Shown here piece by piece: positions 1-64,000 of a stretch of DNA of 64,000 nucleotides; positions within the stretch are counted from its first letter, which is position 1, and each line of letters begins with the position of its first letter. The translations under genes were made by a program, and so were the position numbers. The DNA is from Ferranicluibacter rubi (lineage in GTDB: Bacteria > Pseudomonadota > Alphaproteobacteria > Rhizobiales > Rhizobiaceae), in assembly GCF_011603255.1 (NCBI RefSeq), contig NZ_JAANCM010000009.1, positions 124,001-188,000 of the forward strand, written 5' to 3'. The notes beneath the pieces are model-generated. The model was not told where the DNA came from. It saw only the letters and a program-made list of their open reading frames with translations, and did no database searches.

Positions 1-116
1 CCTTCAACAATCCCAACCAGACATCGGCATGCGGTTGTGGCGAATCGGTCGAACTGAAGCCTGCGGATCTTGCAGCGCTCGCCGCCAAGGGTGATGCGGT
101 GGTGCGGGTCGGCTGA
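1..116 (+). CDS. sufA: Iron-sulfur cluster carrier protein, SufA/HesB/IscA type (C-terminal fragment)
   Basis: Only the last 37 codons are in the window; the gene starts upstream. The visible reading ends in a segment containing NPNQTSACGCGESVELKP. The two cysteines of the C-x-C (CGCG) pair are the conserved C-terminal cluster ligands of A-type Fe-S carriers, and the FNNPN lead-in is typical of the family. These proteins take nascent Fe-S clusters from the Suf or Isc scaffold and pass them to apo-proteins in the cytoplasm. In rhizobia the sufA-type gene usually closes the suf operon, but no suf neighbours are visible here, so ErpA or IscA cannot be excluded. Confidence 0.75.
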   Translation, partial: FNNPNQTSACGCGESVELKPADLAALAAKGDAVVRVG

Positions 117-298
117 CGGGCAACTGCGACGATACGGCCTGGCAAACGTCGGGTTTCATCCTCATTCGTTGGCGTCGATAGCTCACCGGAGACTTTCCGT
201 GCTGTCTGCGACTTTACTTTTGATCTCGCAGCAACCGGCCCGACATTATTCGTCCATATGATATCATCGATACGCACCGAAGTGGCAGAGGCACTGAC

Positions 299-2107
299 TT
301 GCCCAGTCTTGACCGGACGACTCTTGAGGCTCTGTATAACGACCATCCCGACGCCGTTATCGTGACGGCGCCGGGAGGCGCGATCCTTTCGGCAAATGCG
401 GCCGCGGCCAGCCTGTTCGGGTTCGATGCGCGCCTGATGGTCGGCCGACCGTTCTCTCCGCTGCTCGACGAAGCCTTTCCGGATAGCGCGGGCAGCGCGC
501 ATGACATCTCCGTTCTTTACAAACGCGCAGACGGCACGCGCTTTACCGGGATGACACGCACAATCGCAGTTCACGACGCTGGCGATGTGCCGAGAACATC
601 TATCCGGATCATTCGTGCCGAACATCTGCGCGACGCCACGGACGACATACCGTCGATCCGCACTGTGGATACGGCCCTCGACGTGATCGCAGAGGGCATT
701 GCGATCTACGACGAGGACGAACGGCTGATCCTCTGCAACAAGGCCTATCGCCAGCTCTTCGGCCCTGTCGGAGAGCGGCTGCAGATCGGCATGTCGGTGG
801 CCGATTTCGCGCTGCAACTGCTGTCGGAAGAGGGGATGGAGCTGGGATCGGCCGAGGCCGAAGCCTGGATTCGGCGTCAGGTTGATTTGTTCCGCAGAGC
901 GGACGGCATGCCGGAGATCTTCCCTTACAACAACGGGCGGTGGCTGAGGGCTGAGAATACGCTGACCGCCGACGGCAATACCGTTGCCATCCGGGTCGAT
1001 GTGACCGACCTGAAGCAAGTCGAACAGGAGCTGGATCGGCAGCGGCAGGACTATGCGACGCTGGTCGAAACCATACCCGACTTCATCACCCGCATATCGC
1101 CCGACCTCGTCTACACCTTCGTCAACCAGCGTTTCGCCGCCTGTATCGGCTTGTCCGCGGACGCCATTATCGGCCGAAGCTGCCTTGATTTCGTCGTCGA
1201 GGACGATCCGCTGGTGGATATTTTCCGCGGCCTGACGCCGGAGGAGCCGGCCACGGCGCAGGAGCAGTGCCGCGTGTCCGCGAATGGCGTGGAGATCTGG
1301 ATGCTGTGGTCGAACCTCGCGGTCTTCGACGGTCGGCGCCTTGTCGAATATGTCACGGTGGGGCGCGATATCACCGAGATGAAGCGGCAGCAGATGCGCA
1401 TTGCCGAGCAGCGTTCGGAGCTGCAGCGGAAGAACGAGGCGCTGGGGCAATTCACCAGCAGCGTCTCGCACGACCTGAAGGCACCGATGCGGCAGATTTC
1501 CATGTTTGCGGAGATGATCGCCGACGACATCGCGACGGACAAACTGGAAGACGTGCCGGTTTACGCAACGCAGTTGCGGAGCAAATCGCGACGCCTGATG
1601 CAACTGGTCGATAGCCTGCTCGACTATGCGCGGATCGCGGATCGAATCGCGAGCCCGCAGCGCGTGGGCTTGCGCGACGTGGTTGAGGATGCGCTCGGCA
1701 ATCTCCAGAACGATATCGCCGAGAGTGGCGCGCAGATTACGGTCGAGGCGCTTCCCGACGTGATCGGGGATTCGGAGCTCCTGAAGCGCCTCTTCCAGAA
1801 CGTCATCGGCAACGCCATCAAGTACCGGCGGACAGGTGTGGTACCGGAACTGACGATTACGGGATGGCGGGACGGGCGGATCGCGCAGATCGCATTTCCA
1901 GACAATGGCGTCGGTATCGATCCGCAACATGCAGACAGGATCTTCGACATCTTCCAGCGGCTGCACCGGGATGAAAGCATCTTCCCAGGTACCGGCGTCG
2001 GCCTGTCGCTCGCCAGGCGCATTGCGGAGAGCCATGGCGGCACGATCGTGCTCGACCCGGAGTACCGGAACGGCGCGCGCTTTGTCGTCAGTCTTCCGGC
2101 TGCCTGA
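299..2107 (+). CDS. PAS-domain sensor histidine kinase
   Basis: A 602-residue sensor kinase. The N-terminal half has three PAS-like regions: about residues 8-115, a PAS_7-like stretch around 120-235, and about 250-360. They are followed by a coiled linker and a HisKA domain with the H-box SVSHDLKAPMRQ (phosphorylated His391). The HATPase region has an N-box (GNAIKYRR), a G1-box (DNGVGIDP) and a G2-box (GTGVGLSLARRIAESHGG). No membrane segment is visible, so it is probably a cytoplasmic sensor of an unknown cue. The start is TTG at 299, with GAGG about 9 nt upstream. No response regulator is adjacent, so the partner is unknown. Confidence 0.88.
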   Translation: MPSLDRTTLEALYNDHPDAVIVTAPGGAILSANAAAASLFGFDARLMVGRPFSPLLDEAFPDSAGSAHDISVLYKRADGTRFTGMTRTIAVHDAGDVPRTSIRIIRAEHLRDATDDIPSIRTVDTALDVIAEGIAIYDEDERLILCNKAYRQLFGPVGERLQIGMSVADFALQLLSEEGMELGSAEAEAWIRRQVDLFRRADGMPEIFPYNNGRWLRAENTLTADGNTVAIRVDVTDLKQVEQELDRQRQDYATLVETIPDFITRISPDLVYTFVNQRFAACIGLSADAIIGRSCLDFVVEDDPLVDIFRGLTPEEPATAQEQCRVSANGVEIWMLWSNLAVFDGRRLVEYVTVGRDITEMKRQQMRIAEQRSELQRKNEALGQFTSSVSHDLKAPMRQISMFAEMIADDIATDKLEDVPVYATQLRSKSRRLMQLVDSLLDYARIADRIASPQRVGLRDVVEDALGNLQNDIAESGAQITVEALPDVIGDSELLKRLFQNVIGNAIKYRRTGVVPELTITGWRDGRIAQIAFPDNGVGIDPQHADRIFDIFQRLHRDESIFPGTGVGLSLARRIAESHGGTIVLDPEYRNGARFVVSLPAA

Positions 2108-2125
2108 CGAGACGTTCGATGTGAA

Positions 2126-2152
2126 AAGGCCCGCTTGACGAGAGCGGGCCTT
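2126..2152. terminator. Intrinsic terminator-like hairpin between convergent genes
   Basis: A perfect 10-bp stem AAGGCCCGCT / AGCGGGCCTT with a 7-nt loop lies between the kinase stop (2107) and the gcvP stop (2162). It is flanked by an A-run on the left and a T-rich stretch on the right, so it could serve both convergent transcripts. Confidence 0.65.
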
Positions 2153-2161
2153 CCTTCATGC

Positions 2162-5043
<2,882 letters not shown>

Positions 5044-5044
<1 letters not shown>

Positions 5045-5406
5045 CAGGCGATCAGCTCCTTGTAGGCGTCCTCATCCAGCAGCGCATTGGCAGCGGAGGG
5101 GTCGGAGAGTTTCAGCTTGAAGAACCAGCCGGCGCCCTGCGGGTCGCCATTGACGAGCGCGGGGTCCTCAACGATGGCCGGGTTGGTTTCGACAATCTCG
5201 CCGTCCAGCGGACAATAGACGTCGGAGGCAGCCTTGACGGATTCGACGGTTGCGGCGCTCTCGCCCTTGGTGAGGGCCGTGCCGGTTTCGGGCAGTTCCA
5301 CGAAAACGAGGTCGCCGAGCTGGTCGGCAGCGTGCTTGGTGATGCCGACAGTCGCGACGTCGCCGTCGATCTGCAGCCACTCATGTTCGTCGGTGAATTT
5401 CAGCAT
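5044..5406 (-). CDS. gcvH: Glycine cleavage system H protein
   Basis: A 120-residue lipoyl-carrier protein, the usual length for GcvH. The lipoylation lysine is Lys58 in the motif [10 protein letters not shown], inside the beta-barrel region that continues GEIVETN. The protein shuttles the methylamine intermediate between GcvP, GcvT and dihydrolipoamide dehydrogenase. It lies 15 nt downstream of gcvT and touches gcvP by one base, in the standard rhizobial order T-H-P. The ATG is preceded by AGGAGCCGATCCC, with a good ribosome-binding site. Confidence 0.97.
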
Positions 5407-5421
5407 GGGATCGGCTCCTGA

Positions 5422-6576
5422 TCAGCGCTTGTAGGTGGGGGTGATGAAGGGAAGAGCGGAAACGGTCATCGGCAGATACTTGCCGCGCAGTTCCGCGAAA
5501 ACAGTGGTGCCGGGCGTCGCGAGAGGGGTATCGACATAGCCCATGGCGACGGGATGGCCGACGCTGGGCCCGAAGCTGCCGGAGGTGACCTTGCCGACTT
5601 CGGTGGTGCCGGTCGCGTCGGAATAGAGCGTCGCGCCGCCGCGCACCGGCGCCTTGCCGTCCGGCTTCAGGCCGACGCGGCGGATCGCCGTGCCGTTCGT
5701 TTGCGCGTCCAGAATGGCGCCGGCGCCCGGAAAGCCACCGCTGCGAGCGCCGCCCGTACGGCGGGATTTCTGGATGGCCCATTCGAGTGCCGCCTCGATG
5801 GGGCAGGTCGTCGTGTCGATGTCGTTGCCGTAGAGACACAGGCCGGCTTCGAGACGCAGCGAGTCGCGGGCGCCGAGACCGATCGGCAGAACATCGGGAT
5901 GATCGAGCAGGCGACGGGCGATATCCTCGGCCTTATCGGCGGGAATGGAGATCTCGAAACCGTCCTCGCCGGTGTAGCCGGAGCGGGAGATGATGCAGGG
6001 CACGTCGTGGATCAGCGCCTCGGCGACATCCATGAAGCGCATGGCGGCGACATCGGCCCAGAGCTCGGCCAGAACGCCTTCCGCGCGCGGGCCTTGCAGC
6101 GCCAGCAGCGCCCGGTCTTTGAGCAGCGTCAGTTCGAAGCGATCGCCCAGATGCGCCTTCAGATGCGCGAAATCGGCGTGCTTGCAGGCAGCGTTGACCA
6201 CGATGAGGAACCGGCCGGGCAGGCGCGCAATCATCAGGTCGTCGAGGATGCCGCCGGTCTCATCGGTGAAGAGGGCGTAGCGCTGGCGGCCTTCGGCAAT
6301 GCCGAGCACATCGACGGGCACGAGGCTTTCCAGAGCCAGCGCCGCGTCTTCCAGCGTGCCGGATGCGGCGCGCAGCTCGACCTGGCCCATATGGGACACG
6401 TCGAACAGACCGGCGGCGTCGCGGGTATGCAAATGCTCCTTTAGGACGCCAGCGGGATACTGAACCGGCATGTCGTAGCCGGCGAAGGGCACCATGCGGG
6501 CGCCGAGGGAGAGATGCAGGGCGTGTAACGGCGTCTGCTTCAGCGGGGCGTCGTTCAAGGCTGTGTGATCGTCCAA
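5422..6576 (-). CDS. gcvT: Glycine cleavage system aminomethyltransferase (T protein)
   Basis: GcvT transfers the one-carbon unit from the aminomethyl-lipoyl H-protein to tetrahydrofolate and releases ammonia. The protein has the folate-binding GCV_T fold: GARMVPFAGYDMPVQY near the N-terminus, DVSHMGQ, and SRSGYTGEDGFEI in the middle. I place the start at the TTG at 6576 (384 residues) because GGAG sits 7 nt upstream and homologous proteins begin close to LKQTPLHALH. An in-frame start as far up as 6624 would add 16 residues without a clear ribosome site. It is the first gene of gcvTHP, about 68 nt downstream of the glycine riboswitch. Confidence 0.95.
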   Translation of the reverse strand: MDDHTALNDAPLKQTPLHALHLSLGARMVPFAGYDMPVQYPAGVLKEHLHTRDAAGLFDVSHMGQVELRAASGTLEDAALALESLVPVDVLGIAEGRQRYALFTDETGGILDDLMIARLPGRFLIVVNAACKHADFAHLKAHLGDRFELTLLKDRALLALQGPRAEGVLAELWADVAAMRFMDVAEALIHDVPCIISRSGYTGEDGFEISIPADKAEDIARRLLDHPDVLPIGLGARDSLRLEAGLCLYGNDIDTTTCPIEAALEWAIQKSRRTGGARSGGFPGAGAILDAQTNGTAIRRVGLKPDGKAPVRGGATLYSDATGTTEVGKVTSGSFGPSVGHPVAMGYVDTPLATPGTTVFAELRGKYLPMTVSALPFITPTYKR

Positions 6577-6643
6577 ATCCGGTCTCCAGGTTGGCGCCAT
6601 GCGCCGGCTCGTGTCAACGCGCACGGAGTCGTGACGTCGAATG

Positions 6644-6795
6644 AGCCCCCTCTGTTCCTGTGCCTGAGATTGTTATCCCTTCGGCGAGCGAAATGCTTCT
6701 CTCCAGAGTCCTGCCGGCATCCTGATGGTTCGTGGGCCTGAGAGTTTCCGGGGCGGTTGCTCCTTCGGCACCAGCTCGAAGCTGGATTCTCCCAA
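6644..6795 (-). promoter_or_regulatory. Tandem glycine riboswitch upstream of gcvT
   Basis: On the minus strand there are two consecutive glycine aptamers. Aptamer 1 has GGGAGAATCC, then GCCGAAGGAGCAA, then ACTCTCAGGC. Aptamer 2 has CTGGAGAG, then GCCGAAGGGATAACA, then ATCTCAGGCACAGGAACAGAG. GCCGAAGG...CTCAGGc is the conserved core of the glycine riboswitch (gcvT element). The two-aptamer layout and position just ahead of the gcvTHP operon match the known glycine-activated arrangement. No strong terminator stem is visible between aptamer 2 and the gcvT start, so control may act on translation. That last point is inference. Confidence 0.95.
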
Positions 6796-7001
6796 CAAGA
6801 TCGGGTTCAGATAAGAAGGATAGGGCATCCTTGGCAAGCGGAAAATGTCGCAACGACCAAGATTTTCGTCGTCGCTGGCATGGTGCGGAAAGCGCGCCGA
6901 CGTGCGGACATGCCCGTTTCCGGCTTTGCTTTATGCCGGGCTCGCGATAGCAATGTGGCCGCACCCTTTACTCTCGCGCGGACGCGCCTGGAGACGACGA
7001 C

Positions 7002-7490
7002 ATGCCTTCGGTCAAGACCATCCTCGTTGCCGCCCTGTCGATGGCATTGCCTATGACGCTTGCCGCCATGCCAGCCGTATCGGCCAAAACCGCCAACAGC
7101 GGTGGACAGGTCGTTGCGGGCGCGCTGACACTCTCCGGCGGCACGGCCAAGCCGATGCCGCCCGGGGCGAAGGTCGGGGGCGGGGGGCTGACGATCGTCA
7201 ATGCGGGGCCAACCGACGACAGGCTCGTTGCGGTCGAGAGCCCTGCGGCCGGTCGAGTCGAACTGCATGAGATGACGATGGACAACGATGTGATGCGCAT
7301 GCGCAAGCTCGACGGCATTCCTGTGCCGGCGGGGCAAACGGTGACGCTCGCCGGCGGTGGGCTGCATCTGATGTTCATGGATGTTGCAAAGCCATTTCGC
7401 CAGGGCGACACAATCCCGCTGACGCTGACCTTCGAAACCGCGGGGAAGATTGCCTATGAACTCCCGGTGGGCACGCTCGCCGGACAGTAA
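7002..7490 (+). CDS. Periplasmic copper chaperone, PCu(A)C family
   Basis: A 162-residue exported protein with a signal peptide over about the first 27 residues (ending VSAK). The mature part has the PCuAC/DUF461 copper-binding pattern H-M-x(n)-M-x(n)-H-x-M: HEMTMDNDVMRMRKL, followed about 20 residues later by LHLMFMDV. Family members bind Cu(I) in the periplasm and help deliver copper to the CuA or CuB site of cytochrome oxidase. No Sco or oxidase gene is adjacent. It converges with the MscS gene; the two stop codons lie about 10 nt apart. Confidence 0.88.
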   Translation: MPSVKTILVAALSMALPMTLAAMPAVSAKTANSGGQVVAGALTLSGGTAKPMPPGAKVGGGGLTIVNAGPTDDRLVAVESPAAGRVELHEMTMDNDVMRMRKLDGIPVPAGQTVTLAGGGLHLMFMDVAKPFRQGDTIPLTLTFETAGKIAYELPVGTLAGQ

Positions 7491-7499
7491 TTTGCCGTC

Positions 7500-8618
7500 T
7501 CAGGCCTGTGCGCGCATGGGTGTGGTGACGGCGATATTACCGACGGCATCCGCGGTCTTGAGTTCCGCGCGCAGGTGCGGAAGGGCGGTGGGATAGGTCT
7601 GCGCGATGAAGCCGATGATCTTCTCGCGCATCTCGCAACGCAGGTCGAAGGCGCGTGCGGCATTGGATGCCGAGCAGAGGATGCGGATCTCCACCGTCTC
7701 AGGTTTCAGGTCCGTCACCGCGATATTGATGACCTGCCCATCCCAGAGCGGGGACGCCGCGGCGATCTTCTCGGCTTCCTTCCGCACGGCATCGACGGGT
7801 ACGCTGTAGTCGAGATAGACCATCACGGTGCCGATCAGAGCGGCGGTTTCGCGGGTCCAGTTCTGGAACGGCTTTTCGATGAAGTAGCTGAGTGGCAGCA
7901 CGAGACGGCGCCAGTCCCAGATCTTGACGACGACATAGGTCGCGGTGATCTCCTCCACATTCCCCCATTCGCCTTCGATCAGCAGCGCATCGTCCAGACG
8001 GATGGGCTGGGTGATGGCAAGCTGAATACCTGCGAAGAGGTTCTTGAGCACCGGCTGTAGCGCCAGACCGAGCACGATGCCCGCAACGCCCGCAGAGGCG
8101 AGAAGGCTGACGCCATATTGCTGCACGGCCGGAAATGTCATCAGGCAGGCGGCAACGCCGAAGATGATGATAACGAGGCCGGCGATGCGTTCCATGATCC
8201 GCGACTGCGTGACGTGCTTGCGTGCGAGGAGATTGTCTTCCGCATCGAGCTTGAAGCGTCGCAAATAAACCGTCGTCCAGATGTGCAGCGTCACCTTGCC
8301 TATCCAGGCGAAGACGAGGATGAAACCGAGCAGCAGGATATGATGCAGGGTCTCAGCCTGACTAGCCGTCAACGGCGCGATGGAGACGCCGAAGGAAAGG
8401 GCGACCATGATGGCCACCAGCCGGGTCGGGCGCTCCGAGCGTGCCACCAGCGACCGCCAGAACAGATCGTACTTCGCGGCAATCCGCGTCGCGATCTCGA
8501 ACAGGATCCTGTGGACGAAGATACCGATGCCGAACAGCAGCGCAAGAAGGATGACGCTGACAGCCCACGCGGGCACCCAGCGCAGGGATTGGTCCAGCCA
8601 TGTGATCATATCGCTCAT
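7500..8618 (-). CDS. Small-conductance mechanosensitive channel, MscS family
   Basis: A 372-residue membrane protein with several hydrophobic helices in the first half: about residues 15-38, 60-85, 90-115 and 135-180. The MscS pore-lining signature GVSLLASAGVAGIVLGLALQ is followed by LKNLFAGIQLAITQPIRLDD, where the cytoplasmic beta domain begins. The second half (IEGEWGNVEEITATYVVVKIWDWRR) is the MscS beta/vestibule domain. Such channels open under membrane tension during osmotic downshock. The ribosome site before the ATG at 8618 is weak; an in-frame ATG three codons in is an alternative. Confidence 0.9.
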   Translation of the reverse strand: MSDMITWLDQSLRWVPAWAVSVILLALLFGIGIFVHRILFEIATRIAAKYDLFWRSLVARSERPTRLVAIMVALSFGVSIAPLTASQAETLHHILLLGFILVFAWIGKVTLHIWTTVYLRRFKLDAEDNLLARKHVTQSRIMERIAGLVIIIFGVAACLMTFPAVQQYGVSLLASAGVAGIVLGLALQPVLKNLFAGIQLAITQPIRLDDALLIEGEWGNVEEITATYVVVKIWDWRRLVLPLSYFIEKPFQNWTRETAALIGTVMVYLDYSVPVDAVRKEAEKIAAASPLWDGQVINIAVTDLKPETVEIRILCSASNAARAFDLRCEMREKIIGFIAQTYPTALPHLRAELKTADAVGNIAVTTPMRAQA

Positions 8619-8795
8619 GCGAAGAGGTTAGGGTGCGTTGCAGCATTGTGTAGGCCCGACGTCGGCTTTTCTGGCGCGCTTGCCGTTGCAAGCGGGGTTC
8701 AGGAAAGATTAACCATGTAAGGCGAGTGTGTTAGCGGTGCGCTTCACGCGCCGCTGCGACACAACTTCGTCGCGATTGTGATCGATAGAGGCCGC

Positions 8796-9824
8796 ATGCC
8801 AGCATTTCCTCGCCTGAAAGCCCTTCGCAAGGCCTGCGTCCAGACTGTCGCTATCGCCGCGCTCGGCATGGCGCTCAGCGGCTGCATGGCGCTCGACATG
8901 ACGGAAGCGCCGCCGAAGCTGTCGTCGAAGATGGTGGCGGAGATGACGCGCAAGGGCATGAAGGCGGAGAGCCCGGTGCTCGTGCGCATCTTCAAGCAGG
9001 AAAGCGAACTGGAGATCTGGAAGGTCGATCGCAGCGGCAAATACGCTCTGTTGAAAACCTATCCGATCTGCCGATGGTCGGGCGATCTCGGGCCGAAGCG
9101 GAAGTCGGGCGACCGGCATGCGCCAGAGGGCTTCTACCATGTCACCAAGGGCATGCTCAATCCGAACTCCCAGTTCTACGTGTCGTTCAACCTCGGTTAT
9201 CCCAACCGGCTGGAAAGCGCGCTCGGCTACACGGGCGAGGCGCTGATGGTGCATGGCGCCTGCTCGTCGTCGGGCTGCTATGCGATGACCGACCAGGGTG
9301 TGGGCGAAATCTACGCGATTGTCGCGCGGGCGCTTGAGGGGGGGCAGCCGAGCTTTCAGGTACAGGCCTATCCGTTCCGCATGACCGCCCAGAATATGGC
9401 GGCCCATCGCGGCGATCCTGATCTTGCCTTTTGGCGCATCCTGAAAGAGGGCTACGATGCCTTCGATATCACCCGCCGACAGCCGAAAGTGTCTGCCTGC
9501 GGTGGGCGCTACGTGTTCGACAAGACGTTCCTGAACGGCGAACCGACGGACCCTCTTGCGCCGTGCCCGGAGGCCGCGCCCGGCATCGAGCCGCAGGCGC
9601 TTGCCAAGATCGCAGAAGAGAGCCGCGCGATCGACGCTCTCATCGGCGGACCCGCGCCGATTGCTGCTTCCATGAGCGCTTATGTCGATGGCGGCATGCA
9701 TCCGGTTTTCCGCACACTCCTGAAACAAACGGGCGCCAAGGGCATGGCGGCGAAGGTGTCCGGTACGAAGTACCCGATCAGCCGGCCGGACGCAGCTCTC
9801 GCCGATCCGTTCGCCGGGAAATAG
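8796..9824 (+). CDS. L,D-transpeptidase (YkuD fold) lipoprotein, YafK-like
   Basis: A secreted enzyme with a lipoprotein signal ending in LSGC, so the mature protein should be anchored in a membrane through that cysteine. The catalytic YkuD motif is HGACSSSGCYAM, with the nucleophile Cys161 counted from the chosen start. The preceding KTYPICRWSGDLGPKRKSGD segment is typical of the YafK/murein L,D-transpeptidase branch, which acts on peptidoglycan stem peptides or attached lipoproteins. I prefer ATG 8796, preceded by AGAGG, over GTG 8778 in the same frame. The C-terminal 100 residues have no recognisable domain. It stands alone. Confidence 0.85.
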   Translation: MPAFPRLKALRKACVQTVAIAALGMALSGCMALDMTEAPPKLSSKMVAEMTRKGMKAESPVLVRIFKQESELEIWKVDRSGKYALLKTYPICRWSGDLGPKRKSGDRHAPEGFYHVTKGMLNPNSQFYVSFNLGYPNRLESALGYTGEALMVHGACSSSGCYAMTDQGVGEIYAIVARALEGGQPSFQVQAYPFRMTAQNMAAHRGDPDLAFWRILKEGYDAFDITRRQPKVSACGGRYVFDKTFLNGEPTDPLAPCPEAAPGIEPQALAKIAEESRAIDALIGGPAPIAASMSAYVDGGMHPVFRTLLKQTGAKGMAAKVSGTKYPISRPDAALADPFAGK

Positions 9825-10074
9825 GGTAACAGCCGGCGCTGGCGCGCCGACCGTCTTGGCGTCATTGGATGCGCCCGCGACGGGCCGTGAAGATCAGAGC
9901 GATTCGCCGTCGTTCACCATGCGCATTAGCTATGCTCGATATTAAAAAGCTGGCGATGATCGCACCTATATTGTCGAGTCTCATTACCTCCTGTAGCAAT
10001 CTTTCCCGTGTCCCTCGCCATTCCGGCAGGGACGCCCGATGACAATCGGGACATTCGATCTCGGGGGAGATTTC

Positions 10075-10434
10075 ATGAAGACCTTTATTCGTATTGCCTT
10101 TGCAACAACCATTCTTCTTGCCGGCCCTGTTAGCTCGGCCTTCGCCTTCGGCGCGATCGCCGTCAACGACGAACAGGGCATGGCGGCCGACGAAGCCGGC
10201 TATGGAATGGGTTGGGGAAGCTCCCGCAAGGAAGCCGAACGCAACGCCGTTCAGGAGTGCAAGTCGGCCGGAAACGATGACTGCAAGGTTGCCGTATGGT
10301 TCGAACAGTGCGGCGCCTATGCCGGCGATCGCGTCAATTACGGCATCGGCTATGGCTCGACCCAGAAGGCGGCCGAGACGATGGCGACGAAGGATTGCCC
10401 GAACTGCAAGATCGTCGTTTCGGATTGCCAGTAG
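10075..10434 (+). CDS. Secreted DUF4189-domain protein
   Basis: A 119-residue exported protein. The start at 10075 is set by a strong GGGGGAGA ribosome site 4 nt upstream and by a clean signal peptide ending AFAFG; an ATG 12 codons upstream would spoil the signal. The mature part has two repeats of a GYG-S-...-A-x-x-A-...-C pattern (YGMGWGSSRKEAERNAVQEC and YGIGYGSTQKAAETMATKDC) with paired cysteines, as in DUF4189. The molecular function is not known. Confidence 0.8.
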   Translation: MKTFIRIAFATTILLAGPVSSAFAFGAIAVNDEQGMAADEAGYGMGWGSSRKEAERNAVQECKSAGNDDCKVAVWFEQCGAYAGDRVNYGIGYGSTQKAAETMATKDCPNCKIVVSDCQ

Positions 10435-10465
10435 GCCAAACCCAACTCTCGCGTTGTCTCAGAGC

Positions 10466-10603
10466 CTAAAGGCGCTGAATGGACTCGATGTTCGCCCGGG
10501 GCGCCGCGGTGCCCCGGTGCGGAACGAGGACGATGGTCAGGACCGTCGCGACGAGCGATGCTATCAGTATGACGCCGAGGGGCAGGGAAGTGGGTCTCAT
10601 CAT
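10466..10603 (-). CDS. Possible small single-span membrane protein
   Basis: A 45-residue reading frame starting MMRPTSLPLGVILIASLV. It has one hydrophobic helix (about residues 7-28), then a short charged tail HRGTAAPRANIESIQRL. The ribosome site ahead of the ATG is weak (GCGGACG). I do not recognise a family. The composition fits a small membrane protein and nothing else is coded here, but a chance frame is possible. Confidence 0.35.
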   Translation of the reverse strand: MMRPTSLPLGVILIASLVATVLTIVLVPHRGTAAPRANIESIQRL

Positions 10604-10872
10604 GGCAGCGTCCGCTTGGTCGACTGAAGGCGATCGCGCGGCGCAGGGCATCGCAGGATTCGCTCCAAAACATTGATCTCATACACGCTTCTGGACCGGT
10701 GAGCCGGGCGCTTGCGCAGTGATCTCATTGTGCCGGGAGAAACTGTCCGCAAGCTGTCCACCGAACGGGGCAGGCGCGCTAAGGCCCTGCGGAAATCACG
10801 AAGTGTTGCGCCCGGAATGCTTGCGTGACGTCTGTTCGATCTTACATCGGTGCAAATGAAGGATGGTGCGCC

Positions 10873-10968
10873 ATGTATAAGTTCATGATGAAGGAATTGA
10901 TCGTCGTTATAGCGGCGCTGTGCGCCATATCAGGCTTGACGTTCGCCATGCTCGCCGTGTCGGTATAA
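10873..10968 (+). CDS. Possible very small membrane peptide (31 residues)
   Basis: The frame encodes MYKFMMKELIVVIAAL and continues as one hydrophobic helix to the end (LAVSV). It is preceded by GAAGGA about 9 nt before the ATG. Small hydrophobic peptides of this design are common in rhizobia, but no family is recognised. Support is the ribosome site plus the membrane-helix composition only. Confidence 0.45.
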   Translation: MYKFMMKELIVVIAALCAISGLTFAMLAVSV

Positions 10969-11007
10969 CAACGGGCGTCTTGATGCCGTGCGGTAAAGTC
11001 CGCGTCG

Positions 11008-11145
11008 TTAGAGAACAAATATCCCGATGACCATTGCGATGGGGACGGGGACACCCACCAGCCAAACGAGAAGCTCGCGAATCATAAAGGTACTGTAGTC
11101 GTCGTGATCGACGCCTCTTCGCGGCCGTTGTTTCCTGGCTTCCAT
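11008..11145 (-). CDS. Small membrane protein with charged N-terminus
   Basis: A 45-residue protein. The start at 11145 is chosen because GGAG lies 9 nt upstream; an ATG 17 codons further up has no such site. The N-terminal part is basic and polar (MEARKQRPRRGVDHDDYSTF), followed by one hydrophobic helix (LLVWLVGVPVPIAMVIGIFVL, about residues 25-45). It looks like a conserved rhizobial small membrane protein, but I cannot name a family or function. Confidence 0.55.
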   Translation of the reverse strand: MEARKQRPRRGVDHDDYSTFMIRELLVWLVGVPVPIAMVIGIFVL

Positions 11146-11260
11146 CACCGCTATCTCCTGTTTCAGCCCGCTTACTGCCGCTTCAACCAGGAACACACGT
11201 TTTCGTTCCGCGTCAGATAACGCGATATGAGATGGCCCGTTCCTCAGGACTTGTGATCGT

Positions 11261-11503
<243 letters not shown>

Positions 11504-11599
11504 TTATTTAGGTTTTTCGGAAACGACGTCTGTGACAGAATGTTCCTTGCAGGGAACCCTGGCGGGTATGATGTAGAGCTGGCTGTCCGATGGGGAGAG

Positions 11600-11675
<76 letters not shown>

Positions 11676-11994
11676 CCGCGCCGGTCACCTGGGCGGCCGG
11701 CGAAAGTTGGCGGAGATATGCATAGGCGCGCGGTTGCGGTCAACCCATAAATCCATGGATCCCCGATTTCGCGGCGACGGGCAGCCCATGGCGCGGGATG
11801 CCGGGAGGACCTGAATGCCTTCAGGACGTGCGCAAGCAGCATGGGGTTCAATGGCGGGTTCGTCCTCGACGGGCGTCACGTCTCCTGCATGCGGCGTCTG
11901 GCACCATTGCTGGCGACGCGCTCGCGCGGTAACACCGTTACCAGCCGTGTGGTGCTGTCCTGCGCGACCGCGCGTCGTCTCTGAGGAACTGGTT
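11676..11994. other. Intergenic stretch, nothing recognised
   Basis: About 320 nt between tRNA-Lys and the ccdA-like gene. The frames that cross it have no ribosome site or family resemblance. It presumably holds the promoters of both neighbours, but I see no convincing element. Confidence 0.5.
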
Positions 11995-12741
11995 TTGTCG
12001 ATAGCCGATATCTCGATCTGGACCGCCGTGCTCGCGGGGGCGTTGTCGTTCCTGTCGCCCTGCGTGCTGCCCTTGGTGCCGCCCTATCTCTGTTACATGG
12101 CGGGCGTTTCCGTGGATCAGTTCCGGGGGACGAACGGCGCGGCGGCGGTTGCGACGCGGCGGGCGGTTCTGCCGTCGGCGCTTCTGTTCACGCTCGGCTT
12201 TTCCACCGTCTTCATCGGGCTTGGCATCGGCGCCTCGTCGGTCGGTCTTCTTCTGCGGCAGCATATGGACCTCCTGTCGCGAATCGGCGGCATCGTGGTC
12301 ATCATCATGGGGCTGCATTTCCTCGGCGTGCTGCGCATCGGCCTGCTCGGGCGCGAGGCGCGCTTCCAAGGTGGGGGGAAGCCGGCGACGCTGTCGGGTG
12401 CCTATATCATGGGCCTTGCCTTCGGCTTCGGCTGGACGCCCTGCATCGGTCCCGTGCTGGGCACCATCCTCGGCGTCGCGGCAGCGCGCGATACGGTATC
12501 CGAGGGCGCTGTCCTCCTCGCGGTCTATTCCCTCGGTCTTGCCATCCCCTTCTGGATCGCAGCCGCCTTCTCCGGGGCGTTCATGGGGTTCCTGTCGCGC
12601 TTCCGCCGCCATCTCGGGCTCGTGGAAAAGATCATGGGCGGCCTGCTCGTCGTGGCGGGTCTCGCCTTCCTGTTCGGTCTCGTCAGCACGGTTTCCATCT
12701 GGTTCCAGCAGACCTTTCCGGTTCTGATGCAGATCGGTTGA
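11995..12741 (+). CDS. ccdA: Cytochrome c biogenesis / thiol-disulfide transmembrane protein, CcdA family
   Basis: A 248-residue polytopic protein with about six hydrophobic helices. It has the two cysteine motifs of the CcdA/DsbD membrane domain: SFLSPCVLPLVPPY near residue 22 and FGWTPCIGPVLG near residue 145. CcdA moves reducing equivalents from cytoplasmic thioredoxin across the inner membrane to periplasmic thiol proteins used in cytochrome c maturation. The start is the TTG at 11995, with GAGGA 8 nt upstream. The frame is open 60 codons further up, but that part does not look like a membrane protein. The AEC transporter follows 29 nt downstream. Confidence 0.88.
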   Translation: MSIADISIWTAVLAGALSFLSPCVLPLVPPYLCYMAGVSVDQFRGTNGAAAVATRRAVLPSALLFTLGFSTVFIGLGIGASSVGLLLRQHMDLLSRIGGIVVIIMGLHFLGVLRIGLLGREARFQGGGKPATLSGAYIMGLAFGFGWTPCIGPVLGTILGVAAARDTVSEGAVLLAVYSLGLAIPFWIAAAFSGAFMGFLSRFRRHLGLVEKIMGGLLVVAGLAFLFGLVSTVSIWFQQTFPVLMQIG

Positions 12742-12770
12742 ACAGACGGGCTCCCCTCCAGGATCGCGAC

Positions 12771-13760
12771 ATGACCGACATCTTCAGCCTTGTGGCACCG
12801 TTCTTCGGTCTCATTCTTCTCGGTTATGGAGCGGCGCATCTGTTCGGCCGACGAGACAGAGCGGGTTCGGCGAGGCCCGGCCTCGAAGGCATGGGCTGGC
12901 TTAACGTCTATATTCTCTATCTCGCGCTGCCGTCGCTGTTCTTCACCCTCATTTCCCGCACGCCGATACACGAACTGACCCGGTTCGATTTCATACTCGC
13001 CGATGTCGCCGCCACCTATTCCGTCTTCACCCTCATCTTCGTGGCGGCCCTTTGGTTTCGCCGCGCGCCTCTGGCGGAAGCGACGGTGCAGGGGCTGGCG
13101 GCCGCTTATGGCAATATCGGCTATATGGGGCCGGGGCTCGCCCTGCTTGCGCTCGGGGAACGTGCGGCCGTACCGGTCGCGCTGATCTTTTCTGTCGAGA
13201 ACGTCGCGCATTTCATCACGGCGCCTGCTCTGATGGCGGTTGCGGGAAGCGAGAAGCAGAATCCGGCGAGGCTCGCTCTTTCCGTCCTGCGCAAGATCCT
13301 GCTGCATCCCTTCATTCTCGCAACGACGATCGGGGTCGCCGCGGCGGCGTTGCAGGTGCAGCCACCGCTCGCGATCCGCCGGCTGATCGAGGCGCTGGCA
13401 CCCACGGCCGCGCCCTGTGCGCTGTTTGCGATGGGCGTGACGCTCGGGCTTCGGCCGCTGAGGCGGGCACCGGTGGAGCTGACCTATATCGTTCCGGCCA
13501 AGCTGCTGCTGCACCCGGCCGTCATGTACCTCGTGCTGAGCGCCGCCGGGAATTTCGAGCCGATCTGGGTGCAGGCCGCCGTGCTGCTCGCGGCGCTGCC
13601 GACGGCGACGAACGTATTCGTGATCGCCGAGCAATACGGCGTCTGGCAGGAACGGGCCTCCGCGACCATCCTCATCACGACGGCGCTGTCCATGCTGAGC
13701 GTCACGGGCCTTCTCTACCTGATCGGATCAGGCGGAGTGCCGGCCGATCTTTTCCCGTAA
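12771..13760 (+). CDS. AEC family transporter (auxin efflux carrier-like permease)
   Basis: A 329-residue membrane protein with roughly ten hydrophobic helices in the bile/auxin-carrier fold. It has an N-terminal repeat, a central [17 protein letters not shown] motif and a C-terminal repeat ending ATNVFVIAEQYGVW. Bacterial AEC members export or import small organic acids; the substrate here is unknown. The start is ATG 12771, preceded by AGGA. Its last 33 nt overlap the 3' end of the convergent ubiH-like gene. Confidence 0.88.
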   Translation: MTDIFSLVAPFFGLILLGYGAAHLFGRRDRAGSARPGLEGMGWLNVYILYLALPSLFFTLISRTPIHELTRFDFILADVAATYSVFTLIFVAALWFRRAPLAEATVQGLAAAYGNIGYMGPGLALLALGERAAVPVALIFSVENVAHFITAPALMAVAGSEKQNPARLALSVLRKILLHPFILATTIGVAAAALQVQPPLAIRRLIEALAPTAAPCALFAMGVTLGLRPLRRAPVELTYIVPAKLLLHPAVMYLVLSAAGNFEPIWVQAAVLLAALPTATNVFVIAEQYGVWQERASATILITTALSMLSVTGLLYLIGSGGVPADLFP

Positions 13761-14930
13761 ATCCCCCAGTATGGACCGGATCGCGCTGCCCGGCCGCAGG
13801 CCTTCCTGCATGACGAGGCTGCGCAGGGCGCCGGCCGATGACAGCGCCTGCAGCCCACCGGCCCGCAGCATCTGCACCGGCAGAAAGCCGGTGAGCAAAG
13901 AGCGGTTAAGCAGGTCCACGCTGACCGTCCGGCTGAGAATATCGGCGCGCCTGCGCCGATCGTAGCGGTCGCCGAGATCCGCCGGTATGGCCGGCAGTTC
14001 GGCGAGCATGGCGACCAGCGTCATGACGTCGCGCAGGCTGAGGTTCAGGCCCTGTGCGCCGATAGGCGGGAAGGCATGGGCAGCCTCGCCCACGAGAATC
14101 ACGCGGCCCTTGCCGAAGCGTGTGGCGGCCATGCCGGAGAGCGGGAATGCCTGGGGTTCGGTATCGACCGTGACCTTGCCGAGCATGGACTGCATCCGTT
14201 GCTCCACCGCGCTCGACAGTGCGGCCGTCTCCCGCGTCAACATTTCCGCTGCCGCATCGGGCGTCATCACCCAGACGAGGCTGGAGCGGTTGCCGGGAAG
14301 CGGAACTTGCGTGAACGGACCCTGACGCGTGTGAAACTCGGTCGAGATGTTTTCATGCGGGCGCTCATGGGCGAAGTTCAGCACGACCGCCGTCTGCGGA
14401 TAGCTCCAGTTGCGCGTCTCGATGCGGCGCGCCTCGCGAACGAGCGAGCGCCTTCCGTCCGCGCCGATCACCAGCGACGCCGTCAGCGAACGGCCGTCGG
14501 CCAGCTTTAGGGTGCACCCTGTTGTGTTCTCCTCGAGACTTTCCAGTCTCGCGTCGATGCGGGTGATGGATGGTGCGCTCTCGATCCTGTGGTTCAGCAC
14601 ATCGAGGAACGGTGCGTTGGGCAGATTGTAGCCGAAGGCGTCGAGGCCGATTTCAGCCGCCCGGAAGGTGACGACCGGCGCGCGCAGAAGGCGATCCGTA
14701 CCGTCGATGATGCGCAGCGTGGCCAGCGGCGCGCCGAGTGCGCTGACCTCTTCCCCGAGGTCGAGCTTCCTCAGAAAGCCGATCGCCTCGTCCATCAAGG
14801 CCGTCGTGCGACGGTCATGCGGGGCGGTCGGCGCGATGAGCGCGACCGTGCGGCCATCGCGGGACAGGGCGAGGGCGGCGAGGGCGCCTGCGAGGCCGGC
14901 GCCGATGACGGCGATATCGGTGTGATCCAT
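13728..14930 (-). CDS. FAD-dependent monooxygenase, UbiH/UbiF/Coq6 family
   Basis: A 400-residue flavoprotein starting MDHTDIAVIGAGLAGALAAL, with the Rossmann GxGxxG dinucleotide motif at the extreme N-terminus. The GADGRRSLVRE motif and the C-terminal VGEAAHAFPPIGAQGLNLSLRD FAD-ribityl motif are those of ubiquinone-biosynthesis hydroxylases. These enzymes hydroxylate the aromatic ring of ubiquinone precursors. Which ring position is modified cannot be told from sequence alone. The ORF is open up to 15152, but the FAD motif fixes the start at 14930, preceded by AAGGAAGAG. Confidence 0.9.
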   Translation of the reverse strand: MDHTDIAVIGAGLAGALAALALSRDGRTVALIAPTAPHDRRTTALMDEAIGFLRKLDLGEEVSALGAPLATLRIIDGTDRLLRAPVVTFRAAEIGLDAFGYNLPNAPFLDVLNHRIESAPSITRIDARLESLEENTTGCTLKLADGRSLTASLVIGADGRRSLVREARRIETRNWSYPQTAVVLNFAHERPHENISTEFHTRQGPFTQVPLPGNRSSLVWVMTPDAAAEMLTRETAALSSAVEQRMQSMLGKVTVDTEPQAFPLSGMAATRFGKGRVILVGEAAHAFPPIGAQGLNLSLRDVMTLVAMLAELPAIPADLGDRYDRRRRADILSRTVSVDLLNRSLLTGFLPVQMLRAGGLQALSSAGALRSLVMQEGLRPGSAIRSILGDLREKIGRHSA

Positions 14931-15217
14931 GATTCGGTTCTCTTCCTTCGCCTTGGGCCGTCCGAGCCCATATCTAGCGCCGACCGCGTCTTTTTGGAAT
15001 GGTCGCCGTTGCCGCACGTGGTGCGTAAGTCCACAGCGGATTACGTACAGAGTAGGGCAATCGCTTGTTTTTGCTGGCAGGGCAGGGCAAACGATGCATA
15101 TTACGGACATGCCGGCAGCGACATTGTCGCGGCGGAGGAGGCGGTGCGGCATGACCTGGCAATATACGGGTCGCTCACCGAGTTTACGCGAAGCGTCAGC
15201 ACAGGATGCGTCTGCCG

Positions 15218-15943
15218 ATGAAGTTCTTCAATTACAAGCCGGTTCCCTACGCCGAGATCCGGGCTTTCTCGGTCCATGTTCTCACGGCTTCCGGATCGTT
15301 TCTCGCGTTCCTCGGCGTCGTCGCCGCGGCGGAACATCGCTTCGTCGACATGTTCTGGTGGTTGGGTCTCGCGCTGGCGGTGGATGGCATCGACGGGCCG
15401 ATCGCCCGTAAGGTCCGCGTCAAGGAAGTGCTGCCCAACTGGTCGGGCGATACGCTCGACAATGTCATCGACTACGTGACCTATGTGCTGCTGCCGGCCT
15501 TTGCGCTCTACCAGAGCGGCATGATCGGCGAGCCCTGGTCGTTCGTCGCAGCGGGCGCCATCGTTATGTCGAGCGCCATCTATTATGCCGATATGGGCAT
15601 GAAGACCGACGAGTATTTCTTCTCCGGTTTTCCGGTTGTCTGGAACATGGTGGTGTTCACGCTCTTCGTCGTGCAGGCAAGCGAGCTTGCGGCGTCCATT
15701 GTCGTCTTCGTCTCGGTGTTCCTCACGTTCATGCCGATCAGCTTTCTCCATCCGGTGCGCGTGCGGCGGTTGCGGCCGCTCAATCTGGCGGTCTTCACCG
15801 CCTGGTCGGTGCTCAGCGCCTACGCGCTGCTGATGCATTTCGAGACCCCTGCCTGGGTGGTCTGGGGCGTCGTCGGCACGGGCGTCTATCTCTACGTCAT
15901 CGGGTTCATTCTGCAGATCTTCCCCAATCTCGGACGCGAATAA
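15218..15943 (+). CDS. pcs: Phosphatidylcholine synthase
   Basis: A 241-residue membrane enzyme that condenses choline with CDP-diacylglycerol to make phosphatidylcholine, a pathway typical of rhizobia and relatives. The modified CDP-alcohol phosphotransferase motif DGIDGPIARKVRVKEVLPNW, followed by SGDTLDNVIDY, is diagnostic of Pcs. About seven hydrophobic helices fill the rest. Homologues start MKFFNYK, so I use ATG 15218; an ATG at 15206 is in frame but overlaps the likely AGGA ribosome site. The quinone oxidoreductase gene follows 11 nt later. Confidence 0.95.
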   Translation: MKFFNYKPVPYAEIRAFSVHVLTASGSFLAFLGVVAAAEHRFVDMFWWLGLALAVDGIDGPIARKVRVKEVLPNWSGDTLDNVIDYVTYVLLPAFALYQSGMIGEPWSFVAAGAIVMSSAIYYADMGMKTDEYFFSGFPVVWNMVVFTLFVVQASELAASIVVFVSVFLTFMPISFLHPVRVRRLRPLNLAVFTAWSVLSAYALLMHFETPAWVVWGVVGTGVYLYVIGFILQIFPNLGRE

Positions 15944-15954
15944 AGGAACAGGCC

Positions 15955-16929
15955 ATGGCAAGAGCAATCATGATCCGGGAGCTGGGTGGCCCCGACGTCC
16001 TGAAGATCGAGGGCGTGACCGTTCCGCCGCCGTCGCGCGGCGAGGTGCAGATCCGCCAGGAGGCGATCGGCGTCAACTTCATCGACGTCTATTTCCGGAC
16101 CGGCCTCTACAAGGCGGCGAGCCTGCCCTTCATTCCGGGCAAGGAAGGTGCCGGCATCGTGACTGCGGTCGGCGATGGCGTGACATTGTTCTCTGCCGGC
16201 GACAGGGTCGCCTATGCCGGCGCGGATGGGGCCTATGCCAGCGAGCGCAACATCGACGAGCAGCAGCTGATCAAGGTGCCCGACGATATTCCGCTGGAAA
16301 CGGCCGCTGCGATGATGCTGAAGGGCATGACCGCGCAATACCTGCTCAACCAGACCTTTGCCGTCGGCCCCGACACGGTTCTGCTGTTTCATGCGGCTGC
16401 CGGCGGCGTCGGGCAGATTGCGGGGCAGTGGGCCAAGGCGCTGGGCGCGACGGTGATCGGCACGGCGGGATCGCCCGAGAAGATCGCGATGGCGCTGGAG
16501 CATGGCTACGACCACGTCATCGACTACCGGTCGGAGGATTTCGTCGCGCGGGTAAAGGACATCACCAAGGGCAAGGGCGTCGACGTGGTGTACGATTCCG
16601 TCGGCAAGGATACGTATCCCGCCTCGCTCGACTGCCTGAAGCCGCGCGGCCTGTGGGTCAGCTTCGGCAACTCGTCCGGGGCCGTTGAAGCCTTCAATAT
16701 CGGCGTGCTGTCCCAGAAGGGATCGCTGTTCGCCACGCGTCCGACGCTTTACACATACACCTCGACACGGCCGGAGCTTGAGGCGTGTGCGAACGCGTTG
16801 TTTGATGTTGTGCGGAGCAATAAAGTGCGTATCAATATCAACCAGACCTATGCGCTTGATAATGCAAGCCAGGCGCATGCGGATCTGGAAGCTAGGAAGA
16901 CGAGCGGAACAACTTTGCTGATTCCCTGA
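15955..16929 (+). CDS. qor: NADPH:quinone oxidoreductase, zeta-crystallin type
   Basis: A 324-residue medium-chain dehydrogenase/reductase without the zinc-binding cysteines, so of the quinone reductase branch. It has the N-terminal GroES-like fold (PPPSRGEVQIRQEAIGVNFID) and the QOR signature region AAAMMLKGMTAQYLL. The NADPH-binding Rossmann motif is AAAGGVGQIAGQWAKALGA. It reduces quinones or enones in the cytoplasm. It lies 11 nt after pcs and may be co-transcribed with it, though no functional link is evident. Confidence 0.92.
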   Translation: MARAIMIRELGGPDVLKIEGVTVPPPSRGEVQIRQEAIGVNFIDVYFRTGLYKAASLPFIPGKEGAGIVTAVGDGVTLFSAGDRVAYAGADGAYASERNIDEQQLIKVPDDIPLETAAAMMLKGMTAQYLLNQTFAVGPDTVLLFHAAAGGVGQIAGQWAKALGATVIGTAGSPEKIAMALEHGYDHVIDYRSEDFVARVKDITKGKGVDVVYDSVGKDTYPASLDCLKPRGLWVSFGNSSGAVEAFNIGVLSQKGSLFATRPTLYTYTSTRPELEACANALFDVVRSNKVRININQTYALDNASQAHADLEARKTSGTTLLIP

Positions 16930-16978
16930 GAAGCCGAAACGGCGCCCGGGCATCTGCGGCTTGAAAGAGGGGGATGGC

Positions 16979-18577
16979 GTGGCGGTTGAAGGACCCAGCG
17001 CTGACAGCACCCTGCTGTCGGTCAGCAAGCTGACGAAGACTTTCGGAACTTTTGCAGCCTGCAACGGGATCGATATTGATATACGGCCGGGCGAGATCCA
17101 TGCGCTTCTCGGTGAGAACGGCGCGGGCAAATCCACCCTCGTGAAGATGCTCTTCGGCGTCCTCGGCCCAACGAGCGGGCAGATAAACTGGCGCGGCCAG
17201 CCGGTGCGCATTGCGAGCCCCGGCGCCGCACGGCGCCTCGGCATCGGCATGGTCTTCCAGCATTTCTCCCTGTTCGAGGCATTGACGGTCGCGGAGAACA
17301 TCGCGCTCTCGATGGATCCGGGCATTTCGCTCAACAAGATCTCGGAAGAAGCCGCCGCCTTGTCGGTGAGCTATGGCCTGCCGCTCGATCCGAAGGCGCA
17401 TGTTGCGGACCTTTCCGTGGGCGAACGCCAGCGGATCGAGATCGTGCGCGCGCTGCTGCAGAACCCGCAGCTCATCATTCTCGACGAACCGACCTCCGTG
17501 CTCACACCGCAGGAGGCCGACCGGCTGTTCGAAACGCTGGCGAAGCTGAAAGCCGAGGGACGTTCGGTTCTCTATATCAGCCACAGGCTGGAAGAGGTGC
17601 AGCGCATCTGCGACCGGGCGACCGTGCTGCGCCACGGCAAGGTGACCGGCGCCTGCGACCCGCGGCAGGAAACGCCCGCGTCTCTCGCCCGCATGATGGT
17701 GGGCAGCGATGTCGCGCATGTCAGCGCTGTCGGCTCGTCCGTGAAGGGCAAGGTTCAGCTCGAGGCACGGCACCTGAAGGCCGCGGCCCGTACGCCGTTC
17801 GCCGTGTCGCTGAAGGACATCTGTCTGAAGGTGCATGCCGGCGAAGTGCTGGCGATCGCCGGCGTTGCCGGCAACGGACAGGGCGAACTGTTCGATGCGC
17901 TCTCCGGGGAGTATCCGACGGCCGACAACGACGCCGTCTTCATCCGCGAGAAACCGGTCGGCCGACAGGGCATCAACCAGCGGCGTGCGCTGGGTGCGGG
18001 CTTCGTGCCGGAGGAGCGTCACGGACATGCCGCCGTCTCCGCCCTGCCGCTGTCGGACAATCTGGTGCTGGCGCGCTACTATTCGGACCGCAAAGCCTTC
18101 ATCGGCGGCGGTGCGCTCGGTCTCATCCGTAACGGTGCCGTGAAGCGGGCCGCAAAGCGGATTTCCGAGGCCATGGACGTGCGCAAGAGCGGGGAGGATC
18201 CACCGGCGGGCTCGTTGTCGGGCGGCAACCTGCAGAAATTCATCGTCGGACGCGAGCTCGACCGACAGCCCTCTGTGCTGATCGTCAACCAACCGACCTG
18301 GGGTGTGGACGCGGGTGCCGCGAGCCGTATCCGCCAGGCGCTGGTGGATCTCGCTAAGGCCGGCTCCGCCGTGCTGATCATCAGCCAGGATCTCGACGAG
18401 ATCTTCGAGGTGGCAACCGAGATCGCCGTTATCAACGACGGCAAGCTTTCCGAAATTTATCCTGCCGCCGCCCTGTCGCGTGAAAAGATCGGGCTTCTGA
18501 TGGGCGGCATGCAGGGGACGACGGCGTCCGAGGCGGCCGCTGCCGCGACTGTGAAAGAGACGGCCCATGCGCATTGA
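16979..18577 (+). CDS. ABC transporter ATP-binding protein with two nucleotide-binding domains (BMP/nucleoside importer)
   Basis: A 532-residue duplicated ATPase of the RbsA/YufO type. NBD1 has Walker A GENGAGKST, signature LSVGERQ and Walker B LIILDEPTS. NBD2 has a degenerate Walker A (GVAGNGQGE), signature SLSGGNLQK and a Walker B-like VLIVNQPTWGVD. This asymmetry is normal in the family. It powers import through the two permeases that follow. The start is GTG 16979 behind GAGGGGGA; a TTG at 16961 is in frame. Its 3' end overlaps the first permease by 11 nt, indicating an operon. Confidence 0.93.
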   Translation: MAVEGPSADSTLLSVSKLTKTFGTFAACNGIDIDIRPGEIHALLGENGAGKSTLVKMLFGVLGPTSGQINWRGQPVRIASPGAARRLGIGMVFQHFSLFEALTVAENIALSMDPGISLNKISEEAAALSVSYGLPLDPKAHVADLSVGERQRIEIVRALLQNPQLIILDEPTSVLTPQEADRLFETLAKLKAEGRSVLYISHRLEEVQRICDRATVLRHGKVTGACDPRQETPASLARMMVGSDVAHVSAVGSSVKGKVQLEARHLKAAARTPFAVSLKDICLKVHAGEVLAIAGVAGNGQGELFDALSGEYPTADNDAVFIREKPVGRQGINQRRALGAGFVPEERHGHAAVSALPLSDNLVLARYYSDRKAFIGGGALGLIRNGAVKRAAKRISEAMDVRKSGEDPPAGSLSGGNLQKFIVGRELDRQPSVLIVNQPTWGVDAGAASRIRQALVDLAKAGSAVLIISQDLDEIFEVATEIAVINDGKLSEIYPAAALSREKIGLLMGGMQGTTASEAAAAATVKETAHAH

Positions 18578-19673
18578 GCTTGAAAAGCGGCCGAAGGTCT
18601 CTCTTCTCTATGCTTTCCTGTCCCCCGTCATCGCGCTCTGCCTGACCATCGTGGCCGGCGCGATCATGTTCGTGTTCCTCGGCAAGGACCCCGGACTGGC
18701 GCTCTACAGCTTCTTCATCGAGCCGCTGACGGAAGTCTGGTCGCTGCACGAACTGGCGATCAAGGCGGCGCCGCTGATCCTGATCGCTGTCGGTCTCTCC
18801 ATCTGCTACCGGTCGAACAACTGGAATATCGGCGCGGAAGGCCAGTTCATCATGGGCGCGGTGACGGGCTCCATCGTTCCGGTCGTCTTCCACGAATGGC
18901 ATTCGGCCCTCGTCCTGCCGCTGATGCTCGTCATGGGCATGATCGGCGGCGCGCTCTATGCCGGCATTCCGGCCTTCCTGAAGGCGCGGATGAACACGAA
19001 CGAGATCCTGACGAGCCTGATGCTCGTCTATGTTGCCCAGCTTTTCCTCGATTGGCTGGTGCGGGGCCCATGGCGCGATCCGGGCGGGTTCAACTTCCCG
19101 GTGACGCGTGCATTCGCGCCCGAAGCGATCCTGCCGGAGATGCTGGCCTCGGGCCGCGCCAATTACGGATTCGCCTTCGCGATCCTCGCCGCGCTCGCCA
19201 TCTGGTTCATGATGCGCTTCACGCTCAAGGGCTTCGAGATTACGGTGCTTGGCCAATCCGAGCGGGCAGGGCGGTTCGCCGGCTTCTCCTCACGGCGGAT
19301 GATCTGGTTTTCCATGCTGCTGTCGGGCGCTTTTGCCGGGCTTGCCGGCATCTCGGAGGTTTCCGGCGCCATCGGCAAGCTGCAGCCGGTGATTTCGCCC
19401 GGCTATGGCTTCACCGCGATTATTGTTGCCTTCCTCGGCCGGTTGAACCCGCTTGCGATCATCGTCGCCGGTCTCGTTCTCGGCCTCACCTATCTCGGTG
19501 GCGAGGCGGCGCAGATCTCGCTCGGGCTGTCCGACAAGGTCGTGCGGGTGTTCCAGGGCCTGCTGCTCTTCTTCGTGCTCTCCTGCGACACGCTGATCCA
19601 GTATCGCATCCGCATCGTCTGGCGCCGGGTGACTGGCCAAGTGACTGGCCAAGTGACGGAAGGAGCGCACTGA
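18567..19673 (+). CDS. ABC transporter permease (BMP/nucleoside importer), subunit 1
   Basis: A 368-residue inner-membrane permease of the BPD_transp_2 (RbsC/YufP-like) family. It has the conserved EGQFIMGAVTGS and NTNEILTSLMLVYVAQLFLDWL segments and about eight to ten helices. It pairs with the second permease to form the channel. It overlaps the ATPase gene by 11 nt and lies one base before the next permease. The C-terminus is unusual: a perfect 12-bp tandem duplication repeats VTGQ just before the stop. Confidence 0.92.
   Translation: MRIELEKRPKVSLLYAFLSPVIALCLTIVAGAIMFVFLGKDPGLALYSFFIEPLTEVWSLHELAIKAAPLILIAVGLSICYRSNNWNIGAEGQFIMGAVTGSIVPVVFHEWHSALVLPLMLVMGMIGGALYAGIPAFLKARMNTNEILTSLMLVYVAQLFLDWLVRGPWRDPGGFNFPVTRAFAPEAILPEMLASGRANYGFAFAILAALAIWFMMRFTLKGFEITVLGQSERAGRFAGFSSRRMIWFSMLLSGAFAGLAGISEVSGAIGKLQPVISPGYGFTAIIVAFLGRLNPLAIIVAGLVLGLTYLGGEAAQISLGLSDKVVRVFQGLLLFFVLSCDTLIQYRIRIVWRRVTGQVTGQVTEGAH
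19629..19657 (+). repeat. 12-bp tandem repeat in the permease C-terminus
   Basis: The unit GTGACTGGCCAA occurs twice in direct tandem (19629-19640 and 19641-19652), followed by a partial third copy GTGAC. It adds four residues per unit, so copy-number change leaves the frame intact. Confidence 0.8.
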
Positions 19674-19674
19674 C

Positions 19675-20595
19675 ATGGGTATCATCGAAGCCATTCTGCT
19701 GACGGTCATCACAGCAGCGACACCGCTGGTCATCGCCGCCGCCGGCGAACTGGTGACCGAGCGGTCCGGCGTGCTCAACCTCGGCGTCGAGGGCATGATG
19801 ATCATCGGCGCCGTCTGCGCCTTCGCCGCGACGCAGGCGACCGGCTCGCCCTATATCGGCATCCTCGCGGGTATTCTGTCCGGCACGCTGTTCTCGCTGC
19901 TCTTCGGCTTCCTGACGCTGACGCTGGTGGCAAATCAGGTTGCGACCGGGCTGGCGCTGACTATTCTCGGCCTCGGGCTTTCGGGGCAGATCGGCGAGCC
20001 CTATGCGGGACAGTCGGGTATCAAGCTGCCGCAGATCGTTTTTCCCGTCCTCAGCGACATCCCGGTCATCGGCCGGCTGCTGTTCCAGCAGGACCTGATC
20101 TTCTACCTGTCGATCGCGCTCATTGCCGGCATCCACTGGTTCCTATTCCGCAGTCGCGCCGGGCTGAAGCTGCGCTCGGTCGGCGACAGCCATACCTCGG
20201 CCCATGCGTTGGGGATCAACGTCATCCGCACGCGATACCTCGCCGTTATGTTCGGCGGCGCCTGTGCCGGTCTCGCGGGCGCGCAACTGTCGCTGGTCTA
20301 CACGCCGCAATGGGTGGAGAACATGTCGGCCGGGCGCGGCTGGATCGCGCTCGCGCTGGTGGTCTTTGCTTCCTGGCGGCCATGGCGCATCGTTGCGGGC
20401 GGTTATCTCTTCGGCGCCGTGTCGATCAGCCAGCTTTATGCACAGGGGAACGGCTTCAATGTGCCGTCGCAGCTTCTGTCAGCGCTGCCGTACCTTGCAA
20501 CGATCGTCGTCCTCGTGCTCATCTCGCAGAACCGCCGGATGACGATGATCAACACGCCGGCCTCACTCGGCAAACCCTTCGTGCCGGATCGCTGA
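19675..20595 (+). CDS. ABC transporter permease (BMP/nucleoside importer), subunit 2
   Basis: A 306-residue permease of the YufQ-like branch, starting with an AATPLVIAAAGELVTERSGVLN segment (shared by this subfamily) and LGVEGMMIIGA. About eight to nine hydrophobic helices are visible. It is one base downstream of the first permease and 45 nt upstream of the binding-protein gene. The set ATPase-permease-permease-binding protein is the complete BMP-type importer known for purine nucleosides and related compounds. The exact substrate is inference. Confidence 0.93.
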   Translation: MGIIEAILLTVITAATPLVIAAAGELVTERSGVLNLGVEGMMIIGAVCAFAATQATGSPYIGILAGILSGTLFSLLFGFLTLTLVANQVATGLALTILGLGLSGQIGEPYAGQSGIKLPQIVFPVLSDIPVIGRLLFQQDLIFYLSIALIAGIHWFLFRSRAGLKLRSVGDSHTSAHALGINVIRTRYLAVMFGGACAGLAGAQLSLVYTPQWVENMSAGRGWIALALVVFASWRPWRIVAGGYLFGAVSISQLYAQGNGFNVPSQLLSALPYLATIVVLVLISQNRRMTMINTPASLGKPFVPDR

Positions 20596-20640
20596 TCCGA
20601 TCGGCCAAAGACATCTATTCGACAACATGAGAGGTCCAAA

Positions 20641-21711
20641 ATGAAGAAACTTATCCTCGCTCTCGTCGCCACGACGGCGGCCATCGGCTTTGCCGCTTCG
20701 GCAAGCGCCCAGGAAAAGGCCAAGATCTGCTTCGTCTATGTCGGCTCCAAATCGGACGGCGGCTGGACGCAGGCGCACGACATCGGTCGTCAGGAGCTGG
20801 AAAAGACGCTCGGCGACAAGATCGAGACGCAGTTCCTCGAAAACGTGCCGGAAGGTCCGGATGCCGAACGCGCCATCGAACGCCTGTCGCGCTCGGGTTG
20901 CGGCCTGATCTACACGACATCGTTCGGCTTCATGGACGCGACGGTGAAGGTTGCCGCCAAGTTCCCGAAGGTGATGTACGAGCACGCAACCGGCTACAAG
21001 ACCGCGCCGAACGTCGCGACCTATAACAGCCGCTTCTACGAAGGCCGCTATATCCAGGGTCAGATCGCTGCCAAGATTTCCGAGAAAGGCGTGGCCGGCT
21101 ACATCGCCTCCTTCCCGATTCCGGAAGTCGTCATGGGCATCGACGCGTTCCTGATCGGCGCGCGCTCGATCAACCCGGACTTCAAGATCAAGGTCGTATG
21201 GGCGAACACCTGGTTCGACCCGGGCAAGGAAGCCGATGCGGCCAAGGCGCTGATCGACCAGGGCGTCGACGTGCTGACGCAGCACACCGACACCACAGCG
21301 CCGATGCAGGTTGCGGCAGAACGCGGCATCAAGGCTTTCGGCCAGGCCTCGGACATGATCGCCGCCGGCCCGAAGACCCAGCTGACCGCGATCAAGGACA
21401 CCTGGGGCGCCTATTACATCAAGCGCACGCAGGCCTTCCTCGATGGCAAGTGGGCAACGACGTCCAGCTGGGATGGCCTGAAGGACGGCATCCTGACCAT
21501 GGCGCCCTACACCAACATGCCTGACGACGTGAAGGCGATGGCGGAGGCGACGCAGGCGAAGATCGAGTCGGGCGAACTGAAGCCTTTCACCGGCCCGCTG
21601 AAGAAGCAGGACGGCAGCGTCTGGCTGAAGGAAGGCGAGACCGCAGAAGATGGCGTTCTGCTTGGCCTCAACTTCTACGTCGATGGCGTGGACGACAAGC
21701 TGCCGCAATAA
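20641..21711 (+). CDS. BMP-family ABC transporter substrate-binding protein
   Basis: A 356-residue periplasmic protein with a signal peptide of about 23 residues ending ASASAQ. The mature protein carries the Bmp/PnrA fold: KICFVYVGSKSDGGWTQAHD at the N-terminus, then NPDFKIKVVWANTWFDPGKE and AKALIDQGVDVLTQHTDT. BMP proteins bind purine nucleosides and similar ligands. It ends the importer operon and is followed by a strong terminator-like hairpin. Being last, with its own AGAGGTCC ribosome site, is usual for a protein needed in excess. Confidence 0.93.
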   Translation: MKKLILALVATTAAIGFAASASAQEKAKICFVYVGSKSDGGWTQAHDIGRQELEKTLGDKIETQFLENVPEGPDAERAIERLSRSGCGLIYTTSFGFMDATVKVAAKFPKVMYEHATGYKTAPNVATYNSRFYEGRYIQGQIAAKISEKGVAGYIASFPIPEVVMGIDAFLIGARSINPDFKIKVVWANTWFDPGKEADAAKALIDQGVDVLTQHTDTTAPMQVAAERGIKAFGQASDMIAAGPKTQLTAIKDTWGAYYIKRTQAFLDGKWATTSSWDGLKDGILTMAPYTNMPDDVKAMAEATQAKIESGELKPFTGPLKKQDGSVWLKEGETAEDGVLLGLNFYVDGVDDKLPQ

Positions 21712-21760
21712 ACCGTTGTGATCGGGTCGCCGCGCGGCCCTGTCTCTTCAACGCGCTCCC

Positions 21761-21790
21761 GCAGGGCCGTCCAAGCGGCCCTGCTGTTTA
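21761..21790 (+). terminator. Terminator-like hairpin after the BMP transporter operon
   Basis: A perfect 9-bp stem GCAGGGCCG / CGGCCCTGC with a 6-nt loop is followed by TGTTTAA. It lies 50 nt past the binding-protein stop. Confidence 0.6.
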
Positions 21791-21971
21791 AGCGATACAT
21801 TGACAAGCGCGGTCCTTTTCCATCATGCTTCCAAATTCCATTTCGTTCAGAAATGAAATGAAAATTCCATCTCTCCCTCCAAGACACGCATATTGTCATA
21901 TGATATGATTTTTCTGTCGTCCGGGAGGAATGTGGCGACAGAACGCGTAGTGAGTCCGACGAGGGGGAAGC

Positions 21972-22730
21972 ATGAAGAAGGGTCCGCTGGAGACGCTGAT
22001 CACAGGCGTCGATACGCGCACGAGCCATTCGCAGGTCGTGGATGTCCTCGGCCGCGCCATCATTTCCGGTGAGTTTCCCGTCGGCACCATTTTGCCGGGC
22101 GACCAGGAGCTGGCGATGCGCTTCAAGGTGTCCCGCACCGTGCTGCGCGAGGCCATGAAGACATTGGCGGCCAAGGGCTTGATCGTGCCGCGTGCGCGGA
22201 TCGGAACGCGGGTGACCGCCCGTAACCAGTGGAACCTGTTCGACAGCGACATCCTGACCTGGCACTTCCATAACGGTATCGACGAGGACTTCCTGACGCA
22301 TATCAGCGAGGTCCGCATGGCCTTCGAGCCGCATGCCGCGGCACTGGCCGCCATCCATGCGACCGAAGTGGAGATCAGCCATATGATGCGGCTCGCCGTC
22401 GCCATGGGCGATCCCGCGCATACGCCCGAATCGCTGGCCGTGGCGGATCTGCGCTTTCACCTCGCCGTGGCCGAGGCGTCGGCCAATCCTTTCATGCGCA
22501 GCGTCGGCAGCCTTATAGAGGCGGCGCTGGTCGGCATTTTCAAGCTCAGCTCGCCCGCAGCCGACCGTGAGGGCATCGAGGACGTCTCGCGCAATCATAT
22601 TCGCATCGTGGAGCAGATCAGCCGGCGCGACGAGGCGGGGGCCCGCGCGGCGATGGAAGTGGTCATCCGGGTCGGCCGCGCACGTGTTCGTGTGGCCATG
22701 GACGACACACCCGAGACGGTCGCTGGCTGA
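21972..22730 (+). CDS. GntR/FadR-family transcriptional regulator with FCD domain
   Basis: A 252-residue regulator. A winged-helix DNA-binding domain covers about residues 20-85 (LPGDQELAMRFKVSRTVLRE, the GntR signature), and an all-helical FCD ligand-binding domain follows (EVRMAFEPHAAALAA ... DLRFHLAVAEASANP ... RNHIRIVEQI). The Asp/His pattern of the FCD domain suggests a metal-dependent carboxylate-type effector, as in other FCD members. It follows the BMP importer in the same direction after a terminator, so it may control that operon; this is inference. It has a GAGGGGGAAGC ribosome site. Confidence 0.9.
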   Translation: MKKGPLETLITGVDTRTSHSQVVDVLGRAIISGEFPVGTILPGDQELAMRFKVSRTVLREAMKTLAAKGLIVPRARIGTRVTARNQWNLFDSDILTWHFHNGIDEDFLTHISEVRMAFEPHAAALAAIHATEVEISHMMRLAVAMGDPAHTPESLAVADLRFHLAVAEASANPFMRSVGSLIEAALVGIFKLSSPAADREGIEDVSRNHIRIVEQISRRDEAGARAAMEVVIRVGRARVRVAMDDTPETVAG

Positions 22731-22874
22731 CAAACGTCGGTCTGTAACGGCAAGAATGGTGAAACTTGCCGTATCCCGCCTTGCTGCATTGCGCGGTTCC
22801 GCCTATTTCATGAAAACGATGATATCGCGCGCTGTGAAACCTGCACGGCGCGGAGCATCGGTTTTCGAGGATCC

Positions 22875-24170
22875 ATGTCCGAACTGCTCGTCATTTTCGT
22901 TCTTCTTCTGATCAATGCCTTCTTTGCCATGTCGGAAATGGCTCTCGTCTCCGTCAGCCGGCCGATGCTGCGGCAAATGGCCCGGCAGGGAAATGTCCGT
23001 GCGGAGATGGCGCTGAACCTTGCGGAAGATCCGGGCAAGTTCCTCTCGACCGTGCAGGTCGGCATCACGCTCGTGGGTACGCTGGCCGGCGCCTATGGTG
23101 GCGCAACGATCGCCGACAAGCTGGCGCCGGTCCTCAACGATATCAGCTGGATCAACCCTTATGGCAGTACCGTCTCGGTCGCCTTGGTGGTTACGCTTAT
23201 CACCTATCTCTCGGTGGTTATCGGCGAGCTCATTCCCAAACAGCTGGCACTGCGCAATTCCGAAGGCATCGCCATGTTCGTGGCGCGGCCGATGTCGATC
23301 CTGTCCAAGGTCGTCTCGCCGGTCGTCTACCTGTTCGAAGGGTCCGCCAAGGTTTTCATGCATGTCTTCGGCGTGACCAGCAACAAGGATGCGGTGACGG
23401 AAGAGGAAGTGCAGGCGATCATGGCCGAGGGCGTCGAGAGCGGCGCCATCGAGAAATCCGAGCATGAAATGCTGCGCCGCATCATTCGGCTCGGCGATCG
23501 CAACGTCAAATCCATCATGACGCACCGGACCGAGGTGAGCTTCATCGACGCGAACGATACGCTGGAAGCGGTGCGCGCAAAGATTGAGCAGACCTCGCAT
23601 TCGCGGTACCCCGTCATGGACACGTCTACGGGAGAGATTCTCGGTGCCGTGCTCGTGAAAGAGGTGCTGAACGTCAGCGACCGTGGGGCTTTTGACATCC
23701 GCGTCTTCGTGAAGGAACTGCACGCGCTGCCGGAAACGGCATCGTGCCTCAAGGCGCTGGAGGCGTTCAAGTCTTCGCGCATCAACATGGCGATGATCGT
23801 CGACGAGTATGGCAGCATCGAAGGCATCATCACGATCGCCGATATTCTCGAAGCGATCGTCGGCGTTCTCCCGTCGAACTACGACGATATCGAACACGCC
23901 CTGATCCGCCTGCGCGAAGACGGGTCCTATCTGGTCGACGGCCGCACGCCGATCGACGAAATCCACCTGACCATCGGCATCGACGAAATCGATTCGGATG
24001 GCAGCTACGAGACCATCGCCGGCTTTCTCGTGCAGGAACTGCGCAAGTCGCCCGAAGAGGGCGATGTGGCCGAGGCCTTCGGATACAGGTTCGAAGTGGT
24101 GGATATGGACAGCCGCCGGATCGACAAGATCCTGGTGTCGAAACTCGACGTGGCATCCACGGAGCGGTGA
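22875..24170 (+). CDS. CorC/HlyC-type membrane protein with CNNM (DUF21) and CBS domains
   Basis: A 431-residue protein of the former 'hemolysin' family. Domains in order: CNNM/DUF21 membrane region (about residues 1-195, with helices near 1-25, 55-85, 95-120), a pair of CBS motifs (about 215-335, with VMDTSTGEILGAV and RINMAMIVDEYGSIEGIIT) and a C-terminal CorC_HlyC domain (about 350-430). Homologues take part in Mg2+ or Co2+ efflux; haemolytic activity is an old label. It starts at ATG 22875 with GAGG upstream and stands as a single gene with a terminator 40 nt downstream. Confidence 0.9.
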   Translation: MSELLVIFVLLLINAFFAMSEMALVSVSRPMLRQMARQGNVRAEMALNLAEDPGKFLSTVQVGITLVGTLAGAYGGATIADKLAPVLNDISWINPYGSTVSVALVVTLITYLSVVIGELIPKQLALRNSEGIAMFVARPMSILSKVVSPVVYLFEGSAKVFMHVFGVTSNKDAVTEEEVQAIMAEGVESGAIEKSEHEMLRRIIRLGDRNVKSIMTHRTEVSFIDANDTLEAVRAKIEQTSHSRYPVMDTSTGEILGAVLVKEVLNVSDRGAFDIRVFVKELHALPETASCLKALEAFKSSRINMAMIVDEYGSIEGIITIADILEAIVGVLPSNYDDIEHALIRLREDGSYLVDGRTPIDEIHLTIGIDEIDSDGSYETIAGFLVQELRKSPEEGDVAEAFGYRFEVVDMDSRRIDKILVSKLDVASTER

Positions 24171-24210
24171 GACGGGGCTTGCCGGACTGCAGCAGGTTCG
24201 AGACAAACAA

Positions 24211-24235
24211 AAAGGCCGGGGATTACCCGACCTTT
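24211..24235. terminator. Terminator-like hairpin after the CorC-like gene
   Basis: The stem AAAGG-c-CGGG / CCCG-a-CCTTT has one mismatch and a 5-nt loop, is preceded by an A-rich run and followed by a pyrimidine-rich tract. It lies between two convergent genes and may serve both. Confidence 0.6.
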
Positions 24236-24354
24236 CGTTCTCAGAGTTTCTGTAACCTGCTAGTTCATCCGTAGTCAGATCACCTGACCCTGAGTATCTG
24301 CTGGAATGGTTAATAAAGGGTTAACGCGTCCGTTTTGCGTCACCCTTCGGATTT

Positions 24355-24501
24355 TCAATTTTCCTCAACCGAAATACCGTTTTCGCCGATCTTCAGTTCA
24401 ACGCCCTGCGGTTCTTTCTCGCGGTCGTAGATGTAGACGCCCATGACGATGACCAGGACAACCAATGCGCCCAACAGCGCGTAAAGTCCGTTTCGGTTCA
24501 T
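24355..24501 (-). CDS. Small single-span membrane protein (48 residues)
   Basis: The frame starts MNRNGLYALLGALVVLVIVM (one N-terminal helix, about residues 6-25), then has a short charged tail YDREKEPQGVELKIGENG. A strong GAAGGGGA ribosome site lies 9 nt upstream of the ATG at 24501. The helix-then-charged-tail design and good start support a real gene; the function is unknown. It lies upstream of the moeA end and is not in that operon's direction of flow. Confidence 0.72.
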   Translation of the reverse strand: MNRNGLYALLGALVVLVIVMGVYIYDREKEPQGVELKIGENGISVEEN

Positions 24502-24584
24502 GCTGATATCCCCTTCGTTACCGATACTTACCGATAAATGAGATAGGGCGGGCTGCGGATTTGTGAAGATCCCGGACCGGAGGT

Positions 24585-25802
24585 CTAGACCTCGCGGAGG
24601 AGGAGAACGGTGCAGGCCGATCCTGCTTCGAGCGCCGGTGCACCGGGCGATCTGACCATCAAAGCATCCGACTGCGCGAATGTCTGCATCATCGAGGAAT
24701 CCTGCCGCTCGAAGGCTATCGCCGACAGGCTGCCATCTGCCAGACGCTCGAGCTTTGCGCGGATATAGTCCTGCCGCTTGTCGTTGGCGGCAAGCGGCCC
24801 GGCTGTGGTGGCGGCCGCGAGGCGGTTGCGGGCCTTCAGATGACCGAGGGTGCGGACGAGGGGCTCGAGGAAGAGGAGACCGCAGACGAGGCTCGACACC
24901 GGGTTGCCGGGAAGGCCGAGCACCTGCATGTCGCCGAGACGGCCGACCATCAGCGGTTTGCCGGGGCGCATGGCGATGCGCCAGAAATCGAGCTCCATGC
25001 CAGCACCGACAAGGGTCGATTGGACGAGATCATGATCGCCGACGGAGGCACCGCCGAGCGTGACGAGGATATCGGCGCCTGCTTCTTGTGCGGCCGCCAA
25101 TCGTTCCTCGATGCTCGACCTGCTGTCGGGAGCGATGCCGAGGTCGATGATCTCCGCGCCATTCTCCCGGGCGATGGCGGCGATGCCGAGCGTGTTGGAG
25201 GCGATGATCTGGTCGGGCCCGAGGGTGCTCCCGGGCGGCAGAAGTTCGTCTCCGGTTGCGAGAATAGCGACACGGACGCGCCTGAAGACGTCGAGACTGC
25301 CGTGGTTCATGCCGGCGGCCACCGTCAGGCGGCCTGAATCAAGCTGGTCTCCGGCGTGGAGGACGACATCGCCTTCGTGAAAATCCTGGCCGCGCGGCCG
25401 GATATGGCGGCCTTTGGCGGGTACGAACCGGGTCTGGACACGATGGCCGTCGAGCCGTTCGGCATCTTCCTGGATCAGCACCGTATCAGCGCCCTCCGGC
25501 ACGGGAGCACCGGTGAAGATGCGCACTGCCTGTCCCGGGAGCACCGTCCCCGTGAAGCGGCTGCCGGCCGCGGATTCGCCAATGACGGTCACGATGGCGC
25601 CGATCTCGGCAATATCCTCGGCACGCAGCGCATAGCCGTCCATGGCGGACGAGTCGAAGGGCGGATGGGTGAGGCGGGATACGAGATCTCTCGCGAGGAC
25701 GCGGCCCTGAGCGTCACCGATAGCGACCACCTCCGTCTCCGTCACGGGGCGCGCGGCGGCCAGCATGCGTGCCAGCGCGTCTTCGACGGGAAGCAGGCTC
25801 AT
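24585..25802 (-). CDS. moeA: Molybdopterin molybdenumtransferase MoeA
   Basis: A 405-residue enzyme that inserts molybdate into adenylylated molybdopterin to complete the molybdenum cofactor. Visible signatures: [11 protein letters not shown] (domain 3 entry), [24 protein letters not shown] (the MoCF-binding loop), and [11 protein letters not shown] near the C-terminus. The ATG at 25802 overlaps the moaC stop (ATGA), so the two are probably translationally coupled. The open frame extends far upstream on this strand, but that part is a shadow of moaC. It is the last gene of the ppiD-trpD-trpC-moaC-moeA run. Confidence 0.96.
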
Positions 25803-26308
25803 GAGGATTCGGTCTCGCGGATATGCGTTTCGCGCACATAGTCGCCGGAGCGTCCGCCTGACTTTTTCAGAAGGCGGATGCCGCCGATTTCCATCTCGCG
25901 ATCGACGGCCTTCGCCATGTCGTAGATCGTGAGGCACGCCACGCTTGCGGCCGTCAGCGCTTCCATCTCGACGCCTGTGCGGCCGCTGAGTTTTGCCAGC
26001 GTCTCGACGCGCAGGCCGGGCAGGCTCTCGTCGGGCACGATATCGACGGAGACCTTGGTCAGCATCAGCGGATGGCAGAGCGGGATGAGGTTGGCCGTCT
26101 GCTTGGCCGCCATGATGCCGGCGAGGCGGGCGGTTCCGATGACGTCGCCCTTTTTCGCGTCGCCCGCGAGGATGATGCGCAGCGTTTCCGGCTGCATGCG
26201 GACATAGCCCTCGGCAACGGCGATCCGAACCGTCTCGCTCTTGTCGCCGACATCCACCATGCTGGCTTCGCCGGTTTCGCCGAGATGGGTCAGCGGCGTG
26301 CCCGACAT
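25799..26308 (-). CDS. moaC: Cyclic pyranopterin monophosphate synthase MoaC
   Basis: A 169-residue enzyme, the usual length, catalysing the second part of cyclic pyranopterin monophosphate formation in molybdenum cofactor synthesis. It has [18 protein letters not shown] at the N-terminus, then [15 protein letters not shown] and [20 protein letters not shown], the active-site signatures. I start it at ATG 26308, which shares one base with the trpC stop (TGATG); a GTG one codon earlier is possible. It overlaps moeA by 4 nt at its 3' end. Confidence 0.96.
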
Positions 26309-27123
26309 CACTCGGCTGCCTGCGTGGTGGCGGACTCGGAAAGCAGGAACCGGGTGGCGGTCGCCACATCCTCCTGCCGCATCAGGCTTTCGCCGACGAG
26401 GAAAGTGCCGATGCCTGCGGCTTTCATGCGGGCGCAGTCGGCCGGCGTGAAGATGCCGCTTTCGCCGACGAGATGCCGGTCGTCCGGCACCATGGGAGCG
26501 AGACGTTCGGACACAGCGAGATCGACCGCGAAGGTCTTCAGGTTGCGGTTGTTGATACCGAGCAGGGGAGACGAAAGGCGGAGCGCGCGCTCCATTTCCG
26601 GTTCGTCATGCACTTCGACCAGCACGTCCATGCCAAGGTCGAAGGCGCAATCCTCGAGCCGGTGTGCGTCGTCGTCGGTGAGCGACGCCATGATGAGCAG
26701 GATACAATCGGCACCCCAGGCACGCGCTTCGTGCACCTGATAAGTTTCGAACATGAAATCCTTGCGCAAAGCCGGTAGGGCGCAGGCAGCGCGGGCGGCC
26801 GTCAGAAATTCCGGCGCGCCCTGGAAGCTCGGCCCATCCGTCAGCACCGAAAGGCAGGCCGCACCGCCGAGTTCATAGGCCTTGGCGAGTGCCGGCGGAT
26901 CGAAGTCCGGCCGGATCAGGCCCTTGCTGGGGGAGGCCTTCTTGATCTCGGCGATGAGGCCGTATCTGCCCGCCGCACGTTTGGCTTCCAATGCCTTCAG
27001 GAATCCGCGCGGGGCCTCCTGTCCGGCGCTCATGGCCTTGAGGTCGTCGAGCGAGACGCTTGCCTTTGCCGCTGCGATTTCCTCGCGCTTGTAAAGTTCG
27101 ATGCGGTGCAGGATGTCGCTCAT
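26308..27123 (-). CDS. trpC: Indole-3-glycerol phosphate synthase
   Basis: A 271-residue TIM-barrel enzyme of tryptophan biosynthesis, monofunctional (no TrpF fusion). Signatures: [21 protein letters not shown] (phosphate and substrate binding), [32 protein letters not shown] and [12 protein letters not shown]. It begins at ATG 27123, one base after the trpD stop, with GGAGG in the trpD end. Together with trpD it is separated from the other trp genes, which are not in the window. Confidence 0.97.
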
Positions 27124-27124
27124 A

Positions 27125-28144
27125 TCAGGCCTCCTCTGCATTCGATACGCGCACGAGTGCCTCCAGCGCGGCGCGGGCAGCGCCGGTTTCCAGCGCCTCG
27201 CGCGCCATTGCCATGCCATCCGTCAACGAGCCTGCACGGCCGGAGATGACGAGTGCGGCGGCGGCGTTGGCAAGCGAGATGTCGCGGTAGGGCGTGACGT
27301 CACCTGCAAGGACGCCGCTCAGTGCCTTCGCATTGTGCGCGCCGTCGCCGCCCTTGAGGGCTGCGAGATCGACGGTCGGCAGGCCGAAGTCTGCAGGGGT
27401 CAGGTCGAAGGTGCGAATCGTTCCGTTCTCGATGGCGGCAACGTGTGTCGTGCCGGTTGTGGTGATCTCGTCGAGGCCTTCGCCGTGGACGACCCAGACG
27501 CTGGCGGAGCCGAGGTCGCGTAGGACTTCGGCCACGGGCACCACCCATTGCGGCGAGAATACGCCGACCAGCTGGCGGCTGACGCCCGCAGGGTTGGAAA
27601 GCGGGCCAAGCAGGTTGAAGATGGTGCGTGTGCCGAGCTCGACCCGTGTGGGGCCGACATGGCGCATGGCTGAATGGTGCTGCTGGGCGAACATGAAGCC
27701 GACGCCGGCCTCGCGAATGCAGCGGGCGATGGCGTCCGGCCCGATATCCAGCTTGACGCCGAGGCAGGAGAGCGCATCCGCCGTGCCCGACTTGGAACTC
27801 AGCGCGCGGTTGCCATGCTTGGCAACGGGAACGCCGGCGCCGGCGACGATCAGGGAGGCGAGCGTGGAAATGTTGTAGGTGCCGGCGCCGTCCCCGCCGG
27901 TCCCCACGATGTCGATGGCGTCGGCAGGCGCGTCCACGGTCAGCATGCGGGCGCGCATGGCGCCGACAGCACCGACGATCTCATCGACCGTCTCGCCGCG
28001 CACGCGGAGCGCCATCAGGAAGCCGCCGATCTGCGAGGGCGTGGCCGCGCCCGACATGATGATTTCGAAGGCGGCCCGTGCGTCGTCCCGGTCGAGAGAC
28101 TGACCGAGCGCCGCCTTGGCGATGAAAGGTTTGAGGTCCGCCAT
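27125..28144 (-). CDS. trpD: Anthranilate phosphoribosyltransferase
   Basis: A 339-residue enzyme transferring phosphoribosyl to anthranilate in tryptophan synthesis. Signatures: [20 protein letters not shown] (PRPP-binding GTGGD), [19 protein letters not shown], and [21 protein letters not shown]-like text. It lies 14 nt downstream of the ppiD-like gene and one base from trpC, so is in the same transcription unit. Confidence 0.97.
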
Positions 28145-28158
28145 ACGATCCCGTCCGC

Positions 28159-30048
28159 CTACTGCTGCGCCAGCGCCGTTTCGGCCACCTGCTGGTTGAT
28201 CGAAACGCCGTAGCGGGTCTGCAATTCGGTGACCATCTGGTCGAGAATATCGTCGCCGCTTGCCTGGGCGATGGCATCGACCTGACGGCTGTCCTGATCC
28301 AGCGCATCGCCGGCTGCATTTTCCACGGCGGTGACCTTCAGCAGGATCTGGCCTTCGCCATCCGTGCCGGCTGCGTTCGTCACGAGGCCGTTCGGGCCGC
28401 TGAAGGCAGCGGTGACGGCGGCAGGCGAGAGCGCGGCATCCTGCGCGGTTCGGCGCAGGCCCATCTTGGTCTCCACGGCAATGCCGAGTTCCGCCGCGAT
28501 GGTTTGCAGGGTCTCGCCCTTTTCGACGCGCGCTTTCAGGTCTGCGGCACGCTTGGCCAGTTCGGCGCGCTGCTGCTCGGCCGTCCAGTCGGCAACGACC
28601 TTTTCGCGCGATTCGTCGAGCGTGCGATCGCGGGCCGGCATGACGTCCTCGACCTCGAACCAGACATAACCGTCACGGCCGAGATTGATCGGCAGGGTGT
28701 CGCTGCCCGGGTCGGCCTTGAAGACCTCGGCCAGCAGTTCCTGCGGCTGCGGCAGATCGGCGATCCTCTCGCCCTGCGCGTCGTTACCGCGCGCATCGAC
28801 GGCGGGAATGGAGACGGCCTTCAGGTTGCTTTCCGTCGCCGCATCCTGAAGCGTCGCGCCGGAAATACGCGCATCCTCGAACTTGTCGTGGATCGCCGTG
28901 ATCTCGTTGCTCGCATTGGCAAGGGCGACCTCCTGGCGGAGTTCTTCCTTCACCTCATCGAAGGTCCGGGTGGTTGCGGGGCGGATGTTGGTGACGCGCA
29001 GAACGACCGGGCCGAAAGCGCCATCGATAACGGGCGTGGTGCCGCCGTCAGCCGCCACGGCGAAGGTAGCATCGCCGAGCTTTGCGTCCGGCACGCGCTC
29101 GCGGGTGAAGTCGCCGAGAAGGACGTCGCCGGAGGTCTTGCCCTGCTCGGAAACGAGTGCATCGAAAGTGGTGCCGGCAGCGAGTTTTGCCGCGGCGGCA
29201 TCGGCGTCCATACGGCTGGCAAAGGTGAGCTGCTCGACCGTCCGCGTTTCCGGCGTGCTGAAGGTTGCCTTGCGCTTCTCGTAGTCGGCGCGCAGCTCGT
29301 CCTCGGTGACAGCGGCCGGATTGGCGATGTCGGTCGGCTCGAGCTTCACATAGGAGATCTTGCGGAATTCGGGGGCGCGATACTCGGCCTTGTGTTCCTC
29401 GAACCAGGGCGCGAGCACGTCGTCGGCCGGTGCCTTGATCGGATCGACATTGGCATTCGAGAGAAGCAGGTAATCGAGCGAGCGCGTCTCGTTCTGGTAG
29501 GTCTTCAGCGCGTCCGTCAGGACCGTCGGCGCCTTGAAGCCATCCGACAGAGCCTCGACGATCTGCGAGCGGACAGCGACCTGGCTGCGATTCGTGATGT
29601 AATCGACCTCACGCAGGCCGGCATTGCGCAGCACGCTGGAGAAGACGGTGCGATCGAACTGTCCGTTGACAGCGCGGAAAGCGGGGTCCTGGCTGATCAG
29701 GGTCGCGAGGCGATCCTGCGACAGGCCGAGGTTCATGTCGCTCGACAACTGGTCGAGCGTCGCGCCCGCCACGAGCTGCGAATAGACCTGCGCCTCGACG
29801 CCGAAGGCGCGGGCCTGATCGCGCGACAGGCGGGTGCCGAACTGGCGGGAAAGCTGGGCCAGCTGCCGCTCGTAGGCGAGCCGGAAGTCCGCGGGAGACA
29901 CCTTGACGTCGCCCACCGTCACGACAGCCGTGGAGGCACTCGGCGCGATGGACGACGACACGCCCCAGACTGCGAACGAGGCGACGAGAACGATCAACAG
30001 GCCTTTGACGACCCAGGTCTGGGCGCCTCTCCTCAGCATTTCCAACAT
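28159..30048 (-). CDS. ppiD: Peptidyl-prolyl cis-trans isomerase, PpiD/SurA-like periplasmic foldase
   Basis: About 629 residues. The N-terminus [20 protein letters not shown] has one membrane anchor (about residues 14-34). A SurA_N-like chaperone domain (about 40-190) with many short helices follows, and then a parvulin-type rotamase region (about 240-370). This is the PpiD architecture: an inner-membrane-anchored foldase acting at the SecYEG exit. I chose ATG 30048 over an ATG 8 codons upstream because homologues begin just before the basic RR-x(n)-TW stretch. It heads the ppiD-trpD-trpC-moaC-moeA run, an order common in Rhizobiales. Confidence 0.88.
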
Positions 30049-30164
30049 AAGACTGCGCACCTCAACCGACAAAACACGCGTTCGCCCCGTGGCAAACCGT
30101 GTCGTTCCTTACTGCATAAATTTCGAAATCGGAATCAATTTAAGGAGAAATTGCAAAGGCCGTC

Positions 30165-31931
30165 TTATGGCCGCTGCGATCCGTCGGACGTGGGCAGCAG
30201 GCCATTGCGGATGAAGGCGTCGTAGCAGGGCGTGAGAGACACCCTGACATGGCCGGGCAGAAGGGCTGGCGCATAGAGAGCGAGCAGCGCGGTCTGCGTC
30301 GGCGTGGCGGGGCAGGTCGGCATCAGTGCGAGATCGACTGTCCGGATGGCGTCGTTCTCCGCGTCGCCCGGAGGCGGGACGGCCCGCGTCGGATCGGCGC
30401 CGATGGCGATGTTCCGTGGTGCCTGTCGATCCATCAACCAAGGGAAAGGATTGACGAAGTCGATGGACATGATGGTTTCGAATCGGATGCCATGACGGGC
30501 TTCATAAGCGCGGACGGCGGAAATGGCGCGATCGGCGTTATGAAGCCAGGCCCATTGGAAGTCGAAGTCGCTGAAAAGAAGGATGGAGAAGGGTTCGCCG
30601 GCAACCGCCAGCGCATCGAAGGCTTTCCGGTTCTCGACGAACATGGCTTCCATCAACCGTGCCCGCTCCGCAAAGCTCGGCCGGATGGCAAAGGCGCCCA
30701 TCGTCTTCAGGTTCTGGTGATCGAGGCGCACCGTTCCCAGCATGCCCACCCAGGCGCGGCTGGCCTTCTGGACGACCGCGACCGCCGGGGGGATGACGAC
30801 CGCGAGAGCGAGCACCGCGACGATACCGGAGCGCACCGTGTTGCCGTGACGGCGGTAATGATCGAGGCCGGTGGCGAGCAGCAGCGGGTAGAGAAATATC
30901 AGAGCCTGGCTGCCGGTATTCTGGCTTTCGAAGAACAGGCCGGCGAGAAGAAAGACGGAAATCCAGACGAAGGGAAAATCGAGGATTGCCGAAACCGTCT
31001 TCGGCGACGGTGCGGACGCCGCGTTGCGCAACCGCTGGCGGACAAGATCGAGATCGGTGAGGACAAGTGCGAGGCAGAGCCCGGCTGTCGCCAGCGACAC
31101 GCCGATATTCATCGAGGCAGCCTTCAGGAGGCGCGGCAGGAGCGTTTCATCGTTGAGCAGGAGGAGGGCGAGGATATCACCGATATAGGCCGACACCACG
31201 CCGGTCGCCAACTCCAGGCCGACGAGGATCGCAGTGAAGATGCTTGCCGCGATCACGGAGCGCTTCAGGCTCAGCCGTCCGGCGGCAAGCGCCATCCCGC
31301 ACATCAGTGCGCCGGCGACGACACCGGTGATCTTGATGAAGAAGAGCGCCAGCATGCTGGCCGCGACGCCGCCGCAGAGCTTTCGACAGTCCTTCATGAA
31401 GACCAGGGCCGCAGCGAGGACATAGAGGAGCTGGCAGACTTGGCGGTTGTAGATGCCGAAGCCTTCGGAGCCTGGATAGGGATAGAAGTTGCCGATGTTG
31501 AAGGGCAGCAGCGAATAGAGGAGGAATGGCGCGAGAAGCGCGAAGGCGAGGGCGGTCGAGCGGCGCTGGACGTCGATCAGGACCACCGCCATCAGGGGGA
31601 CGGTGACGACGAGGAGCGACCATGCCGACAGGAAGAGCGGATGTCCGTTCGGGAAAAGCCAGATCGCACCGGCAAAGAGGTAATAGCCGAGAGCACCGAC
31701 AGGCGCGAAGAAATCGATGGAAGGGATCTGCCCGCCTGCGATCCGATTCGTTGCATCCAGGTAGATGTAGAGATCCCACATCATCGCACCCATCGGCTGA
31801 TGGAGGGTGGTGAGAAGCGCCAAGGGCAACGCGAGCAGGACGGCGGCAAGTGCGAGGACCGGCGCAGACTGCTTCAGCCGGAAATAGCGTCCTTCCGGCG
31901 CTGCGCGTAGGTCATTCGCGACGGATGCCAT
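30165..31931 (-). CDS. Polytopic membrane protein, possible GT-C-type glycosyltransferase
   Basis: A 588-residue protein with about ten hydrophobic helices over the first 400 residues and a soluble C-terminal region of about 180 residues. Near the N-terminus, after the first helix, is MMWDLYIYLDATNRIAGGQI. An acidic motif in the first large loop followed by many helices is the layout of GT-C lipid-linked-sugar transferases, but I do not recognise a specific family. This assignment is weak. The start could be ATG 31943 or 31931. It is divergent from glmU and follows no operon partner. Confidence 0.6.
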   Translation of the reverse strand: MASVANDLRAAPEGRYFRLKQSAPVLALAAVLLALPLALLTTLHQPMGAMMWDLYIYLDATNRIAGGQIPSIDFFAPVGALGYYLFAGAIWLFPNGHPLFLSAWSLLVVTVPLMAVVLIDVQRRSTALAFALLAPFLLYSLLPFNIGNFYPYPGSEGFGIYNRQVCQLLYVLAAALVFMKDCRKLCGGVAASMLALFFIKITGVVAGALMCGMALAAGRLSLKRSVIAASIFTAILVGLELATGVVSAYIGDILALLLLNDETLLPRLLKAASMNIGVSLATAGLCLALVLTDLDLVRQRLRNAASAPSPKTVSAILDFPFVWISVFLLAGLFFESQNTGSQALIFLYPLLLATGLDHYRRHGNTVRSGIVAVLALAVVIPPAVAVVQKASRAWVGMLGTVRLDHQNLKTMGAFAIRPSFAERARLMEAMFVENRKAFDALAVAGEPFSILLFSDFDFQWAWLHNADRAISAVRAYEARHGIRFETIMSIDFVNPFPWLMDRQAPRNIAIGADPTRAVPPPGDAENDAIRTVDLALMPTCPATPTQTALLALYAPALLPGHVRVSLTPCYDAFIRNGLLPTSDGSQRP

Positions 31932-32153
31932 GGAACGCCTCAAAGCGGCTGAGTTTTCGAACGGACTTGCTTATCGCATCGTGATCTTTTCATTGCGTTA
32001 ACGTCGGGTCCAGGGGGCTCCTGTGGAGCGGCTTCGTGACCCAGGACCGCCACCGTGCTCCTCTTGAAATCTGCTTCGCAAATCCATGCCTTTTGCTCTA
32101 TGAGGCTGAGGCAACGTCTGGCGGCCCGGCTGGACGAGACCGGGAGAAACGCC

Positions 32154-33533
32154 ATGAGCACCACCATTACAGACGCCCGTACTTGCCTCGCCGTGGTCCT
32201 CGCCGCGGGCGAGAGCACGCGGATGAAGTCCTCTCTGTCGAAGGTGCTGCATCCCGTCGCGGGCCGGGCAATGATTGCCCATGTGATGGAGTCGCTTGCC
32301 GGGGCCGGCATTCAAGCGGCCGCTCTCGTGGTGGGTCGCGATGCCGATGCGGTGGCCGCCGCCGCGCGTCGCGACGATCTGGCCCTGACGACGCATCTGC
32401 AGACCGAGCGGCTGGGCACCGGGCATGCCGTGCTCGCAGCGCGCGAGGCGATCTTGAAGGGCTATGACGATGTGATCGTCGTTTTCGGGGATACGCCGCT
32501 CATCACCGCCGAGCCTTTGAAGGCAGCGCGCGCGCGGCTTGCGGCCGGGGACGATGTCGTGGTCATCGGCTTTCACACGGCCCGCCCGACAGGCTACGGC
32601 CGGCTGATCATCGAGAACGACACGCTGCTGGCGATCCGCGAGGAGAAGGACGCCTCTGAGGCCGAGCGGGCGATCACCTATTGCAATGGCGGGCTGATGG
32701 CCATGAACGGCGCGCGGGCGCTCGAATTTCTCGACGCGATCGGGAATGCCAACGCCAAGGGCGAATATTACCTGACGGATGTGGTGGAAGTGGCGCGGGC
32801 TGCCGGCGCCCGCACGATCGCCATCGAAGCGCCCGAGACCGAGCTGATGGGCTGCAACAACCGGGCGGAACTGGCAGCCATCGAAGCTGCCTGGCAGACG
32901 CGGCGGCGCCATGCGCTGATGGTCTCCGGCGTCTCGATGATCGCGCCTGAGACCGTGTTTCTCTCATACGACACGCAGCTCGCGCAGGACGTGTTGGTCG
33001 AGCCGAATGTTGTCTTCGGCCCCGGTGTGACCGTGGAGCGCGACGCCGTCATCCATGCGTTTTCACATCTGGAAGGCGCGCATGTTTCGGCCGGTGCCAC
33101 CGTCGGCCCCTATGCACGGCTTCGGCCGGGTGCGTATCTTGGGGTGAATGCCAAGGTCGGCAATTTCTGCGAGGTCAAGAAGGCCGAAATCGGCGAAGGC
33201 GCCAAGATCAACCATCTGACCTATATCGGCGACGCATTCGTGGGCGCGGGCACCAATATCGGCGCGGGCACGATCACCTGCAATTACGACGGTGTGAACA
33301 AGCATGTCACACGCATCGGCGCGCAGGCCTTCATCGGCTCGAACTCTTCGCTGGTCGCACCCATCACCATCGGTGACGGGGCGCTGGTTGCGTCCGGCAG
33401 CGTCATTACCGACGATGTGCCGGCCGATGCAGCCGCGTTCGGACGTGCCCGACAGACGGTGAAGCCTGGACGCGCGAAGCTGTTGCGCGAGCGGTACTTG
33501 GCCGAGAAGGCCGCCAAGAGCGGAAAGGCCTGA
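32154..33533 (+). CDS. glmU: Bifunctional GlmU: glucosamine-1-phosphate acetyltransferase / GlcNAc-1-P uridyltransferase
   Basis: A 459-residue enzyme making UDP-GlcNAc for peptidoglycan and lipopolysaccharide. N-terminal uridyltransferase: [20 protein letters not shown] (pyrophosphorylase loop), ERLGTGHAV, and [14 protein letters not shown]-terminal acetyltransferase: left-handed beta-helix from about residue 260, with [37 protein letters not shown] and [11 protein letters not shown]. The start is ATG 32154 behind GGGAGAAACGCC; the frame is open further up without good support. glmS follows 128 nt downstream in the same direction. Confidence 0.97.
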
Positions 33534-33661
33534 CCCGGTCAGCCGCGCCCGGCGGCGTTACCGGCTGATACCGAAAGTGACGGTAGGCCGGTTGCTCCCG
33601 GCGCAAAAAACAGTAGTGAGCTTGAGGCTCAAGGTCTGGGCTCGAAATATCGGAGAAGTTC

Positions 33662-35488
33662 ATGTGCGGCATCGTCGGCATCGTCGGGGCACGGCCCGTT
33701 TCGGAGAGGCTGGTCGATGCCCTCAAGCGGCTCGAATATCGCGGCTATGATTCGGCCGGTGTTGCGACGATCCATGACGGCCAGCTCGACCGTCGGCGCG
33801 CCGAAGGCAAGTTGTTCAACCTGGAAACGAAGCTCGCCGGCGATCCGCTTCCCGGCCTGATCGGCATCGCGCACACGCGCTGGGCGACGCATGGCGCACC
33901 GACGGAAAACAACGCCCATCCGCATTTCACCGATGGCGTCGCCGTCGTGCACAACGGGATCATCGAGAATTTCTCCGAGATCAAGGACGCTCTGATCGCG
34001 GAAGGCGCGACCTTCTCGACGCAGACGGACACAGAGGTCGTCGCGCAGCTGCTCGCCAAGCTTCGGCGGGACGGGCTGGACGGTAGACAAGCCATGCAGG
34101 CGATGCTGCGGTCCGTTACCGGTGCCTACGCGCTGGCGGTCCTGTTTGCCGATACGCCGGGTACGATTCTCGCAGCCCGTTCCGGCCCGCCGCTTGCGGT
34201 CGGCTATGGCGCGCAAGAGATGTTTCTCGGCTCGGATGCGATCGCGCTTGCACCCTTCACCAACGAGATCACCTATCTCAACGATGGCGACTGGGCCGTG
34301 CTGACGGCGGGTGGCGTCGAAATCCTCGACCATGACGGCAACTCTGTGACGCGGCCGCGGCAGGTGTCGATCGCCGCCGCCTACATGGTGGACAAGGGCA
34401 ACCACCGGCACTTCATGGAAAAAGAGATCTACGAGCAGCCGGAGGTCATCTCGCACGCGCTTGGCCACTATGTCGATTTCACGGAGAACCGCGTCAGCGC
34501 TGCCGCCTCGGCCATCGATTTCGCCCGGATACCGAGCCTTGCCATCTCGGCCTGCGGCACGGCCTATCTCGCTGGTTTGATCGGCAAATACTGGTTCGAG
34601 CGCTATGCGCGGCTGCCGGTGGAGATTGATGTCGCCTCCGAGTTCCGCTATCGCGATATTCCCCTGTCGCCCGATGCGGCGGCTCTGTTCATCTCCCAAT
34701 CCGGTGAGACGGCGGATACGCTGGCGTCGCTGCGCTACTGCAAGGATCTCGGTTTGACGATCGGCGCGGTCGTCAACGCAAGTGAATCGACCATCGCGCG
34801 CTCGTCGGATGCCGTCTTCCCGATTCTCGCCGGTCCGGAAATCGGCGTCGCCTCCACCAAGGCCTTTACCTGCCAGCTGGCCGTGCTGGCAGCGCTTGCC
34901 GTCGGCGCCGGGCGCGCGCGGGGCACCATTTCCATTGAGGAAGAGCGCGTTCTCGTGCGGCATCTTGCCGAAATGCCGCGGATCATGGCGAGCGTGCTGA
35001 ACGCCATCCAGCCGAAGATGGAAAGCCTTGCGCGCGAGCTCTCCAAGTGCCGGGACGTTCTCTATCTCGGCCGTGGCACCAGCTTTCCGCTCGCCATGGA
35101 GGGCGCGTTGAAGCTGAAGGAGATTTCCTACATCCACGCCGAGGGCTATGCCGCCGGCGAACTGAAGCATGGGCCGATCGCGCTGATCGACGAGAACATG
35201 CCGGTCATCGTGATCGCGCCGCACGACCGGTTCTTCGAGAAGACGATCTCGAACATGCAGGAGGTCGCGGCCCGCGGCGGTCGGATCATCTTCATCACCG
35301 ACGAGCGGGGCGCGGCCGCTTCCAAGTTGGAGACCATGAGCACGATCGTGCTGCCGAACGTGGACGAGCTGATCGCGCCGATGATCTTCTCGTTGCCGAT
35401 CCAGCTTCTGGCCTACCACACCGCCGTGTTCATGGGCACGGACGTGGACCAGCCGCGAAATCTCGCAAAGTCCGTCACGGTCGAATAG
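33662..35488 (+). CDS. glmS: Glutamine:fructose-6-phosphate aminotransferase
   Basis: A 608-residue enzyme, the usual length, that makes glucosamine-6-phosphate from fructose-6-phosphate and glutamine. The N-terminal nucleophile Cys2 (MCGIVGIVG) starts the class II glutaminase domain (to about residue 240); two SIS sugar-isomerase domains follow (SACGTAYLAGLIGKYW; LYLGRGTSFPLAMEGALKLK). The C-terminus DQPRNLAKSVTVE is canonical. No glmS ribozyme is expected in proteobacteria and none is seen. The genetic pairing with glmU supplies consecutive UDP-GlcNAc steps, with GlmM missing from the window. Confidence 0.98.
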   Translation: MCGIVGIVGARPVSERLVDALKRLEYRGYDSAGVATIHDGQLDRRRAEGKLFNLETKLAGDPLPGLIGIAHTRWATHGAPTENNAHPHFTDGVAVVHNGIIENFSEIKDALIAEGATFSTQTDTEVVAQLLAKLRRDGLDGRQAMQAMLRSVTGAYALAVLFADTPGTILAARSGPPLAVGYGAQEMFLGSDAIALAPFTNEITYLNDGDWAVLTAGGVEILDHDGNSVTRPRQVSIAAAYMVDKGNHRHFMEKEIYEQPEVISHALGHYVDFTENRVSAAASAIDFARIPSLAISACGTAYLAGLIGKYWFERYARLPVEIDVASEFRYRDIPLSPDAAALFISQSGETADTLASLRYCKDLGLTIGAVVNASESTIARSSDAVFPILAGPEIGVASTKAFTCQLAVLAALAVGAGRARGTISIEEERVLVRHLAEMPRIMASVLNAIQPKMESLARELSKCRDVLYLGRGTSFPLAMEGALKLKEISYIHAEGYAAGELKHGPIALIDENMPVIVIAPHDRFFEKTISNMQEVAARGGRIIFITDERGAAASKLETMSTIVLPNVDELIAPMIFSLPIQLLAYHTAVFMGTDVDQPRNLAKSVTVE

Positions 35489-35606
35489 CGGCTTTGGCGC
35501 GCAGCCGCAGCATGCTTGGTTGCAGTGCGGCTTTTGCCATTGTCCGCCCGACGGCAACGCCATATCATTCGTTTGCGGCCGCGAACCGAGTGCCGATGGA
35601 ATCAGC

Positions 35607-36317
35607 ATGACCGAAGCTCCGACGCGCATCTCCCTTGCCACCCGTCTGCGAAACAACTTTCTCGCGGGGCTGGTGATCTGCGCGCCGATCGCCATCACGC
35701 TCTGGCTGACCTGGAGCTTCGTGCGCTGGGCCGACAGCTGGGTGAAACCCTATATTCCCGCCCGCTACAACCCGGACAGCTATCTGAATTTCGCGGTGCC
35801 GGGTTTCGGCCTTCTGATCGCGCTGATCGTCATCACCATCATCGGCTTTCTCGGCAAAAACCTCATCGGGCGATCCGTCGTCAATCTGGGTGAACAGGTG
35901 CTGAACCGCACGCCGCTGGTGCGCGGTCTCTACAAGAGCCTGAAGCAGATCTTCGAGACGGTGTTGAAGGAGCAGGGCACGCCCTTCAACAAAGCGGCGC
36001 TGATCGAGTATCCAAGTGTTGGGCTCTGGTCGCTGGTGTTCATTGCCACGGATGCCAAGGGCGAGATCGCCTCGAAATTTGATGCGATGGGCCGCGACAT
36101 GGTGGCCTGCTTCATGCCACCGACACCGGTGCCGACGGCGGGGTTCCTCGTCTTCGTCCAGCGCGAGAAGATCGTACCGCTCGACATGAGCGCCGAGGAT
36201 GCCGCCAAGATCGTCATCTCGGTCGGGCTGGTCACGCCGCCCGAAGGCGGACCGGTGGCGACGACGCGCAAGGGCCGCAAGGCTGCCGAGCCCATGCCGG
36301 TCGTCATCGAATCCTGA
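35607..36317 (+). CDS. DUF502 family inner-membrane protein
   Basis: A 236-residue protein with two hydrophobic helices near the N-terminus (about residues 17-40 and 65-90), then the conserved GEQVLNRTPLVRGLYKSLKQ stretch and a soluble domain ending in GFLVFVQREKIVPLDMSAED. This is the DUF502 layout, whose function is unknown. It follows glmS by 118 nt and may share transcription. It converges on recG with only 3 nt between the stop codons. Confidence 0.85.
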   Translation: MTEAPTRISLATRLRNNFLAGLVICAPIAITLWLTWSFVRWADSWVKPYIPARYNPDSYLNFAVPGFGLLIALIVITIIGFLGKNLIGRSVVNLGEQVLNRTPLVRGLYKSLKQIFETVLKEQGTPFNKAALIEYPSVGLWSLVFIATDAKGEIASKFDAMGRDMVACFMPPTPVPTAGFLVFVQREKIVPLDMSAEDAAKIVISVGLVTPPEGGPVATTRKGRKAAEPMPVVIES

Positions 36318-36320
36318 CGG

Positions 36321-38426
36321 TCATCCGGCTCGCAGGAAGCGGATCGCTTCGTCGCGCCGATGAAGATAGAGCAGTGTTCTCAAGGCTTCGCCGCGCGGCG
36401 TCGTGAGATCGGGATCGCGCTCGATCACATAGGCTGCATCCTTGCGTGCAATCTCCAGAAGATCGGCATGGGCCTCCAGGCTCGCGATGCGGAAGCCCGG
36501 CGTGCCGGACTGCCGGGTGCCCAGCAGCTCGCCTTCTCCCCGCAGCTTCAGATCCTCCTCGGCAATCACGAAGCCGTCTTCCGTGTCCCGCAGGATGGAC
36601 AGGCGGGCGTGGGCCGTCTGGCTGAGCGGCCCCTTGTAGAGCAGGATGCAGCTTGACGCCTGATCGCCACGGCCGACGCGGCCGCGCAACTGGTGGAGCT
36701 GGGCGAGGCCGAATCGCTCGGCATGTTCGATGACCATGATCGTCGCATCCGGCACGTCCACGCCGACTTCCACGACGGTGGTGGCGACGAGAAGACGCGT
36801 TTCGCCATTCTTGAAGGCGAGCATGGCGGCGTCCTTATCCGGGCCGGCCATTCGCCCGTGAATGAGGCCGGCGACGGGGCCCAGACGGGCGACGAGGATC
36901 TGGAAGCGCTCGTCGGCGGACATGAGGTCGGAGAGTTCCGACTCTTCCACCAGCGGGCAGATCCAGTAGATCTTCTTGCCTTCCTCGATCGCCCCGCGCA
37001 GCCGCTCGACGATGTCGTCCAGCCGCTCCGTCGGCAGCGTCACCGTCTGGATCGGCTTTCGGCCGGCGGGCTTCTCCGTGAGCTTGGAGACGTCCATATC
37101 ACCGAAAGCGGCGAGCACGAGGGTGCGCGGGATCGGCGTTGCGGTCATCACCAGCATGTGCGGCGACACGCCCTTGGCGGTCAGCCGGAGGCGCTGGTGG
37201 ACGCCGAAGCGATGCTGCTCATCCACCACGGCCAGCAACAGGCGATGGTAGGAGACCGTGTCCTGGAAAAGCGCGTGGGTGCCAATGACGATATCCGTTT
37301 CGCCCGAGGCCAGACGCTCGAGCATAGCGTCGCGCTCTCGGCTTTTCGTGCGACCGGTTAGCACGTCGATCTTCACGCCTGCGGGGCCGGCGAGCCGGCT
37401 GAGCGTCGTAAAATGCTGACGGGCAAGAATTTCCGTTGGCGCCATGAGCGCGGCTTGGCCGCCGGCCTCGACGGCAGCCAGCATCGCCATCAGCGCGACG
37501 GCCGTCTTGCCCGAGCCGACGTCACCCTGGAGAAGCCGAAGCATGCGCTCCTCGCGCGCCATGTCGGCGAGGATGTCGGCGACCGCCGCGGTCTGGCTTC
37601 CGGTCAGGGAGAAGGGCAAGGCGGAGATGACGGGGCCGCTCAGCGCGCCCGTCGCCTTGACCGGGGTTCCCGGCAGGATGCGCAGGCGCTGGCGGACGAG
37701 CGAGAGGGACAGCTGCCCGGCCAGGAACTCGTCATAGGCAAGCCGCCGACGTGCCGGTGCGCGCGGATCGATATCCGTGGCGTCGCGCGGCTCGTGCAGG
37801 GCGATGAAGGCATCGCGGACGGTGAGGAAATCCTGTTTCTCCAGAAGCGCCTCGTCCAGCCATTCCTGGAAGTTCGGTATCCGCGTCAGCGCCGCCTCGA
37901 TCGTGCGACGCAGTGTCTTTGGCGAAAGGCCGGCCGTCAGACCGTAGACCGGCTCGACGAGGGCCATGGTCTCCGCATCCTCCTCGCGAACCATCAGGTC
38001 GGGATGCACCATCGACGCGCGGCCGTTGAACCAGTCGACTTTTCCCGAGACGATGACGATGTCGTCGATCGGCAGCTGCTTCTCCAGCCAGTTGCCCTTG
38101 ACCTTGAAGAAGGTCAGCGCCAGCTCGCCGGTGTCGTCCTGCAGGAAGACCCGGTAGGGCATGGAGGAGCGGCCGGGCGGTGGCGGCTGGTGGCGGTCGA
38201 TCCGGCCCTTGATGGTGACGATGGCGCCGGCAAGCGCGTTCATCACGCCCGGCTGGTGGCGGCGGTCCACGATGGAGTGCGGCGCGTGGAAGAGGAGGTC
38301 CACCACGCGGCAGTCCTCGATGCTCTCTCGACCGAACAGCCGGGCGAGAAACTCGCCGACTTTGGGGCCGACGCCGGGCAGCGTATCGAGCGAGGCAAAA
38401 AGCGGGTCGAGAAGGGCAGGGCGCAT
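36321..38426 (-). CDS. recG: ATP-dependent DNA helicase RecG
   Basis: A 701-residue helicase that remodels stalled forks and Holliday junctions. The wedge/OB domain is at about residues 1-240. The helicase core shows Walker A LLQGDVGSGKTAVALMAM, the DEQH-type motif VVDEQHRFGVHQRLRL, motif III MTATPIPRTL, and motif VI QLRGRVGRGDQASSCIL. The order and length match RecG and exclude its paralogue Mfd nearby. It starts at ATG 38426, divergent from sdhE-mfd. Confidence 0.97.
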   Translation of the reverse strand: MRPALLDPLFASLDTLPGVGPKVGEFLARLFGRESIEDCRVVDLLFHAPHSIVDRRHQPGVMNALAGAIVTIKGRIDRHQPPPPGRSSMPYRVFLQDDTGELALTFFKVKGNWLEKQLPIDDIVIVSGKVDWFNGRASMVHPDLMVREEDAETMALVEPVYGLTAGLSPKTLRRTIEAALTRIPNFQEWLDEALLEKQDFLTVRDAFIALHEPRDATDIDPRAPARRRLAYDEFLAGQLSLSLVRQRLRILPGTPVKATGALSGPVISALPFSLTGSQTAAVADILADMAREERMLRLLQGDVGSGKTAVALMAMLAAVEAGGQAALMAPTEILARQHFTTLSRLAGPAGVKIDVLTGRTKSRERDAMLERLASGETDIVIGTHALFQDTVSYHRLLLAVVDEQHRFGVHQRLRLTAKGVSPHMLVMTATPIPRTLVLAAFGDMDVSKLTEKPAGRKPIQTVTLPTERLDDIVERLRGAIEEGKKIYWICPLVEESELSDLMSADERFQILVARLGPVAGLIHGRMAGPDKDAAMLAFKNGETRLLVATTVVEVGVDVPDATIMVIEHAERFGLAQLHQLRGRVGRGDQASSCILLYKGPLSQTAHARLSILRDTEDGFVIAEEDLKLRGEGELLGTRQSGTPGFRIASLEAHADLLEIARKDAAYVIERDPDLTTPRGEALRTLLYLHRRDEAIRFLRAG

Positions 38427-38581
38427 CGGGGAACTTCACTTGACGAAACGGACTTTGGCAAGGCTGACAAGTCGGTGTGCAGCGTTTATAGGAGCGGCGG
38501 GACCGTGGCAGCAAGGCTCAATTTCGGCTCGTCCCGAACGACGGTCACGGCACCGGTCATACGCCGCAAGAGGGACAGTCC

Positions 38582-38902
38582 ATGACAGGCATCACCCGCA
38601 CCAGTGCCGATCTCGATCTGCGCCGCCGCAAGATCCTCTTCCGGGCGTGGCATCGGGGCTTGCGCGAGATGGATCTCGTCTTTGGGCAATTTGCGGACAA
38701 CGAGCTTGCCGACCTGCCGGATGCCGATCTCGACGAGCTCGAACGCATCATGAATGAGGAAGACAACGATCTGGTGAAGTGGATCCTGGGCGAACGCGAT
38801 CTGCCCGATCATTTCCGCACGCCGCTCTTCGCACGCATTTCCGCCTACCGTCCGGATTTCGAACCGCAGTCGGGACCGGCGACCACAGGACCTTCTGAAT
38901 GA
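38582..38902 (+). CDS. sdhE: FAD assembly factor SdhE (succinate dehydrogenase maturation)
   Basis: A 106-residue protein of the SdhE/DUF339 family, which promotes covalent flavinylation of succinate dehydrogenase. The conserved R-x-x-R-G motif region is seen in LRRRKILFRAWHRGLREMDL, followed by the acidic LDELERIMNEEDNDLVKWIL. A GAGGGAC ribosome site lies 5 nt before the ATG. The last codons overlap the mfd start (ATGA), so sdhE and mfd are probably coupled in one transcript, a common pairing in Rhizobiales. Confidence 0.93.
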   Translation: MTGITRTSADLDLRRRKILFRAWHRGLREMDLVFGQFADNELADLPDADLDELERIMNEEDNDLVKWILGERDLPDHFRTPLFARISAYRPDFEPQSGPATTGPSE

Positions 38903-41900
38903 TTGCCGGATTTGACAAGAAGAAGATCGCGGGCGTCGCGCGCGAGATCACAATCGGGCCCGTGCCGGCCGGCGTCGAGCCGCTGCTGCTGGCCGAGATC
39001 GCGCGTGCGGAAGGCCCCGTTGCCTACATCCTGTCCGACGGACAGCGGCTTGCCGATATCGAACAGATGCTCGGCTTTGCCGCACCCGATATTCCCGTGC
39101 TCACGCTGCCGGGCTGGGACTGTCTGCCATACGACCGCGTTTCCCCGAGCGCCGATGTTTCCGCCCGGCGGCTGTCGGCGCTGAGCGCACTGATTGCGCA
39201 TGCCCGCAAGCCGCATCCGGCCATCGTGCTGGTGACCGTCAATGCGGCGCTGCAGAAGATGGCGCCGAAGGACGTGATCGAGGGCCTCGCCTTCTCCGCC
39301 CGGCCGGGCGCGAACATCCGCATGGACGACGTGGCGGCCCTTCTGTCGCGCAATGGGTTCGAGCGCGTGGCGACGGTGCGCGAGGTCGGCGAATTTGCCG
39401 TGCGCGGGGGCATTCTCGATGTCTTCGTTCCCGGCAGCGCGGAGCCCGTGCGGCTGGACTTCTTCGGTGACACGCTGGAGACCATCCGGTCCTTCGACCC
39501 CGCAAGCCAGCGCACGACGGGGCAGGCGCGGTCGCTCGACCTCAATCCGATGAGCGAGGTTTCTCTGACGCCGGAAACGATCAGCCATTTCCGGACGCGC
39601 TATCTGGCGCTGTTCGGCGCGACGACGCGGGACGATGCGCTGTATCAAGCCGTCTCCGAAGGCCGGCGCTATGCCGGCATGGAGCACTGGCTGCCGCTGT
39701 TCTACGACACGCTCGACAGCGTGTTCGACTATCTCCCGGGCTTCCGGATCGTCACGGACCATGTGGTGCGGGAGGCTGCGGCCGAGCGCTCGAAGCTCGT
39801 CCACGATTATTATGATGCGCGACGTGAGTCGGGAGCGACGGGCAAAAACCAGGCATCGCAGGGCACGCCCTACAAGCCGGTGCCGCCGGAGCAGCTTTAT
39901 CTGACGGCGGACCAGTTTTCCGCAGCCCTTGCCAGCGGGAACGCCATTCGCCTGTCGCCGTTCTCCGAGCCGGAAGGCGAGGGCCGCAAGGTCGTGACCA
40001 TAGACGCGCGCCTCGGTGTGCGCTGGGCGAAGAATGCCAACGAGAGTGCGCCGGAGGGCGAGCGCGTCAACGTTTTCGACCAGGCCGTCAAATACATTGC
40101 CGACAAGCGCGCCAAGGGTGCCAAGGTGCTCGTCACCGGCTGGTCCGAAGGATCGCTCGACCGGCTGCTTCAGGTACTGGCGGAGCATGGGCTCGGCAAT
40201 ATCAAGCCGGTCGCGTCCTTCGGCGAGGTCGGCAAACTCAAAGCCGGCGAAGCTGCCGCTGCCGTCCTCAGCCTCGAGAGCGGTTTCGAGAGCGGCGATC
40301 TCGTCGTCATCGGCGAGCAGGATATTCTCGGCGACCGGATGGTGCGCCGCTCCAAGCGCCGCAAGCGCGGGGCCGACTTCATCGCCGAAGTGGCGGGGCT
40401 CGACGAGGGCTCGATCGTCGTTCACGCCGAGCACGGCATCGGGCGGTTCGTCGGGCTTCGCACCATCGAGGCCGCCGGCGCGCCGCATGCGTGTCTGGAA
40501 CTCGTCTATGCCGACGATGCCAAGCTCTATCTGCCGGTCGAAAACATCGACCTCCTCTCCCGCTACGGTTCGGAAGGCAGCGATGCCATTCTCGACAAGC
40601 TGGGCGGTGTCGCGTGGCAGGCGCGCAAGGCCAAGCTGAAGAAGCGGCTGCTGGACATGGCCGGTGGCCTCATCCGCATCGCGGCCGAGCGACTGACGCG
40701 GCGCGCACCTGTGCTGACGACGCCGGAAGGGATCTACGACGAATTTGCCGCGCGCTTCCCCTATGACGAGACCGAGGACCAGATGACCTCGATCGAGGCC
40801 GTGCGGGACGATCTCGGCGCCGGCCGGCCGATGGACCGGCTGGTGTGCGGCGATGTCGGCTTTGGCAAAACCGAGGTTGCGCTGCGCGCCGCGTTCATCG
40901 CGGCGATGAACGGCGTTCAGGTCGCGGTCGTCGTTCCCACGACGCTTCTTGCCCGCCAGCACTTCAAGTCGTTTACGGAGCGATTCCGCGGCCTGCCGAT
41001 CCGGCTGGCGCAGGCCTCGCGCCTCGTCGGTTCCAAGGAGCTGGCGCTGACGAAAAAGGAGGTTGCCGACGGCAAGACCGATATCGTTGTCGGCACCCAC
41101 GCCTTGCTCGGCAGCGCCATCAACTTTGCCAATCTCGGCCTTCTGATCATCGATGAGGAGCAGCATTTCGGCGTGAAGCACAAGGAGCGGCTGAAGGAGC
41201 TGAAGTCGGACGTTCACGTGCTGACGCTTTCGGCGACGCCGATCCCGCGGACGCTGCAGCTTGCCCTCACCGGCGTGCGGGAGTTGTCCTTGATCACGAC
41301 ACCGCCCGTCGACCGCATGGCCGTGCGCACGTTCATCTCGCCGTTCGACGCGCTGGTGATCCGCGAGACGTTGATGCGCGAGCACTATCGCGGCGGACAG
41401 AGCTTCTATGTCTGCCCGCGGCTTGCCGATCTTGACGACGTTCATGCCTTTCTGCAGTCCGACGTGCCGGAACTCAAGGTCGCCATCGCCCACGGGCAGA
41501 TGCCGGCGACCGAACTCGAGGACATCATGAACGCCTTCTACGAAGGGCGGTACGATGTGCTTCTGTCGACCACGATTGTGGAGTCCGGGCTCGACGTGCC
41601 CCGCGCCAACACGCTGATCGTCCACCGGGCGGATATGTTCGGGCTGGCGCAGCTTTATCAGCTGCGCGGCCGCGTCGGCCGGTCGAAGGTGCGGGCGTTC
41701 GCGCTGTTCACGCTGCCGGTCAACAAGACGCTGACGGGACCTGCCGAACGGCGACTCAAGGTGCTGCAATCGCTCGACACGCTCGGCGCGGGCTTCCAGC
41801 TCGCGAGCCACGACCTCGACATTCGCGGCGCCGGGAACCTGCTCGGCGACGAACAGTCCGGTCATATCAAGGAGGTCGGTTTCGAGCTCTACCAGCAGAT

Positions 41901-42405
41901 GCTGGAAGAAGCGGTTGCGGAACTGAAGGGCGATGACGAAGTGACCGACAGCGGCTGGTCGCCGCAGATCTCGGTCGGCACGCCGGTGATGATCCCGGAT
42001 GAGTACGTGCCGGACCTGCATCTCCGTCTGATGCTCTACCGCCGACTCGGCGAAATCACCGAGCTTGCCGATATCGACGCCTTCGGCGCCGAGCTCATCG
42101 ACCGTTTCGGGCCGTTGCCGATCGAGGTTCAGCACCTGCTGAAGATCGTCTACGTCAAGTCGCTCTGCCGGACAGCCAATGTTGAGAAGCTGGATGCAGG
42201 GCCGAAGGGTGTCGTCGTCCACTTCCGCAATCGCGATTTCCCGAATCCGGCGGGCCTTGTCGGCTACATCGCCAAGCAGGGAACGCTCGCCAAGGTGCGA
42301 CAGGACCAAAGCATCTTCTTCCAACGGGATTATCCGACGCCGGAGAAGCGGCTTGCCGGTGCTGCCATGCTGATGACGCAACTCGCAGCGATCGCGAAGG
42401 GATGA
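38899..42405 (+). CDS. mfd: Transcription-repair coupling factor Mfd
   Basis: A 1168-residue motor that removes stalled RNA polymerase and recruits UvrA. N-terminal UvrB-homology region (about residues 1-350), RNA-polymerase interacting CarD-like domain (about 470-560, HAEHGIGRFVGLRTIEAAG), RecG-like helicase (Walker A VCGDVGFGKTEVALRAAF; DEEQ motif LLIIDEEQHFGVKHKERL; LTLSATPIPRTLQL; QLRGRVGRSKVRAFAL), then a C-terminal TRCF domain. The ATG overlaps the sdhE stop. Its UvrA partner is encoded at 52-55 kb. Confidence 0.97.
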   Translation: MIAGFDKKKIAGVAREITIGPVPAGVEPLLLAEIARAEGPVAYILSDGQRLADIEQMLGFAAPDIPVLTLPGWDCLPYDRVSPSADVSARRLSALSALIAHARKPHPAIVLVTVNAALQKMAPKDVIEGLAFSARPGANIRMDDVAALLSRNGFERVATVREVGEFAVRGGILDVFVPGSAEPVRLDFFGDTLETIRSFDPASQRTTGQARSLDLNPMSEVSLTPETISHFRTRYLALFGATTRDDALYQAVSEGRRYAGMEHWLPLFYDTLDSVFDYLPGFRIVTDHVVREAAAERSKLVHDYYDARRESGATGKNQASQGTPYKPVPPEQLYLTADQFSAALASGNAIRLSPFSEPEGEGRKVVTIDARLGVRWAKNANESAPEGERVNVFDQAVKYIADKRAKGAKVLVTGWSEGSLDRLLQVLAEHGLGNIKPVASFGEVGKLKAGEAAAAVLSLESGFESGDLVVIGEQDILGDRMVRRSKRRKRGADFIAEVAGLDEGSIVVHAEHGIGRFVGLRTIEAAGAPHACLELVYADDAKLYLPVENIDLLSRYGSEGSDAILDKLGGVAWQARKAKLKKRLLDMAGGLIRIAAERLTRRAPVLTTPEGIYDEFAARFPYDETEDQMTSIEAVRDDLGAGRPMDRLVCGDVGFGKTEVALRAAFIAAMNGVQVAVVVPTTLLARQHFKSFTERFRGLPIRLAQASRLVGSKELALTKKEVADGKTDIVVGTHALLGSAINFANLGLLIIDEEQHFGVKHKERLKELKSDVHVLTLSATPIPRTLQLALTGVRELSLITTPPVDRMAVRTFISPFDALVIRETLMREHYRGGQSFYVCPRLADLDDVHAFLQSDVPELKVAIAHGQMPATELEDIMNAFYEGRYDVLLSTTIVESGLDVPRANTLIVHRADMFGLAQLYQLRGRVGRSKVRAFALFTLPVNKTLTGPAERRLKVLQSLDTLGAGFQLASHDLDIRGAGNLLGDEQSGHIKEVGFELYQQMLEEAVAELKGDDEVTDSGWSPQISVGTPVMIPDEYVPDLHLRLMLYRRLGEITELADIDAFGAELIDRFGPLPIEVQHLLKIVYVKSLCRTANVEKLDAGPKGVVVHFRNRDFPNPAGLVGYIAKQGTLAKVRQDQSIFFQRDYPTPEKRLAGAAMLMTQLAAIAKG

Positions 42406-42494
42406 TCCCAACTCCGTGAGAAATATCTGATGTACAGGATTGACACGCTATTGGTGTCGCGCAACATTGTCGCTCGTTAAGCGGGAGAACGGCA

Positions 42495-43130
42495 ATGGAT
42501 GAATGGCTTGTGCTTGCAAAGACAATCGTGCCGGGCCTTGAGAAGGCGTTGGCGGCGGATCGGTCCGGAACGCTCGCGGCGGATGTCGTCGTGGCTCTGA
42601 AGGCTGTGCCGGGCGTGATGATACCGGCAGACGCCGCTGTCATCCTCGACGGCGATCCTGCGCTGAAGGAGCGTATCGTGACACAGATATCGTCGTTGAC
42701 CGAAAAGAGCAGTGGGATAGCGACCGCTCCGGTGAGCCCGGTCCCGCCGGCTGTTCCTGACGAGATTGCGGAAAAGCTGCGTCGTCTGGACGAGGAGTTC
42801 GACAAGCTGGAGCGGGCGCGCTGGTTCTACCTCGAATTGCAGGCGCGAAATGCCAAGCATGTCTGGGTGAACCCGGCTCTCTCCATCGGCATCACCGGCG
42901 GATTTATCCTCCTCGTCTACATCGTGGCCTTTTGGAAAGTCGAACCAGAAAACTCAGCCGTCTTCAACATCATCCTCGGTGCGTTCGCCACAGCATTCGC
43001 GACTGTCATCAGCTTCCATTTCGGATCGTCCATCGGCTCGAAAGACAAGGATCAGGACAAGCGCAGAGAGGCAATGGAGCAGGCGTCCGCCGTGGATGCT
43101 GCGGCGATCGCACGTATCGCGGTGACCTAA
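42495..43130 (+). CDS. Uncharacterised two-helix membrane protein
   Basis: A 211-residue protein. A soluble N-terminal part (about 1-85) is followed by a helical, charged stretch (EIAEKLRRLDEEFDKLERAR), a membrane segment (about 132-152), a short loop (WKVEPEN) and a second segment (about 160-182) ending HFGSSIGSKDKDQDKRRE. A two-helix hairpin with a glycine/serine-basic exit (FGSSxGSKxKD) resembles some phage holin-type and unknown proteins, but I do not recognise a family. The start is ATG 42495 behind GCGGGAGAACGGCA. It sits alone between mfd and the FrnE-like gene. Confidence 0.75.
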   Translation: MDEWLVLAKTIVPGLEKALAADRSGTLAADVVVALKAVPGVMIPADAAVILDGDPALKERIVTQISSLTEKSSGIATAPVSPVPPAVPDEIAEKLRRLDEEFDKLERARWFYLELQARNAKHVWVNPALSIGITGGFILLVYIVAFWKVEPENSAVFNIILGAFATAFATVISFHFGSSIGSKDKDQDKRREAMEQASAVDAAAIARIAVT

Positions 43131-43145
43131 GTCAGGCAGAATCTG

Positions 43146-43811
43146 TCAGTTGATATTCGCCTGGTTCTTCATCTGGGCGATGTCGCGGAGCGCGTTGGTG
43201 AGCGCCTCGACGGATTGCGCACCCATCACAGCATATTTGCTGTCTATGATGAAGCAGGGAACGCCGGTGACGCCCATGTCTCGTGCCATGTCGATCTCCG
43301 TCTTGACGTCGGCGGTGTCGGCGTCGGAGGCAAGCAGAGTGGTGACGACGGCGCGGTCGAGGCCGCCGGCTTGGGCGATGTCGATCAGGGTCTCCCGGTC
43401 GCCGACGTTGCGACCTTCCTCGAAGTTGGCGCGGAACAGGCCCGTCACGACGTTTGCCTGAATATCTGCGCCTTCCGCCTGGGCCCAGCGGATGAGCCTG
43501 TGCGCGTCGAGTGTGTTCGGCGAGATCTTCACGGCGTCGAAGTTGAAGGCCACGCCATCGGCGTGCCCCAGTGCCGTAAGGGTTTTGTGCGCCCGGGCAA
43601 CGGCGGCGTCTCCACCGAGCTTTGCGGCCAAGTGTGCCTTGTGATCGACGCCTTCCGGCGGCAGGTCGGGATTAAGCTGGTAGGGGCGCCAGCTGACCGT
43701 GACGAGGATCTCGCTGGCCAGCTCGGCGATGGCCTTGTCCAGCCGCGCCTTGCCGAGATAGCACCAGGGGCAGACGACGTCCGAGACGACGTCGATGGTG
43801 ACGTGTTCCAT
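43146..43811 (-). CDS. DsbA-family oxidoreductase, FrnE/polyketide-isomerase-like
   Basis: A 221-residue cytoplasmic thiol oxidoreductase of the DsbA/FrnE branch. The active site is VVCPWCYLGKARLD with the C-x-x-C dithiol. The rest (helical insert about residues 60-150, then GVTGVPCFIIDSKYAVMGAQ with the cis-proline loop GVPCF) completes the thioredoxin fold. Family members act in disulfide exchange or oxidative-stress defence. It lies 5 nt downstream of the YejA-like gene and uses a GGGAAG ribosome site near that gene's end, so the two are probably in one operon. Confidence 0.9.
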   Translation of the reverse strand: MEHVTIDVVSDVVCPWCYLGKARLDKAIAELASEILVTVSWRPYQLNPDLPPEGVDHKAHLAAKLGGDAAVARAHKTLTALGHADGVAFNFDAVKISPNTLDAHRLIRWAQAEGADIQANVVTGLFRANFEEGRNVGDRETLIDIAQAGGLDRAVVTTLLASDADTADVKTEIDMARDMGVTGVPCFIIDSKYAVMGAQSVEALTNALRDIAQMKNQANIN

Positions 43812-43816
43812 GGTTG

Positions 43817-45694
43817 TTACTTCCCTTTCTGGCTTTGCTGGCCTTGCGGTACCGCAGGCGGCTGTGGCGCCGGTGAAGCGCCTGTCTGTGCATCGGCATC
43901 CCACCAGGTCGGCAGGCTGTAGCCGTAGAGCGGAACGGTGTTCGGCCGACCGATGCGCTTGTGGCGGCCGACCCACTGCGAGGCCACGTGATAGAGCGGC
44001 ACCGCGTAGAAGTTGGAGACGAGCATCCTGTCATGGGCGCGAACGGCGGCGGTAAAATCTTCCTGCGAGCGCGCCTGCAGAATGTTGTTGATCAGCGTGT
44101 CGATATCCTTGTCGGCAACGCCGGCAAAATTTTCGCTGCCCTGCCGGTCGCGCGATTGCGATGACCACCGGCCAAGCTGCTCGATGCCGGGCGAGAGGGA
44201 GGACGGGAAGGACTTGACGATGATGTCGTAGTCGAAGGACTGGCTGCGTTGCTGGTACTGCGAATCATCGACAGTACGCACGCCTGCGCGAATGCCGAGC
44301 GCTGCCAGGAAGCGCTGGTAGGCCAGCGCCATCTTCTCCTGACCCTCGTTCTGGGTCATGATCTCGAATGCGAGCTGCTGCCCGTCGGCGTTCTTCATCT
44401 GACCGTCGCGGATCGTATAGCCGGCTTCGCGCAGCAGCGTCACCGCTTCGCGCAACACGTTGCGATCCCGCCCGGAGGCGTCGGTAACGGGCAGGCGATA
44501 GGTTCCATCCAGCACGCCGGGGAGGATGCGGTTGCGGATATCGCCGAGGAGGCCCAATTCGCGATCGTCGGCCGGCTGGCCGAGGTAGGAGAGGCCGGAA
44601 TTCTGCCAGTAGCTCTGCGTGCGCGTGTAGGCGCTGTCATAGAGGTTCTTGTTGACCCATTCGAAATCGAAGACGAGAGCAAGACCCTGCCGCAGTTTCG
44701 GGTTGTCGAACATCGCCCGACGGGTATTGAAGACGAAGCCGAGCATGCCCGAGGGGGTCTTCGGCGAGAACGTATCCTTGATGACCTCGCCGGATTGTAC
44801 CGCCGGAAAATTATAGCTGCGCGCCCAGCGGTTGGGGCTACCTTCCGGGTAGATGTCGATCTCGCCCTTCTTGAAGGCTTCGAACAGCGAATTGTCCTGC
44901 AGGAAATATTCGACGGAAACGCGGTCGTAATTGTCCTGGCCGATCTTGGACGGCAGGTCCTTTGCCCAATAGGTCGGGTCGCGCTCATAAACGATCCGCT
45001 CGCCCGGCGTGACAGAGGCGACCTTGTAGGGGCCGGACCCGATCAGGAATTTCAACGTCGTCTGGTCGAAGGTCTCGACCGGCGTCGCGTGCTTCGGCAG
45101 AATCGGCGTCATCGCGATGAGGAGCGGGAATTCGCGGTCGCTCTTCTCATTGAAGGTGAAGCGAACACTGCGGTCGCCGACCTTTTCCATCTTGGCAACC
45201 TTGTCGAGCCTTGACGCGAAGGGCACCCGGCCCTTGTCGCGGAAGATTTCGAAGGTGAAGATGACATCCTCCGGCGTCACCGGTTGGCCATCGGACCAGC
45301 GCGCCTTTGGGTTGAGATTGAACTGGATGAAGGTCCGGTCTTCATCCCATTCCACCGTTTCCGCCAAGAGCCCGTAGAGCGAGAACGCCTCGTCGCGCGA
45401 GCGCGTCATGAGCGAATCATAGATGAGGTTGCCGTATTCCGGATCGAGCATGCCGCGCGCCGTCGTGCGCATGCTTTTCAGGATGAAGGGATTAAGGTTG
45501 TCGAACGAACCCACGACTCCATAGGAGATGTGGCCGCCCTTCTTCACCTGCGGATCGACATAGGGAAAGTTCTTGAAGTCGGCGGGCAGGGCCGGCGTTC
45601 CGTGCATGGCAATGCCGTGAACGGGCTCGGCGATAGCCGCGCCGGCGGCCGACAGGGACGTGAACAGGGCGAGGCCCAGAAACAATGCGCGCAC
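43817..45694 (-). CDS. Periplasmic oligopeptide-type ABC substrate-binding protein, YejA-like (SBP_bac_5)
   Basis: A 625-residue exported protein. A signal peptide ending GAAIAEP is followed by the extracellular solute-binding family 5 fold: PQVKKGGHISYGVVGSFDNL, NFPAVQSGEVIKDTFSPKTP and EWVNKNLYDSAYTRTQSYW. The sequence is YejA-like, a group linked to peptide or microcin-C-type uptake. No permease or ATPase genes are adjacent, so it may work with a transporter encoded elsewhere. I start at GTG 45694, with GGAG 6 nt upstream; the frame is open to 45724. The C-terminus is rich in Q, P and K. Confidence 0.88.
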   Translation of the reverse strand: MRALFLGLALFTSLSAAGAAIAEPVHGIAMHGTPALPADFKNFPYVDPQVKKGGHISYGVVGSFDNLNPFILKSMRTTARGMLDPEYGNLIYDSLMTRSRDEAFSLYGLLAETVEWDEDRTFIQFNLNPKARWSDGQPVTPEDVIFTFEIFRDKGRVPFASRLDKVAKMEKVGDRSVRFTFNEKSDREFPLLIAMTPILPKHATPVETFDQTTLKFLIGSGPYKVASVTPGERIVYERDPTYWAKDLPSKIGQDNYDRVSVEYFLQDNSLFEAFKKGEIDIYPEGSPNRWARSYNFPAVQSGEVIKDTFSPKTPSGMLGFVFNTRRAMFDNPKLRQGLALVFDFEWVNKNLYDSAYTRTQSYWQNSGLSYLGQPADDRELGLLGDIRNRILPGVLDGTYRLPVTDASGRDRNVLREAVTLLREAGYTIRDGQMKNADGQQLAFEIMTQNEGQEKMALAYQRFLAALGIRAGVRTVDDSQYQQRSQSFDYDIIVKSFPSSLSPGIEQLGRWSSQSRDRQGSENFAGVADKDIDTLINNILQARSQEDFTAAVRAHDRMLVSNFYAVPLYHVASQWVGRHKRIGRPNTVPLYGYSLPTWWDADAQTGASPAPQPPAVPQGQQSQKGK

Positions 45695-46133
45695 ACGGTT
45701 CTCCGATGCGGACGGGCCCGGCAAGAGTTCGAGCGGATCCAGAAACGATTCCTGTCGACCCTATCATGTCGAGCCGATTTTTGAACCTTGCCGTCCGCAA
45801 AATGGCGGTCGCATGATGTTGCCGTCGTGAAATGTCATGCCTGAAGCCGCTATTTTCAGTCGGCATGACTGGATTAGGCAGGCGTGACGCTGTAGGAGAG
45901 GGAACCGCCACTTGACGGGTCATGTAAATGCCTCAATTGACCAACAGAGGAGCGGGAGGCCGAGCACTCGACATTGGGATGAGCGGATTGCTTGGGTGGT
46001 TCTCGGGATCGTACATGGTCCTGTGCAGAACGATCGCAACCGATCCTGTAGTGAACGTGATGTTGCGCGTCTCTTTCAAGGAGCGCTGCACCCGAGCCGC
46101 AGAAACGATGGAATTCAGGAGACGGATATCGTT
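45695..46133. other. Intergenic region between divergent genes
   Basis: About 440 nt between the YejA-like gene and ialB. The frames that cross it carry no ribosome site or domain. It likely holds both promoters, but I see no element strong enough to name. Confidence 0.5.
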
Positions 46134-46763
46134 ATGACCTTCAAGCCCACACTTACCAAGAAAGTCGCCATTTCGGCTTTCGCCGGCGCCGTAGCGGCCG
46201 CTGCAATGCCGTCGGCCTCTTTCGCGCAGCAGGCATCCCAGCGCCCGCCGCAGGGCTGGTTCAAAGTCTGCACCAAGCAGGAAGACAACGACGTCTGCAT
46301 CGTGCAGAACCTGCTTTCCGCCAATAACGGCCAGCTCATCACCGCGGCCGGCCTCATCAGCGTTCAGGGCAAGGTCAACCGGAAGATCCTTCAGGTCTCC
46401 GTTCCCTCCGCGCGCCTGCTGCCGCCCGGCGTCCAGGTCCAGATCGACGGCGGCAAGCCGATCAAGCTCGACTACGCCATCTGCATGCCCGACAAGTGCG
46501 TGGCCGAAGCGCCTCTGTCGGACGCCGTCATCGCCAGCCTGAAGAAGGGCAGCGAAGTGGTCTTCACGTCGATCAACTTCCAGCGCGCACCGAACCCCAT
46601 CAAGATGTCTCTCGAAGGCTTCACCGGCGTTTTCGATGGTGAGCCGATCGAGCAGTCGAAGCTTCAGGAACGCCAGCGCCTGCTGCAGGAAGAAATGCAG
46701 AAGAAGGCGGAAGACGCCCGCAAGAAGCTTGAAGAAGCTCAGAAGGCTGCCAAGCAGAACTGA
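46134..46763 (+). CDS. Invasion-associated locus B (IalB) family secreted protein
   Basis: A 209-residue exported protein. The signal peptide is about residues 1-31 (ending SASFAQQ), set by ATG 46134 with GGAG upstream. The mature IalB domain contains GWFKVCTKQEDNDVCIVQN with paired cysteines and YAICMPDKCVAEAPL near residue 120, typical of the family. A lysine/glutamate-rich coiled tail (QERQRLLQEEMQKKAEDAR) ends the protein. IalB proteins in Bartonella aid red-cell invasion; in free-living rhizobia the role is unknown. Confidence 0.85.
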   Translation: MTFKPTLTKKVAISAFAGAVAAAAMPSASFAQQASQRPPQGWFKVCTKQEDNDVCIVQNLLSANNGQLITAAGLISVQGKVNRKILQVSVPSARLLPPGVQVQIDGGKPIKLDYAICMPDKCVAEAPLSDAVIASLKKGSEVVFTSINFQRAPNPIKMSLEGFTGVFDGEPIEQSKLQERQRLLQEEMQKKAEDARKKLEEAQKAAKQN

Positions 46764-46783
46764 TCAGGGCGATCGCCCAAGAG

Positions 46784-46813
46784 AAAGCCCGGATCTCGTG
46801 ATCCGGGCTTTTT
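46784..46813 (+). terminator. Intrinsic terminator after the ialB gene
   Basis: An 11-bp perfect stem AAAGCCCGGAT / ATCCGGGCTTT with a 6-nt loop, followed by TT. It lies just past the ialB stop. Confidence 0.85.
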
Positions 46814-46850
46814 GCATTTCAGATCCAGGCACGACGGACATGCCGGCTGA

Positions 46851-47183
46851 TCAGTGCGTGACGACGGCCTTCGGCTTGTACTGGCCGATGGTCTCCGGAT
46901 CGAAGAACGTCTCGACCTGGGAGTGGCGAACCGGTGTTCCCGTCTCGTCGGACATCAGGTTCTGCTCGGAGACATAGGCGACATATTCGCTCTCGTCGTT
47001 TTCTGCCAGAAGGTGGTAGAAGGGCTGATCGCGATCGGGCCGGACTTCGGCCGGAATGGCATTCCACCACTCTTCCGTGTTCGCATACTCCGCATCGACA
47101 TCGAAGATCACGCCGCGGAACGGGAAGAGCCGGTGGCGAACCACTTGTCCGATCTGGAACTTTGCATCTCTCTGTTTCATCAT
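46851..47183 (-). CDS. hspQ: Heat shock protein HspQ
   Basis: A 110-residue protein of the HspQ/YccV family, which modulates DnaA/Lon-linked proteolysis and binds hemimethylated DNA in enteric bacteria. The conserved text is KFQIGQVVRHRLFPFRGVIF, then NAIPAEVRPDRDQPFYHLLA and YVSEQNLMSDETGTP. The start at 47183 has AGGA 8 nt upstream; an ATG 7 codons further up lacks one. It converges with ialB and its terminator. Confidence 0.9.
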   Translation of the reverse strand: MMKQRDAKFQIGQVVRHRLFPFRGVIFDVDAEYANTEEWWNAIPAEVRPDRDQPFYHLLAENDESEYVAYVSEQNLMSDETGTPVRHSQVETFFDPETIGQYKPKAVVTH

Positions 47184-47326
47184 GACCGTATTCCTTTCCT
47201 TCAATATGTGGGAGGAAACGGCGCGAGATCAAGGGACGGACGGAGACCGCGCAGGGGTTATGCCCTGAAAAACACATTGCCTTCTCAGGAGGCAATGCTC
47301 TTCACAATGATGAACGTTGGGCAATG

Positions 47327-47360
47327 AAAAAGGCCGGCGCTGGTGGCGCCGGCCTTTTTC
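47327..47360 (-). terminator. Intrinsic terminator of glnA
   Basis: A 14-bp stem GGCCGGCGC / GCGCCGGCC extended by A5/T5 arms, loop TGGTG, just past the glnA stop on the minus strand. The T-run follows in that direction. Confidence 0.85.
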
Positions 47361-47376
47361 TTTTCTTCGCGGCAGC

Positions 47377-48786
47377 TCAGGCCGAATAGTACATGTCGAA
47401 CTCGACCGGATGCGGCGTCATGTCGTAGCGCATGACTTCGGCCATCTTCAGCTCGATATAGGCATCGATCTGGTCGTCGTCGAACACGCCGCCAGCGGTC
47501 AGGAACTTGCGGTCTCGATCGAGATTTTCGAGCGCTTCCCGCAGCGAACCGCAAACCGTCGGAATCTTCTTCAACTCCTTGGCGGGCAGGTCGTAGAGGT
47601 CCTTGTCCATCGCCTTGCCGGGATGGATCTTGTTACGGATACCATCGAGACCGGCCATCAGCATGGAGGCAAACGCCAGATAGGGGTTTGCCAGCGGATC
47701 GGGGAAACGGACTTCCACGCGCTTGGACTTGGCACCCGAGCCGAACGGGATGCGGCAGGACGCCGAACGGTTACGGGCGGAATAGGCCAGCAGAACCGGC
47801 GCCTCGTAGCCCGGGACCAGACGCTTGTAGGAGTTGGTCGTCGGGTTGGTGAAGGCGTTGATCGCCTTGGCGTGGCGAATGATGCCGCCGATGTAGAACA
47901 GGCAATTTTCCGAAAGGCCTGCATATTCGTCGCCGGCGAAGGTCGGCTTGCCGTCCTTCCAGATCGACTGGTGCACGTGCATGCCCGAGCCGTTGTCGCC
48001 GAAGATCGGCTTCGGCATGAAGGTCGCCGTCTTGCCGTAGGCGTTGGCCACCTGATGCACGACGTATTTGTAGATCTGGATTTGGTCGGCGCTGCGCACC
48101 AGCGTGTCGAACTTGACGCCAAGTTCGTGCTGGGCGGCCGCCACTTCGTGGTGCTGCTTCTCGACCGTCACACCCATCTCGGAGAGGACTGTGAGCATTT
48201 CAGACCGCATGTCCTGGCAGCTGTCGATCGGCGGGACGGGGAAATAGCCCCCCTTGACGCGCGGACGGTGGCCGAGGTTGCCGGTGTCGTAAGCCGTGTC
48301 GTCGTTCGACGGCAGTTCCGACGAATCGAGCTTGAAGCCCGTGTTGTAAGGATCAGCCTTGTAGCGCACGTCGTCGAAGATGAAGAATTCCGGCTCGGGG
48401 CCGACGAAGACGGTGTCGCCGATTCCGGACGACTTCAGGTAGGCTTCCGCTTTCTTCGCCGTGCCGCGCGGGTCGCGATTGTAGGCTTCGCCCGAGATCG
48501 GGTCGAGAATGTCGCAGACCACGACCATTGTCGACTGTGCGAAGAACGGGTCCATATGCACCGTGGCCGCATCCGGCATCAGCACCATGTCGGACTCGTT
48601 GATCGCCTTCCAGCCGCCGATGGACGAGCCATCGAACATCACGCCATCGACGAACATGTCTTCATCGACGCAGGACACATCCATGGTCACGTGCTGAAGC
48701 TTGCCCTTGGGATCGGTGAACCGAAGATCAACGAACTTGACGTCGTTTTCCTTGATCTGTTTGAGGATGTCGCTCGCAGTCGTCAT
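47377..48786 (-). CDS. glnA: Glutamine synthetase type I (GlnA)
   Basis: A 469-residue GSI that fixes ammonia into glutamate. Visible: N-terminal beta-grasp ([18 protein letters not shown]), the ATP-binding region, the conserved [21 protein letters not shown] and [17 protein letters not shown] loops, and the adenylylation region [16 protein letters not shown], whose tyrosine is the regulatory AMP site (about residue 398). It lies 58 nt downstream of glnB, as a glnB-glnA operon, and shares its sigma-54 promoter. It ends with a strong terminator. Confidence 0.98.
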
Positions 48787-48844
48787 ATCGGAGATGTCCT
48801 TCCCTGACGGTTATGGGCCGCCGCGCGAATGCGGCGGCATGAAA

Positions 48845-49264
<420 letters not shown>

Positions 49265-49550
49265 TCAAAATCTCAACGCATTTGCCCGGAGGATGCGTGG
49301 ATCGGACGTTGTTCTCATCAATCCGATCCATCATTGCAGGAGAATGCCTATTTCTTGTGAAATGCGAGCGGTTTACGGCAATTTGATGCAATGCGGAAGG
49401 AATTTGGACAATTTTAGCATGATATTTGAGCGCCAAATATATGCAGATGCTCAGTTATTGGTCAATACGCATTCCCGTGAGACGCTTGATTTCTGACCTT
49501 GGCCTCTGCACTGTAAGACGAGGATCACGTATTTGCACGAGGGTGGCAAG

Positions 49551-51056
49551 ATGGGCGTCGAGACAGATATGGCCGGCTGGATCCTGACGCCGGCGGCCAT
49601 GGTGAAGGTGGATCGCGATGCCGCCGTTTCCGGCATCTCCTCCTTCGGGCTGATGCGCGCTGCGGGCCATGCCGTCGCAGCCTCGGCGCTGCGTCATTAT
49701 CCCGAGGCGACCCGCTTCGTCTGCCTCTGTGGCCTCGGCAACAATGGCGGCGATGCGCTGATCGCTGCAGCGGCGCTTGCCGGTAGTGGAGCACGCGTTG
49801 CGGTCTACCTCATGGGCGATCCGGCGCGCTTCACGGGAGATGCCGCCCGCGCATTCGCGGCGGTCTCCATCCCCCACCAACCGCTCGACACCTATGTTCC
49901 CACGATCGGTGACGTCGTCATCGACGGTCTGTTCGGTGCCGGGCTTTCGCGCGCGGTTTCCAGCGATGTCGCGGCCCTGATGAGGACGGTCACGGATCTG
50001 ACTCTGCCTGTCATCGCGATCGATCTGCCGTCGGGGGTCGACGGCAGATCCGGGCAGGTGCTTGGGGAAAGTTTTCAGGCGGCGCAGACGGTGACGTTCA
50101 TGACGCGCAAGCCTGGGCATCTCCTGCTGCCGGGTCGGACCTTGTGCGGGGTGCTGCAGGTCATCAACATCGGTATTCCCGCCCGCATCGTGACGTCACA
50201 CCGGGCATCTCTCGTCGAGAACACGGCCGCGCTCTGGCACAAGGCCGTTCAGGTGCTCGATCCTGCCGCCCATAAATACCGCCGCGGGCATCTCATCGTC
50301 TTTTCCGGCGCAGCGCCGAGCAGTGGCGCAGCCCGCATGAGTGCGACCGCCGGGCTTTCCGCCGGTGCCGGCCTGGTCACCATGGTGGCGCCGACGGAGG
50401 CCTTGCCAACCCTTGCCGCGCATCTGACAGCAATCATGCTGAGGCCGGTCGATACCGATGAGATGCTGTCTGACCTCGTCAAGGACACACGCCTGAACGC
50501 CTTCGTGCTCGGCCCCGGATTTGGCGCACCAGACCGTGCCCGGCGTTACGTTGCAGCCTTATCCGATCGCTCGCTGGTCCTCGACGCGGACGGCATCACG
50601 GCCTTTCGCGATGATCCGCAATTCCTGTTCGCTGCATTCCGCGGCCCGGTTCGCCTCGTCCTGACGCCGCATGATGGAGAATTTTCCCGGCTCTTTCCGG
50701 ATCTCGCCGCGGACACTGCCCTTTCCAAGATCGACCGCGCGACCATAGCGGCCGAGCGGAGCAATGCGGTCATTATCCTCAAGGGCTCGGACACCGTCAT
50801 CTCGGAACCGAACGGGCGTGTCGCGATCAACGCCAATGCCCCGCCATGGCTTGCGACGGCCGGCTCCGGCGATGTGCTTGCGGGAATCGTCGGTGCCCAT
50901 CTCGCGCAGGGCATGCCACCCTTCGAGGCAGCGACGAGCGCCGTCTGGCGCCACGGAGTGGCGGGGAATAAGGCCGGAGAGGGTATGACGGCCGAAAATC
51001 TGCTGCGTGCCATCCGGCCGTTGCCGCGAATGCCTTCGAGTCTAGCGCGTCCATGA
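49551..51056 (+). CDS. nnr: Bifunctional NAD(P)H-hydrate repair enzyme Nnr (epimerase/dehydratase)
   Basis: A 501-residue YjeF-type fusion. The N-terminal epimerase (NnrE, about residues 1-215) shows VCLCGLGNNGGDALIAAAAL; the C-terminal dehydratase (NnrD, about 225-495) shows FVLGPGFGAPDRARRYV, VLDADGITAF, LTPHDGEFSRLFPD and the terminal ATAGSGDVLAGIVGAHLAQG. Together they repair hydrated NADH/NADPH. ATG 49551 is preceded by GAGGGTGG; a TTG at 49533 is in frame. It is divergent from glnB. Confidence 0.94.
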   Translation: MGVETDMAGWILTPAAMVKVDRDAAVSGISSFGLMRAAGHAVAASALRHYPEATRFVCLCGLGNNGGDALIAAAALAGSGARVAVYLMGDPARFTGDAARAFAAVSIPHQPLDTYVPTIGDVVIDGLFGAGLSRAVSSDVAALMRTVTDLTLPVIAIDLPSGVDGRSGQVLGESFQAAQTVTFMTRKPGHLLLPGRTLCGVLQVINIGIPARIVTSHRASLVENTAALWHKAVQVLDPAAHKYRRGHLIVFSGAAPSSGAARMSATAGLSAGAGLVTMVAPTEALPTLAAHLTAIMLRPVDTDEMLSDLVKDTRLNAFVLGPGFGAPDRARRYVAALSDRSLVLDADGITAFRDDPQFLFAAFRGPVRLVLTPHDGEFSRLFPDLAADTALSKIDRATIAAERSNAVIILKGSDTVISEPNGRVAINANAPPWLATAGSGDVLAGIVGAHLAQGMPPFEAATSAVWRHGVAGNKAGEGMTAENLLRAIRPLPRMPSSLARP

Positions 51057-51219
51057 TGATGCGCCGAGGATAGGCGCGCACTTCACACATGCCTGTATCG
51101 TGGGCCCTGCAGACGGCCACATCTCATAAACATTATAACTCTAGCAAATCCGTGACTTCCAAGATCATCTTAACGTAATAGATGATAGTTAGATCAATAT
51201 CTCCGTGGGTTTGCACTCG

Positions 51220-52017
51220 CTATTCGAACCGCTTCTGAAGCGCTATCGCGCCATTCGGGACATTGACCTTCCCCTCATGAATGAAAAAGGCGAAGACGTC
51301 GCGAGGCTGTTTCGGCAGCAGATCAGCCAGCAAGGGAAGCCCGTCAGCCACGCCTCCTGATCTCCAGGCATCGAGGTGTGCTTCCCACTCTGCCAAGCGC
51401 TTCTCGTCATAACAGGTTTCAACATCATCGCTGCCAGTCTGCAAACGGGCGTAGACGAAGTCGGCCGTCACGTCGGCGATCAGCGGATATTCGGCGTGAT
51501 CCGCACAGACGATGGCAACGTTATGCCGACGGGCCATCTCGACGAACTCCGAGACCTGGAAGGAGCTGTGGCGAACCTCCACGGCATGGCGCAGCACCAA
51601 GCCATCCTGCGTTTCCGGAAGCAGGCTTAGAAACGCCTCGAAATCCACCGCATCGAATTTTTTCGTCGGCATGAACTGCCAGAGGATCGGTCCGAGCTTG
51701 GCACCCAACTCCGACAGCCCTTGGCTCAGAAACCGCGTGATCGACTCCCCGGCCTCCGCCAGCACCTTCTTATTCGTGGCATAACGGCTTGCCTTCAGCG
51801 TGAACACGAAATCGTCCGGAACCTCCGATGCCCATTTCGCGAATGTCTCTGGCTTCTGCGAGCCGTAATACGTCCCGTTCACTTCGATAACCTTCAGCGC
51901 CTTGCCGGCAAACTCGAGCTGCCGCTTCTTCGCAAGGCCCTCTGGGTAGAAGGTTCCCTCCCAAGGGTCGAACGTCCAGCCGCCGATGCCGACGCGAATC
52001 GTACCCGCCTTACCCAT
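51220..52017 (-). CDS. DUF72 domain protein
   Basis: A 265-residue protein of the DUF72 TIM-barrel-like family. The N-terminus IRVGIGGWTFDPWEGTFYPEG is diagnostic, followed by ALKVIEVNGTYYGSQKPETF and LRHAVEVRHSSF. The biochemical role of DUF72 is unknown. ATG 52017 has AGGA 9 nt upstream; the frame is open to 52035. It lies 38 nt downstream of uvrA in the same direction and could be co-transcribed. Confidence 0.85.
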   Translation of the reverse strand: MGKAGTIRVGIGGWTFDPWEGTFYPEGLAKKRQLEFAGKALKVIEVNGTYYGSQKPETFAKWASEVPDDFVFTLKASRYATNKKVLAEAGESITRFLSQGLSELGAKLGPILWQFMPTKKFDAVDFEAFLSLLPETQDGLVLRHAVEVRHSSFQVSEFVEMARRHNVAIVCADHAEYPLIADVTADFVYARLQTGSDDVETCYDEKRLAEWEAHLDAWRSGGVADGLPLLADLLPKQPRDVFAFFIHEGKVNVPNGAIALQKRFE

Positions 52018-52055
52018 GCCGCCCGTTCCTTTCACTCGTTCTTCGCAAGCCCGCG

Positions 52056-54977
52056 TTATTCCGCAGCCACGGCCTTGCGGACCGGGCGGCGCTCAAGCAG
52101 TTCCTTCAGGAAGTGGCCAGTGTGCGAACGCTTCTCCCGGACAATCTGCTCCGGCGTCCCCTCGGCCACGACCTGACCGCCGCCATCCCCGCCTTCCGGA
52201 CCAAAGTCGAGGATCCAGTCCGCCGTTTTGATGACCTCCAGATTGTGCTCGATCACGACGACGGAATTGCCCTGGTTGACGAGTTCGTGCAGTAATTCCA
52301 GCAGTTTCGCCACATCGTGGAAATGCAGGCCGGTGGTCGGCTCATCCAGAATATACAGCGTCCGTCCGGTCGATCGCTTGGAGAGTTCCTTGGCCAGCTT
52401 CACGCGTTGCGCTTCGCCGCCCGACAGGGTGTTCGCCTGCTGCCCGACCTTGATATAGCCGAGCCCGACCTCGTTGAGCGTCACCAGCTTGTCGCGCACG
52501 GCGGGGACCGCCGCGAAGAACTCGACGCCTTCCTCGACGGTCATGTCCAGCACGTCGGCGATCGACTTGCCCTTGAAGGTGACGTCAAGGGTTTCGCGAT
52601 TGTAGCGTTTGCCGTGGCAAACGTCGCAGGTCACATAGACGTCCGGCAGGAAGTGCATCTCGATCTTGATGACGCCATCGCCCTGGCACGCCTCGCAACG
52701 CCCGCCCTTCACATTGAAGGAGAATCGCCCCGGCTGATAGCCGCGGGCCTTCGCCTCCGGCAGGCTGGAAAACCAGTCGCGGATGGGGGTGAACGCGCCG
52801 GTATAGGTGGCGGGGTTCGAGCGCGGCGTGCGGCCGATCGGCGACTGGTCGATGTCGATGACCTTGTCGATATGTTCGAATCCGTCGATCCGGTCGTGAT
52901 CGGCCGGGATCTCGCGCGCGCCCATCACGCGACGGGCCGCCGCCTTGTAGAGCGTTTCGATGAGGAAGGTGGACTTGCCGCCGCCGGAAACGCCGGTGAC
53001 CGCCGTAAAGACGCCGAGCGGAATAGACGCCGTGACGTTCTTCAGGTTGTTGCCGCGCGCGCCGACGACCGTCAGCTCCTTCTTTTTCTTCGGCTTCCGC
53101 CGCTCCGCCGGCACCAAGACCGAGAGATCGCCCGAAAGATACTTGCCGGTCAGAGACGTCGGATGATCGATGATCTCCTGCGGCGTGCCGGAGGCCACGA
53201 CCTGTCCGCCATGGATGCCGGCCGCGGGACCGATATCGACGACATAATCCGCCGTAAGGATCGCGTCCTCGTCATGCTCTACCACGATAACCGTGTTGCC
53301 GATATCGCGCAGGTGCCGCAGCGTATCGAGCAGGCGGGCATTATCGCGCTGATGCAGTCCGATCGACGGCTCGTCCAGCACATAGAGCACGCCTGTCAGG
53401 CCGGAACCGATCTGCGAGGCGAGCCGGATGCGCTGGCTCTCGCCACCCGACAGCGTACCGGAATTTCGCGAGAGGCTGAGATAATCCAGCCCGACATCGT
53501 TCAGGAATCGCAGCCGATCACGGATCTCCTTCAGGATACGGACGGCGATCTCGTTTTGCTTGTCCGTCAGACGCGCAGGCAGATCCTCGAACCAGTCGCG
53601 TGCGACACGGATCGACATGTTCGTGACCTCGCCGATATGAAGGCGATCAATCTTGACCGCCAATGCTTCGGGCTTCAGCCGGAAGCCCTTGCAGGCGGGG
53701 CAGGGGGCCGCAGACATGTAGCGCTCGATTTCCTCACGCGCCCAAGCCGACTCGGTTTCCTTCCAGCGCCGCTCGAGGTTTGGAACGATGCCCTCGAATG
53801 TCTTCGTGGTGTTGTAGGAGCGCGCGCCGTCCGCATACTGGAAGACGATCTTGTCGTCCGTGCCGCGCAGGATCGCCTTCTTCGCAGCGTCAGAGAGTTC
53901 AGCCCAAGTGTTGCTCAGCTTGAACCCAAAGGTTTTGCCGAGCGCTTCCAGAGTTTGATTGTAATAGGGGGACGACGATTTGGCCCAAGGCGCGATCGCC
54001 CCGTTCTTCAGCGTCCGATCATGCTCCGGCACGATCAACGCCTCATCAATCTTCTGCTGGCTGCCGAGACCATCGCAGGTCGGGCAGGCCCCAAAGGGGT
54101 TGTTGAACGAAAACAGGCGGGGTTCGATCTCCGAAATCGTAAAGCCGGAGACGGGGCAGGCGAACTTTTCCGAAAACAGCACGCGCTCATGCGTCTCGTT
54201 CAGCGACTTGTTGGCCGAACCGCCGGCGGATGTCTCCTTCTCCGGTAGCGGCTTGTCAGCAAATTCCGCAATCGCCAAGCCATCCGCAAGCCGCAACGAG
54301 GTTTCCAGACTGTCCGCAAGCCTTGCCGCGATATCGCCTCGCACCACCAACCTATCGACGACCACGTCGATGTCATGCTTGTACTTCTTATCGAGCGCGG
54401 GAACATCGGCGATCTCGTAGAACTGACCGTCTACCTTTACACGCTGAAAGCCCTTCTTCATGAGCTCCGCGAGTTCCTTCTTGTACTCTCCTTTTCGCCC
54501 CCGGATCATCGGCGCGAGAATGTACAGGCGAGCACCTTCTTCCATCGCAAGAACCCGATCGACCATTTGGCTGACAGTCTGGCTTTCGATCGGCAGACCT
54601 GTCGCCGGCGAATAGGGCACGCCGACGCGCGCGAACAGAAGGCGCATATAGTCGTAGATCTCGGTGACCGTTCCCACGGTCGAGCGCGGATTCTTCGACG
54701 TCGTCTTCTGTTCGATGGAAATAGCAGGCGATAGGCCCTCGATCAGATCGACGTCGGGCTTCTGCATCATCTCAAGGAACTGACGCGCATAGGCCGAAAG
54801 GCTCTCGACATAGCGCCGCTGCCCTTCGGCATAGATGGTATCGAATGCCAGCGACGACTTTCCCGACCCGGACAACCCCGTCATCACGATCAGCTTGTTG
54901 CGCGGGAGGTCGAGATCGACGCCCTTCAGATTGTGCTCCCGCGCACCGCGGATCGAAATGGTCTTGAATTCGCTCAT
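52056..54977 (-). CDS. uvrA: Excinuclease ABC subunit A
   Basis: A 973-residue damage-recognition ATPase of nucleotide excision repair. Two ABC modules: Walker [15 protein letters not shown] near residue 32, signature [16 protein letters not shown], and in the second module [15 protein letters not shown] plus [16 protein letters not shown]. Zinc fingers are visible as CPVSGF...CPTC and CEACQGDG...[10 protein letters not shown]. It is divergent from ssb with a LexA box between them, and its repair partner Mfd is encoded at 39-42 kb. Confidence 0.98.
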
Positions 54978-55129
54978 GGTCGGACGCTCTGCATGGGGAC
55001 GAAGCCCTTACTTAAGATCATTACTTCATATGTCGAGGCGCGTTTTCGGGAAACCACTATTCCTTCGTCACAGTGATCCGGTCTGCGGCCCGTGACGGCC
55101 TCGCTTGACAGGATCATACCCAAGACATA

Positions 55130-55144
55130 GAACAAATAAAGAAC
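55130..55144. promoter_or_regulatory. LexA box (SOS operator) between uvrA and ssb
   Basis: GAAC-AAATAAA-GAAC is an exact match to the alphaproteobacterial LexA consensus GAAC-N7-GAAC. It sits 153 nt from the uvrA ATG and 117 nt before the ssb ATG, so LexA could repress both divergent genes. Confidence 0.85.
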
Positions 55145-55260
55145 AAATTTGCAAACTGTTGTGGATTGCTGGCGGCCGAGGGCGAAATGCCGCGCTCAAC
55201 AGCGTAGGCTCGCGGCACGATGCGGATCGTTGAGCCGCTTTCAGGAGACAGGACAAAGAG

Positions 55261-55800
55261 ATGGCTGGTAGCGTAAACAAGGTGATCCTCATCGGCAACG
55301 TCGGGGCGGACCCCGAGATTCGGCGGACGCAGGATGGCAAGCCGATCGCAAACCTGCGCATCGCGACCTCCGAAAGCTGGCGCGACCGAAACTCCGGTGA
55401 GCGGCGCGAGAAAACGGAGTGGCACACCGTCGTGGTCTTTAACGAAGGCCTGTGCAAGGTCGTAGAGCAATATGTGAAGAAGGGCGCCAAGCTCTATCTC
55501 GAGGGAGCGCTGCAGACCCGCAAGTGGCAGGACAAGGACGGAAACGACCGTTACTCCACGGAGGTGGTGCTTCAGGGCTTTAACTCGACGCTGACCATGC
55601 TCGACGGTCGCGATGGTGGAGGCAGCGGTGGCGGTGGCGGAAGCCGTGGCAGCTCGGAATATGGTGGCGGAAGCGGTGGGTCAAATTACGGCGACGATTA
55701 CGATCGCCCGGCCCAGTCCTCGGGCGCCCGATCGGGCGGTAGCACCGGCGGATCAAGCGGCGGCTTCTCTCGCGACCTGGATGACGATATCCCGTTTTGA
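55261..55800 (+). CDS. ssb: Single-stranded DNA-binding protein
   Basis: A 179-residue SSB. The OB fold occupies about residues 1-110 (MAGSVNKVILIGNVGADPEI, then LRIATSESWRDRNSGERREK and KLYLEGALQTRKWQDKDG). A glycine/serine-rich linker follows, and the acidic tip DDDIPF recruits partner proteins. It protects single-stranded DNA in replication, recombination and repair. The start at ATG 55261 is preceded by AGGAGACAGGACAAAGAG. The LexA box upstream suggests SOS control. Confidence 0.97.
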   Translation: MAGSVNKVILIGNVGADPEIRRTQDGKPIANLRIATSESWRDRNSGERREKTEWHTVVVFNEGLCKVVEQYVKKGAKLYLEGALQTRKWQDKDGNDRYSTEVVLQGFNSTLTMLDGRDGGGSGGGGGSRGSSEYGGGSGGSNYGDDYDRPAQSSGARSGGSTGGSSGGFSRDLDDDIPF

Positions 55801-56011
55801 TTCGCGCAAACCTGCTGCAGGTTGATGCATAAATTCGACGTCTCTTTTGCGCCGTCATGGGTAAGTTCATGGCGGCGTTGCTGTTGTGAAGCTGAGAGAG
55901 GCTGTGCGTTGACAACAAATCTCGTTTTTAAGGGAATGCAGAAAGCAACGCTTCGGACGAGCGCCCCTTGTTGATCATTCTGGATGTGGCTTAACCAGAA
56001 TGCCACTTGCA

Positions 56012-56026
56012 GAACACATGAGGAAC
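56012..56026 (+). promoter_or_regulatory. LexA box (SOS operator) upstream of lexA
   Basis: GAAC-ACATGAG-GAAC is an exact GAAC-N7-GAAC match ending 48 nt before the lexA ATG. It predicts autoregulation of lexA. Confidence 0.85.
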
Positions 56027-56036
56027 ATATAACACT

Positions 56037-56051
56037 GTTCTTGCTTTGTTT
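56037..56051 (+). promoter_or_regulatory. Possible second, imperfect LexA box at lexA
   Basis: GTTC-TTGCTTT-GTTT matches the complementary consensus GTTC-N7-GTTC with one mismatch, 10 nt after the first box. Paired sites at lexA would tighten autoregulation, but a chance match is possible. Confidence 0.4.
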
Positions 56052-56074
56052 CGTGATTCTGGAGTCGATTGATC

Positions 56075-56791
56075 ATGCTGACCCGCAAGCAACAGGAACT
56101 GTTGATTTTCATTCATGAGCGCATGAAGGAATCGGGTATTCCCCCCTCATTCGACGAAATGAAGGATGCACTGGAGCTCGCGTCCAAATCCGGCATTCAC
56201 CGGCTGATCACGGCTCTTGAGGAGCGCGGGTTCATCCGGCGCCTACCCAACCGGGCACGGGCGCTTGAGGTCATCAAGCTGCCGGAGGCGTATCTGGCCG
56301 CTGTCCCGCCGAAGCGCGGTTTTTCGCCGAGCGTGATTCAAGGAAGCCGGGGAAGCTCTGCACCTGAAAACGCGCCGAAGACGACGGCTGGGGTGGGCGA
56401 CGATAATAGCGTGTCGGTTCCGGTGATGGGGCGCATCGCCGCAGGCGTTCCGATTTCCGCCATCCAGAACAATACCCACGATATCTCCGTTCCCGCCTTT
56501 ATGATCGGCAATGGCGAGCACTACGCCTTGGAAGTCCGGGGCGACTCGATGATCGAAGCCGGTATTCTGGACGGTGATACCGTGATCATCCGCAATGCCA
56601 ACAGTGCCAGCCCCGGCGAGATCGTCGTGGCTCTCGTGGATGACGAAGAAGCAACCCTCAAGCGCTTCCGCCGCAAGGGTGCCTCCGTTGCCCTCGAAGC
56701 AGCCAATCCAGCCTATGAGACACGAATTTTTGGCCCGGAACGCGTGAAGGTCCAAGGAAAGCTCGTCGGGTTGATTCGCCGTTATCAGTGA
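56075..56791 (+). CDS. lexA: LexA repressor
   Basis: A 238-residue SOS repressor. The N-terminal winged helix (about 1-65: [20 protein letters not shown], then [20 protein letters not shown]) binds the boxes, and the C-terminal S24 protease domain cuts itself when RecA is active. The scissile Ala123-Gly124 bond is in IAAGVPISA, the nucleophile Ser158 in GDSMIEAG, and Lys196 in ATLKRF. A TTG 2 codons upstream is in frame, but ATG 56075 fits homologues. It is separated from ssb by 270 nt. Confidence 0.97.
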
Positions 56792-57066
56792 AGGGAAGGG
56801 CTTTGCTATTGTGAGGTTGATGAGATCTTGTCGTCATCAGGTTCCAGCACATTGAGCCTTTTCAGCATGCTTTTTGAGGTTTACGTTTTAGACGGTCCTA
56901 GTTGACTACTGTACCGGCGAGGACAGACGGAAATCGCAACCTTCACGTTCTGCAGAGATGCGATTTTGAGGGTCGAGCCATCCACCTCCTTGTCAGTCCG
57001 ACCTTGAGTCGGAGCTTGGCTGTTTAACGTCTATGAGATGAGTAGACACTTTTGAGCGCACGGACG
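56792..57066. other. AT-richer non-coding stretch after lexA
   Basis: About 275 nt with lower GC than the genes before it and no credible reading frame on either strand. I see no hairpin with a T-run that would clearly end lexA. Confidence 0.5.
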
Positions 57067-57564
57067 TCAGGTCGGCGGATGCCGCATCCAGTAGGGGATG
57101 ACGAAGGGGTAGCCGCTGAAATCTCGTGGCGTGAGATGTAGGCAAGCGTCGTCAGCCGTTAAGTTACCGGTCGGCCAGAAATTTGCGCCATCTGTCGTTC
57201 TATTCGTAAAGCGATCAAGCGGAACACGTTCAGTTCTGAGGCCTGCTGCTTTAACGATACCTCCAAGTGAAAGTCTATGGAACCGCATGGGCAGGTCGGC
57301 GTTTACCGGGCGAACACAGCGGAGGTGAACATGCCCGGAACATCGAAAAGCTTTCGGGCTGTCTTCTTTGACCGCAATGAAGCTGACTTTGTGGGAAGCA
57401 CGATGTTGTGAGTATACAGAACCCGGCGAAGTTCAGGATTTAGCAAACGACTTTTTGTAGCACACACAGAGACCATGGCGCTTTCCAGGCTGGGTGAAGA
57501 GGCAGTACGTAAAAGCAATCAAATCGCTGTCTAGCCGAATTACGATCGTGTTGGCGATTTCAGT
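57067..57564 (-). pseudogene. Remnant of a protein-coding gene with an internal stop
   Basis: One minus-strand frame is open and protein-like from 57432 down to the TGA at 57067-57069 (about 121 codons), reading LPMRFHRLSLGGIVKAAGLR, then DRFTNRTTDGANFWPTGNLT and PRDFSGYPFVIPYWMRHPPT. The same frame continues upstream as TIVIRLDSDLIAFTYCLFTQ and PGKRHGLCVCYKKSFAKS across an in-frame TGA at 57433-57435, to another stop at 57565-57567. The only ATG in the lower part is internal, at 57288. Two coherent protein-like segments in the same frame split by a stop suggest a decayed gene; base composition is lower in GC than neighbours. I do not recognise the family. Confidence 0.45.
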
Positions 57565-57636
57565 TCATTTTTTTGGTTTTGCTCACAGCATCATTTACAA
57601 AAAAAACGCGCATTTTCATGCGCTAAGGGATTCATC

Positions 57637-57759
57637 ATGAGAATGATCTTTGTCGGGATGCTTGCATCCGTCCTCAGTATACTTGTGATCAAATATGCAA
57701 ACAATGATCTGGGGAACAGTGTCCCATTGACGACTGTCGGAGCAGCTAGCTCGCTATGA
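57637..57759 (+). CDS. Possible 40-residue membrane peptide
   Basis: The frame starts MRMIFVGMLASVLSILVIKY (one hydrophobic helix, residues 3-19), followed by a polar tail ANNDLGNSVPLTTVGAASSL. AAGGGA lies 6 nt before the ATG. It resembles short pilin-subunit-like or small membrane peptides of rhizobia, but I cannot assign a family. Confidence 0.5.
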   Translation: MRMIFVGMLASVLSILVIKYANNDLGNSVPLTTVGAASSL

Positions 57760-57822
57760 TACCCGGGCATCTCGGCCAGCTGCTCCGATATATTTAGAGA
57801 CTTTATCCGAAGATCAGGCTCA

Positions 57823-58155
57823 TCATTCGTGGATCGTGTAAGATCCCATTTCGCACAAATTTTGCTTGTCTTCCGTCGTTGCGAGATCTGAACCCTCTTC
57901 GAATTCGAAACGCATGTCATAATTACAAACGTCTCGACCATCTGCAATCGTAAGCTCGATCGTCTCGCCGGGATTGAGGACCTGTTCGCCGAACACGTCT
58001 CCCTCCCAATCACTGACACCGACAGGTGACGTGTAGAAGCGCGTGAGAACGGATTTCGTGCCGTTCTTCAGTGTGAACACCAGATCCTCGGCCTGTGCTG
58101 CCCCGGACACAAAAATGGCGCTGATGATAATCGCGCCTGTCGTAATGATTTTCAT
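57823..58155 (-). CDS. Small secreted protein of unknown function
   Basis: A 110-residue exported protein. The signal peptide is residues 1-22 (MKIITTGAIIISAIFVSGAA, cleavage after QA). The mature part EDLVFTLKNGTKSVLTRFYT, then SPVGVSDWEGDVFGEQVLNP and DGRDVCNYDMRFEFEEG, has two cysteines and an acidic C-terminus. Similar short periplasmic proteins occur in rhizobia, often misnamed argininosuccinate lyase. A very strong GGGGGGAAC ribosome site precedes ATG 58155. It is isolated in the gene-poor zone. Confidence 0.72.
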   Translation of the reverse strand: MKIITTGAIIISAIFVSGAAQAEDLVFTLKNGTKSVLTRFYTSPVGVSDWEGDVFGEQVLNPGETIELTIADGRDVCNYDMRFEFEEGSDLATTEDKQNLCEMGSYTIHE

Positions 58156-58622
58156 TGTTCCCCCCGTAAATCTAATATGTCGCCAATGGGTTGACGATAA
58201 AGGGATATTACCGAGTCTCTTGTCGTATTCAACTGGATTGTGGACGTTTGATAAACAGACGAATGCGGTTTCAGACGCGCTGCAAATTCTGAATGCGCGT
58301 TCTCACCATCGTTTACCCAGCAGCTCGGCTGTCATCCTTGCACGGCAAAGAGATTTGAAGATTGTGCGGTGGATTCGTGCGGAAATCTGCGGCGCTCCAC
58401 TGGCTGCCAGCGCTCGCCTACATTCGGAGAATGTAAACTGGACGGCCGCCGTGATCTCGTGGCAACGACGTGACGTCAATCTGTCGCCCGACCCCGTTCT
58501 TGAATTAACGGCAGTCGCGTCCGAGCCCCTTTTGCCAGAACAAAAACCTTACGTCCACCGTGCGTGTCGTTGAGGGCCCCATTTAGGCATTGTTCAGATG
58601 GAAGACTTTGAGGGATGGCGGA
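58156..58622. other. Non-coding stretch left of the insertion sequence
   Basis: About 470 nt between the secreted-protein gene and the IS left end. One long frame crosses it (58043-58573), but it overlaps the secreted protein antisense and has no domain. Nothing else is recognised. Confidence 0.5.
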
Positions 58623-58686
58623 TGACCTGAGCCCCTGAACTTCCGCTAGATTTTGGTAGAGTCCGTCACAATGAGGAGACGGACGA

Positions 58687-59076
58687 ATGAAGCGTTCACG
58701 GTTCACGGAAGAACAGATCATCGGGATATTGAAGGAGCAGGAGGCGGGCGCGAAGACAGTCGATGTCTGCCGCAAGCACGGCATCTCGGACGCAACCTTC
58801 TACAAATATAAGGCAAAGTATGGCGGCATGGACGTGTCGGATGCCCGCAAACTGAAGGCGCTTGAGGACGAGAACGCCAGGCTGAAGAAGCTGCTCGCCG
58901 AGGCCGTGCTGGACAATGCGATCCTGAAGGATGTCGCTGCAAAAAATGGTGACGCCCGATGTGAAGCGGGATGCGGTGGCTCACGTCTGTGCGCAGCACG
59001 GGGTGAGCCAGCGTCGGGCGTGCGAGGTTCTGTCGGTGGATCGGTCGAGCATGCGATATCGCAGCGTGCGGCCTGA
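58687..59076 (+). CDS. IS3-family transposase OrfA (DNA-binding subunit, extended C-terminus)
   Basis: A 129-codon frame starting MKRSRFTEEQIIGILKEQEA, the helix-turn-helix N-terminus of IS407-type OrfA, with a leucine-zipper stretch (KLKALEDENARLKKLLAEAV). The normal product should end near residue 88, shortly after VLDNAILKDVAAK. Here the A-run (58941-58946) has six A, and the frame instead continues through unrelated sequence to 59076. With one more A the frame would end in KKW and a TGA, as in many relatives. The extra 40 residues are therefore probably not native. Confidence 0.75.
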   Translation: MKRSRFTEEQIIGILKEQEAGAKTVDVCRKHGISDATFYKYKAKYGGMDVSDARKLKALEDENARLKKLLAEAVLDNAILKDVAAKNGDARCEAGCGGSRLCAARGEPASGVRGSVGGSVEHAISQRAA

Positions 59077-59786
59077 CGATGCATCCATCCGCGAGGCCAT
59101 GACGAAGCTGGCGTCCGAACGGCGGCGCTTCGGTTATCGCCGTATCCACGTCATGCTGCGACCGGCAGGGGATCGTCATGAACCTGAAGAAGCTTCGGCG
59201 TCTCTACCGGGAGGAGAAGCTGACGGTGCGCAAGCGTGGCGGCCGAAAGCGGGCCTTGGGCACGAGACGTCCTCTGGCTTTGCCGTCGCGTCCGGGCGAG
59301 CGCTGGAGCCTGGACTTCGTCAGCGATGCCTTCACCGACGGTCGCCGCTTTCGGGTCCTGGCCGTCGTCGACGACTTCACCCGAGAATGCCTATGCCTGG
59401 TTGCCGATACATCCCTGTCAGGCGCAAGGCTTGCCCGTGAACTGGACAGTCTCATCGCCAGATGCGGAAAACCGAGGACGATTGTCTCGGACAACGGGAC
59501 GGGGATGACCAGCATGGCCATCCTCAAATGGTGCCAGGAGACCAAGGCGGAATGGCATTACCTCGCCCCCGGCAAGCCGATGCAAAACGGCTTCGTCGAA
59601 AGCTTCAACGGCAGCTTCCGCGATGAGTGCCTGAACGAGACGCTGTTCTCGTCGCTCACTCAGGCCCGCGCCGCAATCACTGCATGGAAGGAGGATTACA
59701 ACAGAAACAGACCGCACTCGTCGCTGGGCAACATCACCCCCAACGAGTTCGCAATGAAAATAGCTATGGAAAAACACGCCGCATGA
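58946..59786 (+). pseudogene. IS3-family transposase OrfB (DDE integrase core), frameshifted
   Basis: OrfB would start at ATG 58946 (MVTPDVKRDAVAHVCAQHGV). The first part reads on to [13 protein letters not shown] in one frame. Near 59160-59170 homology jumps to another frame, which continues [16 protein letters not shown] and then the DDE core: [20 protein letters not shown] and [19 protein letters not shown]. The sequence CGACCGGCAGGGG is one base longer than the expected text, consistent with a +1 insertion. The catalytic residues are intact, but the product cannot be made in one piece, so the element is probably immobile unless supplied in trans. Confidence 0.8.
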
Positions 59787-59849
59787 GGCCAGATTAAAAA
59801 CCCAAAACTCTCCCGAAAACTGGAGGGAAAGTGGGTCTCAGGTCACGGA

Positions 59850-60121
59850 GTATGCCCCTATTCGCCGAGCGAACACCGCGTATATTCGAACGTCCGCCTG
59901 CATTGAGGCAGGCCGGAGAGCGTCCACATCATGAAGAGGGGATATAGCTATCTAGGTTCTAAGATGGCTTTGTTTTCAGAACCTTCTGGTTCCTGCAGGA
60001 TATGAGGAGGGAGCAGAAAGTAAATGGATCGCCACACCAAATTTAGTGTGGCAGAACATTAGAGGCCCAAACTGCCACACCACAGAAATAGATGAGGGGT
60101 TTCTATGCCTTGAAATGGCGT
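59850..60121. repeat. Intergenic region with inverted repeats beside the att-like site
   Basis: No credible gene lies here. GCCACAC (60031-60037) and GTGTGGC (60046-60052) form an inverted repeat with an 8-nt AT-rich spacer. GTGTGGCAG (60046-60054) is again complementary to CTGCCACAC at 60072-60080. So one motif occurs three times within 50 bp. These could be recombinase or accessory-protein sites next to the attachment site, which is inference. Confidence 0.5.
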
Positions 60122-60211
60122 TGGAGGCCTCGCCCGGAATTGAACCGGGGTGCAAGGATTTGCAGGCTAAATCCTTTGCATCCACGGGAATTCGGGACTC
60201 GCCATTTCACC
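60111..60211. repeat. Imperfect 100-bp palindrome around the tRNA-Cys fragment
   Basis: The outer arms TGAAATGGCG (60111-60120) and CGCCATTTCA (60202-60211) are exact complements. The inner arms TGCAAGGATTT and AAATCCTTTGCA are complementary except for one bulged base and flank the 7-bp centre GCAGGCT (60162-60168). Between them CCCGGAATT and AATTCGGG also match. A central 7-bp spacer with inverted flanks is the geometry of a tyrosine-recombinase crossover site. Confidence 0.7.
60122..60165 (-). other. attL-like site: 3' half of tRNA-Cys (GCA), no matching 5' half
   Basis: On the minus strand this segment reads as the 3' half of a tRNA: anticodon loop CTGCAAA (anticodon GCA), stem TCCTT, a 5-bp T-stem CCCGG / CCGGG with loop TTCAATT, acceptor strand CGAGGCC, discriminator T and encoded CCA. 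GCA with U73 is the hallmark of tRNA-Cys. The 5' half that should pair (GGCCTCG and a normal D-arm) is absent. Upstream stands GGCGAGT and a leucine-tRNA-like D region, and six extra bases lie between the AAGGA and the loop. The segment directly adjoins the integrase, so it is best read as the left end of an element integrated at tRNA-Cys. Confidence 0.7.
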
Positions 60212-60318
60212 TTGTTAAATAACACTTTCGATTGACGAATATTCTTTACACCTTTATCAAAATTCCATCGAAAAAGTGGTCCCGGGACTCGCTCGGGCGT
60301 ATTTGGTGGGTGCAAAGA

Positions 60319-61509
60319 ATGGGGACTCAGCGCTTAACGGCCGAGGTTGTTAAATCACTTCCGTCGGATGGGAAGGATCGCCTTTACTTCGACGACCTTG
60401 TTCAAGGATTCGGCGTGCGCGTGACATCCACGGGCAGCCGGTTGTTCATCGCACAGCGCCGGATTGGCGGTAAGCCAATCCGGGTGTCCATCGGCAGATT
60501 TCCTGAGATGTCCGTCTTGAAGGCTCGCGAAGAAGCGAGGGCCATCCTTAACACCATGGGGCAGGGGGTCGACCCGAGAAAGGTTCAGGTTGCTCCCGTT
60601 ATATCGGAGTTGAGTTTCGCCGATGCCACTGACAAATGGCTGAATGAACACGTCCGGCTCAAGCTGAAGGATTTGACGGTTCGTGACTATGAAAAAATAG
60701 CCGACGAATTGAAAACGCGGTTCATCGATAGGACCCTCGCTTCGATATCGAAAGACGACGCGCGCAAACTTCACGCCGACAAGTCAGCCACGGCGCGTCG
60801 GGCAAACTACTATTTGGCCGTCCTGTCAGCAATCTGCAACTACAGCGACAACCTGTTCGTGACCAAAGGCGTGAAGCGATTCCGCGAAAACCGGCACGAA
60901 CGGATTATGACGACCGACGAAATGGAGCGAGCGTTTGGCGCCCTGCACCAAGTTGAAGCGGACAAGACTGTTTCCGTTTTTGCATGTGCTGCCATCAGGT
61001 TTGCGATCCTCACAGGCGCGCGCCCTGCGGAAATCAAAGCGATCGAATGGAAGCACCTCGACCATGAAAGAAAGCGTGTCGTGTTGGAGGATTCGAAGGC
61101 GAACCGCCAGCGCATAATCTACACGAACGAGGCAGCCTGGACGGTCCTCAACTCGGTGCCTCATTTCGGAAAGTTCGTGTTTGCCGGCGAGAAAAAGAAC
61201 ACAGCCTATTCGCGTCTCACGAATGCTTGGACGAAAGTTCGGAAGGTCGCCAAGTTGCCTGACGTGCGGCTCTATGATTGCCGACATTCCTTCGCGTCGC
61301 AGGCTGCGATGGCGGGGCACAACCTTCCGATGATCGGTGCTTTGCTGGGGCATACCGTTGCGGCGACGACGCAACGCTACGTGCATCTCGTTGGCGATCC
61401 AGCGAGCCAGGCATCGGAGGATGTAGGCAAACGCATGGCCGCGGCAATGGCAGGAGCATCAGCGGCGAAAGGTGCGACTCCCATGAAATCGAGGAAGAGA
61501 AGTGGTTGA
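60319..61509 (+). CDS. int: Tyrosine-type site-specific integrase
   Basis: A 396-residue integrase with an N-terminal DUF4102-type arm domain (DLVQGFGVRVTSTGSRLFIA), a SAM-like core-binding domain (about 95-175) and a C-terminal catalytic domain. Catalytic residues: Arg235 (LTGARPAEIKAIEW), Arg322 in LYDCRHSFASQ, His345 (LLGHTVAATTQRY) and the nucleophile Tyr354. At the first position of the H-x-x-R pair there is Tyr319, not the usual His. I start at ATG 60319; the frame is open to a TTG at 60232 inside the att region. It faces into the element, and its attachment site is probably the tRNA-Cys fragment upstream. Confidence 0.93.
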   Translation: MGTQRLTAEVVKSLPSDGKDRLYFDDLVQGFGVRVTSTGSRLFIAQRRIGGKPIRVSIGRFPEMSVLKAREEARAILNTMGQGVDPRKVQVAPVISELSFADATDKWLNEHVRLKLKDLTVRDYEKIADELKTRFIDRTLASISKDDARKLHADKSATARRANYYLAVLSAICNYSDNLFVTKGVKRFRENRHERIMTTDEMERAFGALHQVEADKTVSVFACAAIRFAILTGARPAEIKAIEWKHLDHERKRVVLEDSKANRQRIIYTNEAAWTVLNSVPHFGKFVFAGEKKNTAYSRLTNAWTKVRKVAKLPDVRLYDCRHSFASQAAMAGHNLPMIGALLGHTVAATTQRYVHLVGDPASQASEDVGKRMAAAMAGASAAKGATPMKSRKRSG

Positions 61510-62221
61510 GCACATCCTTGACGCCGACTACTCAACGCAGCTGCTTGAGACGGTCCTGAAGCACTTTCCGGCTATCGGACGCAAGCGCGCGGAAGACCTC
61601 GCGGAGTCTGCGGACTACGATATCCGACAGTGCATTGCGCGCCTTGGGTCGAGGGATCTTCGCCGTCGGCGCGGCGCCGTGGTTGTCGAAAACGTTCACA
61701 CGGCGAGAAGTCCGGCTGCAAACCTGAAACGGCGCTTGGAGGCAGTCCGCTCCAGATCGCAGTGGAGATATCTGAAGGCGCGCGCGGAAAGTACAGACGT
61801 TATCGAAGATTTTCGGCGAGACGCGATCGAGCAGCTCGGCGTCTTCGAACAGGCTTGCAATTTGAGTCATTTGACGATGCTCGCCGCCGCGGTATTCGAC
61901 GGGCAGGACGGGTGGGCACTCGAGGAGAGAATCCTCGAGCGTGCGAAGGAGTCGGCGGCGCTGGGGCGCCGCCAGAGGCATTCATGGGAAGACGACGCGC
62001 TCGTTGAGATTGTATGCCTATGGTCCTCATGCAGCGGCCGGCGCCCGCCGATGATCGGTCCGGGAAGAAAGACGCCCATCGATCGGAAAGGTGAGATGAC
62101 CGCATTCGTCCAGGACGCGCTCGCCTGCTACGCAGGTCGCGGCGTTGATCACATATTTCCTGGCGCCTCGACCAACAGCTGGCGGCGCGTCGTGCTGAAG
62201 TACCGCGAACAATTTCTCTGA
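61502..62221 (+). CDS. Unknown protein encoded behind the integrase
   Basis: A 239-residue basic protein beginning at GTG 61502, overlapping the integrase stop. Residues 1-60 contain a helical ILDADYSTQLLETVLKHFPA segment and RKRAEDLAESADYDIRQCIA. A basic arginine-rich patch (GSRDLRRRRGAV) follows, then long helices to about residue 175. The C-terminus has CLWSSCSGRRPPMIGPGRKT and a terminal FPGASTNSWRRVVLKYREQF. I do not recognise a family. Overlap with int suggests that it is an element function made from the same transcript. Confidence 0.72.
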   Translation: MVEHILDADYSTQLLETVLKHFPAIGRKRAEDLAESADYDIRQCIARLGSRDLRRRRGAVVVENVHTARSPAANLKRRLEAVRSRSQWRYLKARAESTDVIEDFRRDAIEQLGVFEQACNLSHLTMLAAAVFDGQDGWALEERILERAKESAALGRRQRHSWEDDALVEIVCLWSSCSGRRPPMIGPGRKTPIDRKGEMTAFVQDALACYAGRGVDHIFPGASTNSWRRVVLKYREQFL

Positions 62222-62225
62222 TTGT

Positions 62226-62244
62226 CAGAAATGGCCAATTTCTG
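62226..62244. promoter_or_regulatory. Inverted repeat upstream of the excisionase-like gene (possible operator)
   Basis: CAGAAAT-GGCCA-ATTTCTG is a perfect 7-bp inverted repeat with a 5-nt spacer. It starts 5 nt after the preceding stop and lies 78 nt before the HTH gene at 62322. It could be an operator for an element regulator. Confidence 0.4.
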
Positions 62245-62321
62245 GATAGGATTTTCTCGGCATAATTCTGCATTTTCTCTTCATTCGCGGAACAATCGCG
62301 AAGTTATGGAGGGAACTAGAA

Positions 62322-62510
62322 ATGACCGACGATCTATTCGACGAAGACGAGGCCGCGAAAATTCTCCGCCAAAAGCCCCGAACGCTGACCGTATGGCGCT
62401 CAACCGGCAAGGGGCCGCGATTTCTAAAACTTGGCCGCCGGGTCTTCTATCGCAAAGAGTGGCTGACGGACTTTCTTGCGACATGCGAAGTCGATCCTAG
62501 CGCACGCTAG
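62322..62510 (+). CDS. Small helix-turn-helix protein (excisionase/AlpA-like)
   Basis: A 62-residue protein with one HTH_17/MerR-like domain: LFDEDEAAKILRQKPRTLTV, then WRSTGKGPRFLKLGRRVFYR and KEWLTDFLA. This is the layout of phage excisionases and AlpA-type regulators, where W-R-x-T-G-K-G-P-x-F-x-K-L-G-R-x-V-x-Y is characteristic. Downstream of an integrase it probably controls integrase direction or expression. The ATG has GGAGG in GGAGGGAACTAGAA upstream. Confidence 0.85.
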   Translation: MTDDLFDEDEAAKILRQKPRTLTVWRSTGKGPRFLKLGRRVFYRKEWLTDFLATCEVDPSAR

Positions 62511-62546
62511 GACACCCATCACCCCCCGAAAATTTGGAGTTCTGAC

Positions 62547-63326
62547 ATGACGGAAAATCATGACGGCGAAGCTGCGCCAAATACAGCGCTGACACTTGAA
62601 GATATCGGCGGCGAACTTCGGATCGAAGACACCATTCTAGGCAAAAGGCTTGGTTTTTCCGAGCCGAAGAAAATTCGTCCGTTGATCAAACGGCATGCCG
62701 CCGCCCTGGAGAAGTTCGGGGCCCGGCTTACGGTGAGCCGGGTCGTCAACGGCGGTGCGGCGGAGGTGAGTTACCTGAACCGCCAGCAGGCAATTTTCAT
62801 CACGGCAAAATCCGGTACGGAGGTTGCGACGCAAGCCACGATCGAGATCGTCAAGCGTTTCGACGAGCTTGAGCAAAATAGTCGCCAGAATGCGCCTCAG
62901 TTTGCCGTACCACGGACCCTTGCGGATGCGCTTCGCCTCGCGCTTGAACAAACGGAGAAGGTCGAGCGCCAAGCCGCGCAAATTGATGCGATGAAAACCG
63001 ACATCCAAGTTCTCGAGCGAATCCAAAAAGCCGACGATCTGTATGGGATCCGGCAAGCAGCCCAGATCCTTCAGGTTGAAGAGAAAAAGTTCACAGCGTG
63101 GCTGGTCGCGAATAGGTGGTGCTTTCGGCATCCCGGCAGCGCCGTTCTCATGGCCTTCGCGGACAAGCGACGGGCGCCGAGACAGTTCGCTGTTCACAAG
63201 CTCGAAACGTTTGAAAAGCGCGACGGAAGCCAAGGATCACGGGAGACCCTGAAATTCACGACCGCCGGCATTTCAAGGCTTGCTGCCGAATTCAACGTCG
63301 CAGACATGTTCGGAGGCGTGCAATGA
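62547..63326 (+). CDS. Phage antirepressor-type protein with KilAC domain
   Basis: A 259-residue protein. The N-terminal part (about 1-110: RLGFSEPKKIRPLIKRHAAA, then YLNRQQAIFITAKSGTEVAT) resembles phage regulatory N-domains. A linker helix (ALEQTEKVERQAAQIDAMKT) follows, then a KilAC/ANT C-terminal domain (about 160-255: YGIRQAAQILQVEEKKFTAW, HPGSAVLMAFADKRR, FTTAGISRLAAEFN). Antirepressors of this kind antagonise phage repressors. Its stop overlaps the next start (ATGA), so the two genes are coupled. Confidence 0.82.
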   Translation: MTENHDGEAAPNTALTLEDIGGELRIEDTILGKRLGFSEPKKIRPLIKRHAAALEKFGARLTVSRVVNGGAAEVSYLNRQQAIFITAKSGTEVATQATIEIVKRFDELEQNSRQNAPQFAVPRTLADALRLALEQTEKVERQAAQIDAMKTDIQVLERIQKADDLYGIRQAAQILQVEEKKFTAWLVANRWCFRHPGSAVLMAFADKRRAPRQFAVHKLETFEKRDGSQGSRETLKFTTAGISRLAAEFNVADMFGGVQ

Positions 63327-64000
63327 CATCTCAAAGAAAAGCCGACCAGAGCGCCAACTCTGACCGGCCCAATAGCAAGTCTCACAATTCACTTAGAATA
63401 GTCCGCAATACCCAAGATGGCAAGCAATCGCTCGCGAAAACGCCATGGCTCTGGCAGGAGGCAATGATGTCCGCCGACCTGCCGGCATCGGCCTTCCGAG
63501 TCGCCCTTGCCATCTTGAAGTTCATCAATCGTGAAAGTGGCCGATGCTTCCCGAGCTTCGAAACCATCGCTGCCGCGACTACGCTATCCGTGGCTGGCGT
63601 TCGTAAGGGTGTCGCCGCGCTCCGCAAGGCGGGCTTCCTAGTGACAACGAAATCGGGTTTCAACCGATCACTCGACTACCAAATCCAGCTTCCAACCGCT
63701 GAAATGGACGCCGGTGAAACGTCCCAAACAGGGCGCACGAACCGTCCCAAACAGGACGGTCGAAGGGTCCCATTTGGGACGGTCGAACCGCCCCATTTGG
63801 GACCGATAACCTTCGAAGTAACCTCTGAAGAGGAACCTCGGAAAGTAACCATCGGGGACAGCGCATTTAGCCCGGCCCCCAACGCTTCGCGGCCTTCGGC
63901 TCCTTCGAATGATAAATCATTCTCAGGGGGGCCTGCCGTATCAGGCGCCGGCGAAGGGAGAGAATTTTTCGCTATCGAAGGAAGGGCGGAAGACGACGAA
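63323..64000 (+). CDS. Helix-turn-helix replication-type protein (partial, runs off the window)
   Basis: From ATG 63323 the frame is open through all 226 remaining codons. Residues 50-115 form a winged-helix (HTH_36-like) region: LWQEAMMSADLPASAFRVAL, FINRESGRCFPSFETIAAAT and VAGVRKGVAALRKAGFLVTT. The segment after it is proline- and charge-rich and low in structure (residues about 130-226), as in the central linker of phage O-type replication proteins. The 23-bp iterons lie inside that linker. Function as an origin-binding initiator is inference. The C-terminal part is missing. Confidence 0.72.
   Translation, partial: MTSQRKADQSANSDRPNSKSHNSLRIVRNTQDGKQSLAKTPWLWQEAMMSADLPASAFRVALAILKFINRESGRCFPSFETIAAATTLSVAGVRKGVAALRKAGFLVTTKSGFNRSLDYQIQLPTAEMDAGETSQTGRTNRPKQDGRRVPFGTVEPPHLGPITFEVTSEEEPRKVTIGDSAFSPAPNASRPSAPSNDKSFSGGPAVSGAGEGREFFAIEGRAEDDE
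63721..63812 (+). repeat. Four tandem 23-bp iterons inside the replication-type gene (candidate origin)
   Basis: Copies start at exact 23-bp steps: 63721, 63744, 63767 and 63790. Each begins GTCCCAAACAGG or GTCCCATTTGGG (the last with one change, GCCCCATTTGGG), and the middle copies continue ACGGTCGAA. Copies 1-2 are AAACAG-type; copies 3-4 contain the palindrome GTCCCA-TT-TGGGAC. As 23 is not a multiple of three, the encoded residues differ between copies, so the repeat cannot be a protein repeat. Iterons inside an initiator gene are known from lambda O; origin function here is inference. Confidence 0.8.
63907..63922. repeat. Short AT-rich palindrome downstream of the iterons
   Basis: GAATGAT-AA-ATCATTC is a perfect 7-bp inverted repeat in a locally AT-rich patch about 95 bp past the last iteron, still inside the partial coding frame. 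It could be a melting or protein-binding element, or chance. Confidence 0.4.

Follow-up and report, generated by a model that had tools for sequence, protein, structure and literature searches.

A tandem array of 23-bp units lies inside a phage-type replication gene at the right-hand end of the window (the whole 64,000-nucleotide stretch of Ferranicluibacter rubi DNA analysed here), and it raises the question of whether these units are the iterons of a replication origin or have some other role. Phage lambda is a long-established example of iterons placed within an initiator gene. The gene belongs to an element of which the following features bear on this question.

60121 to 60165, plus strand: att repeat of 45 bp, identical to C42:226036-226080
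60232 to 61509, plus strand: tyrosine integrase (PF00589, phrog_1)
62322 to 62510, plus strand: excisionase-like HTH protein (PF12728, phrog_66)
62547 to 63326, plus strand: antirepressor of the KilAC/Rha type (PF03374, phrog_63), with a 4-base overlap with the initiator start
63323 to 64000 and on to C42:188159, plus strand: O-type replication initiator gene, 278 aa (PF13730 HTH_36, PHROG replication-initiation matches)

The far att copy falls in the 3' portion of a gene for tRNA-Cys, and the element measures 41,960 bp from att end to att end. Genes for an HNH endonuclease, a small-terminase-like protein, the large terminase, the portal and the major capsid protein follow downstream of the initiator, with a lysozyme gene farther on. 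Because 45-bp att repeats, one of them in tRNA-Cys, enclose phage structural genes, and judging from its integrase, terminase, portal and capsid genes, we read the element as an integrated temperate tailed phage. The phage character proposed for it from the window alone is thereby borne out, and the structural genes together with the att repeats led us to set aside a plasmid or a bare island. Other observations were made along this region. An IS21-type pair (IstB and transposase) lies in the prophage past the lysozyme gene (L003:14129-16374), and transposase genes with HTH_Tnp_1 and rve domains stand just outside the left att repeat (window 58687-59786). Two minus-strand ORFs at L003:10332-12423, methyltransferase-like by eye, have their first residues (MNPNNPYPHE) in common. 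An Rfam scan of 52000-64000 gave no match at gathering score.

The initiator ORF passes the window end by 159 bases (full ORF, L002:3824-4660). Its protein matched HTH_36 (PF13730) with 34.3 bits against a Pfam cut-off of 25, and its best PHROGs were all of replication initiation (phrog_270, E 4.7e-10; phrog_678, 1.2e-9; phrog_391, 2.5e-9); lambda O, like the window initiator, matched 678, 391 and 345. These matches agree with the assignment as an O-type initiator made in the earlier note. A Pfam search with the C-terminal part gave no match. The window part of the protein (226 aa) was modelled with AlphaFold2 from a two-sequence alignment, with a mean pLDDT of 57.8. The modelled helices and strands of the winged helix span residues 37-121, with block-mean pLDDT of 76-91 over residues 41-110, while the residues encoded by the array (about 133-164) have low model confidence (block means 44-48). 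The expected order of a winged helix and then a linker is thus found, the linker being the low-confidence stretch of the model. Solved structures searched by the initiator sequence gave two matches, the best at E 0.74. Foldseek of the model against the PDB returned none at E 0.001 (best 1.1e-3), and among the best 50 of 1,710 matches, which were winged helices of a generic kind, a 'Rep-DNA complex' (5kbj) ranked 36th. Against BFVD there were 111 matches at E 0.001, and the best 50 of these were mostly phage HTH proteins; a 'putative replication protein O' and a 'replication initiator protein' each occurred once among them.

The array starts 398 bp into the initiator gene and comprises four units.

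63721 to 63743, minus strand: iteron 1 (predicted), core GTCCCAAACAGGGC, reverse orientation
63744 to 63766, minus strand: iteron 2 (predicted), core GTCCCAAACAGGAC, reverse orientation
63767 to 63789, plus strand: iteron 3 (predicted), core GTCCCATTTGGGAC, perfect 6-bp arms around 2 bp
63790 to 63812, plus strand: iteron 4 (predicted), core GCCCCATTTGGGAC

The four starts (63721, 63744, 63767 and 63790) are exactly 23 bp apart, as had been claimed. The units had also been described as exact copies, which was wrong: they are related but inexact, their 14-bp cores differ, and Tandem Repeats Finder gave a period of 23, 3.7 copies and 74% matches. GTCCCA, said to be common to all, occurs in three of the four units; ACGGTCGAA, attributed to the middle copies, is present in units 2 and 3. 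The core common to all units is TTTGGGAC, on the minus strand in units 1-2 and on the plus strand in units 3-4.

Compared with itself at a shift of 23 bp, the stretch from 63714 agrees at 53 of 69 positions (that from 63720 at 52), and the best lag-23 match elsewhere in the window (1-63600) has 32. No dinucleotide shuffle reached the match fraction of the array at a period between 15 and 40, whether the gene part in the window (0/300) or the whole window (0/60) was shuffled, which excludes a chance repeat, named by the earlier note as one result that would undo its reading. From the first unit to the last the starting frames are 1, 0, 2 and 1, so that, with a period indivisible by three, the encoded peptide has no repeat. 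Synonymous-codon reshuffles that keep the protein never attained the three-copy score of the array (0/200). Selection on the DNA, claimed from the letters alone, is upheld by both results.

We then sought relatives of the initiator. At E 1e-3, 45 of 394 genomes of the family matched (own included), and by far the best non-self match was Rhizobium herbae DSM 26427 (G392; 37%, E 7.1e-27). Its initiator (L006/L039, NZ_JAGGJV010000001.1) has 37-39% identity over the matched part and 33% over the whole alignment, and it too has HTH_36. In the R. herbae gene the corresponding place is occupied by a 23-bp unit in 3.9 copies, with different letters (consensus with GACCAAAnnTG). As read from these sequences, the same spacing with changed letters is the pattern that co-evolving binding sites should show. 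Two of seven genomes matched in the genus search (own included), and the sole non-self match, L012, has no array by scan; four of 397 genomes matched in the order at E 1e-8, again with our own among them. Searching the viral contigs with the single initiator protein found no close relative. A two-sequence alignment search found the R. herbae element and nothing else, once as a viral contig and once as a genome contig, and that element's own protein recovered the same viral contig. The 226 window residues had no match at E 1e-5 among 50,697 phage records, nor did the initiator among plasmid records at 1e-5. At E 1 there were 43 phage records, all below 60% identity, with a best E of 0.01 among the best 10 of 43. 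The L031 and L006 proteins as queries matched no phage record. No paper on this initiator group stood among the top literature matches listed, which does not prove absence. The R. herbae element (L144:448-18999) has a viral-contig record of 17,649 bp and lies beside a tRNA-Ser; its translations, judged by eye, include integrase-, portal-, capsid- and terminase-like proteins, and it is possibly a small phage or a capsid-forming satellite. Next to it is a gene that looks rlpA-like by eye, and one also lies beyond the far end of the window prophage.

The recurrence of such arrays was surveyed with a scan for three copies at periods of 15-40, using 200 codon shuffles and a cut-off of 1 of 200. The loci were those returned by the searches, best first, at most 30 per search. 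Group A comprised 32 of the 33 loci L005-L037, window gene included (L010 was dropped for stops in frame). Among the 89 loci L041-L129, 26 were dropped as repeat places or as our own gene, and four for stops in the match (L063, L064, L066 and L086). The remaining 59 were divided into group B (n = 22), whose members reached E <= 1e-6 in one search or more, and group C (n = 37), in which one locus was too short; L055 and L062 were kept in group C despite a stop in the match. The counts are not independent, since the groups hold near relatives (such as L030-L033). In one genome, at G059:C1:3530475-3531232, the initiator of the L031 group appears as two overlapping matches in different frames.

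Significant arrays were found in 24 of the 54 O-like ORFs examined (window gene included): 15 of 32 relatives from the protein search and 9 of 22 from the family models. Their periods were 21 (one array), 22 (six), 23 (seven), 24 (four), 33 (five) and 34 bp (one). In the control set of weak HTH matches, 4 of 36 passed, with periods of 18, 22, 27 and 39; the 22-bp array among these (L125) is at the expected place. A second control, long ORFs of the window and prophage chosen mechanically and cut at 1500 nt, gave 2 of 56 at a cut-off of 0 of 100 shuffles, one of them a glycine-rich nonapeptide repeat. Lambda O, as a positive control, had a best period of 23 but was reached by 2 of 200 codon shuffles, just outside the cut-off, and was not counted; uneven spacing therefore lowers the sensitivity of the scan, and the 30 of 54 O-like ORFs without a significant array may include unevenly spaced ones. 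Homologues that keep the protein but lose the 23-bp spacing had been named as counter-evidence to internal iterons, and here the relatives divide: R. herbae retains the spacing with other letters, whereas these 30 ORFs, L012 among them, have no array by scan. Across another initiator group (L131-L139), the fraction of identical codons at unchanged residues was 0.945 in the array, 0.934 before it and 0.828 after it for the seven close relatives, and 0.878, 0.864 and 0.751 for all nine, which is suggestive at most because the part before the array is about as conserved.

The survey also provides what can be said for selection at the protein level, with the repeat acting as a low-complexity linker. 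Arrays whose period is a multiple of three are repetitive in the peptide as well; of 10 such ORFs, 7 had a score that 3 to 9 of 200 synonymous reshuffles attained, which makes DNA-level selection less certain there. Among the 13 with periods of 22 or 23, 11 were never reached, and L044 (2/200) and L035 (14/200) were. For the window array, whose units span three frames, encode a peptide without a repeat and have a score that no reshuffle attained, we regard this explanation as extremely improbable.

The opposed orientation of units 1-2 and units 3-4 makes the whole array an inverted repeat as well, with 37-nt arms that are 76% complementary, a feature absent from the earlier note. As single-stranded DNA the array folds at -29.3 kcal/mol (z -6.4), and none of 200 shuffles was equally stable. 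Such a fold could indicate that the array is selected as an mRNA or single-stranded DNA hairpin, or that it is a neutral tandem duplication, rather than a set of binding sites. The hairpin is however a consequence of palindromic units standing in 2+2 inverted order; moreover, the R. herbae homologue retains the spacing but not the letters, and the 24 arrays have periods of 21-24 and 33-34 bp only. We consider a hairpin or duplication origin of the pattern very unlikely. In the palindrome test 2 of 40 column shuffles equalled the window array, and 10 of the 24 arrays passed at 2 or fewer of 40, so palindromic units are not established as general. Three initiator-like genes with 33-bp arrays (L036, L011 and L049) gave 0, 0 and 2 of 40.

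Palindromic units would suit a dimeric regulator, and the nearest solved folds (best 50 of 1,710) are of MarR-type and other regulators. The units might accordingly be operators through which the initiator or another repressor controls transcription through the gene, with replication starting elsewhere. Against this, the array begins well inside the gene, at the 398-bp offset given above, other initiator-like genes likewise have arrays following the winged helix, and no comparable site exists elsewhere in the prophage. With a matrix derived from the array's own four units, the units scored 16.4-20.6 and the next-best site in the 41,960-bp prophage 13.7. One chance site in the 58 kb outside the prophage scored as high as the weakest unit, so the lack of further sites in 42 kb is mild evidence, and it mildly favours an origin over scattered operators. 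We judge operators without origin function improbable, while autoregulation could operate alongside origin function.

Lambda and its relatives provide the closest comparison. Lambda iterons are described as inverted repeats of imperfect symmetry with an AT-rich tract beside them (PMC7466680); the same source has lambda O binding them within its own gene while the neighbouring AT-rich tract opens; it also describes Stx-phage O genes with six iterons inside O, of which two extra ones add 13 residues to the protein (PMC7466680). In the lambda sequence (J02459) the four annotated in-gene iterons are 20, 24 and 23 bp apart and, like those of the window gene, lie in more than one frame. The window array differs in its regular 23-bp period and 2+2 inverted order, where lambda spacing is uneven, in having no strong AT-rich tract, where lambda has one by its iterons, and in that the five ORFs tested downstream of its initiator gave no helicase-loader match. 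The Stx-phage genes resemble the window gene in having in-gene iterons and differ from it as lambda does, a likeness drawn from their description. The R. herbae initiator shares HTH_36 and four 23-bp units at the same place, and differs in the iteron letters. By Pfam the window initiator is not lambda O proper: lambda O belongs to PF04492 (Phage_rep_O; 5.7e-36), to which the window initiator had no match up to E 0.1, and the window initiator belongs to PF13730. By analogy a lambda-O-like mode of action is nonetheless the most likely one.

Taken with this comparison, the four 23-bp units are very probably initiator-binding iterons of the prophage origin, placed inside the initiator's own gene. 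In substance this is the reading first offered, a phage initiator gene with internal iterons, its origin function being predicted from sequence. Once the prophage is induced and excised, the winged-helix domain would bind, probably as a dimer, to every one of the imperfectly palindromic iterons. Since 23 bp is about two helical turns, the four initiator-iteron complexes would lie on one face of the DNA and could wrap it into an O-some-like structure, which would open nearby DNA, recruit the host helicase and so give the site its predicted origin activity. One feature might mark the place of opening.

63807 to 63830, plus strand: two adjacent 12-bp words, TAACCTTCGAAG / TAACCTCTGAAG, at the array end and just past it (read by eye)

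These words weakly suggest a candidate unwinding region, and similar words follow the R. herbae (L006) array (by eye); they are in frame, and their repetition may therefore have protein-level causes. AT content is 50% in the 60 bp past the window array and 43% in the gene, where 14% of all 60-mers are equally AT-rich. Across arrays, 22 of 25 had 60 bp past the array that were richer in AT than the ORF on average (Wilcoxon p 2.6e-6), the baseline being the ORF mean and not array-less linkers. No helicase loader was found in five ORFs tested downstream, which gave no Pfam match and only phrog_6836 and phrog_13652, both of unknown function. GC skew, a check suggested in the earlier note, had no clear turn within the prophage's first 19 kb (L002:600-20000) and was uninformative, and the prophage contains no exact DnaA box (TTATNCACA).

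As an array-bearing initiator, the gene is one more case of a principle known from phage lambda; of greater interest is how regular the period stays among arrays that are otherwise unlike. We tentatively propose, as a possibility somewhat short of even, that winged-helix phage initiators of this broad type keep a fixed geometry, with sites at intervals of two or three helical turns in the linker that their own gene encodes, while the letters turn over with the DNA-binding domain. If this is true, each lineage would have a private initiator-site pair, and a single gene would reveal both the origin of an uncharacterised phage and the letters bound there. For this rhizobial prophage, the probable replication origin is narrowed to about 100 bp. 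The survey suggests that in-gene origins could be detected by period alone in varied alphaproteobacterial prophages, which would help in defining phage replicons and shuttle vectors.
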